Source of the DNA: Ignavibacteriales bacterium
GTDB taxonomy: Bacteria > Bacteroidota > Ignavibacteria > Ignavibacteriales > Melioribacteraceae
DNA length: 47,744 nucleotides
NCBI GenBank assembly: GCA_016177735.1
Contig: JACOUS010000001.1
Location: 1 to 47,744, forward strand
Reading direction: 5' to 3'
Shown here: positions 1 to 47,744 of the stretch, piece by piece
Layout: every line of letters starts with the position of its first letter
Numbering within the stretch: position 1 is the stretch's first letter
Position numbers and translations under genes: made by a program
The notes under the pieces: model-generated
What the model saw: only the letters and a program-made list of their open reading frames with translations
What the model was told of the DNA's origin: nothing
Database searches by the model: none

Positions 1-741
1 TTATATGGCATTTATTTTAAAAGTAACATTTTTCTTGTAGAGCTTTTTAAACCGACCAATAAACGATAAAAATATATTCCACTTGATAATTTACGCCCAT
101 CAAATATTACTTCATATTTACCAGCATTTAGATATTCACGAATTAATTCTTTTATTTCCTTGCCCATTGCATCGTAAACGGTCAATACTATTTGGGAACC
201 TCTATTCAATGAAAAAAATATCTTTGTATTGGGATTAAATGGATTCGGGTAATTTTGTGATAAACTATATTCAATTGGTATGTCTTCGTCATCAACTCCA
301 CCCATTATAAATTTATTAGATATTTCTATTGATTGAATTGGTTCGTTTATAGAATTGTTATAGAAATACATTGTATCTATTTGGTCATAATTCGCTTGTA
401 TTTGTTTTGTCAAAACATATGCTATGCTCATTCTGACTTTCAAAGAATCATACGACTGTATTTCAATTACATTTTCTGGCTTCACATATTCTTCGAGAGG
501 TTTCCACTCAGTTTGATGGTCATTTGAAATAAAAACAAAAGCATAATTTGTATTTCTACATTTGATAGAATCGATTCTCAATATGGCAATTCCCTTATTA
601 TAGATTGTTATGCTATCTCTATAATTTTTATTGCCAATGCTCATAGTATCTCGTGACAACAATATTTCTTGACTAAAAGAACTTATGAGTGGGATAAAAC
701 AAAAAAATAATATTAATGTTTTCATGTTTTAGCCATATAAC
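1..741 (-). other. Cassette-like unit 1 (T9SS gene) bounded by inverted 9-mers
   Basis: Bases 1-9 (TTATATGGC) are the exact reverse complement of 732-740. The pair hugs the gene tightly: one site follows the stop codon, the other precedes the ATG. The next three genes downstream in the window have equivalent pairs with different sequences. This is what integron gene cassettes show when the two ends of a cassette derive from one palindromic recombination site. The left end is at the window edge, so the rest of the putative site cannot be seen. Confidence 0.45.
12..725 (-). CDS. Secreted protein with T9SS type A sorting domain
   Basis: The 237-residue product starts with a signal peptide (residues 1-19, hydrophobic core then SFSQ). 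It ends with a type IX secretion sorting domain of about 85 residues containing SQNYPNPFNPNTK, VYDAMGKEIKEL and SSGIYFYRL. The part between (20-145) matches no family I recognise; it looks beta-rich and may be a DUF1573-like or small beta-sandwich domain. The family role is export across the outer membrane and attachment to the cell surface. The ATG lies only about 7 bases inside the boundary repeat at 732-741, with no clear Shine-Dalgarno. The gene is the first unit of the cassette-like array, and the matching boundary repeat sits at bases 1-9, just after its stop. The exported nature is secure; function is unknown. Confidence 0.85.
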   Translation of the reverse strand: MKTLILFFCFIPLISSFSQEILLSRDTMSIGNKNYRDSITIYNKGIAILRIDSIKCRNTNYAFVFISNDHQTEWKPLEEYVKPENVIEIQSYDSLKVRMSIAYVLTKQIQANYDQIDTMYFYNNSINEPIQSIEISNKFIMGGVDDEDIPIEYSLSQNYPNPFNPNTKIFFSLNRGSQIVLTVYDAMGKEIKELIREYLNAGKYEVIFDGRKLSSGIYFYRLLVGLKSSTRKMLLLK

Positions 742-1207
742 GTAGTTGTCTATAGAAAAGAAAGTCAAGTAAAAACAGTTTACCCTTGGGATTTATTATC
801 CCAATTTTCTGACTTCGGTCTCACAGACAACACTCATGTTGATTATTTGTTTTGTTGAACAACTTCTGTTTAATTTCTTTCGTTCTATCTTTCTTTGCTC
901 GTTCTTATTTCTGTGTTTGTTTTACTAGTCGTCTATCTGAGCTCTCTTTAAGCGGCAACACCACTTTTGGGCTACGGCAAATTTCAGTATAAACCGCTGC
1001 TAACTGGCAGCCCTGAATTTACCCGCCGTTTGTTGGCGGGCAGCTATGCCGAATAGTTGCAACTACTTTTTATTTACCTGTCCCGTGTTTTTTGCGGGAT
1101 AAAAATGTTTCTTAGAACAAACTACTTTAAAGAGCAACTTTGTTTTGCAACCAAACCTAATAATTAGAACAAAGCCGCAATGAAAAACGGCGTCCGTGTT
1201 GAGCGGC
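742..1207. other. Non-coding spacer with palindromes
   Basis: No convincing gene. The stretch lies between the boundary repeats of cassette-like units 1 and 2. It contains a GC-rich palindrome near 1024-1045 (ACCCGCCG / TGGCGGGCAGC), another near 1079-1101 (TGTCCCG / CGGGATA), and a purine-rich tract on the minus strand. If the units are integron cassettes this would hold the attC of unit 2, although it is longer than a normal attC. Confidence 0.4.
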
Positions 1208-1242
1208 GGGTTATAGCTTGTGAATTAGTTTCATAAAAATAT

Positions 1243-1524
1243 TTAGTAAGCGTCTTTTCTCAAATCTATTGATAGGACATAAATAGTTTTTTCAATCTCA
1301 TCGATAACATAAAACAATCTATATTTTCCAATTCTATAGCGCCAAGTTTCTGGTTTGTAGTCCATCAATTTTTTGATATTGTTACCGTAGTGTGGTTCTT
1401 CTTTTAACTGAGGATAAATATGTTGAAGAAGTTTCCTTTCAATGAAGGTTTGATCCCGATTGGTGATTTTTTTAATCTTCTTAAGAAATTCGTCGGTTTC
1501 AAAGATCTGATAATTACTCAACAA
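1243..1524 (-). CDS. RelE/ParE-family toxin
   Basis: The 93-residue protein has the small basic fold pattern of RelE/ParE toxins: an N-terminal helix with TDEFLKKIKKI, a central Y-x-P-E-T-W-R-Y-R-I-G-K-Y-R-L-F-Y strand block (residues 56-73), and a C-terminal strand ending ID.RKDAY. RelE members cut mRNA in the ribosome and ParE members poison gyrase; the sequence does not decide between them. The start is TTG at 1524, overlapping the last 11 bases of the antitoxin gene, with GGGGCG just upstream, which points to translational coupling. The RHH antitoxin precedes it in the same direction. Toxin-antitoxin pairs are common passengers of cassette arrays and fit the inverted boundary repeats around this pair. 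Confidence 0.85.
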   Translation of the reverse strand: MLSNYQIFETDEFLKKIKKITNRDQTFIERKLLQHIYPQLKEEPHYGNNIKKLMDYKPETWRYRIGKYRLFYVIDEIEKTIYVLSIDLRKDAY

Positions 1525-1756
1525 ATCGCCCCTTTTTTGATTTCATATCAGCCAAGCCACGCTTCAGACTTTTATTTAAATCTGAATTACTGCGTATTTC
1601 TTCCATCTCGAATTCATCAACGAATACATTGTGCTCGATGAATCTTTTGACAGCTGTTTCAATAAAATTAGAAATAGGTCTATTATCTCTATCTGCTAAC
1701 TTTCTAAAGATTTTATAATTTTCTTCGCTTAATCGAAGAGTAATTGTTTTGGACAT
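1514..1756 (-). CDS. Ribbon-helix-helix antitoxin
   Basis: This 80-residue protein begins MSKTITLRLSEENYKIFRKL, the beta-strand plus helix of the CopG/RHH DNA-binding fold. It continues with PISNFIETAVKRFIE (second helix) and an acidic then basic C-terminal tail that would wrap the toxin. The ATG at 1756 has a good GAGG Shine-Dalgarno. It overlaps the toxin gene by 11 bases, the usual antitoxin-first order. By family behaviour it should neutralise the neighbouring RelE/ParE toxin and repress its own promoter by binding an operator upstream of 1756; I could not point to a definite operator. Confidence 0.85.
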   Translation of the reverse strand: MSKTITLRLSEENYKIFRKLADRDNRPISNFIETAVKRFIEHNVFVDEFEMEEIRSNSDLNKSLKRGLADMKSKKGRFVE

Positions 1757-1860
1757 AAAATAACCTCAATGAATGTTTATCGTTTCTTTGCGTTCTAATG
1801 TATTCATATCCATCGAAATATTCAATATCATTTTTATGGTAAAAGGTATAACGGCTTGTT

Positions 1861-1921
1861 ATCCCGATAAGTCGGGACAAGTTGTTAAAGATCAACCCGC
1901 CAAGAAGATGGCGGACAAGCC
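1861..1921. repeat. Two palindromes each followed by a CAAG tail
   Basis: TCCCGATAAGTCGGGA at 1861-1876 is followed by CAAGT. A second palindrome, ACCCGCC (near 1895) with its partner GGCGGA, is followed by CAAGC. The palindrome plus CAAG tail recurs at 4144-4168, 7079-7101, 19028-19047, 38396-38420, 42900-42918 and 47669-47687. These are members of one short dispersed element family. Confidence 0.6.
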
Positions 1922-1989
1922 CGGTATGAGGTGAAGAATGTCAGCTGATTTTTTACCTTACTTAACTAACTCGAAATTCCATTTCACGC

Positions 1990-2205
1990 TGAACCAATAC
2001 AGTTATGCACAAAATACTCAGAATAGCCTACGGCATGTTAAAAAACAAACAAAACTTTGACCCGGATATTGATAAGAGAAATCAGTGCAGAGGTGAACCT
2101 AAAATTAGAAAAATAAAAATCAGCAAAGTTCGTCGTTATCAAAAATTATCAATATGTCAAAGAACTTTTTTGACGGTTGGAGGCATCCTTATGCCTCTTT
2201 TATAA
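1990..2205 (+). pseudogene. Remnant of IS110-like transposase C-terminus
   Basis: In the frame starting at 2005 the translation reads MHKILRIAYGMLKNKQNFDP then DIDKRNQ. This matches the usual end of IS110/IS116/IS902-family transposases (RIxYGMLKxxxxFDPEID). The rest of the transposase, including its catalytic DEDD domain, is missing; a stop lies only a few codons upstream. A hairpin terminator follows at 2180-2203. It sits in the spacer between cassette-like units 2 and 3 on the opposite strand, so it is probably a later insertion. Confidence 0.5.
2180..2203 (+). terminator. Rho-independent terminator
   Basis: GAGGCAT, loop CCTT, ATGCCTC, then TTTTAT. It would end transcription coming from the IS110-like remnant. 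Confidence 0.6.
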
Positions 2206-2250
2206 AATTTATTATCATCAACTTGGCGTTGACTTTAATCGGAATAACTG

Positions 2251-3148
2251 GTTATACACCTTTTTTCTTAATTCCTTCATAAAGATTTCCAATTACTTCA
2301 GCTTTCATTTCATCAAAATCAAAAGCTATTGGGAATTCACTTTTAACCTTTTTCAACCAAGGCCACATAATATGTGTTCTATTTTGTTTTGCAGTTTCAT
2401 CGTAAAAATATTGAATAACAATTTCGGCAGTGCTACATATTCTAAAAATATCTTCATTAAAATATTTTTTATAAAAATCAGTACTATCAATTGTTTTCTG
2501 ATGAATGATATTATGGCGGTAGTTTTCTAGTCTAATAAAATCACTCCACCATTTTTTTTGAGTTGGTTTCATGACTTTATATATCTCTGGTAGAATTATA
2601 CTTATTTTATCTTTTAACGTTATCCATCTTTCAATTGCTTCTTTATCGTAAATTTCTTCAATTCCTTTAGATTTGTTTTTATATGTATACTTATAATTGT
2701 CATGAATACTAATATTTGCAAATGCTTCAATTGACGTATAGGCGAACACAATACTTGTTTCAACCAATTCAATGTAGTCACAAATTGCTTTTGACTTTTC
2801 TCCGATAAATTTTTTCTTATCGCCAGAGTAGTTTATATAGCTCAATTCATTATGGTTATTTATAAATTGTGTAGCAAAGAATTCCTTGGATAGTTCAAGT
2901 TGCTTTTTAGATATTGATAGTAATATAGAAATGTTATTTGGTTGGAAATATGTTAATTCTTTATTGCCCACCTTCAATTGGTCAAGTTCTTGAAATAATC
3001 CAGAACCCACTAATTGGCCATTTTCATGCTTTTGATGCCACACTGGTTTTCTTAATCGATGGTCATCAATTTCATATTTGTCAGGATTAATCCCGACTAC
3101 AAGTGTCATCTTTTTAGACATTACTTCAATTTTATTTAGGTGTATAAC
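2251..3148 (-). other. Cassette-like unit 3 with perfect 10-bp inverted boundary pair
   Basis: GTTATACACC at 2251-2260 and GGTGTATAAC at 3139-3148 are exact reverse complements enclosing a single gene. GCC precedes the minus-strand GTTATAC, as in unit 2. The gene starts 18 bases inside one site and stops within the other. Confidence 0.5.
2252..3121 (-). CDS. Hypothetical protein with HEPN-like motif
   Basis: This 289-residue protein has no signal peptide or membrane segment. The C-terminal half is helical and contains ETSIVFAYTSIEAFANISIH (about 121-140) followed by LENYRHNIIHQKT, in which R202-H207 gives the R-x4-H motif of HEPN domains. HEPN proteins are often metal-independent RNases in toxin-antitoxin, abortive infection and CRISPR systems. 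That activity here is an inference. The N-terminal part (MSKKMTLVVGINPDKYEI) may be a small separate domain. The stop codon TAA is formed inside the boundary repeat GGTGTATAAC (minus strand, 2260-2251), so the reading frame ends in the cassette edge. The next gene upstream also carries an HEPN-like motif but is not visibly similar elsewhere. Confidence 0.7.
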   Translation of the reverse strand: MSKKMTLVVGINPDKYEIDDHRLRKPVWHQKHENGQLVGSGLFQELDQLKVGNKELTYFQPNNISILLSISKKQLELSKEFFATQFINNHNELSYINYSGDKKKFIGEKSKAICDYIELVETSIVFAYTSIEAFANISIHDNYKYTYKNKSKGIEEIYDKEAIERWITLKDKISIILPEIYKVMKPTQKKWWSDFIRLENYRHNIIHQKTIDSTDFYKKYFNEDIFRICSTAEIVIQYFYDETAKQNRTHIMWPWLKKVKSEFPIAFDFDEMKAEVIGNLYEGIKKKGV

Positions 3149-3153
3149 GGCGT

Positions 3154-4126
3154 GTTAGTTGCGTTTATTGTTTAATTATTTTTTATAACATTATTCATTT
3201 GGTATAATTTCATATAAGATAGAAACAGAATCATCTACATCACCGCATCTATGCCATTCCTTATTAGAAATAACTAAACAGTAAATACCGAAATCAGCTC
3301 GAACATGTTTATTCTCAATATTCAATTCTAACCGATATTTTGACTCTTCATATTGTGAAGAATCTTTTTTATCAAATATCCAACTCGTTTGGTAATCCTC
3401 TGATTCAAAACTTGGGTCTATTTCAACTTCAATAACAATTTTTTCACCAACACTTATTTTTAAGTTGTTTTTTCTAGTATCACAAACACCTCTTCCAGTA
3501 TTATTCCTTGATATTTGTGTTTCGTTAAATTGATTTCCAAACGAATCAGAAAGTTTGATTATTGATGGAGCGTTATATTTTTTTTCCATGTTCTTTTCTA
3601 TATAATGTATTTTAATAGAACTGATTATATCATTAGAATAGCAAAGCGCTTGTAAAGCTTCGTGATAAGAAATTGGGTTTGAATGATACAGCTTATTCCG
3701 AATAGGAATAAGTCGAGATAAGAATAAACGCGCTTCATTATTACCATTCGGAAATGCAACAACGAAATAATCTTTAAATACTGCATTATAAAGATCTGGT
3801 TTACAGCTTATTCTGATTATGTCATCAAGAAAAAGAGAATCTACAAAACGTGGATAACGTGTTTTTTCAGAATCATATCTTATTTTAGCTTCTTTAATAA
3901 TTCCATTACTTATTAATCTATTCCCAAATGAATCTTGATATTCCCAATACTGATCTCCATACTTACTTTTTAATTCAATATCTATAATATTTCTCATCCA
4001 TATTTCAAGATTTTCAATCATTAATTTGCAGTCAGACCGCACTTTATTAAAATCAATTGAATTCAATATGCCACTCTAATAAATCATATAATAATTGATT
4101 CTTATTCATAAGACCAAGCAACTAAC
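3154..4126 (-). other. Cassette-like unit 4 with perfect 9-bp inverted boundary pair
   Basis: GTTAGTTGC at 3154-3162 and GCAACTAAC at 4118-4126 are exact reverse complements around one gene. Only five bases (3149-3153) separate this unit from unit 3, far less than the spacers of 398 and 468 bases at the other two junctions. Such a short join is not expected for full attC sites. Confidence 0.45.
3191..4066 (-). CDS. Hypothetical protein with Swt1-like HEPN motif
   Basis: In this 291-residue soluble protein the N-terminal 150 residues resemble Swt1-type HEPN domains: a helix DCKLMIENLEIWMRNIIDIEL, a later helical stretch, and LSRLIPIRNKLYHSNPISYHEA, with R123-N-x3-H128 as the probable catalytic motif. 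The C-terminal half (about 165-291) is beta-rich and unrecognised; it may be a ligand-binding or Ig-like domain. The start is TTG at 4066, chosen because a TAG lies three codons upstream in frame and an AGAG precedes it at suitable spacing. A stand-alone RNase effector of a defence or toxin module is plausible but unproved. Confidence 0.7.
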   Translation of the reverse strand: MNSIDFNKVRSDCKLMIENLEIWMRNIIDIELKSKYGDQYWEYQDSFGNRLISNGIIKEAKIRYDSEKTRYPRFVDSLFLDDIIRISCKPDLYNAVFKDYFVVAFPNGNNEARLFLSRLIPIRNKLYHSNPISYHEALQALCYSNDIISSIKIHYIEKNMEKKYNAPSIIKLSDSFGNQFNETQISRNNTGRGVCDTRKNNLKISVGEKIVIEVEIDPSFESEDYQTSWIFDKKDSSQYEESKYRLELNIENKHVRADFGIYCLVISNKEWHRCGDVDDSVSILYEIIPNE

Positions 4127-4540
4127 GTTAAGTGTTTTATCCGAACTTGCCTGCTGCAAGCAGGCTTGAGACAAAAAAATATATAATTGCACTCGCACAA
4201 AATATTATTATCGGTTAATTGATTGCATTGTCTCAATGCCTCAATTTCGGATAAAATATCCCGCACGGCGGGATGCGAAGCCGTCGTTACACCACTATGG
4301 GTATTTAATCGTCTCACTCCTTCACTTATTATTATTTATTTGTGTTTTTATTTACTGTCTTACTTAGTCCGTTAGCTAACAGACATTTTATTCTTATCGA
4401 TTTGTTGTGTTAAGTGGACTCAGTTTTGTTCTACATGTTCATAATTAAATGTTCTTGTTCGATGGTAATCATAAATACCTTTAATGGTAATCCATGCCTA
4501 TGGCACAAATTTTCATTTTCACAAATCAGATTACTTCAAC
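4127..4540. other. Non-coding spacer with CAAG-tailed palindrome
   Basis: No supported gene. A palindrome with the sequence CCTGCTTGCAGCAGG on the minus strand (4144-4168) is followed by CAAGT. ATCCCGCACGGCGGGAT lies near 4257. The minus-strand sequence GTTAGCTAAC near 4371-4381 may be another cassette edge. Confidence 0.4.
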
Positions 4541-4552
4541 CGTCTTTTACTA

Positions 4553-4923
4553 CGGAGACCTTGATGATCTTGCCATCATTGTCTCTACAAGTATCATTCT
4601 TCCTTCTTTACATTCCGGGCATCGGTTTAGATTAACTCCGGTTAATTCGTAAAGTATTTCTCTCCAATTTTTTGATGCACCGGTTTCTTCTACATTGCTT
4701 TCTTTTACTCCCAGTATTTGCCTGCACTGCGTTAATTTTGTTTTCTTATTTCTTCTTTAACTTCGCTGTGAATCGTGCTTTCATGAATATGATATCTAAA
4801 GATTAGTCCGCTTGATTTTCCCTTGATGAATTTATTAGCTGGAAAAGCGGGAAGAAGTTTTGTGTAGTTCAGATTAGCGGAAGAAGAAATCATTAATGCC
4901 CTCATCAATTTTTCTTCTGTCAT
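4553..4923 (-). pseudogene. Remnant of IS91-like transposase C-terminus
   Basis: In the minus frame from about 4745 down to 4553 the translation includes KLTQCRQILGVKESN, NWREILYELTGVNLNRCPEC and KEGRMILVE. This matches the end of IS91-family (Y2-type) transposases: the CRxxLGV stretch, W-R-E-x-L-x-E-L-T-G, and a C-terminal zinc-binding CPxC. Upstream the frame is broken: residues LLPAFPANKFIKGKSSG, which resemble the LPxxFxKIRYYG segment, are in another frame (4732-4923). At least one frameshift and loss of the whole N-terminal catalytic region make it non-functional. Confidence 0.6.
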
Positions 4924-5003
4924 GAAAGTGGTTCATGACAACCGGAAAAAACTTGAGTGCAAGTTAATTGATGCAAGGTTTTTTGTCAAATCATCATCGG
5001 TTT

Positions 5004-5031
5004 GTAAAGACGCGCCATGGCGCTTTTCTAC
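5004..5031. repeat. GTA(G/A)AGACG-type palindrome
   Basis: A 28-base inverted repeat begins GTAAAGACGCGCC and ends GGCGCTTTTCTAC. It has the same outer sequence as the 28-base perfect palindrome inside the gene at 29008-30048. Confidence 0.6.
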
Positions 5032-5091
5032 GGTGGGAATCAGATTATAAGATTGATTGACTGCAAATTTTTTTTGTACTTCGCACTACAA

Positions 5092-5928
5092 TTAAAAAAT
5101 GTGGTTTGTAAATAAAAGATACAAATACACAACCGGCGCGGTGAAGAGGAGTGAATCGAAGCGGTCTAATATTCCGCCGTGACCGGGAATTAACGAGGAA
5201 GAATCTTTTACATTTGCATCACGCTTGAGCATGCTTTCAACAAAATCTCCGGCTTGCCCGATTGTGCCGGTGATGATTCCGATTATAACTGCATCGTGCA
5301 TCGAGAGAAAATCTGCAATTAAATTTTTTGCCGCAATCATAATGGCAATTGAAAAAATTAATCCGGCAATTGCGCCTTCCCAGCTTTTATGCGGACTAAC
5401 ACGCGGCAAAATTTTGTGTTTGCCGATTGCGCTTCCAACAAAGTATGCAGCCGAATCGCAAATCCAAATCGATGCGAAGATTGAAACAATTAAATATCCG
5501 CCCTGATCATAAAGGAAAAATGAATCGCTGTAGAAATCGCGGAGTTTAACAAGCGATGAAGAAAATAACCCGATGTAAAATATTCCAATGAGCGAAGTGC
5601 CCACATTTGCAATTGCGGATTCGCGGTTGCGTTGAAGTTCGGCAAGCAGAAGTATCGAAACAATAATTATTGCGAGGGTATAAAAATCTGTAAACGACAA
5701 ATATGAATTTAGTATCAACGTAATTACGGATGCCGAGCTAACCAAAACATTTGGAATAAATCTACGGCGGGCAAGCATTTTATGAAATTCGAAAAACGAA
5801 ACGACACCGATAACAAGTACGAAGATCAAAAAAGGAACTTTACCGACAATACACAAAGTGATGATTAACGGGACGCCGAATAGTGCTACGATAACTCGTG
5901 TTGCAAGATTACTAAGTTTTGTCATCAA
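5092..5928 (-). CDS. cdsA: Phosphatidate cytidylyltransferase
   Basis: This enzyme converts phosphatidic acid and CTP to CDP-diacylglycerol in the inner membrane, the branch point of phospholipid synthesis. The 278-residue protein has about eight hydrophobic segments. The family signature is clear near the C-terminus: CDSAAYFVGSAIGKHK (158-172), SPHKSWEGAIAG (178-189) and SLIPGHGGILDRFDSL (245-260), with the metal-binding aspartates in DRFD. Length is normal for the family. The ATG at 5928 overlaps the stop of the upstream CPBP protease gene by four bases (ATGA), so the two are translationally coupled. Confidence 0.96.
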   Translation of the reverse strand: MMTKLSNLATRVIVALFGVPLIITLCIVGKVPFLIFVLVIGVVSFFEFHKMLARRRFIPNVLVSSASVITLILNSYLSFTDFYTLAIIIVSILLLAELQRNRESAIANVGTSLIGIFYIGLFSSSLVKLRDFYSDSFFLYDQGGYLIVSIFASIWICDSAAYFVGSAIGKHKILPRVSPHKSWEGAIAGLIFSIAIMIAAKNLIADFLSMHDAVIIGIITGTIGQAGDFVESMLKRDANVKDSSSLIPGHGGILDRFDSLLFTAPVVYLYLLFTNHIF

Positions 5929-6893
5929 AGCTCCGTGTCGTTTAATTCCGGTTTATGTAAAAATTTATGATAATTCCTTTTTAGATATGTGATGAACAAA
6001 AAGAATATTCCGCCCAAAATTAAAAAGCTGACAAGCAGTGCAAACGGGCTTTGATCGACGGTAGCGCTCGAACTAATCAATTCGTCATCGCCGAGTGCGA
6101 GAAACATTACGACTGCAAAAAAATTATTGAGGAAGTGAAGTGCCATCGGGACAAAGATTGAATTGCTTGTATATGCCGCGAATCCGAAGTACACACCGAG
6201 TGCAATCAACGGCACGAGTCCATACGGATTGAAATGATAAAGCCCGAAAAACAAACCGGTAACAAGCGCACTCCAAAACGGTTTGTATTTGAGCCGGAAA
6301 CTGTTGAGAACGAAACCTCTGAAAAAAGTTTCTTCGCAGATTGCCGGAACAACCGCAACAACAACAACAATGAACGATGCTTCGAAGATTGAATGCGAAG
6401 CGAGCAAACTTCCGTAAGTTGATTCTACAAGTTTATCGAGTTGATCGACAAGAACTTTTGCGGACTTTATGAAAGAAAAATTTTCTGCAAGTTTTGTAAT
6501 TACAAAACTTTGTATATAAACGTAACTCTGCAAAAGAGGAGTAAGCAGAATTAATCCCAACGTAAAAATGCCGATCTCTTTTATTGAAGGAAATTTTACT
6601 TTGAGTATTGCCGAAACATCGTGATAGATAAATCGGGTGAATAGAAGTGCCGGCAGAAGGATCAACAAAATTTGTCCGCCCATTGTTAGAAGACGTACAG
6701 CGTTAACATCTGCTTTCTCAAAATCCATTCCGAAGATTGCGAGCGTTAAAATAGCGCCGCCGAATTGGTACAAAACAAATACTGCCGCCAATCCAAAAAA
6801 CGCCGCTGTTACCGGAGACATTGTTGGAATTATTTTTTTTGTTTCCGTTTCAGGAGTTTTTTCTTCCTGATTATCTTGAAAATCTTCGTTCAT
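5925..6893 (-). CDS. CPBP-family intramembrane glutamic protease
   Basis: The 322-residue polytopic membrane protein has a charged N-terminal tail (1-25) and about eight transmembrane helices. The three CPBP/Abi motifs are present: C-E187-E188-TFF-R192 (EExxxR), FFGLYH220 and H253-xxx-N257 (ALHFLNNFF). Members are Rce1-like proteases or bacteriocin-immunity proteins; the substrate here cannot be read from sequence. A C-terminal helix (about 284-305) precedes a basic tail. It is transcribed with cdsA downstream and overlaps it by four bases. Upstream lies repeat DNA, so the promoter must be in or beyond the composite element at 6950-7148. Confidence 0.92.
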   Translation of the reverse strand: MNEDFQDNQEEKTPETETKKIIPTMSPVTAAFFGLAAVFVLYQFGGAILTLAIFGMDFEKADVNAVRLLTMGGQILLILLPALLFTRFIYHDVSAILKVKFPSIKEIGIFTLGLILLTPLLQSYVYIQSFVITKLAENFSFIKSAKVLVDQLDKLVESTYGSLLASHSIFEASFIVVVVAVVPAICEETFFRGFVLNSFRLKYKPFWSALVTGLFFGLYHFNPYGLVPLIALGVYFGFAAYTSNSIFVPMALHFLNNFFAVVMFLALGDDELISSSATVDQSPFALLVSFLILGGIFFLFITYLKRNYHKFLHKPELNDTEL

Positions 6894-6949
6894 TTATCCG
6901 TAAATATTGTTTGAGCAAATGGGTGCTGCGTAATCTTTACTACTGTTAA

Positions 6950-7148
6950 ACAAATTGCGGCTAAAGCCGATTTTATTTCTCTTAAACTAACCCACGAGAT
7001 ATCACCGCTTTGCGGGATTCCGTTTACACGGAAAATCTCGTGGCAATTTCGCCTGAATTTAGAAATAATTGCCACTATCCCGCTTATCGGCGGGCAAGCT
7101 TTAGATAGTGGGAGGTTTATCAATCCATAACAACCGGACTTTAGTCCC
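6950..7148. repeat. Composite hairpin repeat, copy 1
   Basis: A string of hairpins. GGC-TAAA-GCC lies near 6958-6970. A long stem CCACGAGAT (6992-7000) / ATCTCGTGG (7035-7043) encloses two inner hairpins (CCGC-TTT-GCGG and TTCCGT-TTAC-ACGGAA). Next come a CCCGCTTATCGGCGGG palindrome with CAAGC tail (7079-7101) and GGACTTTAGTCC (7137-7148). The 53-base core 6991-7043 is identical at 15401-15453. The open frame on the minus strand here is only repeat sequence. Confidence 0.8.
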
Positions 7149-7367
7149 AATTGTGTAATCTTGGAATTTTACGTACAAACTTAATTAAAATTAGATTACG
7201 GTATAAAATTATTTTTGAATGAGGAGGAGTGATAAAATCAGATACTGAATGAGAGGATTTGGTTTAGTATGAAAAATCGTTAAGGAAAATTCACGGTAAA
7301 CAATTCTAATTTATAGATCGCAGAGAGAAATACTAAACTAAATTTTTTGTTGGAGTATGAGATGGGT
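7149..7367. other. AT-rich non-coding stretch
   Basis: No gene, hairpin or promoter that I can support. Confidence 0.4.
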
Positions 7368-7911
7368 AACACACCCCTTCCGTTCCCCTCTGTAGAGGGG
7401 AAACTCTTTCGCTTTTTTTTGTAATTGAATTTGTTAGCAGCATTAAGTTCTACCCGTGAATCATTTTTTTTACATAAATATTTTTAATAATGCGGCTCTT
7501 TCTCCTCTGTAGAGGGGAAACTCTTTCGCTTTTTTTTGTAATTGAATTTGTTAGCAGCATTAAGTTCTACCGGTGAATCATTTTTCTTACATAAATATTT
7601 TTAATAATGCGGCTCTTTTTCCTCTGCAGAGGGGAAACTCTTTCGCTTTTTTTTGTAATTGAATTTGTTAGCAGCATTAAGTTCTACCTGTGAATCATTT
7701 TTCTTCCATAAATATTTTTAATAATGCGGCTCTTTCTCCTCTGTAGAGGGGAAACTCTTTCGCTTTTTTTGTAATTGAATTTGTTAGCAGCATTAAGTTC
7801 TACCGGTGAATCATTTTTTTTACATAAATATTTTTAATAATGCGGCTCTTTTTCCTCTCGAGAGGGGAAACGAAGAGTTTATCCCGTTGTTTTTTAACGG
7901 GAGGGTGTGTT
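7368..7911. repeat. 117-bp tandem repeat array flanked by inverted ends
   Basis: Four near-identical units begin at 7387, 7504, 7621 and 7738 (periods 117, 117, 117, then 116 because of a shorter T run), followed by a partial fifth core at 7854. Each unit starts with a palindromic CCTCTnnAGAGGGG, then TTTCGC, a poly-T, GCAGCATTAAG and TAATGCGGC. The core dinucleotide varies: GT, GT, GC, GT, CG. The array is bracketed by AACACACCC-CTT-CCGTT at 7368-7384 and its near complement AACGGGAGGGTGTGTT at 7896-7911. No coding capacity is evident. Confidence 0.9.
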
Positions 7912-7979
7912 GAAACAGCAAGAAAATTTATGAGATCTTTCTTTTTGAAATTGGCTGTAAGAGAAAACTCGAATGAATT

Positions 7980-8768
7980 TTATTTCCCAACTTTTGCTTT
8001 GAGGGTGCCGGCGAGTCCGGAATAACCGGTCAACTCAGCATCAATCGAGCCGATCAGAATTTTTGTTTTTACTTTCACGGGAATTTTTAGATTGTCATCG
8101 GTGAGCCAGATAACAATATTACCATCGCTTTTGAACAAGCCGCCTTCTTTCACAATTGGTTCGAGAATGATGCAGTCGAAAGTGCCGGCAGAGACGGTAA
8201 CTTTTTCTTTTCCTTTGTAAACAACATCGAGCGGATACACTTTATTCTTGTAAAAATTTTCGAGACGGATTGTTTCGCCTTGTTTGATTTTTGAAAGATC
8301 GAGAGTGCGCGCGTAATAAAAAGCCGAAACAATATCGTTCACGTATTTCGGAATATCGTAAGAACCTTCGGAAGTTTTAGCTTTACCTTTGCGTTGATCA
8401 AAGAACGCGGAGAAGTCCCTTGTGTATCCGCCTTCGCGGATGTGTTGTTCAAATCTCCAAGGGAATAAACCTTCAATATCAATGTACGTTTCATAGCGGT
8501 CGCGCACTTTGTAGAACGGATCGAAAGCCGGAACGGTGTTCACTTTGAACTCGACATTGTAAACATTCCTTCCGGCAAGCCTGGTAATTTTAGGAACAGA
8601 AAATTCCGCAACACCCGCAGTAACAAATCCGTACTTCACATCGAAGGTTAATTTCTCGCCGACTACAAACGCATTATTCTCAATTATTCTGAATTCGGAT
8701 TTCTGAGCAAAAGTATTTACGCCAAGCACAATTACGAAAAATAATTTTATGAAAGAGCGGCGTTTCAT
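7980..8768 (-). CDS. DUF3108 domain exported protein
   Basis: Read from the ATG at 8768 (MKRRSFIKLFFVIVLG), the product is about 262 residues with a signal peptide ending near NTFAQ. The body has the DUF3108 pattern: GEKLTFDVKYGFVTAGVAEF, a Y-N-V-E-F-K-V strand, PFYKVRDRYETYID, W-R-F-E-Q-H-I-R-E-G and a C-terminal V-W-L-T-D-D-N-L-K-I-P-V. DUF3108 proteins are periplasmic beta-barrel-like proteins without an established function. The longer frame from 8816 would remove the signal peptide from the N-terminus, so I prefer 8768. It has GGAGAA upstream and overlaps the GT9 stop by four bases. It is the last gene of the lptE-glycosyltransferase string. Confidence 0.88.
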   Translation of the reverse strand: MKRRSFIKLFFVIVLGVNTFAQKSEFRIIENNAFVVGEKLTFDVKYGFVTAGVAEFSVPKITRLAGRNVYNVEFKVNTVPAFDPFYKVRDRYETYIDIEGLFPWRFEQHIREGGYTRDFSAFFDQRKGKAKTSEGSYDIPKYVNDIVSAFYYARTLDLSKIKQGETIRLENFYKNKVYPLDVVYKGKEKVTVSAGTFDCIILEPIVKEGGLFKSDGNIVIWLTDDNLKIPVKVKTKILIGSIDAELTGYSGLAGTLKAKVGK

Positions 8769-9808
8769 TTTTTCTCCGATCCGGTTCCCGGCAAAATTGA
8801 TTTTACCGATTCCCAAACTTCATCAACATTGATTGTGCGCATTAAATTTTCACGTCGATAATCTTCTTTGTTTTTTTGTCTGCTTTGAACTGCCGGTTTA
8901 AAAATATTTTTTTTGTTTGTGTATGGTCCCCACCGTTCTTCCGAACACGAAACGATGTGCGGATAAAATCCTACAACATATTTACCGAGCGCCGCGGCAA
9001 TGTGTACCGGTCCGGTGGAATTTGCAATCATCAAATCAGCTTTGTCAATCAACGCGATTAATTCCGGCAGTTCATATTTGCCGGCAAGATTTTTTGTTCT
9101 CCCGTTTACAACAAGCTGTTGGCAAAGTTCCGCTTCGGCATTGCTGCCGGTGATGAGAATCTCAAGTCCGGGATCGGAAGAAATTTTCTCAATCAATTCT
9201 TTCAGCATATCGGAAGGAAGATCAACAGAACTGCCGCCGCTGCCCGGGTGTACTATAATTATTTTTTTCTTCTCATCTATTCCTAATGATTTAAAATCTT
9301 TTTCGATCACTTTAATTCTTTCGGGCAAAGGGGTGAGTTTAAACTCGACATTACCGCGATTCACATTTTCATCAATGCCGATTTGTTTGAGAAGCCGGAC
9401 ATTAAATTCCAGTTCGTGATGCTCTGCAAATTTTCTGTGTTCGTAAACTTTTTTGTTGAAGAGAAACGAATACCATCTGTAGCCGGAACCGACACGTGTT
9501 TTTATTTTCGATAAAAAAAGAATCAACGCAATCCTGAAAGTTGGAAACGCAGTTACGCAAATATCAAATTTATTTTTCAGCATGTTTACATTTTCTTTGA
9601 TGCCGGATTTGCCGCCGTTCTCTTTTAGAATAATTACATCATCAATATCGGGATTGTTTGCCGCAAGCGGCGCAGTGTAATTGCGTAAAAGGAAAGTAAC
9701 TTTTGCGGATGGAAAATGTTTTTTAATAATTGATGCAAGCGGAAGCGAAAGCACAACATCGCCGATTCGATCGGTGCGGACTATCAGAATATTTTTCGGT
9801 GTGTTCAT
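8765..9808 (-). CDS. Glycosyltransferase family 9 (heptosyltransferase-like)
   Basis: The 347-residue protein begins NILIVRTDRIGDVVLSLPLA, the N-terminal GT9 motif (R-x-D-x-x-G-D-x-x-x-x-P). It contains the donor-site region with IIVHPGSGGSS (about 199-209) and LIALIDKADLMIANSTGPVHIAAALG (about 250-275). GT9 enzymes such as WaaC/WaaF add heptose to the LPS inner core at the cytoplasmic face of the inner membrane. Which sugar is added here is not clear. The ATG at 9808 overlaps the stop of the DNA glycosylase gene by four bases, and its own stop overlaps the next ATG. It is part of a tightly coupled minus-strand operon with LPS and glycan genes. Confidence 0.93.
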   Translation of the reverse strand: MNTPKNILIVRTDRIGDVVLSLPLASIIKKHFPSAKVTFLLRNYTAPLAANNPDIDDVIILKENGGKSGIKENVNMLKNKFDICVTAFPTFRIALILFLSKIKTRVGSGYRWYSFLFNKKVYEHRKFAEHHELEFNVRLLKQIGIDENVNRGNVEFKLTPLPERIKVIEKDFKSLGIDEKKKIIIVHPGSGGSSVDLPSDMLKELIEKISSDPGLEILITGSNAEAELCQQLVVNGRTKNLAGKYELPELIALIDKADLMIANSTGPVHIAAALGKYVVGFYPHIVSCSEERWGPYTNKKNIFKPAVQSRQKNKEDYRRENLMRTINVDEVWESVKSILPGTGSEKK

Positions 9809-10419
9809 TTTTTCGATACGAACGGATTATTCTTTATGTAATACCTCCACGGTAAATCTACCGATTTTTTTATTCCGATTCTCGTGACCTCTGCAATTTC
9901 ACCCGGCTTAATTTTTTTTGAGTTCAGAATAAAAATTTCACCGCCGCATAAATCTGTTCCGTTTTCTTCCCTTGCAATTGCAAATGCACTGCAGATTTTC
10001 CCGGGTCCGTTGGCGAGATTAATTTTTTCTTTCTCGGAAATTTTTGTTTTGCCGTATCGGTTCATTGCCATCGATTCAATTCCTTCGAGCGGTTCGAGAG
10101 CACGCAGCAGAATTGCAGTGCCTTCATTCACTTTGCCGGTAACAACGTTTGCGCAGAAGTGCATTCCGTAAGTGAAATAAACATAAAGAGAACCTCCGCC
10201 GCCAAACATAACTTCGTTCCGTTTTGTCTTTCCATTGAACGAATGCGATGCTTGATCAACTCTTCCGTCGTATGCTTCAACTTCAACAATTCTGCCGGCA
10301 AGAATTGTTTCATCATAAATTCTTACAAAAATTTTGCCGAGCAGTTCTTCGGCAATTTTGTGAAGCTCACGCTGATAAAATTTTTCCGGTAATTTTTTTT
10401 GAAGGCTGAGTGTAGTCAT
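9805..10419 (-). CDS. 3-methyladenine DNA glycosylase (AAG/MPG type)
   Basis: This base-excision repair enzyme removes 3-methyladenine and other alkylated purines. The 204-residue sequence carries the AAG signature: LLGKIFVRIYDETILAGRIVEVEAYDG (the catalytic E lies in IVEVEAY), DQASHSFNGKTKRNEVMFG, GSLYVYFTYGMHFCANVV and LANGPGKICSAF. Length is normal. The start at 10419 follows the TPR gene stop by only a few bases, and its end overlaps the GT9 gene, so it is embedded in an envelope operon. A DNA-repair gene there is probably a matter of genome packing rather than function. Confidence 0.95.
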   Translation of the reverse strand: MTTLSLQKKLPEKFYQRELHKIAEELLGKIFVRIYDETILAGRIVEVEAYDGRVDQASHSFNGKTKRNEVMFGGGGSLYVYFTYGMHFCANVVTGKVNEGTAILLRALEPLEGIESMAMNRYGKTKISEKEKINLANGPGKICSAFAIAREENGTDLCGGEIFILNSKKIKPGEIAEVTRIGIKKSVDLPWRYYIKNNPFVSKK

Positions 10420-10422
10420 CGA

Positions 10423-11103
10423 TCAAAATAATTGTATGCCGGACTCTTCATCAATGATATTTTGCAGTTCGGCAACTTTTGCCGCGTACTGATCGGCTCT
10501 ATCCGGATTTTTTTTAACAAGTTCTTTGTAAACGGAAATCGCTTCAACATACTTGCTCTGCGAAATGTAAATGTTTGCCAAAGTTTCCGAAGCGATTTTT
10601 TCCCCCTTAAATTCCTCAAACTTTTCAGGCACCGGCTGATTCTCCACCGGGTTGTAATTTATTTTTGCGTTGCTCAAAGTTTCGGCAAGGCTTTCGAGAT
10701 GCAGTTCGAAATCGTTTTGCGTTCCCGGTTTCTCTTCTTTCGTTTCGATGAAAGAAGGACGTTTTGCATTGTTCAATGAATTTCTTTCCGAGATTATTGA
10801 ATTGATTTTTTTGAAATAAAATTCTTCAGATTCCGTACTGTTGATTAACGCCGCTCCTTTCTTCACAAAATCTTTCGCAGATTTTTCGTTTCCCGAATAT
10901 GCTTCTGCGAGTGCATAAACAAAATATGCAGCCGGGTAATCGGGATAATTTGAAATTCCTTTCCCGAGAATCGAAACGGCTTCGGGAATATTTCCTTCTT
11001 CAATTAATATAGAAGCCACCCTCGCGAAAAGAGGAGAGCCGTTGTTGAATTCATAAATAAGTTTGATCTTACCGGCTGTAAAATCGTTTACATTTTGTTC
11101 CAC
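10423..11103 (-). CDS. Tetratricopeptide-repeat protein
   Basis: A 226-residue soluble protein starting with GTG at 11103, five bases after the stop of the glycosyltransferase gene. Two TPR-like helical hairpins are visible near the N-terminus (SPLFARVASILIEEGNIPEAVSILGKGISNYPDYPAAYFVYALAEAYSGNEKSAKDFVKKG in pieces, residues 19-86). One lies near the C-terminus (ETLANIYISQSKYVEAISVYKELVKKNPDRADQY, about 174-207). The middle (100-165) is low in predicted structure. No signal peptide is present. TPR domains mediate protein contacts; the partner is probably another product of this operon, but nothing identifies it. Confidence 0.8.
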   Translation of the reverse strand: MEQNVNDFTAGKIKLIYEFNNGSPLFARVASILIEEGNIPEAVSILGKGISNYPDYPAAYFVYALAEAYSGNEKSAKDFVKKGAALINSTESEEFYFKKINSIISERNSLNNAKRPSFIETKEEKPGTQNDFELHLESLAETLSNAKINYNPVENQPVPEKFEEFKGEKIASETLANIYISQSKYVEAISVYKELVKKNPDRADQYAAKVAELQNIIDEESGIQLF

Positions 11104-11108
11104 TTAGC

Positions 11109-12572
11109 TTATCTGCTCTCTTTTAAAAATGATTGTCGTAATGATAAAATTGAAACGCACGCAAACCCGATAAAGAACATCAACTGGAACGGCAGTGCGG
11201 CGATTTCCATAAAATAGATTGACGCCACAACGCCGATGAGGCAGTAGATTGCAAGCATCAATTCAACATAAGTTGATACCTGAACTTTTGTGCGCTTAAA
11301 ATATTTGTTCTTTGCCAGCTCATCTTTTTTATTAACAATTTTGAATTTCGGTGTGCGGACAAATTCGCTTTTTCTGCTCATCAATCCTTCAATAACAGCA
11401 CGCGTGTTGTTCAATGCAAAACCCATACTGCCCGCCATGAAAAGAGGGAAGAGCGCAATGTTTTTTCTCCAATCCGGACGCACATCTTTTTGCGAGAACA
11501 TATAAAATAAAAACGAACTGATAAATGCAATTACAAACACAGCCATAAAATTGAAGAAGCTCCAGTACGGTCCGGCATTTTTAATAAAGATCAGCGGAAC
11601 ATTTAAAATTCCGGCAAGCAGAATGAACGGGAATACGATGTTGTTTGTCAAATGAAAAGTTGAATGAAGTTTGAGCTTGATCGAAATATTTGATCTCCAA
11701 ACGAGCGGAAGAATTTTTTTCGCTGTTTCGATTGCGCCTTTTGTCCATCTGAACTGCTGGGCTTTTAATGCGTTCATTTCGGAAGGAAGTTCAGCCGGAG
11801 TTGTGAAGTCTCGCAAGAAAACAAATTTCCATCCTTTCAATTGAGCGCGGTAACTTAAATCGAGGTCTTCGGTAAGTGTGTCTGCGTGCCAGTTGCCGGC
11901 GTCTTCAATACATGCTTTGCGCCAAACGCCGCCGGTTCCGTTGAAGTTGATGAAGAATCCGGCTTTGTTGCGAACTGTCTGCTCGATCACAAAATGTCCG
12001 TCGAGTGCGAGTGCTTGTATTTTTGTTAGCAGCGAATAATCTTCGTTCAAATGTTCCCAGCGTGTCTGCACCATTCCTACTTTTTCAGTCGTGAAATATT
12101 TTAACGTGTTGATCATAAAATCGCTTTTGGGAATAAAGTCCGCATCGAATATTGCAACAAATTTTCCTTTTGCAGTTTTCAATCCTTCTTTTAGTGCACC
12201 GGCTTTGAAGCCTTCTCTGTTCGGTCTGCGCACGTGTTTGATATCGAATCCGAGAGCTTGTTTTTCCTGAACGAGTTTTGCGACAACATCAACAGTTTCA
12301 TCGGTTGAATCATCGAGCACCTGAATTTCCATTTTATCTTTCGGGTATTCGATTTCGCAGACGGCATTTATTAATCTATCTACTACGTACATTTCATTGT
12401 AAAGTGGAAGCTGGATTGTAACCATCTCTTCGTTGTGTTTATCAGCCGCTTTCGGGTTGTTCTTTCTGTACTTCCTGTGATAGTACATCATAATGAATCC
12501 GTGGCTTCCGAAGAAGAGGAGTATTGTTAAAGAAAAGATGTACGCAATAAGCACTATTTCATCAATTGCCAT
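11109..12572 (-). CDS. Membrane glycosyltransferase family 2
   Basis: A processive-type GT2 related to cellulose synthase-like and glucomannan synthase-like enzymes. From the ATG at 12572 (AGGA eight bases upstream) the product is 487 residues. It has an N-terminal membrane helix, a cytosolic GT-A domain with VQLPLYNE-like start, IFDADFIPK (DxD), TLTEDLDLSYRAQLKGW (TED) and QQFRWTKGA (QxxRW), then about five C-terminal membrane helices. These residues define UDP-sugar binding, the catalytic base and the acceptor site. It would polymerise or transfer sugars at the inner membrane. The longer frame to 12665 adds 31 polar residues that include repeat-like DNA and is less likely. It sits between lptE and the TPR gene. 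Confidence 0.92.
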   Translation of the reverse strand: MAIDEIVLIAYIFSLTILLFFGSHGFIMMYYHRKYRKNNPKAADKHNEEMVTIQLPLYNEMYVVDRLINAVCEIEYPKDKMEIQVLDDSTDETVDVVAKLVQEKQALGFDIKHVRRPNREGFKAGALKEGLKTAKGKFVAIFDADFIPKSDFMINTLKYFTTEKVGMVQTRWEHLNEDYSLLTKIQALALDGHFVIEQTVRNKAGFFINFNGTGGVWRKACIEDAGNWHADTLTEDLDLSYRAQLKGWKFVFLRDFTTPAELPSEMNALKAQQFRWTKGAIETAKKILPLVWRSNISIKLKLHSTFHLTNNIVFPFILLAGILNVPLIFIKNAGPYWSFFNFMAVFVIAFISSFLFYMFSQKDVRPDWRKNIALFPLFMAGSMGFALNNTRAVIEGLMSRKSEFVRTPKFKIVNKKDELAKNKYFKRTKVQVSTYVELMLAIYCLIGVVASIYFMEIAALPFQLMFFIGFACVSILSLRQSFLKESR

Positions 12573-12671
12573 TTTTGTTTTTCCTACGTTATTAATATGT
12601 AGTTTGTATAAAATTTTTTTGTCCCGGCGTTCTGTGCGGCTCTGCGAGAGATTATTTTCCCGCAAAGGGAA

Positions 12672-13391
12672 TTACCAATTAGATACCACCGCCAGTAAAA
12701 TATCCTGTGTAATATTTTCGATTGCGTCATCAATTGCATCTTGCCGATCTTTTGTAATATCGCCGTCGGTTGGATAATCTGCGTAGTTCGAAAATGTTCT
12801 TTCCAAAATTGTCTGCCGTTTTATCAAATCTCTGTAAACAACGCGCACGTTAATCGTAATTCTTCTTTTAGAAATTGTTTCGTTTCCGGTAACTGCCGAA
12901 GCCGCGTCTGTTAATGAAACAATAGTTCCTTCGAGTAATGCATCTGCATTTGTTCTGTCGGCGATCAACAGAGAATTATCGTCAATAAATTTTTGAACAA
13001 GGCTGTTCGTGAATTTCTCGCTCACGTTAAATTCGCCGGTACCGCTTCTATCATTGAATAAAGGAACCGCAATTGTTTTGAGGTGCGGTGGAACAGATGC
13101 ACCGGTGAATGAATAACTGCACGCTTGAAAGTTTATTACAATAAAGAGTGATGCAAACAATAAAAATGGCAGTGCACGAATTTTATTGTGACTAAGCAAA
13201 TTCCGGCTAAAGCCGCTTCCAGTTTTTTGAGATTGTCCCACGAGATAAATCTCGTGGCAATTTTGTCTAAGTTTAGTTGCAATTGCAACTATCCTTAAAT
13301 AGCGGGCAACAAATAAACTAAACAATAGGAACTCCAGTCCCGATTTGCTTAAGTCCGAAATTTCATAAAAATATTTTGTCGTGTTTGTCAT
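12672..13391 (-). CDS. lptE: LptE-like LPS-assembly lipoprotein (start uncertain)
   Basis: The conserved part is a lipoprotein: a hydrophobic stretch RALPFLLFASLFIVINFQA then a lipidation cysteine (residue 91 of the open frame). YSFTGASVPPHLKTIAVPLF follows, with NDRSGTGEFNVSEKFTNSLVQKF, typical of the Bacteroidetes/Chlorobi LptE family. LptE plugs the LptD barrel and helps place LPS in the outer leaflet. The frame from the only ATG (13391) puts about 70 residues in front of the signal peptide. That extension is the translation of composite repeat copy 2 (13200-13345). The true start may be TTG at 13199 or another weak codon near 13181; no Shine-Dalgarno settles it. The gene follows the sigma-54 activator stop by four bases. 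Confidence 0.8.
   Translation of the reverse strand: MTNTTKYFYEISDLSKSGLEFLLFSLFVARYLRIVAIATKLRQNCHEIYLVGQSQKTGSGFSRNLLSHNKIRALPFLLFASLFIVINFQACSYSFTGASVPPHLKTIAVPLFNDRSGTGEFNVSEKFTNSLVQKFIDDNSLLIADRTNADALLEGTIVSLTDAASAVTGNETISKRRITINVRVVYRDLIKRQTILERTFSNYADYPTDGDITKDRQDAIDDAIENITQDILLAVVSNW
13200..13345. repeat. Composite hairpin repeat, copy 2 (inside the lptE open frame)
   Basis: It shares with copy 1 the GGCTAAAGCC hairpin (13205-13214), the CCACGAGAT (13238-13246) / ATCTCGTGG (13249-13257) stem, the following GGCAATT, a GCGGGCAA remnant (13309-13316) and a GGAACTCCAGTCCC block. The two inner hairpins are absent: only AA separates the stem arms. Confidence 0.75.
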
Positions 13392-13395
13392 AAAA

Positions 13396-14499
13396 TTACA
13401 GCAGTCCGTATTCTTTAATTTTTCTATAAAGTGTCCGTTCGCTGATGTGAAGTTTCCGCGCCGCCTTTCTTCTGTTATGTCTTGTTATTTCGAGCGCGTT
13501 TAAAATTGCTTGTTTTTCTAATTCTTCCAAAGGAATTATTTCGTTCGAATTTGTTTTTACAGCCGGCGGATCAATTTCGGGTTCGGTGCGCAAAGCAAAT
13601 TGTTTCAAATCGATCAAATCCTTTTTTATTTCGATCAATGCTCTGTAAATCATTTCTCTATCAAGCACATCTGCCGGACGGTTGAGATGCACGGGTAGAT
13701 TTCTCGAATCTTCATCATGCCGTACATCTATCAACGGTACTAAAGAATCAACATCAAGAATGCCCGTTCTGCTTAGTGTTGCCGCAGATTCGATTACATT
13801 TTTTAATTCTCTGATATTTCCGGGCCACGAATAATTGATTAATAAATCAACAGCCTCGTTCGTTAGTTTCGGTTCGGGTATTCTGTTGTTTACGGAATAA
13901 TTTTTTAGAAATGTTGCGGCAAGTTCGGTAATATCGCCGCGTCTGCTTCTCAACGGAGGAATGTTGAGCGTAACGGCTTTCAATCTGAAATAGAGATCGT
14001 TCCTGAATTTTTTTGTATCGACTTCTTTTTGAAGATCTTTATTTGTGGCGGCAATAATTCTAACATCAACTTTTGTTACTGTTTCGGCGCCGAGGCGCAT
14101 GAACTCTTGAGTTTCGAGTACGCGCAAAAGTTTCACTTGTGTTGTTAAAGGCATTTCGGCAATTTCATCGAGGAAGAGAGTTCCGCCGTCTGCAATTTCG
14201 AAATATCCTTTCCGGTCATCTGTTGCACCGGTGAAAGAACCTTTTTTGTGTCCGAACAATTCGCTTTCGAGCAAGCCTTCGGGAATTGCACCGCAGTTAA
14301 CGCTCACTAATTCTTGCGATGATCTTTTGCTGTATCCGTGGATTGCACGCGCAAATACTTCTTTGCCCGTTCCGCTTTCCCCGGTTAACAAAACGGAGAT
14401 ATCCGATTGAGCTACTTGCATAACTATATCTACAAGGTCGCGTATCTCTTTCGATTTGCCAATAATTCCGAATTTCTTTTGAAATTCTTCTGCTCTCAT
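13396..14499 (-). CDS. Sigma-54-dependent activator without receiver domain
   Basis: The 367-residue protein consists of the AAA+ sigma-54 interaction domain almost from its first residue, followed by a Fis-type HTH. Walker A is GESGTGKE (40-47), the sigma-54 contact loop is GSFTGA (87-92), Walker B is TLFLDEIAEMPL (107-118), and R-fingers lie in the LRSRRGDI region. The HTH is at the C-terminus (KAARKLHISERTLYRKIKEYGLL). It remodels RNA polymerase-sigma54 at enhancer-bound promoters using ATP. No regulatory domain precedes the AAA+ module, so activity may be constitutive, set by expression, or controlled by a partner. It is placed between an MBL hydrolase and lptE in the minus-strand string. 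Confidence 0.94.
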   Translation of the reverse strand: MRAEEFQKKFGIIGKSKEIRDLVDIVMQVAQSDISVLLTGESGTGKEVFARAIHGYSKRSSQELVSVNCGAIPEGLLESELFGHKKGSFTGATDDRKGYFEIADGGTLFLDEIAEMPLTTQVKLLRVLETQEFMRLGAETVTKVDVRIIAATNKDLQKEVDTKKFRNDLYFRLKAVTLNIPPLRSRRGDITELAATFLKNYSVNNRIPEPKLTNEAVDLLINYSWPGNIRELKNVIESAATLSRTGILDVDSLVPLIDVRHDEDSRNLPVHLNRPADVLDREMIYRALIEIKKDLIDLKQFALRTEPEIDPPAVKTNSNEIIPLEELEKQAILNALEITRHNRRKAARKLHISERTLYRKIKEYGLL

Positions 14500-14561
14500 C
14501 CTAATCGGTTTAAAATTGCGAAGTAAAAATAAGGGTTTTTAGAAAAATATTACACTCAAAT

Positions 14562-15332
14562 CTAAACGAATATGCTTAAGCCATCATGGCAGACTTGAAT
14601 TTTTTTTCTATTTTCTGCCGGAAGAGATTTTTGCCATGTAATTATTTCTTCTGCATCTTCATCGTTGATGTGAGTAATTAACAAATGTTCCGGTTGTAAT
14701 TGTTTGTACGCGGAATAAATTGCTGAGGTAGTAACATGTGCAGATTCCGTTATGAAATAATCAGCATGTTCATCTTTAAATAGATAAAGATCGGTTTCAG
14801 AACCGATATCCGATGTGTAAATAATTTTCTTTTTTTCTATTTCGAAAAAAACACTGTATGATGTGAACATCTCAGGCGGATAATTTTTCAAAATCTCTTT
14901 TTGAACGATGTGCGAATTCCTTTTGGTGATGAATTTAAAATCATTTTTAACGGAAATCTGTTCATCGAAATCGAACCCGGAAATTGTGAATTGAAATCCG
15001 AGAGTTTCCATAAATATCTGCGAAGCTTGCAAAAAAGATTCGAGCGGCGAAATCAAATTTTTTTGTGTGAAAATTTTTAACGACTCATTTCTTTTGAGCA
15101 ATTTCATCTGTGTAATTAGCGATGCAATTCCGGCAAAGTGGTCGGCGTGATAGTGAGTAAACAAAATCGAATTGATCGAATTGTAATTTATGTTTTGCTG
15201 AAGCAATGATCTGCAAATTCCATCGCCGGCATCTACAAGCATTAAGTGTTCATTCTGTTTGATGATAAAAGAAGAATGATTTCTTGCGAGACTCGTTTTG
15301 CCCGAGCCGGTTCCTAAAAAAATTATTTCCAT
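14562..15332 (-). CDS. MBL-fold metallo-hydrolase (RNase Z-like)
   Basis: The 256-residue protein starts MEIIFLGTGSGKTSLARNHSS and has the metallo-beta-lactamase zinc motif THYHADHFAG (H60, H62, D64, H65). Further ligands are likely in KRNSHIV, YTSDIGSETDL and LLITHINDEDAEE. This layout is that of RNase Z-like or phosphodiesterase-like hydrolases of the MBL superfamily. Without the exosite of true RNase Z being evident I do not assign tRNA 3-prime processing. The start ATG at 15332 follows composite repeat copy 3. It lies between the SPOR gene and the sigma-54 activator on the same strand. Confidence 0.9.
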   Translation of the reverse strand: MEIIFLGTGSGKTSLARNHSSFIIKQNEHLMLVDAGDGICRSLLQQNINYNSINSILFTHYHADHFAGIASLITQMKLLKRNESLKIFTQKNLISPLESFLQASQIFMETLGFQFTISGFDFDEQISVKNDFKFITKRNSHIVQKEILKNYPPEMFTSYSVFFEIEKKKIIYTSDIGSETDLYLFKDEHADYFITESAHVTTSAIYSAYKQLQPEHLLITHINDEDAEEIITWQKSLPAENRKKIQVCHDGLSIFV

Positions 15333-15349
15333 AGTTAAATCTAAGTTGT

Positions 15350-15535
15350 ACGGAGTTACTCAATTGTGGCTAAAGCCTTTTTCATTTCTTTGTAAATTAT
15401 CCCACGAGATATCACCGCTTTGCGGGATTCCGTTTACACGGAAAATCTCGTGGCAATTGTTATATAAAAATGCACTTGCCACTATCTTTTCCCGAAGGTT
15501 CGAAGGACTCCTATGGAGGATACCTTTGGCAAGAT
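15350..15535. repeat. Composite hairpin repeat, copy 3
   Basis: GTGGCTAAAGCC at 15366-15377 is followed by a 53-base core at 15401-15453 identical to 6991-7043, including both inner hairpins. Next comes CTTGCCACTATC with a matching GGCAAGATAG near 15526-15535 around a CCGAAGG / GAAGGACTCC segment. It separates the MBL hydrolase from the SPOR gene. Confidence 0.8.
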
Positions 15536-15544
15536 AGTAGAATA

Positions 15545-16225
15545 TCAGTTGCCAACGAACACAGTTCTGCCGTTGATTTTATATTTATCGGAAAGATAAT
15601 CCAGAACCGATTTTGTTTCTTCTTCGTTTGCAAACTTGCCGATGTTAACAACATTTAAAATGCTTCCGCCTATTTCTTTTGTTGTTATCTCGCAAGTGTA
15701 ACCATCGGCTTTTAATTGTTCGCAGAGTTTTTTGGCATTGTCTGCATTCAAAAAAGCGCCGGCTTGAATAGTATAATTAAATTTATCAGACGGCTTGGTT
15801 TGCGGCTCGCTTACGTTTTCCGCAATTGTTTCATCGGGAATGTTTCTATCCGCAGATTTTATGTACGGAGAGTTGGGATATTCCATTTTTAGTTTGTTCA
15901 AATATGTTTCTGCTTTTTTATACAAACCCATCGCGTAGTAATATGAAAAAATTCTATAAAGCGATGCATCGGCATAATTGCTTTTGGGATGCAGTTCGTA
16001 AACGATGGAATATTTTTTTAGAGCTTCGCCGCCGTTTGTTGTGAGTACCGCACCAAGAAAAATTACGGAAGGATCTGCCGGATTCTTTGCTGAGAAATCT
16101 TGAAATGTTTTTTTCGCGTTTCGGATATTGCCCGATTCGATCTGTTTTAGCGCATCGGTGATGTCAATTTCCTGAGAAAAAGTTTTTGAGGCTAACAGTA
16201 GAAATAAAAAAAATATTTTTTTCAT
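15545..16225 (-). CDS. Exported SPOR-domain protein
   Basis: From the ATG at 16225 (MKKIFFLFLLLASKTFSQ, a clear signal peptide) the product is 226 residues. Residues about 20-130 form TPR-like helices (FQDFSAKNPADPSVIFLGAV; YYYAMGLYKKAETYLNKLKMEYPNSPYIKSA). After a short linker the C-terminus is a SPOR domain (FNYTIQAGAFLNADNAKKLCEQLKADGYTCEI ... VNIGKFANEEETKSVLDYL, read in pieces), which binds denuded septal peptidoglycan in known members. A role in cell division or wall remodelling is therefore likely. The longer frame from 16252 would mask the signal peptide. It lies downstream of miaB. Confidence 0.9.
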   Translation of the reverse strand: MKKIFFLFLLLASKTFSQEIDITDALKQIESGNIRNAKKTFQDFSAKNPADPSVIFLGAVLTTNGGEALKKYSIVYELHPKSNYADASLYRIFSYYYAMGLYKKAETYLNKLKMEYPNSPYIKSADRNIPDETIAENVSEPQTKPSDKFNYTIQAGAFLNADNAKKLCEQLKADGYTCEITTKEIGGSILNVVNIGKFANEEETKSVLDYLSDKYKINGRTVFVGN

Positions 16226-16355
16226 AATAGTTTTACAAAGCTTTGCGTTCACTGCGCCTTTGCGAGAAAATATTTTGGGAGTCGTAACTGCAGACTTGTC
16301 CCCTACTTTCTACGGGAGGCGCAAAGTGCGCAGAGAAAATCAGTTTAACAAAGTT
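16226..16355. repeat. Intergenic repeat with GCGCC/GGCGC arms
   Basis: Phrases TTTGCGTTCACTGCGCCTTTGC (split at 16241) and GGCGCAAAGTGCGCAG near 16318-16333 are roughly complementary, and a version of the first occurs near 12613-12643. Between them, on the minus strand, a degenerate CCCGTA/TAGGGG palindrome is followed by ACAAGT, the same tail as other palindromes here. Confidence 0.5.
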
Positions 16356-17702
16356 TTATGCAATGTTTGCCGATAAAGAATGCGGTTCCATTTTTTCAAC
16401 AAGCTCACCAAACAAAGTAGCGGAAGTTGCACGGTTGATTTTTACTTTCACGTAATCGCCGCTCTTAATTTCTTCGCTGCGCGGAATAATAACAATTTTA
16501 TTTGTATCGGTTCTGCCCGATAAAAATTGGTCTGATTTTTTACTGAAGCCTTCAACGAGAATAATTTCTTCCGTGCCTATCTGCGCTTGATTAATCTCGA
16601 AAGAAATTGAATGCTGAAGGTCAATGATTTCATTGAGACGTTTTGTTTTCACTTCTTCGGGAACATCATCTTTCATATTGTATGCTTTCGTTCCTTCACG
16701 CGGAGAATATTTGAACATGAACGCGCCGTCGTAACGGACTTGCTGCATTACATCGAGTGTCAGGATATGATCTTCAAATGTTTCGGTTGGAAATCCTGAA
16801 ATAATATCCGTTGAAAAACTTACGCCGGGAATTATCTTGCGGGCTTTCTCGATCAAATTAAGATAGTGTTCGATAGTGTATGTTCTGTTCATCAATTCGA
16901 GAACTCTATTCGAACCCGACTGCACCGGCAGATGAATGTAATTGCAGATGTTCGGATGCTCGGCAATTGTGTACAAAAGTTTATCGGATAAATCTTGCGG
17001 ATGCGAAGTTGTAAATCTAATTCTAATCGAGCGGTCAACAACAGCGCTTGCGGCGAGCAGATCGGCAAAGTCGTTTCCGTTATCGAGATATGAATTAACA
17101 TTCTGCCCGAGCAACGTAACTTCTCTGAATCCTCTTCCGGATATCTGTTTAATTTCAGCAGCGATTGATTCGAGTGCCCTGCTTCTTTCTCTTCCGCGTG
17201 TGAACGGAACAACACAGAAAGTGCAGAATTTATCGCAGCCGCGCATAACGGAAATCCACGCGCTCAAGCCGTCTTCACGGTATGGAATTATATCATCGTA
17301 AGTTTCGGTACGCGAAAGTTTAACGCCGATTCCTTTCTCGCCGCCGAAAGCAATATCGAGATATTCCGGCAGTCTCCTGTATTCATCCGGACCAACAACG
17401 ACATCAACAATTTTTTTCTCTTCGACGAGAGATTTTCTCAACCGCTCTGCCATACATCCAAGAATTCCAATTACAGCTTCGGGATTTTCTCTCTTTATTC
17501 CTTTTAAATGATCTAACCGGTTATAAATTTTTTGTTCGGCGTTATCCCGTACACTGCACGTATTCAAAAGAATAACATTTGCATCGGAAATATCATCAGT
17601 TACAGAGTAGCCTTTGTTTGTTAAAATGCCGAGCACCAATTCGGTATCGGCAAGGTTCATCTGACAGCCGTATGTTTCTATATATATATTGTTGGTTTTC
17701 AT
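16356..17702 (-). CDS. miaB: tRNA-2-methylthio-N6-dimethylallyladenosine synthase
   Basis: A radical-SAM methylthiotransferase that converts i6A37 to ms2i6A37 in tRNAs reading UNN codons. From the ATG at 17702 the protein has 448 residues. The UPF0004 domain opens with YIETYGCQMNLADTE and also holds the cluster cysteines in NTCSVRDNAEQK and GILGCMAERL. The radical-SAM triad is in RGCDKFCTFCVVPFTRGRERSR. The C-terminal TRAM domain covers about 380-440. The pattern GCQMN and CSVR fits MiaB rather than RimO or MtaB. It is the first gene of the long minus-strand string; upstream is repeat-rich intergenic DNA. Confidence 0.97.
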   Translation of the reverse strand: MKTNNIYIETYGCQMNLADTELVLGILTNKGYSVTDDISDANVILLNTCSVRDNAEQKIYNRLDHLKGIKRENPEAVIGILGCMAERLRKSLVEEKKIVDVVVGPDEYRRLPEYLDIAFGGEKGIGVKLSRTETYDDIIPYREDGLSAWISVMRGCDKFCTFCVVPFTRGRERSRALESIAAEIKQISGRGFREVTLLGQNVNSYLDNGNDFADLLAASAVVDRSIRIRFTTSHPQDLSDKLLYTIAEHPNICNYIHLPVQSGSNRVLELMNRTYTIEHYLNLIEKARKIIPGVSFSTDIISGFPTETFEDHILTLDVMQQVRYDGAFMFKYSPREGTKAYNMKDDVPEEVKTKRLNEIIDLQHSISFEINQAQIGTEEIILVEGFSKKSDQFLSGRTDTNKIVIIPRSEEIKSGDYVKVKINRATSATLFGELVEKMEPHSLSANIA

Positions 17703-17705
17703 CAA

Positions 17706-18105
17706 TTGACTTAATTAATTTTCGCGTGCACAAAAATAATATATATAGTACGAATTAGGAAATGAGGACAAGTACGATCCGCCGTAGGCGGAACGAAGGA
17801 CGAAGAAAGAAATACGATTTACGATCCGCCGAAGGCGGAACGAAGGACGAATTTAAAAGTACCAAATAACAAAAACCAAACAATGTCCAAAAAACAATCC
17901 GCCGCGGCGGAACAAAAACTTGAAAGTCGAAACCATTTGAAAGTTCGAGGGTTGAGACAAAGATTCAAATCCTTGCGGCTTCTGACTTCTACACTAAACA
18001 GTGCGAAAAATTTTCATGGTTTTTAAAAATTTTCACCATTACTGTTTGAAAACAAGCTGTTTTCTAAATAAATAACTGGCACAATATTTTAAGTATTAAA
18101 GGGCT
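17706..18105. repeat. Repeat-rich intergenic DNA with three CCGCC palindromes
   Basis: No gene. TCCGCCnnnGGCGGA palindromes sit at 17778-17792, 17825-17839 and 17898-17911 (the last with a 14-base form). They are followed by AACGAAG, AACGAAG and AACAAAA. The surrounding low-complexity phrases (AAATAACAAAAACC and similar) recur at 18900-18970. Confidence 0.75.
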
Positions 18106-18864
18106 ATGAATTCCGAACAATTGAAGAAACTTGCCGCAGAAAAAGCAGTCGAAGAAATTAAATCAGGTATGATTTTAGGGTTGGGCACCGGTTCAACTGT
18201 TCATTTTGCACTTGATGAAATATCAAATAAAATCAAAAACGGAGAATTGAAAGAGATCGTGTGTGTTGCAACTTCAATTCATACTGAAGAAAAAGCGAAG
18301 AGACTCGGCATTCCGTTGACGACTCTGAATAAACTCTACGGGAGTTACGATCCGCCGAAGGCGGAACGAAGTACGATCCGCCGTAGGCGGACAAAAATCC
18401 ACCATCCGAAGCTAATTGATTTGACGATTGATGGCGCCGACGAAGTTGACAATGATTTGAATCTGATTAAAGGCGGCGGCGGCGCACTGTTACGAGAAAA
18501 AGTTGTTGCACAAGCCAGCAAAAAAGTTTTAATAATTGTTGACGAATCAAAACTATCAAATAAACTTGGCGAAAAATTTTTTGTGCCGGTTGAAGTTTTG
18601 CAATATTCTGTGAACGCAGAAAAAAAATTTTTGGAATCATTTGGTGCAAAAGTTACGATAAGAAAAAATGAGAGCGCCGAAAGTTTTATTACCGATGAAA
18701 ATAATTTTATTCTCGATGCAAACTTTGGTATGATTAACAATGTGGAAGAGTTAAATAAAATTTTGAACGATAGAGCGGGCATAGCAGCGCACGGTTTGTT
18801 TGTAAATTTATGCGATGAAGTTTTTTGTGCGGACGCTGAAGGCGTGAAAGTTCTAAAAAAATAA
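18106..18864 (+). CDS. rpiA: Ribose-5-phosphate isomerase A with in-frame palindrome insertion
   Basis: The enzyme interconverts ribose-5-phosphate and ribulose-5-phosphate in the pentose phosphate pathway. Family motifs are intact: LGLGTGSTVHFAL (24-36), IDLTIDGADEVD (about 105-116, catalytic D), LIKGGGGALLREKVVA (about 120-135) and a C-terminal GLFVNLCDEVFCADAEGV. At 252 residues it is roughly 20 longer than usual. The excess is YGSYDPPKAERSTIRRRRTK, between LTTLNKL and IHHPKLIDLT. That segment is encoded by two CCGCC/GGCGG palindromes (18351-18365 and 18377-18391) identical to those in flanking intergenic DNA. The frame stays open, so the protein may work with an extra surface loop. It reads opposite to miaB. 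Confidence 0.93.
   Translation: MNSEQLKKLAAEKAVEEIKSGMILGLGTGSTVHFALDEISNKIKNGELKEIVCVATSIHTEEKAKRLGIPLTTLNKLYGSYDPPKAERSTIRRRRTKIHHPKLIDLTIDGADEVDNDLNLIKGGGGALLREKVVAQASKKVLIIVDESKLSNKLGEKFFVPVEVLQYSVNAEKKFLESFGAKVTIRKNESAESFITDENNFILDANFGMINNVEELNKILNDRAGIAAHGLFVNLCDEVFCADAEGVKVLKK
18336..18405. repeat. Two palindromic elements inside rpiA
   Basis: TCCGCCGAAGGCGGA (18351-18365) and TCCGCCGTAGGCGGA (18377-18391) are separated by ACGAAGTACGA, the same text that links palindromes outside the gene. They add about 21 codons without a frameshift. Confidence 0.8.
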
Positions 18865-19100
18865 TTACGAAGTACGATCCGCCGTAGGCGGAACAAAGTA
18901 CGAATTTAAAAGCAACAAATAACAATCCGCCGCGGCGGAACAAAAACCAAGCAATTTTCAAAAAACAAAAACAAAGAAATTCAAACTAGAAACTAATGAT
19001 AAGTATGAAGTACGAATTTAAAAACCAGTCCGCCGAAGGCGGGCAAGCATACAGAGTTGATGTGATTTGTGTGTTTTTAAAAAGATTTAAAAGAAAAATA
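18865..19100. repeat. Intergenic palindromes downstream of rpiA
   Basis: TCCGCCGTAGGCGGA at 18878-18892, TCCGCCGCGGCGGA at 18926-18939 and TCCGCCGAAGGCGGG with CAAGC tail at 19028-19047. At 18917-18949 the host phrase AAATAACAAAAACC, seen uninterrupted at 17863-17876, is split by the palindrome plus ACAA. Confidence 0.75.
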
Positions 19101-19102
19101 AA

Positions 19103-19131
19103 TTGACAAGATATGAGTGAATTTATATTTT
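19103..19131 (+). promoter_or_regulatory. Candidate promoter, TTGACA-N17-TATTTT
   Basis: TTGACA at 19103-19108 and TATTTT at 19126-19131 with 17-base spacing. It is upstream of the large surface-protein gene cluster. A second box pair with identical hexamers and spacing follows at 19212-19240. Confidence 0.4.
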
Positions 19132-19211
19132 TCGAAGTGACACATAGGGCGTTTCATGTTAAAAGCTGCGAATTTTGTTGATTTTTCAACAATTTATTTT
19201 TGTTGAAACTA

Positions 19212-19240
19212 TTGACAAGTTGTTTTTTGTATTTTATTTT
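19212..19240 (+). promoter_or_regulatory. Candidate promoter, TTGACA-N17-TATTTT
   Basis: TTGACA at 19212-19217 and TATTTT at 19235-19240. It would give a leader of about 240 nt before the 2072-codon gene, containing a seven-codon ORF with a perfect Shine-Dalgarno. Confidence 0.45.
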
Positions 19241-19363
19241 AAAGTAAAGCTATATATTATTTCGGTAACTTTATATAAATAATGAACTTAAGTTTGCGAT
19301 TACAAAAAACTGAAAACAATATAATTAACAAAATTAACCAACCAGTAAAGGAGGACCCACATA

Positions 19364-19387
19364 ATGACCAAACTCTTACCAACTTGA
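19364..19387 (+). CDS. Possible seven-codon leader peptide (MTKLLPT)
   Basis: AAGGAGG at 19348-19354 lies nine bases upstream of an ATG that opens only seven codons before TGA. The TGA overlaps a TTG that would start a 31-codon ORF in another frame (RAVKRIQSLFVCATIVTIIS..., hydrophobic, ending 19479, ten bases before the large gene). Either this is a leader peptide whose translation affects the downstream gene, or it is a small membrane-peptide gene with a one-base frameshift. The strong ribosome site is the main support. Confidence 0.35.
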   Translation: MTKLLPT

Positions 19388-19489
19388 GGGCGGTAAAAAG
19401 AATTCAAAGTTTGTTTGTGTGTGCAACAATAGTAACAATTATTTCATTTCATTTATCAACATTATTTTTCAACCAATAGGGAGAAAAAA

Positions 19490-22400
19490 ATGAATCTAAA
19501 AAACCTTATTAACAAACTCGGTCTCGTTTTAGTGCTGCTTACGTTTGCTGCGAGTGCTTCTTTTGCACAAACGTATGTGAGCAACACAAACGGTAACGAC
19601 ATTACAGGTACGGGTACTGCTTTGCAACCGTATGCAACAATCGCTAAAGCTTTGTCGGTTGTATCCGACGGTGCTTCGATTGTTATCGATGCCGATACCT
19701 ATAATGAAGCCACAGTAAATATTACAAAATCAGTAACCCTTATTTCTCAGGCATTCAATGCTTCGACTACGGTTACGGTTACGAACGGTATTACCGTTAA
19801 CGGTTCAGGTAAAACCGTTAATCTCGGTAGAACGGCAGACGCAAGTCTTGCATTTAATTTAGGTTCTACAGCAACCGCATTGACATTAACCGACGGTACG
19901 TTAAATATATCCCAGGCTAATGTTGTTATTGCAAGCGGCGGTAGAATTACAAGAACAGCCGGTACAATTAATGAAACACCAACTACTACAGATGTTAGTG
20001 TTTATTATACTCCGACAGCTTCAATCTCTGCCGGTCCGGAATTACCGACAAGTTTAGGAATAGGCTCTTTGAACATCACAGCCGGTGCTACTACATTGAC
20101 GGTTGGTGGAAATTTAGCTCTCACTTCAGGCCAAATAGTAGTTGTTTCCGGAAATGCTACATTTAGTGGTAATGTTTCTGTTACCTCTGATGGACCTAAT
20201 GCAAATTCAATTGACAACCAGGGTGCTGGTACTGTTACTTTTGATCTTGCTATCTCAGGTTCGAGAGCATCTGCTGGAACACCTGGCACAGTTCTTCTGA
20301 ATGGCGCTGGTACTCTTACTCTTACGGGCGGTGTTACAACAAGCAACTTTACATTTGGTTTGACAAACGGTGCCGGTACAATTAACGTTGGTCCCGGTAC
20401 GTATGGCGGCGCTGTAACAAATAACACAGCAGCCGGTACTATTAATTTATTATCTTCAGCTACTTTTGCTTCTACGGTAAGTAACGGTAATGCAACTGCA
20501 GTTATTAAATTAAATGGTTTCCAACTAACCTTATCTGGTGCCGTAACATTAACAAATACCGGTAATATTATTTCAGCCACGGCTTCAACTGTTGGCAGCG
20601 GTATGTTGAATATTACAGGTAATATATTGAAAAATGGTACTGGGGAATTGCCAAATGTTACTATCGCCTCAGGTGGTAAATTAACACTTGGTGCAGCTAC
20701 TTCAGTTTATGGCGATCTAACATTGAACTCTTCAACAGCCGGTGCTATTACAGCCGGCGGTTTTAATTTATCGGTTTATGGTGGTTCATTTAATAGAACA
20801 GACAACACACCCGGCAACTATACAGCTACGGGTACTTTAACATTTGCAAGCTCAACAGCACAATCTTTCAACCCTGGTGCTTCGTTGACACTCAATAATT
20901 TAACAGTTAACAAAGGTTCAAGCAGTGTTGTTACATTGGGTGCTTCAGTTGTTGTTAATGGTAATTTGACAATTACTGCAGGTAACCTTGATGTAGGCAA
21001 CTATAATCTAAACCTTGCCGGCGGTCCAAGCGTTTTTGATAATAGTGGTAACTCATATTCAAGCACAGGCGTTGGCTATGTAGTATTCCAGGGTGCAAGC
21101 GGTACTGTAACAGGTACAGGTACTTTTGGAAATATTTTGGTTAACTTATCAACTGCAGCTAATGCTGTTGCAACCGGTTCGTCAATCAATTTCTCAGGTA
21201 TTCTTTATATCAATACCGGACGTTTCCACATTGCTGACGGACACACTGTAACATTCAATAATACATTAGTTGCTAATCCGACAGTAAAGATCAATACAAC
21301 CGCTGCTAACACAGCAGGTTTAACAAAGGTTACTCTCGGTTCAGGTACTGTAACGTATTCATCAAATGTCAACCTTGAATACTTCGGTACTGGTGCTTAC
21401 GATGTAAATACAATTACATTCAACGCTGCTGCTCAAACCGGTGGTTTGGAATGGACAGTTCAACCGTTGAAATTGAACAATGTTACAATTTCTACAACAA
21501 ATACAATTACTGGTTTTGCGGGTGCTTCTACAATCGCCGGAACATTGACAGTAGGCGTCGGTTCTACATTAGCTCAAGGCGCTTTTGTTTATACATTATC
21601 TGGCGACTCAAAAACACACTCAATTCTTGGTACGGTAACAGGCGGTTCTTTAACAGTATCAGGTACAGGCTCTGCAGTTAACGGTACGACAAGTACAGAC
21701 GCAGGCAATAATGCTACTGTTAATAACTTATTATTTGAACCGGCTGCTAACGGCGCTACATTTACATCAACAAACTTAAAAACAGTTGGCGGCAGCATAA
21801 CACTGCTCGGTACAAGCACAAAGACCGGTGCAGTTGCTACAGTCAGCATGAACCCGACAACAGCTACATTAACCGGCAGCCTCGCAGTTGGTAACGCTAC
21901 AGTTGGTCCAACAGCTTCCGTAACAATTGCCGGTTCAACAACATCTGTTTTCGGCACTAACTTAACTTTGACAAACGGTACGCTTACATTAACAAGAGGC
22001 GGCAACGCTTCTAATATTGCCGGAACAGCTACATTAACAGCCGGTACTTTGATGCTTGGTTCTAATGTTGCCGTTGACGGACAGACAACACAAGCTGCTG
22101 GTAACATTAATGCCGGCGGATTCAAATTTACACAGAACGGCAGCGGTGCTTCACCGGATTATAACAGAACAGGCGCCGGTACATTTACAAACGGTACATT
22201 GTCTCTCGTTTCTACCGGTGCAGCAATTGATTTGACTCCGGGTGCTACTTTTACAGTTCCGAATCTTGAATCGATCGCTCTTGTCAACGGTGTTACAATC
22301 AACGCAGCAATGGAAGTTACAAACTCATTATTAATTGATAACGCTGCTACATTTGCACAAACCGGTATTTTAACTGTATCTGGCAACACTGTTACAGTAG

Positions 22401-25400
22401 CAGGTGATGCCGGCGCTTTCACCGGTGCATTGACCTTGAAAGGATCAGCAGCAACATTAACATTGGGTCAAAGCTATGCTATCCCAACATTGGTTGTTAA
22501 TTCAACCGGTTCTGTAACAGTTGCTGGTGATCCAGCCGCTACAGCAAGAACATTGACTGTTGGTACAGCATTTACATTAACAGCCGGTACACTTAACCTT
22601 GGCATTCACACATTGGATGTTGCAACTGCATTCACATATACAGCCGGTACAATTACACAATCGACTGGCTACTTGAATCTTAACGTTGCGGCTCCTACAG
22701 TTGCAGCAACAGGATTCTCTATAGATAATTTGAAAGTTTACACAACAGCAACCAGCTTTGGTACATCTGCATTTACAGTTGTTAAAAATCTCGTTCTCGC
22801 TGCTGCATTAACAACAAGTGCAGACGGTAAATTAACTCTTGGCGACGGCTGTTTAGTTGAAAGACAAGGAAATGCTTTCACATTATCAAAAATTCCTACT
22901 TTCGGCGCAAATACAGATCTTTTGTATTCAACATATAATGGTGGTGTAGATATTACAACCGGTAAAGAAGCTCCGGCAACAGTTAGAAACTTAACAGTAG
23001 CTACAGACGCTGGTGCTTTGAAAACCATTCTTGCTGCAAATATTACTGTTACCGGTACGTTATCATTAGCAGATATGCTTGATGCAACAACAACAGCAAG
23101 CACCGCAATCACAATGGCAGACGGTTCTACTTTGGAATTAAAAGTAGATGGTACATCAGCACTTGATGAAAACTTGACAAAAGCCGGTTCAATGAACCTT
23201 GTTTATAACGGTGCAACAAGCACAACAACCCGCGAATTGGGTGCGATCACAAGTGGTGCTTATGCTGCTTATTCGGGAAGCGTTACATTTAAGGGTGCTT
23301 TTACAGTTGCTTTGAATTCTGTGTTGACATTAAACGGAACCACAACATTTGACGGCGGCAGCTTTAATATAGCAGCCAACGCATTGAATATTGGTGGTAA
23401 CGTTGCAACAACAGCAAACGGCGGTAACTTTACAAATACCGGCGCTGCTGCTTTCTTGAATATGTCAGGTTCTTCAAATACAACATTCGGACTTGGTGCT
23501 TCATGGTCAGTTCCGTTGGCAATTAAATTCAGACTTAACAAATCAAGCAACACAAGCATAGTTACATTAACAGGTGGTAACCTTGATTTCGCAACAAACA
23601 ACGCTGTTCTTTATTTCGCTAACGGCGTATTGGCTACGGGTTCCAACAATGTAATTTTAAGACACAGCGATGCTGGCGGTGTACCGACACAAGGTTTTGA
23701 TATAACCGGTGTTACCGGCACAAACGCAAGCCACGTAGTTGGTAATGTTCAAAAGTTGATTGATGCTACAGCTGTTGCATGGGTTGGTACAGCGGCAATT
23801 GCTCTAACAAGAGTAGAATTCCCGGTTGGAACAGCACCATCATCACCGGCATACTATCGTCCGCTGGCAGTTCAGTTCAATGCACCTCTTCCAACATCTA
23901 ACTTTACATTGACTGTTAACCATGTTGATGCAAGTCCGGAAGGAACAAACGGATTCCCGTTGACAAGCGGTACATTAACAATTACCAATTACCCGAATTT
24001 CTATTGGTTAATAAAATCAAGCTTAACACTGCAGCCGCAAGTTAAATATGATATTGAAGCTTCGGCAGCAGGTTACACAGATTATGAATTAGACGGTATT
24101 CAGAACGTAAGATTTATCAGAAGATTCGATAACAATACATCTAACCCGTGGATAGTACAAGGCGGTTCGGGTTATGATAACTCAACAAACGGTACAACTC
24201 CGGTTGTAATCGTAAGAAGCGCAGAAGGTGCTATTTCAACACAAGGCGCAAGATTCACATACAGCCAGTTGAACAAAGCTCCTGTACTTACCACTCCGGC
24301 TGATGTAGCAGTAAATGAAAATGATGCAGTTACAGTTGACTGGGACGTTACAGATCCTGATATCGGTCAAACACCTACATTTGTCGGCGTAACATGGACA
24401 CCATCAACACCGGCTGGCGCAGCATTCAGCACAACAACCGGTACATTGACATGGACACCAACATATACACAAGCCGGTACATATACAGCTACTGTTACAG
24501 CAACAGACGGTACATTAACAACAACAGATGCAGTAACGATAGTAGTAACTGATGTTAACAGAGCTCCTTCATTTACAGGTACAGGTACTTCAACAGTTGC
24601 TACCGGTTCTGTAAAGAGCGGTGAAACATTCAGCTTTACATACGCAGCTACAGATGCAGACGGCGATGCAATTGCTTATTCAGTTGCAGTTACTCCGTCT
24701 CCGAGCGGTACCTATTCAATCTCAGCTACACTCGGTACATTTACATTCAGCCCGGTATTTGCAGATGCAGGCAATACATATACATTCACAGTTACAGCAA
24801 CAGATGTTAACACGGCTACTGCAACAACAACAACAGCAATCAACGTAAATTATCCGGTTAACCTCGGTGACGTTGATGCAAGCGGAAGCGTAACATCTGC
24901 AGATGCTTCGTTAATTCTTCAGTATGTAGTTGGTTTGGTTACATTCGATGCTCAAGAATTATGGGCAGCAAATGTTAACGGCGATTCTCAAGTAGGCGCT
25001 CTCGATGCGGCATGGGTATTATTCTACGCAGTAGAAGGTACATGGCCGACATCAAAGATTGCAGCAGCAGCCGGAACAATGGAAATGGGTAAAGCTTATG
25101 CAGGCGATGCCGGCGTAATTTACTTACCGGTTTCATTGAAAAACACAAGCGGTGCATTATCATTATATACTGAATTAACAATTGATGAAAATGCTGCAGA
25201 AGTTGTCAGCGTTAAAAAAGCAACACCTGACGGATGGTTTGTTGCGCACAACTATAGCAACAGCACATTGAAGATTGCTATGGCTGGCTTAAATTCATTG
25301 GTTGATAATGATGTAGTAGTTATCGGATTGAAACTAAAAGATAAAGAATCATCATTGAATATTACAGGTAATGCTCAACTTAATGATGAATTAACCTTTG

Positions 25401-25708
25401 GATTGCTTGCAAAAGTAAGAGAAATTCCATCGGAATTTGCTCTTAGCCAAAACTATCCGAATCCGTTTAACCCGACAACAACCATGAAGTATGCATTAGC
25501 TCAAGACGCCTCGGTTACAGTAACAGTTTACAACATGCTTGGTCAGAAGGTTAAAACATTAGTTGACCTTCAGCAAGAAGCTGGATACTATACAATTAAC
25601 TGGGACGGTACCAATGAGTTCGGTGGAAGAGTAGCTTCTGGTATCTATATCTATAGATTAACGGCTGGCAAGTTTACTTCTACATTAAAGATGAACTTGT
25701 TGAAGTAA
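19490..25708 (+). CDS. Giant secreted protein: beta-repeat, Ig-like, dockerin-like, cohesin-like and T9SS sorting domains
   Basis: 2072 residues, ATG at 19490 with AGGGAGA upstream. Signal peptide 1-26 (ends SFAQ). Residues 28-90 (TYVSNTNGNDITGTG..., PYATIAKAL) look like the start of a parallel beta-helix. To about 1590 the sequence is a long G/T/N/A-rich run of strand-turn units such as GTLTLT and AGTLNL. Ig-like/cadherin-type modules occupy about 1595-1785 (NKAPVLTTPADVAVNEND; TDPD; TDADGDAIAYS). A dockerin-like pair of calcium loops follows at 1791-1852 (GDVDASGSVTSADA and ANVNGDSQVGALDA). Then comes a cohesin-like beta-sandwich (about 1860-1965) and a T9SS sorting domain from about 1981 (NYPNPFNPTT). 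It is probably a surface adhesin or scaffold that binds a partner cohesin. Internal repeats appear at the DNA level too. Confidence 0.9.
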   Translation: MNLKNLINKLGLVLVLLTFAASASFAQTYVSNTNGNDITGTGTALQPYATIAKALSVVSDGASIVIDADTYNEATVNITKSVTLISQAFNASTTVTVTNGITVNGSGKTVNLGRTADASLAFNLGSTATALTLTDGTLNISQANVVIASGGRITRTAGTINETPTTTDVSVYYTPTASISAGPELPTSLGIGSLNITAGATTLTVGGNLALTSGQIVVVSGNATFSGNVSVTSDGPNANSIDNQGAGTVTFDLAISGSRASAGTPGTVLLNGAGTLTLTGGVTTSNFTFGLTNGAGTINVGPGTYGGAVTNNTAAGTINLLSSATFASTVSNGNATAVIKLNGFQLTLSGAVTLTNTGNIISATASTVGSGMLNITGNILKNGTGELPNVTIASGGKLTLGAATSVYGDLTLNSSTAGAITAGGFNLSVYGGSFNRTDNTPGNYTATGTLTFASSTAQSFNPGASLTLNNLTVNKGSSSVVTLGASVVVNGNLTITAGNLDVGNYNLNLAGGPSVFDNSGNSYSSTGVGYVVFQGASGTVTGTGTFGNILVNLSTAANAVATGSSINFSGILYINTGRFHIADGHTVTFNNTLVANPTVKINTTAANTAGLTKVTLGSGTVTYSSNVNLEYFGTGAYDVNTITFNAAAQTGGLEWTVQPLKLNNVTISTTNTITGFAGASTIAGTLTVGVGSTLAQGAFVYTLSGDSKTHSILGTVTGGSLTVSGTGSAVNGTTSTDAGNNATVNNLLFEPAANGATFTSTNLKTVGGSITLLGTSTKTGAVATVSMNPTTATLTGSLAVGNATVGPTASVTIAGSTTSVFGTNLTLTNGTLTLTRGGNASNIAGTATLTAGTLMLGSNVAVDGQTTQAAGNINAGGFKFTQNGSGASPDYNRTGAGTFTNGTLSLVSTGAAIDLTPGATFTVPNLESIALVNGVTINAAMEVTNSLLIDNAATFAQTGILTVSGNTVTVAGDAGAFTGALTLKGSAATLTLGQSYAIPTLVVNSTGSVTVAGDPAATARTLTVGTAFTLTAGTLNLGIHTLDVATAFTYTAGTITQSTGYLNLNVAAPTVAATGFSIDNLKVYTTATSFGTSAFTVVKNLVLAAALTTSADGKLTLGDGCLVERQGNAFTLSKIPTFGANTDLLYSTYNGGVDITTGKEAPATVRNLTVATDAGALKTILAANITVTGTLSLADMLDATTTASTAITMADGSTLELKVDGTSALDENLTKAGSMNLVYNGATSTTTRELGAITSGAYAAYSGSVTFKGAFTVALNSVLTLNGTTTFDGGSFNIAANALNIGGNVATTANGGNFTNTGAAAFLNMSGSSNTTFGLGASWSVPLAIKFRLNKSSNTSIVTLTGGNLDFATNNAVLYFANGVLATGSNNVILRHSDAGGVPTQGFDITGVTGTNASHVVGNVQKLIDATAVAWVGTAAIALTRVEFPVGTAPSSPAYYRPLAVQFNAPLPTSNFTLTVNHVDASPEGTNGFPLTSGTLTITNYPNFYWLIKSSLTLQPQVKYDIEASAAGYTDYELDGIQNVRFIRRFDNNTSNPWIVQGGSGYDNSTNGTTPVVIVRSAEGAISTQGARFTYSQLNKAPVLTTPADVAVNENDAVTVDWDVTDPDIGQTPTFVGVTWTPSTPAGAAFSTTTGTLTWTPTYTQAGTYTATVTATDGTLTTTDAVTIVVTDVNRAPSFTGTGTSTVATGSVKSGETFSFTYAATDADGDAIAYSVAVTPSPSGTYSISATLGTFTFSPVFADAGNTYTFTVTATDVNTATATTTTAINVNYPVNLGDVDASGSVTSADASLILQYVVGLVTFDAQELWAANVNGDSQVGALDAAWVLFYAVEGTWPTSKIAAAAGTMEMGKAYAGDAGVIYLPVSLKNTSGALSLYTELTIDENAAEVVSVKKATPDGWFVAHNYSNSTLKIAMAGLNSLVDNDVVVIGLKLKDKESSLNITGNAQLNDELTFGLLAKVREIPSEFALSQNYPNPFNPTTTMKYALAQDASVTVTVYNMLGQKVKTLVDLQQEAGYYTINWDGTNEFGGRVASGIYIYRLTAGKFTSTLKMNLLK

Positions 25709-25720
25709 TTCAACAAAAAA

Positions 25721-25752
25721 ATTAGGCAGTCGGGATTTCCCCGGCTGCTTAA
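25721..25752 (+). terminator. Hairpin after the giant gene
   Basis: GCAGTCGGG (25726-25734) pairs with CCCGGCTGC (25740-25748) with one G-T pair; ATTA/TAAT extend the stem. The T tail is short, so it may only reduce readthrough into the next gene. Confidence 0.5.
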
Positions 25753-25787
25753 TCTAAATGGTGTAAAAGAAAAAAAATGAGGTGATA

Positions 25788-27527
25788 ATGACTAGATCCA
25801 AAATAAGTGTTGTAAAGTTTCTTTCAGTAGGAATTACAATGCTTATGCTAAATGCGACGATGTTATTAGGCCAAGCGACAGTGACACTACCAACAGTTTC
25901 TGGGGCGCCAGGTACTGAAAAAGTTGTTGATATTACTACAACAGACTTAGCCAGTATGAACGTATTATCTTACCAGTTCGATATCAGCTACGATAATACG
26001 GTTGTTGAATTAACGGGCATAGAAACTGATGGTACTCTGATAGATAATTTTGGGAACTATTCGGTTAACCCCGATATTGCAAATGGTGTTATACGATTTG
26101 CATGGGCAAATTCCTCAGCACTTTCAGGTGCGGGAACTTTAGTAAAAATAAAAGTAAAATTTCTTGCAGTTGGAACAACAGCATTGACATTTGGAAGTAC
26201 ATTCCAATTCAATGCCGGTACTCCTGCTGCCACTACGGTAAACGGATCGGCAATGGCATCGCAAGTTTTAGTAACCGGCGGTGCTGTTAGTGAAGTTACT
26301 GGAAACGAAATTAATATCCCTATCTACGTTACCGAGTTGACTTCAGCCTATAACGTTTTATCGTTTGATTTCTCTGCTTCTTTTGATCCTTCTGTAATTA
26401 ATATTACCGGTTATGAAACTGCCGGTACATTAAGCGAAGGCGGTTCTGCAAGTATTAATCCTAACAATACAACCGGAACGGTTGCATTTGCCTGGGCTTC
26501 TGCTTCAAGCATTACTGGCAGCGGAGTTCTCGTTTATTTGAAAGCAACTGCAGTTGGAAGCGGCACAAGCGATTTAACTTTCAGTGCTTTCCAATTTAAT
26601 GCCGGTGCACCTACAGTTTCTGCTGACGCCGGACAAGTTGTAATTACTGCTGCAAATGTTGCACCTACACTCACATTGGATCCGGCTGGTCCATATTCGG
26701 TTAACGAAGGTCAGAATATTCAGATTCAGTTGACCGGTGCCGATGCTAACGCCGGTGATGTTCTCTCATATTCATCAACAACACTTCCGAGCGGCGCAAC
26801 ATTAAATGCAACAAGCGGATCGTTCTCATGGACTCCGGCATATAATCAAGCCGGTACCAAAACAATCACATTTACAGTAAGTGATAACCACGGAGCTTCT
26901 GCTTCCGAACAAGTTACTATTACTGTAAATAATGTTAACAGAACACCGCAGTTTACAACTGTACCAGCTCCCGGAACTCAGGTTGAAGCTCATACAGCTC
27001 CGAATCCGGTATATTATACGTTCTTATATACTGCAAGTGATCCGGACGGAGACGCTCTGATCTTCAGTATGGAAGAAGGACCGGACGGCAGCAGTATCAG
27101 TTCAAACGGTGTATTCATTTGGAATGTTAAAACAGGTCAAGCAGGATTTTCATTTGTTGTTACAATAAAAGTAACCGACGGCGAATTTGTTGTTTCAACG
27201 ACACAAGTTCTTTCTGTTAAACCTGATGTTGTTGGTGTAGAAGATCTTTACACCGGCATTCCGAGTGATTACAAACTGATTCAGAATTATCCGAATCCAT
27301 TCAACCCGTCTACAACAATTTATTTCGGTTTACCGAAAGACAGTCATGTAAAACTTTCTGTATATAATATTCTCGGTCAGGAAGTTGCAGTGCTTGTAAA
27401 CGGAACAATGAATGCCGGATTCCACGATGTAAAATTTGATGCTTCTAAATTAAATACAGGTATGTACATCTATAAAATAGAAGCTGAAGATTTTGTATCT
27501 GTAAAGAAGATGTTATTTGTTAAATAG
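25788..27527 (+). CDS. Secreted protein with two cohesin-like domains, two Ig-like domains and T9SS sorting domain
   Basis: About 580 residues. ATG at 25788 is preferred to GTG at 25782 because AGGTG lies just before it. Signal peptide to about residue 30 (LLGQA). Two cohesin-like modules follow: about 32-145 (ATVTLPTVSGAPGTEKVVDI; ISYDNTVVELTGIE; IRFAWANSSALSGAGTLVKI) and about 160-290 (EINIPIYVTELTSAYNVLSF; SASITGSGVLVYLKA). Two He_PIG/cadherin-type Ig-like modules cover about 294-480 (PAGPYSVNEGQNIQIQL; YTASDPDGDALIFSM). The sorting domain starts near 500 (NYPNPFNPSTT). Cohesins bind dockerins, and the preceding gene encodes a dockerin-like module, so the two products may dock on the cell surface. 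Confidence 0.88.
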   Translation: MTRSKISVVKFLSVGITMLMLNATMLLGQATVTLPTVSGAPGTEKVVDITTTDLASMNVLSYQFDISYDNTVVELTGIETDGTLIDNFGNYSVNPDIANGVIRFAWANSSALSGAGTLVKIKVKFLAVGTTALTFGSTFQFNAGTPAATTVNGSAMASQVLVTGGAVSEVTGNEINIPIYVTELTSAYNVLSFDFSASFDPSVINITGYETAGTLSEGGSASINPNNTTGTVAFAWASASSITGSGVLVYLKATAVGSGTSDLTFSAFQFNAGAPTVSADAGQVVITAANVAPTLTLDPAGPYSVNEGQNIQIQLTGADANAGDVLSYSSTTLPSGATLNATSGSFSWTPAYNQAGTKTITFTVSDNHGASASEQVTITVNNVNRTPQFTTVPAPGTQVEAHTAPNPVYYTFLYTASDPDGDALIFSMEEGPDGSSISSNGVFIWNVKTGQAGFSFVVTIKVTDGEFVVSTTQVLSVKPDVVGVEDLYTGIPSDYKLIQNYPNPFNPSTTIYFGLPKDSHVKLSVYNILGQEVAVLVNGTMNAGFHDVKFDASKLNTGMYIYKIEAEDFVSVKKMLFVK

Positions 27528-27550
27528 GACACACGCGATTATGTATAAAA

Positions 27551-27582
27551 AATGCCCCTTTCATTAGGGGCATTTTTGTTTT
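27551..27582 (+). terminator. Rho-independent terminator
   Basis: AATGCCCC (27551-27558) pairs with GGGGCATT (27567-27574) followed by TTTGTTTT. It separates the two cohesin genes. Confidence 0.85.
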
Positions 27583-27611
27583 AAATTGAACAACAAAAAA
27601 ATGGAGATGGT

Positions 27612-28940
27612 ATGAAACATTTAGTATGTAAGTTTGTATTGTTGTTTTTATTGGCGGGCACAATCTACGGTCAGGTTACTATCTCTTTGCCAACAGTAAC
27701 CGGTTCGCCGAATACCGAAACTTTAGCGCCGATTACCGTAACAAGTATTACCGGGCTCAATGTGAAAAATTTTCAATTCCAGATTAACTACGATAAATCT
27801 GTGGTATATATAACAAATTATAGTACTTCCGGAAGCTTGATCAGCGGTTCCAATCCCACAACAAAAATTGATACTGCAAACGGTTTTATTCGAATTGCAT
27901 GGGCATCTTCAACAGCACTAAGCGGTTCAGGTGCATTAATTAATTTGAGAATAAAATTTAGAAGTAATGACGGCGTTACAAATCTAACATTTAGCGAACT
28001 GACAACACCAACACCCGGTCCAATGGAATTTGGTTCTTCATCATTGGAAAAAACATGGGTGAACGGAAGTGCGAGAGTGCAGTCACAAAATTTTGGACCG
28101 GTGTTCGATCCGATAAATTCTCAAACAGTTAATGAAGGAGTGTTGTTAAGTTTTGCTGTTAATGCAACCGATCCCGAAAATGATCCGATCACATACTCTG
28201 CAAGCAATTTACCGGAAGGTGCGGACTTTAATACTACCACAAAAGTTTTTAGCTGGACTCCGAATAATCAGCAATCGGGAAATTACATTGTAGATTTTTC
28301 AGCGAGTGACGGCAACACAACTGCAGCAATATCGGTTATGATTACAGTTGTAAATGTAAATGCAGCACCAACGTTTACACGCACTTTGCCGGATACAACG
28401 GTTCAAGTGCACAACGTTCCGGTTGAATTTTCATATCAATACGAGGCTGTTGACCCGGACGGCGATGCAATTACTTATGCATTTATTGCCGGACCAAGCG
28501 GAAGTAAAATTAGTCCGAGCGGATTATTTACATGGTCGCCGGCAGTAAGTCAAGCCGGACAACCATATAATGTGATTGTTGCTATTTCCGATGGTACGCA
28601 ATTAACGAGAGACACAGCAGTTGTAAAGGGAAGCGATGATGTTGTTGGTGTGAGAAGTGATTATTCAAGTATGCCGAAAGAATATGCGCTGCACCAGAAT
28701 TTCCCTAATCCGTTTAACCCGACAACGAACATAAAATTTGCACTGCCCAAAGGATCATCCGTTAAGTTGAGAGTTTACAGCATACTTGGCGAAGAAGTAG
28801 CATTGCTTGTGAATAAAGTTCTTCCGGCTGGAAATCACACAGTTGATTTTGATGCAGCCGGTCTGCCTACCGGAATGTATGTTTACAGAATAGAGGCAGA
28901 AAATTTTGTTTCAATGAAGAAGATGCTGCTGGTAAAATAA
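27612..28940 (+). CDS. Secreted protein with one cohesin-like domain, two Ig-like domains and T9SS sorting domain
   Basis: 442 residues, paralogue of the preceding gene with one cohesin-like module missing. Signal peptide 1-20 (GTIYGQ). Cohesin-like domain about 21-155 (VTISLPTVTGSPNTETLAPI; INYDKSVVYITNYS; IRIAWASSTALSGSGALINL). Ig-like modules about 160-255 (NSQTVNEGVLLSFAVNATDP) and 256-350 (QYEAVDPDGDAITYAF). Sorting domain from about 360 (NFPNPFNPTTN to the end). ATG at 27612 with GGAGATGG upstream, after a strong terminator, so it may have its own promoter in a gap of only 30 bases or be reached by readthrough. Probable surface component binding a dockerin partner. Confidence 0.88.
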   Translation: MKHLVCKFVLLFLLAGTIYGQVTISLPTVTGSPNTETLAPITVTSITGLNVKNFQFQINYDKSVVYITNYSTSGSLISGSNPTTKIDTANGFIRIAWASSTALSGSGALINLRIKFRSNDGVTNLTFSELTTPTPGPMEFGSSSLEKTWVNGSARVQSQNFGPVFDPINSQTVNEGVLLSFAVNATDPENDPITYSASNLPEGADFNTTTKVFSWTPNNQQSGNYIVDFSASDGNTTAAISVMITVVNVNAAPTFTRTLPDTTVQVHNVPVEFSYQYEAVDPDGDAITYAFIAGPSGSKISPSGLFTWSPAVSQAGQPYNVIVAISDGTQLTRDTAVVKGSDDVVGVRSDYSSMPKEYALHQNFPNPFNPTTNIKFALPKGSSVKLRVYSILGEEVALLVNKVLPAGNHTVDFDAAGLPTGMYVYRIEAENFVSMKKMLLVK

Positions 28941-29007
28941 TTCCAACATAATATTACGTTTTGAAATATAGATTAGATTCTTTTCACAAGGGGATTCTAA
29001 TTTTGAA

Positions 29008-30048
29008 ATGACAACGAGGGCTTCAGTACAATACTTTGCAATAGTATTGATATCTGTTTTTTTGGTAAGAAATTCTTTTGCGGCGGATATTAATATTTCG
29101 GATAATAACCATCGGTTAGTATTTCCAAATAGCCCTCCAACCCTTTCTTTATCGCCGCAAGGTCCTTATGTTGTTAACGAAAATGAAGAGCTGCAAATTC
29201 AGTTGATTGGCAGCGACCCCGATCCTGAAGAGGTGCTATATTATTCAGCCAATGGTTTGCCGGGCGGTGCACAGCTTAATCCAACAATCGGATTATTCAA
29301 ATGGCAGCCAAGATATAATCAAGCCGGCACTTGCAAAATTTTATTTTTCGTTACAGATGGAAACGGATTGTACGATACGGCAAGCGCAGTAATTACAGTG
29401 AACAATGTAAACAGACCACCGGCTTTTACAACGATAATCCCTCCGGATACCGAGATTCCATATTTTGCTAATCATGAAGAAACTTATGTATTTCTTTACA
29501 CAGCGAGTGATCCGGACGGCGATCCGGTTCTGTTTAGTTTGGAAACAAAAATTGAAGGAGTGAGTGTTGCGACAAATGGCATATTAATGTGGACCGTGAA
29601 GAAGGCACAAGCCTTTCAAAAATATGTCGTTAGAGTAAAAGTAACCGATGGTGTCTATTACGCGGAAACAAGCGCGGTAGTATCTGTCGGCGGAAATATA
29701 ATAGCCGATACATTCACCGATGTTGAATTATCATCTAATCTGCCGAATGAATTTATGTTGTATCAGAATTATCCGAATCCGTTTAATCCATCAACAACAA
29801 TTGAGTACACAATACCCAGCGTAGAGACGGGATATATCCCGTCTCTACATCATGTTACGTTAAAAATCTATGACATTCTTGGAAGAGAAGTTGCAGTGCT
29901 TGTGAATGAAGAGCAGATGCCCGGAAAACATAGTGTTATATTTAATGTAGAGGCGAATCGGCGATTCGCCTTACAAAGCGGAATATATTTTTACACGTTG
30001 CAAACCGATTATTTCTCTCAAACAAAGAAAATGATATTAACCAAATAG
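29008..30048 (+). CDS. Secreted Ig-like T9SS protein with two palindrome insertions
   Basis: 346 residues: signal peptide 1-26 (LVRNSFAA), two He_PIG/cadherin-type modules (about 48-135, LSPQGPYVVNENEELQIQL; 136-230, YTASDPDGDPVLFSL) and a T9SS sorting domain from 253 (NYPNPFNPSTT). It is a paralogue of the previous two genes without any cohesin. Inside the sorting domain two palindromes are translated. Residues 271-280 (VETGYIPSLH) come from 29821-29848, between YTIPS and HVTLKIYD. Residues 314-322 (VEANRRFAL) come from 29947-29974, before QSGIYFY. The reading frame survives both. No good Shine-Dalgarno is near the ATG. Whether the altered sorting domain is still recognised by T9SS is unknown. 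Confidence 0.85.
   Translation: MTTRASVQYFAIVLISVFLVRNSFAADINISDNNHRLVFPNSPPTLSLSPQGPYVVNENEELQIQLIGSDPDPEEVLYYSANGLPGGAQLNPTIGLFKWQPRYNQAGTCKILFFVTDGNGLYDTASAVITVNNVNRPPAFTTIIPPDTEIPYFANHEETYVFLYTASDPDGDPVLFSLETKIEGVSVATNGILMWTVKKAQAFQKYVVRVKVTDGVYYAETSAVVSVGGNIIADTFTDVELSSNLPNEFMLYQNYPNPFNPSTTIEYTIPSVETGYIPSLHHVTLKIYDILGREVAVLVNEEQMPGKHSVIFNVEANRRFALQSGIYFYTLQTDYFSQTKKMILTK
29821..29848. repeat. 28-bp perfect palindrome inside a T9SS gene
   Basis: GTAGAGACGGGATA joined to its exact reverse complement TATCCCGTCTCTAC. It adds about nine codons to the sorting domain. It has the same outer arms as 5004-5031. Confidence 0.9.
29947..29974. repeat. Second palindrome inside the same T9SS gene
   Basis: AGGCGAATC-GGC-GATTCGCCT flanked by GTAG and TAC. 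It starts GTAGAG like the palindrome 98 bases upstream but has a different core, so it is a second independent insertion of the same class. Confidence 0.8.
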
Positions 30049-30059
30049 GTTTTTGGTCA

Positions 30060-30118
30060 GCTTTAAAGCGGCTGAAGTTGTGGAAAAAATGCCGCTGTCG
30101 AAGCCGACGCTTCGACCT
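30060..30118. terminator. Hairpins between convergent genes
   Basis: TGTCGAAGC-CGAC-GCTTCGAC near 30094-30115 and CAGCTTTAAAGCGGCTG near 30059-30075 lie between two converging genes. They may act as a weak bidirectional terminator; no clear T tail is present. Confidence 0.4.
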
Positions 30119-30125
30119 ACAAAAA

Positions 30126-31610
30126 TTATTGGACCTCTTTACTGATTGTCTCCCGTGTATAATTTCCTTCGGTTACTTGATAGGCAGTTAAGAAAGCAAG
30201 ACGCGTAATTTTTTCGAACAAAATTTTGTTCAGTGTTTCGGGTTTATCGCTCAACATGTGTAAATGAGTGTAGCTGTTTTTAGTAACAAAATAAATTGTT
30301 GGAATTCCTTTTTGAAAGAAATGCTCGGCATCGGCACCGCCGCCTTTCCAAGTTTTATTGATCATTAAATTATCGTTCGCAGAATCCAAATGTTTGGCGA
30401 TTTTCCATAATTCATTTGCACTTTCACCGCCGCCGATTTGAATGCTGTCGCCGTGACCAACGCAATCCATGTTAATCATAGCTGCAACATTTTCGATACT
30501 GCACGGCAAATGTTCGGAATAAAATTTGGAACCGTGCAAACCTTGTTCTTCGCTTGCGAAAAGTAGAAATGCAATTGATCTTTTCGGCTTAATTCCAGAT
30601 TGAGCAAAAGTACGCGCAATTTGCAAAACTGCGGCAGAACCGGACGCATTATCGTTTGCACCGGGGTAATAAATTTTGCCGGCTTGCCGACCGACGTGAT
30701 CGAGATGTGCGCCGATTACCAAGTATTCGTTTTTCAATAGCGGGTCAGTGCCTTCCAAAATTCCTACAACGTTTACTACTTCTTTTTCTTTTTCATAGTT
30801 GGTCGTAACATTTATTTCTACTTGATGCTTCAGCGGAACAGAGAAAGGTTCTTTTGATTGATCAATTTTTGTCTGCAATTCTTTGAGGGTGTATCCGCTT
30901 TCTTCAAAGAGAATATCTGCAAGCGGTAAATCAATGTGAAGTTCCGGGAAGTTGAGCATCTGTTCGCCTTCACCGTTGATAACACTGCCGATCGGTACTT
31001 GCGGCTTTTCATCGTTCGGGAAAGAGACAAACAAAATTCCTACTGCCCCGTGCTGTGCCGCTGTAATTGCTTTCTCGCGAGGATTTCCTTTTGTGAAAAT
31101 TTTCTCGTCAATTTTCCACGATGGATTGTATTTAAATACAAGCGCAACTTTTCCTTTAACATCAACACCGGTGTAATCGTCGTAACTAACTTCAGGCTGT
31201 GATAAACCGTATCCGCAAAAAACAACATTTGAAATTATATTACCCGAGCCGGTAAATCCTCTGTACGAATAATCTTTGCCGAGTAAGAATTGGAATTTTT
31301 TTCCGTCTTTAATTATTGTGAACGGCTCTTCCGAGATGATGTTGTTGTATTCTACATTTAATTTTTGGAAGTAATCATTGCCATCGCCGCCGGGTTTGAG
31401 ATCCATGTTTGTAAATTCTTGCTTGATAAAATCAGCAGCTTTTTGAAAACCTTCATGTCCCGGCAGTCTGCCGGCTAATTCAGGCGATGCGAGATATTCT
31501 ACGGTTTTGAGTAAGTCATCGCCTTTTATTGCCGCAGTAATTGATGATAAATTGTTTTGTGCAGTGATTACAGTACTTACACAAAATAGGAAGAAGAAAA
31601 TTTTTTTCAT
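30126..31610 (-). CDS. M28-family metallopeptidase with PA domain
   Basis: A 494-residue exported aminopeptidase-like enzyme, signal peptide 1-17 (VITAQ). The N-terminal part has SPELAGRLPGHEGFQKAADF, typical of M28 peptidases. A protease-associated insert covers about 130-245. The di-zinc site is in GAHLDHVG, GANDNASGSAA, FASEEQGLHGSK, INMDCVGHGD and the late SYTHLHMLSD. It would remove N-terminal residues from peptides in the periplasm or outside the cell. The end of the product is about 10 polar residues. The MITE-like 90-bp repeat at 31641-31730 lies upstream of its start. Confidence 0.93.
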   Translation of the reverse strand: MKKIFFFLFCVSTVITAQNNLSSITAAIKGDDLLKTVEYLASPELAGRLPGHEGFQKAADFIKQEFTNMDLKPGGDGNDYFQKLNVEYNNIISEEPFTIIKDGKKFQFLLGKDYSYRGFTGSGNIISNVVFCGYGLSQPEVSYDDYTGVDVKGKVALVFKYNPSWKIDEKIFTKGNPREKAITAAQHGAVGILFVSFPNDEKPQVPIGSVINGEGEQMLNFPELHIDLPLADILFEESGYTLKELQTKIDQSKEPFSVPLKHQVEINVTTNYEKEKEVVNVVGILEGTDPLLKNEYLVIGAHLDHVGRQAGKIYYPGANDNASGSAAVLQIARTFAQSGIKPKRSIAFLLFASEEQGLHGSKFYSEHLPCSIENVAAMINMDCVGHGDSIQIGGGESANELWKIAKHLDSANDNLMINKTWKGGGADAEHFFQKGIPTIYFVTKNSYTHLHMLSDKPETLNKILFEKITRLAFLTAYQVTEGNYTRETISKEVQ

Positions 31611-31640
31611 AACAGCTCTTTTTTTGTAGTGGAAATTTTA

Positions 31641-31730
31641 ATGGTACACAGATCGAACTGATAAAACTGATTTAAACAGATTTAATAAATCAGTTCTAAT
31701 CCATTTAGTCGGTTAAATCCGTGTGTTATA
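31641..31730. repeat. 90-bp intergenic repeat, copy A
   Basis: It begins ATGGTACACAG, contains CTGATAAAACTGATTTAAAC and ends GTTAAATCCGTGTGTTATA. A copy of exactly the same length lies at 33811-33900. The two copies bracket the DUF255 gene. Confidence 0.7.
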
Positions 31731-31744
31731 AAAATAATGATTCT

Positions 31745-33784
31745 TTATTTTATAAAATTAATGGCTTCGTACAAATCGTTTGTCGGCAGCTTGCATTCAT
31801 GATTTTTGCAAATGTAAAATGTCGGTTTCTCATTAATCGCTTTGTAATCTTTTAGATAATTAAACGGCAGTTGTTCACTTTCATCAGCAATGTTGTTGAT
31901 TATAATCACGATGTTCGGCAAAAATAGTTTATTGAATTGATCAATAATAGTTTTTATTTCTTCTTTAGAGTGATTATGCGAGATGATAATTTCATAACTG
32001 TTCCCAAAGAGGAAATCAATTCCGGACAAAAGAAATGAAGAAGCTCCGGGTGCTTTTGTCAGTTCCGCAGAAAAATTATTAATTAGTTTGAATGCGTAAT
32101 CTTCATAGCGCGGCTCGGCGGTTATCCGCGCAAGTTTAATAAGATTGTTGAACATCACCGAATTGCCCGATGGAATTGCGCCGTCATAAATTTCTTTTGA
32201 ACGAGCGATTAATTTTTCTCCGTAATCCGGTGTAAAGAAGAACGCACCGTTTACATCCGAAAAATGAGTGATGGTGAAATCGCACAATTCAACGGCGCGT
32301 AATAAATATTTTACGGAGAATGTAGATTGATATAACTCAATTAGTGCGCAAATCAGAAAAGCATAATCATCCAGCTTCGCGTCGATTTCGGCTTTGCCGC
32401 CTTTATATCTATGCAGCAACTGATTTTTATCATTAAACATTTTTGCAGAAATAAATTCATAACACTCAACTGCTTTTTGGATGTAATCCTCGCTGCCCAA
32501 AATTCTGCCGGCAATAGATAATGCGGAAATCACGAGTGCATTCCAATCGGTCAATATTTTTTGATCTTTGAACGGATAAATTCTTTTCGAGCGATGCTCG
32601 AAAAGTTTACGGGCAAGCTTGCCGGATAAATCTTTATCATAGTTTGAGATATGGAGAATATTATTCCCGGTAAAGTTTCTTGTTGATTCATCTACAAAGT
32701 TTCCGTTAACGGAAACCTTAAAATAATTTACAGCCGACTCTGCTTCATCCGTTTCAAGCAGATCAAAAATTTCTTTGTGAGTCCAAAGATAAAATTTCCC
32801 TTCGATGCCTTCGCTGTCCGCATCTTCCGCAGAATAAAATCCCCCTTCCGGCGAGCGCATATCTCTCAAAACATATTCAATAATTTCTTCGGCAGTATTC
32901 TTAAAAATAATTTCTCCCGCTGCTTGAAATGCTTCGGCATACGCGGTAATCAACAGTGCTTGATCGTAAATCATTTTTTCGAAGTGAGGCAGAAGCCAAT
33001 GTTTATCGGTTGAGTAACGATGGAAGCCGAAACCAACTTGGTCATAGATTCCGCCTTTTCTCATTTCCAAAAGTGTTTTGGCGGCTATTCCAAGTGCAGA
33101 TTGATCGCCGCTCGTTTTTCCGTATCTTAACAAAAACATCAAGTTGTGCGGCGAAGGAAATTTTGGTGCGGTTCCGAATCCCCCGTATTCATTATCGAAT
33201 CTTTGATGAAAATATTCAAAAGCATCTTTGGTTATTGATTGGCTTATCTGTAAAGCCGGGCTTTCCTTTTTATAAATTTCATTAAGATAAAATGTTATCT
33301 GCTCGGAACTTTCGAGCAATTCATTTCTTCTGTTGAGCCAAAATGAATTTATTCCAAGCAGTAAATTCTTAAAACCGCTTCTCCCGTATCGATCTTCTTT
33401 TGGAAAATAAGTGCCGGCAAAGAAAGGTTTTTTATCGTGAGTCATAAAAATTGAAAGAGGCCAGCCGCCTGTTCCGTTCATCAATTGACAAACTATCATG
33501 TAAATGTTGTCGATGTCGGGTCTTTCTTCGCGGTCAACTTTAATCGAGACAAAATGTTGATTCATTATCTCTGCAATTTCATCATCTTCGAAAGATTCTT
33601 TCTCCATCACATGACACCAGTGACAAGTGGAGTAGCCGATCGAAAGAAAAACCGGTTTGTCTTCCGTGCGCGCTTTTTCGAATGCGTCATCGCACCACGG
33701 ATACCAATCAACCGGATTGTGTGCGTGCTGTAACAAATACGGACTGCTTTCATTTATTAAACGGTTGGGCTTGTGCGAATTCAT
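31745..33784 (-). CDS. DUF255 thioredoxin-domain protein (YyaL/SSP411 family)
   Basis: About 679 residues from the ATG at 33784. The N-terminal thioredoxin-like domain carries [37 protein letters not shown] (C-x2-C) and [12 protein letters not shown]. The rest is an alpha/alpha six-hairpin barrel like glycosidases or N-acylglucosamine epimerases, with [17 protein letters not shown] and [12 protein letters not shown]. Family members are widespread and of unsettled function (redox or sugar-related). No signal peptide, so cytosolic. It is flanked on both sides by copies of a 90-bp intergenic repeat, but the gene has no feature suggesting transfer. Confidence 0.95.
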
Positions 33785-33810
33785 CAATAATTATCTTTCT
33801 TGATTTTTAA

Positions 33811-33900
33811 ATGGCACACTGATAAAACTGATTAAACAGATTTGAACTGGTCTTTTGAATCTGTTTTTATCATCTGCATCTGTTAAATCCGTGTGCTATA
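33811..33900. repeat. 90-bp intergenic repeat, copy B
   Basis: It begins ATGGCACAC, contains CTGATAAAACTGATTAAAC and ends GTTAAATCCGTGTGCTATA. The ends GGCACAC and GTGTGCT are inverted repeats. Confidence 0.7.
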
Positions 33901-33925
33901 AGATTTTGTTTTTGATGATATAGTT

Positions 33926-34210
33926 TTACTCTTCTCTTTTTCTCCCTTTTGTTATTTGTCCAACAATCAACGAAAAGATTGCCGAACCGATAATAGACCA
34001 AACTACCGGAAAATTTTTAGTGCCGATTGTAATTGTATAAAACATCGGCAAGTCTAATTCTTTTGCGATTAACGGACCGACCCATGCGCCGATAAATCCA
34101 ACAACGATTGATGCAAAACAGCCGCCGAGCGAGTAACCGGAAATAATTTGACCGATGCCCCCGCAGACTGCGGCTACCAAAAGCAGAAATAAGAATTCCA
34201 TGATGGACAT
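33926..34210 (-). CDS. GlsB/YeaQ/YmgE-family membrane protein
   Basis: Small membrane protein, 94 residues from the ATG at 34210 (GAGAG ten bases upstream; the frame to 34228 lacks a better site). Three hydrophobic helices with the glycine-rich family pattern: CGGIGQIISGYSLGGCFASIVVGFIGAWVG in pieces, and WSIIGSAIFSLIVGQITKGRK. Such proteins (formerly transglycosylase-associated) are usually linked to envelope or general stress. Its leader shares a conserved block with the leader of the thioredoxin gene at 35781, about 158 bases before the start, which suggests common regulation. Confidence 0.88.
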   Translation of the reverse strand: MSIMEFLFLLLVAAVCGGIGQIISGYSLGGCFASIVVGFIGAWVGPLIAKELDLPMFYTITIGTKNFPVVWSIIGSAIFSLIVGQITKGRKREE

Positions 34211-34440
34211 ATTTTTAGTCTCTCGCAATTTTTGTTGAATGGAACCTAAATAATTTTTCGGGAATTCACTACTATCCTAAACTTTTATTGCATGAATGAA
34301 AAAATAAACTAAACTAAACTAAACTGGTTTTCACTTATGCATTTTTTCTATAAGAAAAGTCTATCCCCAAAATTTTTTTTATTCTTATAATCATGAGCGC
34401 TAAACAAGTTAATAACTCACCTTACGCAAAATTTTATATT
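34211..34440 (-). promoter_or_regulatory. Leader of GlsB-like gene with shared GGGGATA block
   Basis: On the minus strand, 34380-34340 reads AAAATTTTGGGGATA, then about ten bases, then ATAGAAAAAATG. The same block with the same internal spacing lies at 35609-35648 on the plus strand upstream of the thioredoxin gene. ATGC-AATAAAAGTTTAGGATAG near 34293-34270 also corresponds to ATGCTTAAAAAGTTTGCGACAG there. A four-fold AAACT/TAAAC tandem lies at 34307-34325. Confidence 0.55.
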
Positions 34441-34601
34441 GAATTGCCACGAACTTTAGTTCGTGGGACACTTTGCAGCAAAAACATTGGCTTTAGCCAC
34501 AATTTCAGTACAATTTTGGCTGAAGCCCCAAAATTTAGGAGTTTATTTGCCACGACTTATCACCGCTGAGCGGGATCCCGTTTACACGGGAAAAGTCGTG
34601 G
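34441..34601. repeat. Composite hairpin repeat, copies 4 and 5 in opposite orientation
   Basis: Copy 4 (minus-oriented) has CCACGAACT (34447-34455) / AGTTCGTGG (34458-34466) with a 2-base loop, followed by GGCTTTAGCC at 34489-34498. Copy 5 (plus-oriented) has GGCTGAAGCC near 34518-34527, then CCACGACTT (34550-34558) / AAGTCGTGG (34593-34601) enclosing CCGC-TGA-GCGG and TCCCGT-TTAC-ACGGGA. Stem bases differ from copies 1 and 3 but remain paired. Confidence 0.8.
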
Positions 34602-34677
34602 CAGCGGATAATATTATTTTTGCGTAACGCGAGTTAATAAGAAAGTTTGGGACAGGTAGAAGGGAATTAGGAAGAAG

Positions 34678-35520
34678 TTAAACTGTGAGCTGAAGAAGTT
34701 TGGAAAAGAATTTTTGGTTTTCGTAGTTGTTGAGAATAGAATATGAGTTAATGAGATTGCTTAATACTCTGCGGATAATTGTAACAGCAGAAGCTTCGCG
34801 GCGTATAATCTGTTCAATATTTTCTATCGGGAGGTCAACTAAATCTACGATGTCGCTTTCGTAAAAAAATTTGCCGCCGTTGAAACAGTCAATCAAAATT
34901 ATTTCATCATCCATTTCTACCTTTGCCAAAAAATGACCAGGAAAGTTGCAGCCTTTGATCGAGAAGCCGAGTCTGTAGCCGATCAAAACATAAATTAGAG
35001 CAAGCGTAATCGGCAGTCCCTTTTTTTCTTTTATTGAATAAATAAGATTGCTGTTGAACGGATTGTAGTAATCGTCTTTTGCGCCGGCAATTCTTTTTTC
35101 CTGAAACAAAAATGTTGCAAGATCAAGCTCGTCGCCGTAAGGGATTCTGTTTTTGAATTCTTCGGTAAGTTCATCGAGCAGAATTGACAAATTGTAAGTG
35201 AGATGAATTCCGTATTGAAATTTTGAGATCAGGTTTAAAGCGACTTCAATTTTCTCAAAATCATTTTCGAAATCGCGCCAAACATTCCAATGTTCTTGAA
35301 GCCACTCTCTTCTGCTTGTTTCAATTACAGGCTGAAGGATTTTCATTTTGTCCGGATTGAGAATATCTGCATAATCAAGAATATCCTTTTCGAGCGAAGC
35401 GCCGTACTTTTCCAATTCTTTCAGAATCTCGGTGCGGACTTCACTCGATTCATCATCAACAAGCTCGATTAGATATTGTAGTTTCGAATCTTTCATTGCT
35501 TCTTTGAGCGTTAATTTCAC
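34678..35520 (-). CDS. SirB1-like transglutaminase-fold protein
   Basis: 280 residues from GTG at 35520. The N-terminal 60 residues are helical and HEAT-like (LQYLIELVDDESSEVRTEILKEL). The central SirB1/transglutaminase-like domain includes YNPFNSNLIYSIKEKKGLPITLALIYVLIGYRLGF (in pieces), CNFPGHFLAKVE and DCFNGGKFF. Proteins of this family often have a C-terminal TPR part, which is short here. Function is not established; some are linked to peptidase-like or binding roles. A cysteine, histidine and aspartate of a transglutaminase-type triad may be C185, H190 and D204-like positions, which I read only approximately. It is transcribed away from the thioredoxin gene. Confidence 0.85.
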   Translation of the reverse strand: MKLTLKEAMKDSKLQYLIELVDDESSEVRTEILKELEKYGASLEKDILDYADILNPDKMKILQPVIETSRREWLQEHWNVWRDFENDFEKIEVALNLISKFQYGIHLTYNLSILLDELTEEFKNRIPYGDELDLATFLFQEKRIAGAKDDYYNPFNSNLIYSIKEKKGLPITLALIYVLIGYRLGFSIKGCNFPGHFLAKVEMDDEIILIDCFNGGKFFYESDIVDLVDLPIENIEQIIRREASAVTIIRRVLSNLINSYSILNNYENQKFFSKLLQLTV

Positions 35521-35550
35521 TGCGCAAATTTATATATATTTCACGTGTTA

Positions 35551-35693
35551 GTCGCAAACTTTTCTATGGCTTTGAAATGGGTTGTTTGAAAACCCATGTA
35601 ATTAAAAGAAAAAATTTTGGGGATATAATTTTCCCATAGAATAAAACGTATGAAAAGAGCAAATATTTTATTTATGCTTAAAAAGTTTGCGAC
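35551..35693. repeat. Inverted repeat with nested hairpins
   Basis: GTCGCAAACTTTT (35551-35563) is the exact complement of AAAAGTTTGCGAC (35681-35693). Inside, TCTATGG pairs with CCATAGA (near 35634-35640) and ATGGGTT-GTTTGAA-AACCCAT forms a perfect hairpin (35577-35597). It overlaps the shared GGGGATA block. It could be a structured leader, a small RNA or a mobile repeat. Confidence 0.6.
35609..35648 (+). promoter_or_regulatory. Shared GGGGATA block upstream of thioredoxin gene
   Basis: AAAATTTTGGGGATA, ten bases, ATAGAATAAAACG. It is about 162 bases before the ATG at 35781; the counterpart lies 158 bases before the GlsB-like start. The match over about 40 bases and equal distance point to a common promoter or leader. 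Confidence 0.5.
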
Positions 35694-35780
35694 AGCAGTG
35701 ATATTTCTGCCGGTAATATAGAAATAAATTATTAGCTGCAGCTTGATTCGAAACAATTCTATTGTTAAAAGGGGAGATTA

Positions 35781-36254
35781 ATGAAAAAATATTTCTTGCC
35801 GCTTTTCCTACTTTTGATTTCATCAACATTTGCACAAAGTAATGTTGAATCAAATAACCGCGAAAAATTTGATCCGAACAGAGACCCGTTCATGGATTTA
35901 AAGAATGCTCAAGTGGAAGCAAAAAGAGCAAACAAAAAAATCATGCTTGATGTGGGCGGTGAATGGTGCATCTGGTGTCATCGTCTCGATGCGTTTATCG
36001 AAAGCAGCGAAGAGATAAAAAATTATCTGCACGAAAATTTTATTTTTGTAAAAGTAAATTACAGCGAAGAGAACAAGAACGAAAAATTTTTGTCCCGCTA
36101 TTCTAAAATTGAAGGCTACCCGCATTTGTTTGTGTTGGACAGCAAAGGGAAAGAACTGCATTCACAAAATACCGGTCTGCTCGAAAAAGAAAAATCGTAT
36201 GATACGGATAAGATTATGGAATTTTTGAAAAAGTGGACTATGAAAAAATCTTAA
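35781..36254 (+). CDS. Exported thioredoxin-fold protein
   Basis: 157 residues, ATG at 35781 with AAAAGGGGAGA upstream. Signal peptide 1-19 (SSTFAQ). Thioredoxin-like domain with MLDVGGEWCIWCHRLDAFIE, so the active site is C-I-W-C (about C65 and C68), followed by FVKVNYSEENKNEKFLSRY and IEGYPHLFVLDSKGKEL (the cis-proline is in GYP). It resembles thiol-disulfide interchange proteins related to the DUF255 thioredoxin domain (WCxWC). It probably acts in the periplasm. Its leader has the shared GGGGATA block, and a terminator follows the gene. Confidence 0.93.
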   Translation: MKKYFLPLFLLLISSTFAQSNVESNNREKFDPNRDPFMDLKNAQVEAKRANKKIMLDVGGEWCIWCHRLDAFIESSEEIKNYLHENFIFVKVNYSEENKNEKFLSRYSKIEGYPHLFVLDSKGKELHSQNTGLLEKEKSYDTDKIMEFLKKWTMKKS

Positions 36255-36261
36255 TCCGTAA

Positions 36262-36450
36262 TTAACTCCCTCTCAAAATCTTTGAAGGGAGTTTTATCAA
36301 TGCCCGCAGTAAATCGAAAACCCCGTCAACTGCAATGCCGACTAACCGGAACGGAAGAAGTATAAGCCAGATAATCGGATAGAGTACTAGTAGCGCAAGT
36401 GCGAGAGGCCAGCACAAAACGAGAAGGATAAACCAAAGAATGATTTTCAT
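36262..36450 (-). CDS. Small membrane protein
   Basis: 62 residues: MKIILWFILLVLCWPLALAL, then LVLYPIIWLILLPFRLVGIA, then an amphipathic tail VDGVFDLLRALIKLPSKIL. Two membrane helices and a basic end. I know similar short membrane proteins of unknown function from Bacteroidetes-type genomes. Its final codons are the stem of the neighbouring terminator, so the two genes are packed end to end. Confidence 0.7.
   Translation of the reverse strand: MKIILWFILLVLCWPLALALLVLYPIIWLILLPFRLVGIAVDGVFDLLRALIKLPSKILRGS
36264..36295 (+). terminator. Terminator overlapping the end of the opposing gene
   Basis: AACTCCCT (36264-36271) pairs with AGGGAGTT (36286-36293) followed by TTAT. It terminates the thioredoxin transcript and forms the last eight codons of the convergent small gene. 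Confidence 0.75.
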
Positions 36451-36553
36451 TTTTCTGTCCGCATATTTTAAAACATTAGACGAAGACTTCTTTTATTTGT
36501 TTTAAAAATCTCCCACATGAAAATTAAGTTTGCATAATAATTTAATGCGTGCG

Positions 36554-37336
36554 TTATGATTTCGAACATTTCTGTGCGGTGAGCGCGTAGAAATTCAACT
36601 TAACATGAAATACAATTTCTTCATTTAATTGCTCTGCTTTTAAGATATCCTCTTTAATTTTCTCAAGTCCACTTTGATATTCTTCATCACTTAAAAGAGC
36701 TAATTGGGAAGCGCCGCGTTTATCGAGGAAGTGATCTTGCAAAACATCTCTGCCGGTTTTGTTGTTCTTCACGATGTGGATCAGTTCCGTTTTAATTTTT
36801 CCGAAGCCGTTTTCACTTGTCCATTTTTCGAGTTCATTAAAAGTAGGAAAGCGCTCCAAATCGAGCTGGTGTGTTCTCTCAAAGTAATCGTATAAATACC
36901 AGTCGTTCTCTCTATCGTATGGATCAAACCCCATAATGCTTAATATGCCGTTTGGTTTCAGCAAAGATGAAACGTTATCAATAAATAATTTTTTATTGCT
37001 GAAGTGATGTATTGCGTTTATGCAAATAATCAGGTCGAAACTATTTCTATGGAACGGCAGTTTGTTGGCATCTGCGTTCACAAGATTTAAATATGTCTTC
37101 GAATTCTTTGCGATGTTCAACATGCCGGTTGAATAATCCGCACCGTAAAGTTCCGAAGAAAATTTTGAGAGAAGATTAAGCCAGTGACACGTTCCGCATC
37201 CAACTTCAAGAATTTTTTGCGGTTGGCAGTTTTCCGCAATTGAAAGAAGTTTTTGCTCAACTCCTTCAAGCGAACTGACTTTATATCGTTCGTTGTAAAC
37301 CGGCGAGATGTTGTTGTAATTAACATGGTTTGTCAT
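36554..37336 (-). CDS. SAM-dependent class I methyltransferase
   Basis: About 260 residues from the ATG at 37336 (the frame can begin at GTG 37345, which overlaps the upstream stop). Motif I is QKILEVGCGTCHWLNLL, motif II LYGADYSTGMLNIAK, and the post-motif region LPFHRNSFDLIICINAIHHF. This is the pattern of Methyltransf_11/25 small-molecule methyltransferases. Substrate unknown. The C-terminal part (SDEEYQSGLEKIKEDILKAE) is helical. It follows the exported 159-codon gene on the same strand and is likely co-transcribed. Confidence 0.9.
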   Translation of the reverse strand: MTNHVNYNNISPVYNERYKVSSLEGVEQKLLSIAENCQPQKILEVGCGTCHWLNLLSKFSSELYGADYSTGMLNIAKNSKTYLNLVNADANKLPFHRNSFDLIICINAIHHFSNKKLFIDNVSSLLKPNGILSIMGFDPYDRENDWYLYDYFERTHQLDLERFPTFNELEKWTSENGFGKIKTELIHIVKNNKTGRDVLQDHFLDKRGASQLALLSDEEYQSGLEKIKEDILKAEQLNEEIVFHVKLNFYALTAQKCSKS

Positions 37337-37341
37337 AATTT

Positions 37342-37740
37342 TCACGGGTATTTATCAAAATAAATTTCGCCCCATTTGTGCCCTTCTTTGTATTCGCGGT
37401 AAATAACAAATGCCGTAGAATTTTCCAGCCGCCCGATGATGTAATCATAATCGCTGAAGGGGAAATAGAGCCTCAATATTTTAGTAACGGTTTCGTATTT
37501 GGGCGGAGTGTATTGTTCTTTAAAATACAAGTATGCTGTGTACTTACCGTTCATGTCGGTTAATTTTATTGCGCGCTCGTTTGTAAACGGTTTTTCGCTC
37601 AAGCCGAACAGCGGATAATATCTTTCTACTTGAATATTAATTTCGGTCGTCACGGTCGCAGTTGGATATGGATCGTTCAGTTGAAACTGCTGTGCAAAAA
37701 TCGGAAAAGCGGCGAGTATAAAAATCAGAATGTATTTCAT
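37342..37740 (-). CDS. Exported protein of unknown function
   Basis: From the ATG at 37740 the product is 132 residues: signal peptide MKYILIFILAAFPIFAQQ, then a beta-rich domain (INIQVERYYPLFGLSEKPF; AYLYFKEQYTPPKYETVTK; DYIIGRLENSTAFVIYREY). No family recognised. The longer frame from 37821 buries the signal peptide and is not preferred. Its stop overlaps the possible GTG of the methyltransferase gene. Confidence 0.75.
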   Translation of the reverse strand: MKYILIFILAAFPIFAQQFQLNDPYPTATVTTEINIQVERYYPLFGLSEKPFTNERAIKLTDMNGKYTAYLYFKEQYTPPKYETVTKILRLYFPFSDYDYIIGRLENSTAFVIYREYKEGHKWGEIYFDKYP

Positions 37741-37908
37741 AAGCGCTCGTTTTGTTGTTCTTAAAATACAACAGAGCAGTATAAAATTAAATATTGGAGA
37801 GCCGGGATTTTTTGTGTACACAAATTATTGCTGTGGAAATATTAGAAAATATTTGCTCGTAGGCGATACATTAATTCCATGCGGCAAATAGATGGAAATT
37901 TCGGTGGA

Positions 37909-38376
37909 CTATTTACTTTGTTTTATCTCTTCAAAATCGGTCAGCTTGCCGTCACGGAAAAAGAAAGCTGCATTGCCGTAATGCCATTGAGTAAACACAC
38001 CCCACTTCTCAACATTCTTATCAACTTTATCCGGTCTGCCCCAGCTTGCCGTTAGCATTTTTTCAGTCATCCCTTTCCATACTTGTTTGTTGATTATTCT
38101 TTTCCCGGTTTCCTTTCCGAATTTTTTGTAGTAGAGTTCGTGTATTTCTTCTTCGGCATTTTGAATTTTATCGTCGAGAGATGAAATTGATCTTTTCAAA
38201 CTGTCGATTTCATTTTTTAACGAAACACGGCTTGCTGTAAATTCTTTTTTTATCGTCAATAGAGAATCGCGTTTGGTTTTATAAGCATCGCCGGATATTT
38301 TACTTTTGGTTTGTGCGTTTATTGATAAGCAAAAAATCGGAATAAAAATCGAGAGTAAAATTTTTATTGTGCGCAT
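37909..38376 (-). CDS. Exported coiled-coil protein of unknown function
   Basis: From the ATG at 38376 (GGGGA upstream): 155 residues, signal peptide MRTIKILLSIFIPIFCLSINAQ. A coiled coil follows (about 35-80: TIKKEFTASRVSLKNEID, LKRSISSLDDKIQNAEEE). The C-terminus is a small globular part with MTEKMLTASWGRPDKVD and WHYGNAAFFFRDGKL, reminiscent of SmpA/OmlA-like (BamE) folds, where such G-x-P-D motifs occur. Possible envelope role. A terminator-like hairpin with T run (38396-38415 and after) lies just upstream of the start and may attenuate it. Confidence 0.75.
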   Translation of the reverse strand: MRTIKILLSIFIPIFCLSINAQTKSKISGDAYKTKRDSLLTIKKEFTASRVSLKNEIDSLKRSISSLDDKIQNAEEEIHELYYKKFGKETGKRIINKQVWKGMTEKMLTASWGRPDKVDKNVEKWGVFTQWHYGNAAFFFRDGKLTDFEEIKQSK

Positions 38377-38387
38377 TGAATCCCCAT

Positions 38388-38415
38388 AAAAAAATCCTCC
38401 CGAATAATCGGGAGG
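38388..38415 (-). promoter_or_regulatory. Attenuator-like hairpin before the coiled-coil gene
   Basis: On the minus strand CCTCCCGA and TCGGGAGG (38415-38396) form an eight-base stem followed directly by a seven-T run (ATTTTTTT) and then the Shine-Dalgarno and ATG. On the plus strand the same palindrome is followed by GCAAGT, so it also belongs to the CAAG-tailed palindrome family. Confidence 0.5.
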
Positions 38416-38472
38416 GCAAGTAGTGATTGTTAATCCAATATTGTTATTGAAATTGCCAAGCGGCTTGGGCAA

Positions 38473-38802
38473 TATAAGATTCTTATCAAAAAGAAAAAAA
38501 TTAGCCGGAATTTTAGTGAATCATAAATTGAATAAGTTAACCTGATAATCCTTAATTTGCAGTAGGGGAATTAACGGAGTACGTAAAACAATTCTAAAAT
38601 TTTGATATTAATCTGACTGACTTCTTCAAACAATATAAATAACAAACCGCTGAAAGAAACTCGGCTTGTTTTTCAAGTTGACAACGTATATAAATGTATG
38701 CATCTTGAATCAGCAGAGAACAATTAATTTAATCAAGTTATAATACTGCACTTTTCTTCCAAATCAGATTAGATAAAAAGTTAAGTCGAAAAGGTGTCTG
38801 CC
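38473..38802 (+). promoter_or_regulatory. Intergenic leader of the large histidine kinase gene
   Basis: No gene. It is AT-rich with a TTGACA at 38678-38683 followed by ATATAAATG, but without a matched -10 at normal spacing. AAAAGGTG lies before the ATG at 38803. Confidence 0.3.
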
Positions 38803-41800
38803 ATGCAACAGGAAATCAAACAAACGCCGAAGTACGAAACAAAAAGAAAAAATGTGCCAGATAGAATTAAATTTTTCCTGGCGCAGAAACGGGAAAGTTT
38901 AATAGCACTAAACCCTTCCGATGAAGAAGAGGGGCGCAGTTCCCGTCTATTTATTACACTGATTGAAGTGAGCATCGGGATTTGTATTCTGCTGCACGGA
39001 ATGTTTTTGTTTATGAAAACGTTTCAGCTTTCTTCTGCAGAAGTAATTTTGATGGCTTCGGTTTTCCCATTCGTGTTTATTCTTTTCTCAATCTTCTGTT
39101 TGGTACAAGTAAAAGCACAGCGGATGTACCCGACAATTTCTATTTACGTAGTAGTTAATTTTTTATCTATAGCTGCCGCAGCATTTGTTTTTGACGGCAC
39201 AGTTTCCCCGGCATGGGTACTTTTTATCTGGCCCACTGCAATTGCCGGCGTTTTACTCTCGCCGATCTATTCAATAAGAATGATTGTGATTTCTGTTTTT
39301 TACTTTTTTGTGCTGTTTGTTTTGGCAAGGCTGAACATTTATGAACCTATATATTCGTTTGGAACGGAGGGCCGCGAGTTTTTGATGGTAGCGTTTCAAC
39401 TTATTATGCTTGTCTCTACCGCCGGCTTTCTGACTTATCTGAATATGCAAGGTTTTCATATTGCTCTCGGCAGACTTAAAAAAGAAACAACCGGACGAAA
39501 AAAAGCTGAAGAAGCATTAAGAGAATCGGAAATTCGATTCCGAACATTAGTTGAGCAGTCTCCTTTCAGCACGCAAGTATTTCGAGTTGACGGCAGTGTA
39601 ATTACAATCAACAAAGCTTACTGCGAACTTTGGGGAGCTGATGAAAAGGATGCCAATTTTATAATTAACAACTACAACGTATTGAAAGATGAACAGCTCG
39701 AAGCCGCCGGTTTGATGCAGTATATCAAAAAAGCGTTTGGAGGAGAATTTACAGAAATACCTGTAGTAGAATATGATCCCCAAAAAACGGAGATGGTCAG
39801 TTCGACGGATTTGCATAAGAGATGGGTCATCGGGTACATGTGGCCCGTTGTTGATGATAATGGTGAAATTATTGAAGTAGTGTTGATGCATGAAGATGTA
39901 ACCGAACGCAAGCGTGCAGAACAAGCTTTGAGAGAAAGTGAAAATTTCAGAAGAACAATTATTGAATCCGAACCCGAATGTGTTAAGATAGTTACCATCG
40001 ACGGTATTATTCTGGATATGAATCCGGCGGGTTTGAGAATGCTTGAAGCCGAAAGCCTGAATGAAATTAAAGGTAAATCTGTTTACAGAGTTCTTCCGGC
40101 TAAATGGCACGAGGTTTTTAGAAAATTGAGTGATAAAATTTCTAAAGGAGAGTCTGTTGTTGAAGAATTCGAAATATTGGGTATTAAGGGATCGCGAAAA
40201 TGGGTAGAAACTCACGCTGTACCTTTGCATGATAAAAATTCAAAAATATATGCACAGCTTGCAATAACGAGAGATATTACTCAGCGCAAACAAGCAGAAG
40301 AGGATTTTCGCCTTAGTGAAGAACGTTACCGCCGCTTGTTTAATGTTTCGCCGGTGGGTGTTATTCTCGAAGACAGTGAAGGGAATATTCTGGATGTTAA
40401 CGAAGCATTCTGTAAAGACTACGGTTATACCCGCGAAGAATTGATAGGAAAAAATGTAATGATTCTTGTTCCTCTCCAGAGACGGGAAGCAGTTTTTGAT
40501 AACATTAAAAAAATATTAAACGGGCAGTTTCTAGAGCACGAGGCTCTGAGCCTTAGAAAAGACGGTGAACTGAGGTACATACAACTAAAGGAAACAAGAA
40601 TAAAATTGCCCGATGGTAGGTTTGGGATACTAAGTATTGAAAACGACATAACTGAACGCCGTGCGGCTGAAGAGGCTCTCAAAGAAAGTGAAGCAAGATT
40701 TAAAATTCTTGCAGAATCAACTTCATCCGCAATTTTTATTTACGATCAAAAATTTAACTACATAAATCCGAGCGGCGAAAAATTGCTCGGTTACACTCAA
40801 GAAGAATTGTTGAATATGAATTTCTGGGATGTTGTCCATCCTGATTTTAAGGAGTTGATAAAAGAAAGAGGCAATGCTCGTTTGCGTGGAGAAAAAGTTA
40901 CGCCGAGATATGAATTTAAGATTAAGAAAAAAAGCGGAGATGAAAGATGGATTGATTTTTCTGCAAGCCGGATCCAATATAAAGGCGGCAATGCAGCCAT
41001 TGGAACCGCATTTGATATTACCGAACGTAAGCACGCCGAAGAAGCGTTACAACAAAGATTCCGTCTCGAACAATTGATATCAACATTTTCGGCTAATCTT
41101 GTAAAAAGCTCATCGCTTACATTAAACAGCATAATTAACAATGCTCTAAAATTTTTAGGCGAAGCACTTCACATTGATAGAACCTATGTCTTCCAATTTA
41201 ATCAAGACCGGACCACGGCAGACAACACACATGAATGGTGTGCCGAAGGGATTGAGCCACAGATTGAAAAAATGAAAGGGATCCCTACAGAGAGATTTCC
41301 GTGGTGGATGGAAAGAATGAACCGCTTTGAAAATATTCTCATTCCTTCCGTTGAGGATTTGCCAGATGAAGCCGCCGCCGAAAAAGAAATTCTATTAATG
41401 CAGAATATTCAATCGATTCTTGCAGTTCCGATGGTTTACTCCAATATGCTGATGGGGTTCGTAGGTTTTGATTCGGTTAAAACAAAAAGAACGTGGAGTG
41501 AAGAAGATATATCAATATTGAAAATTGTAACGGACGTTGTTGCTAATGCGCTTGTACGAAATCAAACCGAAGTAGTTTTGAGACAAAGCGAGGAACAGTA
41601 TCGAAATCTTTTTGAAGGAATTCCGATTGGATTATATCACACAAGTTTGGAAGGAAAACTTATAAGGGCAAACCGTGCTATGATTGATTTGCTCGGCTAT
41701 CCCGATATTGAATCATTGAGACAGATCAATGTTTCCGAAATGTATGTTGATCATGAAGCCCGCTTAAATATTCAAGAAGAACTGAGGCTGCAAGGTTTGA

Positions 41801-42666
41801 TAAAAGGTGCCGAGATTCAGCTAAAGCGTTACGATGGAAAAATTGTTTGGGTGCGAGATACTTCTCATGTTGTCTGCGATTCTGCCAAAAAAAATATTTA
41901 TTATGAAGGAGGGCTTGAAGATATTACGGAACAAAAACGTGCAGAAGAGGAACTTATAATTGCAAAAGAAAAAGCAGAAATATCCGATAAACTTAAGTCG
42001 GAATTTCTTGCGCAGATGTCTCACGAAATCCGGTCGCCCATAAATATAATATTGAGCTTTGCCGGGTTGTTAAGAGACGAAATTGAAGATAAACTTGACG
42101 AATCTTTGAAAGAAAGTTTTACTGCAATTGAAAACGCCGGCAAGAGAATTATTCGTACAATAAACTTGATATTAAACATGTCCGAAATCCACGTAGGTGT
42201 TTATGAATTGAAGCCGAAGAAATTTGATATCGATGATGATGTTATAAGATTAATCCACGCAGAATATCATCACATTGCCAAAACAAAGAACCTCGATTTC
42301 AAAGTCAAGCGTTTAACAGAACATGCTGATATTTTTGCGGATGAATATTCGGTCAGCCAGATAATATCAAACCTTGTAGATAACGCTATTAAGTACACCA
42401 AAGAAGGATATGTTGAAATAATTATACGAAGAGATGCAAGCGAGCGTTTGTGTGTTGATGTTTGCGACAGCGGAATCGGGATATCGGAAGAATATCTGCC
42501 GAAAATTTTCAACGTCTTTAGTCAGGAAGAACAAGGTTACACACGACCTTACGAAGGTAACGGGCTTGGCTTGGCTCTCGTAAAAAAATATGTTGAGTTG
42601 AACAATGCTGAAATTGTAGTGGAAAGTAAAAAAGGAGCCGGCTCAAAATTTACTGTTACGTTTTAA
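38803..42666 (+). CDS. Membrane histidine kinase with five PAS and one GAF domain
   Basis: About 1287 residues from the ATG at 38803 (GTG at 38794 also in frame; AAGGTG suits the ATG better). Six hydrophobic segments (about 43-220) precede PAS domains near 238, 378, 504, 628 and 928, with a GAF domain at about 753-925 between the fourth and fifth. The HisKA box is FLAQMSHEIRSPINIIL with the phospho-accepting H near 1074. HATPase_c follows, with an N-box in NLVDNAIKYT, DSGIGIS and GNGLGLALVKK. It has SPI in place of the usual TPL/TPI after the H box. No receiver domain and no response-regulator gene nearby. It probably senses several intracellular or membrane signals. Confidence 0.95.
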   Translation: MQQEIKQTPKYETKRKNVPDRIKFFLAQKRESLIALNPSDEEEGRSSRLFITLIEVSIGICILLHGMFLFMKTFQLSSAEVILMASVFPFVFILFSIFCLVQVKAQRMYPTISIYVVVNFLSIAAAAFVFDGTVSPAWVLFIWPTAIAGVLLSPIYSIRMIVISVFYFFVLFVLARLNIYEPIYSFGTEGREFLMVAFQLIMLVSTAGFLTYLNMQGFHIALGRLKKETTGRKKAEEALRESEIRFRTLVEQSPFSTQVFRVDGSVITINKAYCELWGADEKDANFIINNYNVLKDEQLEAAGLMQYIKKAFGGEFTEIPVVEYDPQKTEMVSSTDLHKRWVIGYMWPVVDDNGEIIEVVLMHEDVTERKRAEQALRESENFRRTIIESEPECVKIVTIDGIILDMNPAGLRMLEAESLNEIKGKSVYRVLPAKWHEVFRKLSDKISKGESVVEEFEILGIKGSRKWVETHAVPLHDKNSKIYAQLAITRDITQRKQAEEDFRLSEERYRRLFNVSPVGVILEDSEGNILDVNEAFCKDYGYTREELIGKNVMILVPLQRREAVFDNIKKILNGQFLEHEALSLRKDGELRYIQLKETRIKLPDGRFGILSIENDITERRAAEEALKESEARFKILAESTSSAIFIYDQKFNYINPSGEKLLGYTQEELLNMNFWDVVHPDFKELIKERGNARLRGEKVTPRYEFKIKKKSGDERWIDFSASRIQYKGGNAAIGTAFDITERKHAEEALQQRFRLEQLISTFSANLVKSSSLTLNSIINNALKFLGEALHIDRTYVFQFNQDRTTADNTHEWCAEGIEPQIEKMKGIPTERFPWWMERMNRFENILIPSVEDLPDEAAAEKEILLMQNIQSILAVPMVYSNMLMGFVGFDSVKTKRTWSEEDISILKIVTDVVANALVRNQTEVVLRQSEEQYRNLFEGIPIGLYHTSLEGKLIRANRAMIDLLGYPDIESLRQINVSEMYVDHEARLNIQEELRLQGLIKGAEIQLKRYDGKIVWVRDTSHVVCDSAKKNIYYEGGLEDITEQKRAEEELIIAKEKAEISDKLKSEFLAQMSHEIRSPINIILSFAGLLRDEIEDKLDESLKESFTAIENAGKRIIRTINLILNMSEIHVGVYELKPKKFDIDDDVIRLIHAEYHHIAKTKNLDFKVKRLTEHADIFADEYSVSQIISNLVDNAIKYTKEGYVEIIIRRDASERLCVDVCDSGIGISEEYLPKIFNVFSQEEQGYTRPYEGNGLGLALVKKYVELNNAEIVVESKKGAGSKFTVTF

Positions 42667-42745
42667 TTGTTTATTAACTCAAGTCATTAATAAGAAAGAA
42701 TGGATATTCTATTTGTTATTTGACATTGCAAAAAAATATTGAAGC

Positions 42746-42773
42746 AAAAAGAGAGCGGCATGTGCCGCTCTCT
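42746..42773 (-). terminator. Terminator between convergent genes
   Basis: AGAGAGCGGCA (42750-42760) pairs perfectly with TGCCGCTCTCT (42763-42773). On the minus strand it is followed by TTTTGC, so it ends the T9SS gene transcript; the same stem may stop the kinase transcript. Confidence 0.85.
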
Positions 42774-42812
42774 TGATACTTGTCCGAAGGACTCCTTCGG
42801 AGATTCCGGATG

Positions 42813-44351
42813 TTATTTCATTAAAATCATTTTGCGAGTGGAAGTATAATTTCCTGATTCAAGTTTGTAGAAATAAATTCCGCTCGGCAATTCTGAACTC
42901 CCGCCTTGGCGGGCAAGCTGCGTTCCGAATTCTACACTATAATTACCGGCTTGTTTAAGTTCATTTACAAGTGTTGCAATTTCTCTTCCAAGAATATCAT
43001 AAACTTTCAATGTTGTGTAACCTGAAACCGGCAGTGTATAACTAATAGTTGTTGAAGGGTTGAACGGGTTCGGGTAATTTTGGTTCAGTGTAAAATCTGC
43101 CGGAATTTCTGTTGCGGCGTTTACATCTGTGACGCTGCCATCCGATAAAACATAAAAATTACTTACACTATTACTGCTGAAGGAAACAGTATTATTTGTT
43201 TTATCAACAGTAACATTATTGTTAAGTGTTGCCCAGCTTTGCAAAGAAGAATCCCAATACTTTACTTTAATTTCATTCTCTGTTAATCCGTAAAAATCCA
43301 ACTGCTCTTGTGTGTAGCCGAGTGTGAGATCAATATTATTTCCAAATTGCATATATCCGCCGTTTCGCCCGCCGTTCCACATAAAATTCATACCGGATTG
43401 ATTGAACATATTGATTTCATAAGCGGCAAAAATATTTTGTCCGCTTCGATTGGGCATATTTTCAGGATATGACTCGAACATTTGTCCGTAAATATTTCCA
43501 AGCATCATATGGCTTCCGACATTCCATCCTTGATGAATTTCGATAAATGAGTTTGGATTTGTAAAACAACGTATGCGGGAATTGCCGCCGTTGCTCAGCC
43601 ATCCGCCGAAACCAAAATGGAATGAAGAAGTGTCTCTCCAAACTTGACCGTTGATTTCATAAACAATTATCATCGATATTTTGCGGTTGGCGCCGAGAAG
43701 ACCGCCGGTAACTGTAATGCTGTCGCCATCTTCAGGGCGTTCTGCACCGCTTTCAGGTTTATACCAGAACGGACCAAAATTTAAATAGTAATTTGGTTCA
43801 CCATCTGAATCGGTGTCGAGATAATAATGACTCATAAAAAATGTTGTATCAACAATTGCTGTTCCGGCAATGGTAGTAACAGTAAGACTGTCGTGATTCC
43901 ATCCAAAACCATATCCGCCTTTGTAGGGATGATTGTAACCTCTGCACGAATCATTTCCATCGTGTCTGCCGGCATCGTTCCAATCTGCAAAGTACGGGTC
44001 TCTCCAAAATTGCCCGTTGATTTCATAAACAACAATTACGGGAAGTAAACTTGCAGAGCCTTCAAACTTTCCGCCGATGATTGTTACTTGCTCGCCGTTT
44101 TGCGGTCGTGTTGTTGTGCTATCGGGTTGATACCAAAAAGGTCCGAAGTTAAGAAAGTAGTCTGCAGAAGCATCGCCGTTTATATCCAAATAGTAAATAT
44201 CGTGTTGGTAGGAAGTGTCAATAATTACTGAACCGGAAACGGTAACACTGTCCAATTTATTTGGAACGAGATGACCGCCAAAATGCGGTTGTGCTTGCAT
44301 CGTTGCGATGAACAATGCTAATAAGAAAAAGGGAAGTATAAAGCGTTTCAT
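42813..44351 (-). CDS. Secreted protein with duplicated domain and T9SS sorting domain
   Basis: 512 residues. Signal peptide 1-20 (FIATMQAQ). Two related blocks lie at about 36-125 and 150-240: SVTVSGSVIIDTSYQHDIYY, LNFGPFWYQPDS and VVYEINGQFWRD against TVTTIAGTAIVDTTFFMSHYY, LNFGPFWYKPES and IVYEINGQVWRD. A glycine/asparagine/methionine-rich section follows (about 245-340). The sorting domain starts near 425 (NYPNPFNPSTT). At about 475-490 it contains GTQLARQGGSSE, encoded by a CCCGCC/GGCGGG palindrome, just before LPSGIYFYKL. The blocks resemble beta-strand domains that may bind cations or polymers, but I do not recognise the family. It lies between two related histidine kinases. Confidence 0.88.
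   Translation of the reverse strand: MKRFILPFFLLALFIATMQAQPHFGGHLVPNKLDSVTVSGSVIIDTSYQHDIYYLDINGDASADYFLNFGPFWYQPDSTTTRPQNGEQVTIIGGKFEGSASLLPVIVVYEINGQFWRDPYFADWNDAGRHDGNDSCRGYNHPYKGGYGFGWNHDSLTVTTIAGTAIVDTTFFMSHYYLDTDSDGEPNYYLNFGPFWYKPESGAERPEDGDSITVTGGLLGANRKISMIIVYEINGQVWRDTSSFHFGFGGWLSNGGNSRIRCFTNPNSFIEIHQGWNVGSHMMLGNIYGQMFESYPENMPNRSGQNIFAAYEINMFNQSGMNFMWNGGRNGGYMQFGNNIDLTLGYTQEQLDFYGLTENEIKVKYWDSSLQSWATLNNNVTVDKTNNTVSFSSNSVSNFYVLSDGSVTDVNAATEIPADFTLNQNYPNPFNPSTTISYTLPVSGYTTLKVYDILGREIATLVNELKQAGNYSVEFGTQLARQGGSSELPSGIYFYKLESGNYTSTRKMILMK
42900..42918. repeat. CAAG-tailed palindrome inside a T9SS gene
   Basis: CCCGCCTTGGCGGG (42900-42913) followed by CAAGC, in the sorting domain. It is the same element type as at 19028-19047 and 47669-47687. 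Confidence 0.75.
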
Positions 44352-44683
44352 TTTGGAGCCTCCATCTTTGTTTATGAATTTATGAATGATGTAAATATTT
44401 TATCGTGCTTGAAGGCAACAGAACTCATGCCATTTTCTATATATATCTAAACTCTTTTAATTAAACGAATTAATTTTTTTTAAGAACCGCAAATTTGCCT
44501 GAAGAATATTACCGATTGCCTGATATTGAAAATACAGGCAAAATTGTTCAGCAGTATTAATTGGATTGAAGTATAATATTGTAAGGAGCGCACAGAAATT
44601 TCGTCTATATAGACTGTATGTCCGAATTTCAAAAAAATTATATCAGTTATTGTTTTTGTGAATAATGAATTAACGAGGGCAGT
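44352..44683. other. Divergent intergenic region
   Basis: It lies between the T9SS gene (minus) and a histidine kinase gene (plus). No ORF or strong hairpin seen; it must hold both promoters. GGAGCC precedes the minus ATG and GAGGG the plus ATG. Confidence 0.4.
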
Positions 44684-46297
44684 ATGAAAATCTGGCTAAA
44701 AATTACCTTGCTTGTTATTCTAATTTCTACTGTAATACTTCAGGTTACACTTAACAATGTGCGCAGTAGAATGGAAGAGCAAGTATTAACGCTAAACGGC
44801 GAGCGGTTAAAAACACTGGCTGTGTCTGCATCGTCTCTTATCGACGGCGATACTTACAAGATGATAGACTTTAGGAAAACTTACTTGCTGGGAAAAAATG
44901 AATATTATATAAATACATCCAACCTGATAAAAAAACTACAATCGAATCTCGGAGACAAAGAAGAAATTTTTACACTTTCAAAAGTAAACGATGATGAAGC
45001 AATATTCGGAGTGATGTCCGATAAATTTTTATGTGTCGGCGATACCCTTCATTTAATAAGTAAGAAGAATAAAAAAGCATTGAACCAGGTTTACAACTTA
45101 AGAAAACCGCAGTACACAAAAATTTATTCAGATCAATACGGAATGTGGGTAAGCGGGTTGGCGCCAATTCTCGATTCCGGAAATAATGTAGTTGGTGCTG
45201 TTCAAGTAGACCGCGAATCAACTTTTATTTATCAGCAAATAAATGAAATAGACCAATATATTAATTACATCCGTCTGGTTTTTCTACCGGTCATTATTCT
45301 TTTTAGTATTGTTCTTTCAAGAATGATAACAAAGCCGATTAATAACGTGATAAAAGCAATCAACAATATTTCCAACGGAGATTACCGCAAGCCTCCGCAA
45401 ATTAAGTCATACGGAGAAGTAAAAAATCTGGTTGAATCTACCGAACAATTGAGGTGCACAATCCTTGAACAGCAGACAAAAATTTTTGATACTATCAAAG
45501 AACTGAGAGGAGCCAACCTCGAACTTGAAAAAGCGAAAGCAAGTATTGAATCATTGGATAAATTGAAATCCGAATTTCTCGCCTTAATTTCTCACGAAGT
45601 ACGAACACCCATCAATGTAATCAAAGGCAATCTGGATATCATCAAAATGGAAAATGACGATCTGAATCCGGCGGAGATGAATTATTTCTTTCATACGATC
45701 GATCTTGAGTTTAACAGACTTATCAGAACAATAGACGGCGTAGTAACTTTGGCGGAACTGCATTCCTGTACTTATCTGAAAAAAGAAGAAGAATTTGATT
45801 TACTGGAAATCGTTTACCCGATTTATAATGAATACAAACAACATGCTCATTTAAAGATGGTAGAAGTTCATCTTAACTTAGACAGTGACGAATACATTTT
45901 AACAGCAGATAAATATGCCGTCCAACAAGTAATAACGAATATTATTGATAATGCCGTAAAGTTTACACACAAAGGGAGTGTTGAAATAAATATTTCAAGC
46001 AAAAATGAGAGCGAAATTATTTTTGAAGTTTCGGATACGGGAGTCGGTATCTCTAAAGATTTTTTCCCGAATTTGTTTAAACCGTTCTTTCAAGAAGACA
46101 GCGGCTATTCAAGAAAGTACGAAGGAAATGGATTAGGCTTAGCTTTGATAAAGAAATGCGCAGACTTAAACGAAGCTTTAATAGAGATTGATTCAGAGAA
46201 AGGAATCGGAACCCGATTTGCAGTTGTGTTTGTTCGCAAAGAAAAATACAAGTTGAAATCGCAGCCGGTTCACGAAGAAATCAAGGTGCTTTCTTAA
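44684..46297 (+). CDS. Membrane histidine kinase with HAMP domain
   Basis: 537 residues. Membrane helix 1 (6-22), an extracytoplasmic sensor of about 165 residues (SSLIDGDTYKMIDF ... YGMWVSGLAPILDSGNNVVGAVQVD in pieces, probably a Cache-like fold), helix 2 (about 193-215), HAMP (TKPINNVIKAINNISNGDYR), coiled coil, then HisKA ALISHEVRTPINVIKGN with H near 304. HATPase_c has NIIDNAVKFTHKG, DTGVGIS and GNGLGLALIKK. The catalytic part is similar to that of the large kinase at 38803, down to FFQEDSGYSRKYEGNGLGLAL. It is an orphan without a regulator nearby. GAGGG precedes the ATG. Confidence 0.95.
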   Translation: MKIWLKITLLVILISTVILQVTLNNVRSRMEEQVLTLNGERLKTLAVSASSLIDGDTYKMIDFRKTYLLGKNEYYINTSNLIKKLQSNLGDKEEIFTLSKVNDDEAIFGVMSDKFLCVGDTLHLISKKNKKALNQVYNLRKPQYTKIYSDQYGMWVSGLAPILDSGNNVVGAVQVDRESTFIYQQINEIDQYINYIRLVFLPVIILFSIVLSRMITKPINNVIKAINNISNGDYRKPPQIKSYGEVKNLVESTEQLRCTILEQQTKIFDTIKELRGANLELEKAKASIESLDKLKSEFLALISHEVRTPINVIKGNLDIIKMENDDLNPAEMNYFFHTIDLEFNRLIRTIDGVVTLAELHSCTYLKKEEEFDLLEIVYPIYNEYKQHAHLKMVEVHLNLDSDEYILTADKYAVQQVITNIIDNAVKFTHKGSVEINISSKNESEIIFEVSDTGVGISKDFFPNLFKPFFQEDSGYSRKYEGNGLGLALIKKCADLNEALIEIDSEKGIGTRFAVVFVRKEKYKLKSQPVHEEIKVLS

Positions 46298-46315
46298 TTT
46301 GATGGTCGTTACAAA

Positions 46316-46424
46316 AGAGGTTGTCTCACAAGTAATTATTTATCTGAAATAGACCGCTGATGACGCTGGGTTAACGGTTTTTCACTGATTTATTTTTTAG
46401 AAAATTACTTTTGAAACAACCTCT
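46316..46424. repeat. MITE-like element with 22-bp inverted ends
   Basis: AGAGGTTGTCTCACAAGTAATT at 46316-46337 (22 bases; 20 match) is mirrored at 46403-46424. The interior holds GCTGATGACGCTG and a CACTGATTTATT phrase and no ORF. It lies between the kinase stop and the RRM gene stop and may also work as a terminator. Confidence 0.6.
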
Positions 46425-46497
46425 TGTTCTGCATTAATCGGTTATTACTTTTTTTAAAAAAATATATGTGACCAATAAATTTTTAAGAGATGATTGC

Positions 46498-46809
46498 TTA
46501 CCAGCGTTTGCCGCCGCCGCTTCTGGAACCACCACCGCCGCGATTGCCGCCGCTTCGTCTGCTGTCTGTTTTCGGACGTGCTTCGTTAACAACAATTTTT
46601 TTGCCGCCGACTTCTTTAGTGTTCAATTCTTTGATGGCGGTTTCAGCCGCTGCTTTTTCTTTCATCTCAACAAAAGCAAACCCTTTGGATTCGCCGGTGA
46701 ACATATCGCGTATAATTTTAACGCTTGTCACCGCACCGTAACCTTTGAAAAGTTCTTCAAGCTGTTGTTCGCTTACTTGTTGAGATAAATTGCCGATATA
46801 GATATTCAT
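46498..46809 (-). CDS. RRM RNA-binding protein
   Basis: 103 residues from the second ATG (46809; AAAGGAG six bases before it). One RRM domain: RNP2 is NIYIGNLS and RNP1 is SKGFAFVEM, with VTSVKIIRDMFTGE between them, over residues 1-80. The tail is arginine/glycine-rich (RRSGGNRGGGGSRSGGGKRW). Bacterial RRM proteins of this size act as RNA chaperones, often induced by cold. The RGG tail would add nonspecific RNA binding. Single-gene unit. Confidence 0.93.
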   Translation of the reverse strand: MNIYIGNLSQQVSEQQLEELFKGYGAVTSVKIIRDMFTGESKGFAFVEMKEKAAAETAIKELNTKEVGGKKIVVNEARPKTDSRRSGGNRGGGGSRSGGGKRW

Positions 46810-47210
46810 CATTTCTCCTTTAATTATATTATTTATTTTACTCTGAAAAGAAGTTAAATAACCGACCCGAATTCCGCTCAGAAATCAATAAAAGAATAAT
46901 TATGATACGGTTAATAAAATTTGATATAAGAAAAATAACTGTGGGCAGATTTCCTTTATCGAATTTTTGAATCGATAATAAATGACATTCAGAGCTGCTT
47001 ATTAAATACCCTCTATAAATACATTTGGTTTTCTAAATCTAATTTACATTATTTTCTATTAATTCCATAGTAGAGTGGAAATGCTAAGCCCGGCAAAGCG
47101 AGAAGCAAGTTGAACCATTCATTTCATCAAGAAAATTGAAGGCGGCTGCGTGCTGAATATTAAAAACAAAAAAAACCTTACAGTTTTATGACTATAAAGT
47201 TTTTTCGTTT
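46810..47210. other. AT-rich intergenic region
   Basis: No gene supported. The upstream part should hold the RRM promoter. A GC-richer patch at about 47083-47155 stands out but I could not fold it into a known RNA. A weak AAAAAACCTTA / TAAAGTTTTTT pairing lies near 47167-47205. Confidence 0.35.
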
Positions 47211-47253
47211 GCGGGGCCGACGAGACTTCCCGACTAGTCGGGACGACCTCCTG
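47211..47253 (-). pseudogene. 3-prime fragment of tRNA-Asp interrupted by a palindrome
   Basis: GCGGGGCCGACGAGACT (47211-47227) and CGACCTCCTG (47244-47253) match the intact tRNA-Asp gene at 47538 and on. The eight T-loop/T-stem bases between them are replaced by TCCCGACTAGTCGGGA (47228-47243), a perfect palindrome. Confidence 0.75.
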
Positions 47254-47500
47254 AGCGGCTAATTAAATGTTCGATGTACTTTCTACTTTTCATTTTCTTA
47301 ATCTCTTTTTCTCTACTTAGCGCATTACTTTTGTCTTCGTGCACTTCATAATAAACAAGTTCCCAGGGCATTCCTCGCTTTGTATATTTGCCCCAGCCCA
47401 TATTGTGGCGTTCTAATCTCCATGATAAATTATCAGTACTTCCGACATAGTATTTATCAATTTTTGGGGAGTGCAATATGTAAGTGTACCATTTGTACAT
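47234..47500 (-). CDS. GIY-YIG nuclease-like protein
   Basis: 89 residues from the ATG at 47500 (a TTG at 47506 is also in frame). It carries WYTYILHSPKIDKYYVGSTD (the GIY-YIG signature appears as Y-I-L...Y-V-G), LERHNMGWGKYTKRGMPWEL and ALSREKEIKKMKSRKYIEHL, the URI/UPF0213 subgroup of single-domain GIY-YIG nucleases. These may cut DNA; most have no proven role. The C-terminus (SRSGGRPD, TAG) is encoded by the tRNA-Asp 3-prime fragment and the palindrome, which supplies the stop codon. The gene lies between the intact tRNA-Asp and this fragment, as a small tRNA-associated insert. Confidence 0.88.
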   Translation of the reverse strand: MYKWYTYILHSPKIDKYYVGSTDNLSWRLERHNMGWGKYTKRGMPWELVYYEVHEDKSNALSREKEIKKMKSRKYIEHLISRSGGRPD

Positions 47501-47503
47501 AAA

Positions 47504-47532
47504 CAAAAAAAGCTCAGATAAGAATCTGAGCT
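47504..47532 (-). terminator. Terminator of tRNA-Asp
   Basis: AGCTCAGAT (47511-47519) pairs with ATCTGAGCT (47524-47532). On the minus strand it is followed by TTTTTTTGTTT. It lies five bases after the tRNA 3-prime end. Confidence 0.85.
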
Positions 47533-47536
47533 TTTC

Positions 47537-47613
47537 TGGCGGGGCCGACGAGACTCGAACTCGCGACCTCCTGCGTGACAGGCAGGCGTTCTAACCAACT
47601 GAACTACGACCCC
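47537..47613 (-). tRNA. tRNA-Asp (GTC)
   Basis: 77 bases including an encoded CCA. Acceptor stem GGGGTCG pairs with CGGCCCC (one T-G pair), discriminator G. D arm GTTC..GAAC. Anticodon arm CCTGC-CTGTCAC-GCAGG with anticodon GTC. Variable loop AGGTC. T arm GCGAG-TTCGAGT-CTCGT. The open frame across it is a translation of the tRNA and is not a gene. Confidence 0.97.
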
Positions 47614-47652
47614 TTTTAAAAATTCCAATAAACCAAGATACAAAAACCACAT

Positions 47653-47744
47653 CAGGCGTTCTAACCAATCCGCCGTAGGCGGACAAGCTGAACAGAGTTT
47701 ATCCCGATGATTTTTATCGGGAACCCCTTTTAAAAATTCCAATA
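47653..47744 (-). pseudogene. 5-prime fragment of tRNA-Asp with two palindrome insertions
   Basis: CAGGCGTTCTAACCAA (from 47653) and CTGAAC (47688-47693) match the 5-prime half of the intact tRNA. The 17-base flank that follows the tRNA 5-prime end (TTTTAAAAATTCCAATA at 47614-47630) is repeated at 47728-47744. Between the two blocks lies TCCGCCGTAGGCGGACAAG (47669-47687). After CTGAAC, TACGA is replaced by a 30-base insert AGAGTTTATCCCGA / TTTTTATCGGGAA. The window ends here. Confidence 0.75.

Follow-up and report, generated by a model that had tools for sequence, protein, structure and literature searches.

Rickettsia palindromic elements (RPEs) are the closest precedent for the repeats reported here. 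They are described as palindromic repeats that occupy both intergenic DNA and, in frame, solvent-exposed positions of conserved proteins (PMC2229807, PMC3767692). In the case of RPE-4, RPE-6 and RPE-7, unlike element types occupy one site in different species, and the published account leaves the choice between an insertion hotspot and divergence undecided (PMC3767692). Direct repeats of 7 bp form another described class: the cyanobacterial heptamers, GGGAATC in Xanthomonas and TAACTGA in Beggiatoaceae are reported as scattered, mainly intergenic and under-represented in open reading frames (ORFs); a few copies do occur in Beggiatoaceae ORFs, and a PurC gene from Bacteroidetes contains one (PMC4692102, PMC4679880). 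REP sequences are described as palindromes with the tetranucleotide GTAG or CGTC at one of their two ends (PMC3733652).

The window analysed in this work is the whole stretch of 47,744 nucleotides at positions 1 to 47,744 of contig JACOUS010000001.1 (Ignavibacteriales bacterium, assembly GCA_016177735.1; genome G000). The ORF at 18106-18864 (+ strand) encodes ribose-5-phosphate isomerase A (RpiA, 252 aa), as indicated by profile searches (TIGR00021, E=6.8e-68; PF06026, E=9.5e-55; both above cut-off) and by an AlphaFold2 model with the RpiA fold (pLDDT 95, pTM 0.89; top PDB match 4gmk_A, E=1.4e-29). DGADE (residues 109-113; 18430-18444, +), KGGG and about 26 more columns were invariant in all 47 rows of an alignment; the Asp residues of DGADE presumably correspond to the catalytic Asp residues in the E. 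coli enzyme. Profile and structure matches to the window RpiA were interrupted from residue 76 to approximately 103. Solved RpiAs matched up to residue 75-76 and resumed at 101-104, with 2-3 chain residues between both matched blocks in the four solved-structure alignments. The interruption corresponds to a variable loop of 28 aa (residues 76-103; 18331-18414, +), as compared with 4 aa in relatives with a GLGTG-to-DGADE segment of 60 residues; the window segment has 84. The original prediction had located an insert just before DGADE, in agreement with these results; the whole variable loop is however wider than the 18336-18405 span it gave, and the gain is 24 residues rather than about 21. In the AlphaFold2 model, helix 74-79 precedes the loop and strand 104-110 follows it; the loop has a pLDDT of 65-73 and is predicted to be disordered. 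It joins the N-terminal end of that strand, and DGADE starts at residue 109, towards the opposite end.

Sequence and genome pattern matches resolved the insert into two tandem units of 26 bp, each built from a 15-bp palindrome and an 11-bp linker. Palindrome unit 1, TCCGCCGAAGGCGGA (18351-18365), is the GAA form and is translated as (D)PPKAE(R), in a frame where GTA or TTA would be a stop codon. It is followed by the linker ACGAAGTACGA (18366-18376, +) and by palindrome unit 2, TCCGCCGTAGGCGGA (18377-18391), a GTA form read in a different frame as (I)RRRR. Both palindromes and the identity of the linker to flanking intergenic DNA had been noted in the original prediction, and both points were borne out. 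A linker and palindrome lie directly 3' of the rpiA stop codon (18867-18892, +), the linker being exact at 18867-18877 and the palindrome starting at 18878. Other intergenic copies in the window were a GTA form at 17778-17792, a GAA form at 17816-17850 (+; palindrome 17825-17839), a copy with one mismatch at 19029-19043 and CGCGG-centred palindromes at 17898-17911 and 18926-18939; a remote copy with different flanks was found at 47669-47683. The linker-palindrome composite is intergenic 0.5 kb to either side of rpiA. Of all matches to the rpiA insert in this genome, the copy at 17816-17850, 0.5 kb upstream, was one of the best two, with 94% over 35 bp; going by this similarity, it is the likeliest local source of the insert. 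The event in the window could not be dated because no uninserted close relative was among the genomes compared; G001, the sole same-genus one, has no rpiA.

Genome-wide, TCCGCCN{0,10}GGCGGA occurred at 42 places as compared with 5 for the reversed pattern, TCCGCCNNNGGCGGA with at most one mismatch at 50 as compared with 3, and the linker at 54 as compared with 0. These reversed-pattern controls rule out chance palindromes. Fifteen linker-palindrome composites were found in G000: 12 are intergenic and 2 are those within rpiA; the remaining one encodes the C-terminal tail of a cytidylyltransferase (C16:84363, PF02348). Their centres were GTA in 12, GAA in 2 and TTA in 1, making GAA the rarer form. 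Among the matches listed, the G000 composite had 12 further places in its own genome and none in the 19 others.

We compared the GLGTG-to-DGADE segment in 62 complete RpiAs (the 47 aligned and 15 more). Its length was 60 residues in 41 of them and 58 in 4, these 4 all from another family of the same order, which gives 45 short segments; the other 17, the window included, had 67-129 residues. The long segments, spread over six genera, were of 84 residues in G000, 78 in G009, 72 in G007, 87 in G017, 73 in G068, 103 in G072, 129 in G073, 113 in G074, 81 in G075, 115 in G076, 95 in G077, 99 in G078, 67 in G086, 72 in G087, 87 in G091, 71 in G092 and 78 in G093. As the original prediction expected, the window insert was absent from the relatives aligned: its residues were found neither in the 45 short-loop RpiAs nor in the four solved-structure alignments, so that no distant RpiA among these encodes the same residues with unrelated codons. 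The 17 long loops were mutually unlike, ranging from 11 to 73 aa with a sequence that varied among species. The G087 loop was identical to that of Melioribacter sp. SKW195; NCBI places Stygiobacter and Melioribacter in Melioribacteraceae, Ignavibacteriota, and the lineage with long loops is probably this family.

The fragmented state of many of the assemblies compared could suggest an artefact of assembly, or palindromes arising by chance. We give this a negligible probability: the site is common to 17 assemblies, including the single-contig G009 and the near-complete G077 and G078, and the excess of palindromes over the reversed pattern is as given above. When the presence of an insert was mapped on an RpiA tree built without the loop, it required 2 changes as compared with a mean of 14 for shuffled labels. 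A single origin was recovered in only 6% of bootstrap trees, the backbone of the tree being weak. The long loop is older than the window insert, being common to six genera with a filling peculiar to each species, so that it was probably tolerant by the time the palindromes entered it.

The reading frame was kept in the window rpiA, as predicted, and all 17 inserts were stop-free multiples of 3 within a single open frame. Detection by open frames favours inserts that keep the frame; tblastn would also reveal frame-broken halves. The palindromes could form a stable RNA hairpin (-29.5 kcal/mol for 18336-18405; ViennaRNA, native sequence alone), which would suit an untranslated insert, whether lost by splicing, skipped by the ribosome or cut out of the protein. 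A segment destined for removal has no need to be stop-free and a multiple of 3 in 17 genomes, and we find this explanation hardly credible. The loop could also have been recruited for a function such as partner binding or regulation, as its retention in 17 genomes and six genera might suggest. Lengths of 11-73 aa, sequences unlike among species and the disorder predicted by AlphaFold2 for the window loop argue against such a role, which we consider very unlikely. In the model of the G073 protein, an ATCAGAA array was predicted to prolong the helix as far as residue 111, beyond which a stretch has a pLDDT below 50.

A second loop of RpiA, from DGADE to KGGG, had 13 residues in 58 of the 62 proteins. 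It was of 18 residues in G068 (L135), 23 in G074 (L145), 26 in G073 (L144) and 60 in G032 (L361), the filling in G032 being repetitive DNA of a different kind.

To describe the filling of the long loops, each insert was compared with itself at a distance of 7 bp. A lag-7 signal was detected in 10 of the 17 inserts, with 16-21 of 21 matches, a level equalled by at most 2 of 1000 dinucleotide-preserving shuffles. The other seven (G000, G007, G017, G086, G087, G092 and G093) had no significant lag-7 signal; in the window insert, whose filling is palindromic, 41 of 1000 dinucleotide shuffles reached the observed value. The repeated words included GAACGTT in G009, TTCTCAA in G068, G077 and G091, ATCAGAA in G072, G073 and G076, CATCCAT in G076, TTATCAA in G075, and CGTTTCC with CGTCTTC in G078; they thus differ among species, some being common to several. 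Palindromes were nested within the arrays in G077 (CCTACCGGCAGG) and G076 (GTCCTGAGCGCTAGCGAAGGAT). The 7-bp array is the commoner filling in relatives, and nested palindromes occur only in some. Clean 7-bp arrays are rare in bulk DNA, given the few tracts in the sampled DNA: a strict scan of samples totalling about 1.38 Mb returned 3 tracts at the first threshold, and relaxing the threshold to 18 of 21 gave 6 tracts at lag 7, of which G091 contributed 4; the other lags gave 1 (lag 5), 2 (lag 6), 3 (lag 11) or none (lags 8, 9, 10, 12 and 13). This level of 18 of 21 was reached by 7 of the 17 RpiA inserts, counted without a complexity filter.

To trace the origin of the inserts, we joined all 17 and searched 20 genomes with them by BLAST. 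Among the non-self matches listed, 70 of 132 fell in the insert's own genome, the permutation mean being 13.5 and the maximum 28 in 10,000. The excess was carried by G091 (19/26 listed matches), G000 (12/12), G073 (9/23), G074 (9/9), G077 (8/23) and G072 (6/13); no own-genome excess was seen among listed matches for G068 (1/13), whose words are widely shared among genomes, G078 (0/1), G009 (0/1) or G017 (0/2). An 11-mer comparison on DNA samples ranked the own genome first for just 4 of 15 sampled inserts (G000, G009, G073 and G091). In G009, GAACGTTGAAC occurred at 18 places, 2 of them within rpiA, as compared with 0-5 in seven other genomes and 0 for the reversed control in G009. Five of the 16 copies outside rpiA were within 12 kb of the gene; the copies in the window likewise lie near rpiA.

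These results bear on the possibility that the loop is merely tolerant and that replication slippage generates the repeats in situ, with nothing copied in. Arrays of 7 bp are able to grow in this way, polymerase slippage has been proposed for the abundance of heptamers (PMC4692102), and several inserts lack an own-genome excess. Slippage cannot yield one 15-bp palindrome with common flanks at 12 further places, nor the palindrome described below in RsmE of G077. As a complete account we regard slippage as possible but doubtful; it may well hold for the arrays and so complements the explanation favoured below rather than opposing it.

RpiA was not found throughout the family. A match was detected in 36 of 58 relatives searched and in 59 of 79 family genomes; the other 20, some of them incomplete, had no RpiA match. 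None was detected in G001. The description of RpiA as universally conserved in the original prediction was therefore too strong. RpiB (PF02502) was present in 23 of 25 genomes tested, the two misses being 72% and 79% complete. Since RpiB is also present and several relatives are without RpiA, RpiA is probably dispensable. In G069 (L287 / L146), a decayed 3' rpiA fragment adjoins another gene, an apparent loss of RpiA in progress. Together, the redundancy with RpiB, the 20 genomes without RpiA and the G069 fragment would suit a reading of the long loops as decay on the way to loss. The remainder of the protein indicates otherwise. In six unsaturated pairs (three further pairs were saturated), dN outside the loop was 0.083-0.164, dS 0.73-1.12 and dN/dS 0.09-0.15. 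With dN/dS of about 0.1 and invariant columns, RpiA outside the loop is under purifying selection. As DGADE and KGGG are invariant in 47 rows and all 17 frames are open, we consider decay unlikely; that RpiA is not essential may explain the tolerance of the loop rather than point to decay.

RsmE is the clearest second case of a repeat-filled loop. A lag-7 signal marked its loop before GPEGG in 11 of the 14 genomes, with no more than 19 of 500 shuffles reaching the observed value when each genome was judged singly, and with words that vary; no lag-7 signal was found in the other three, G000 (39/500), G009 and G074. The G077 and G071 proteins are 88% identical, and G077 has 7 extra residues encoded by a 21-bp palindrome between two TTCTCAA units. 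The core of this palindrome recurs 13 times in the G077 genome.

Repeats were also found in other proteins. In 20 loci around repeat copies, 29 stretches matched: 11 inside ORFs of at least 120 aa, 2 overlapping an end and 16 outside. We counted 72 copies of the palindrome GCCTRCCGGYAGGC, spread over 9 of 17 genomes, and none of its reversed control; 16 of the 59 copies examined were in ORFs of at least 150 aa and 43 were not. ORFs hit by repeats and carrying a Pfam domain included RsmE, methionyl-tRNA formyltransferase, a class V aminotransferase, a 2-oxoacid dehydrogenase E2 and a GH31 glycosidase; several hits were at protein ends, and the domain scan covered 12 of the 16 GCCTRCCGGYAGGC ORFs. 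An NTP transferase was hit at one common site in three species. In G000, a copy of TCCGCCTTCGGCGGA lies in frame in Mfd, between the UvrB-interaction and RID domains. In C-terminal sorting domains of T9SS from several proteins and genomes (L261, L263, L271, L317, L329), repeats enter one common hairpin region, ahead of SGVYFYRL-like segments.

Other repeats were observed outside proteins. An ACCTGCC..GGCAGGT palindrome occupies the D-loop position of tRNA 5' halves located upstream of an intact tRNA gene (tRNA-Thr at L317, L300 and L338; tRNA-Leu at L291, L308 and L316). Interruption of intact tRNA genes by the palindrome was ruled out, the sites being truncated halves beside intact genes. At L291 and L308, a small ORF for a GIY-YIG nuclease (PF01541; E=9e-17 and 1.1e-15) lies between the half and the intact gene, as in a homing-type element. 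The window also contains another hairpin-like intergenic repeat of about 66 bp, CCACGAGAT...ATCTCGTGG, at 6983-7048, 15393-15458 and 34541-34606 (71-97% alike); a related 55-nt family that overlaps its start at 13193-13247; and four tandem copies of about 117 bp at 7387-7886 (76-97% alike).

Collectively, we consider it highly probable that in this lineage the RpiA loop was lengthened and then filled and refilled, in frame, by short repeats of the host genome. The observations that bear on this reading are the common site, the unlike fillings, the open frame, the repeat matches in the same genome and the selection on the rest of RpiA. We infer a route for the spread of the repeats as follows. 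The loop before the DGADE strand would have been lengthened once or a few times, and then filled and refilled by each host genome's own 7-bp arrays and small GC-rich nested palindromes. The repeats would arrive by short-range copying or slippage; the arrays would change by slippage, and the palindromes would move by some route, probably over a short range. Most arrivals would be lost by breaking the frame or the fold, leaving survivors in tolerant surface loops, and the RpiA insert would be translated and close to neutral. Since the reading of a 7-bp array takes in all three frames, words that contain a stop in any of them would be expected to be lost. With somewhat less assurance, we favour the broader proposal that a whole family of free-living bacteria outside Rickettsiales rewrites protein loops (RpiA, RsmE and T9SS sorting domains) with genome-specific repeats, the 7-bp arrays being a renewable in-frame source (3 units are 21 bp, or 7 residues) within which palindromes nest, with words that differ among species. 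Odd residues in proteins of such genomes may be repeats rather than function.

In a search that covered few subscription journals, we found no published account of one loop refilled in 17 species, and LPAGRQ had no match in the literature searched. Unlike the published heptamers, the 7-bp repeats described here build RpiA and RsmE loops across a family, with species-variable words. Tandem 7-bp repetition beyond chance, found in 10 of 17 RpiA and 11 of 14 RsmE loops, sets these apart from the window insert, which does not exceed chance (41/1000).

Similarly to REP/BIME sequences with their RAYTs, the palindromes are short, GC-rich and dispersed. Genes for Y1_Tnp (PF01797) were present in 18 of 19 genomes tested, whether or not these bear inserts; G007 had none. 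PF01797 does not separate genomes with inserts from those without and does not single out a RAYT (Y1 transposase) as the mover. Where REPs have the tetranucleotide at one end, TCCGCCGTAGGCGGA has GTAG in its centre and the GAA form has no GTAG. To our knowledge, coding insertion is not typical of REPs. Yeast mitochondrial GC clusters are short GC-rich palindromic elements, some of which lie in frame within VAR1; unlike the present case, they concern an organelle genome and one main gene, with no 7-bp arrays.

The repeats of this lineage resemble Rickettsia and Wolbachia palindromic elements in being both intergenic and in frame in conserved genes (3 of 15 composites in G000 and 16 of 59 GCCTRCCGGYAGGC copies lie within genes or ORFs). 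The Rickettsia-like process put forward in the original prediction fits as a way of working; membership of the RPE class does not. RPEs are 100-150 bp long, as opposed to palindromes of 15-24 bp mostly nested in 7-bp arrays, and their hosts are Rickettsiales, whereas Ignavibacteriota is another phylum; the two are set apart here by length and lineage, not by sequence comparison. In the present case, the recurrence of largely different fillings at a single site in 17 species speaks for a hotspot, and the unlike words of RpiA and RsmE loops in related species make the question raised by RPE-4, RPE-6 and RPE-7 addressable. With many sequenced species, the rate of repeat entry, the loops that accept repeats and the replacement of loops become measurable. 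In-frame repeats that invade proteins have so far been described chiefly from Rickettsia and Wolbachia, to which this family adds a second, distant lineage.
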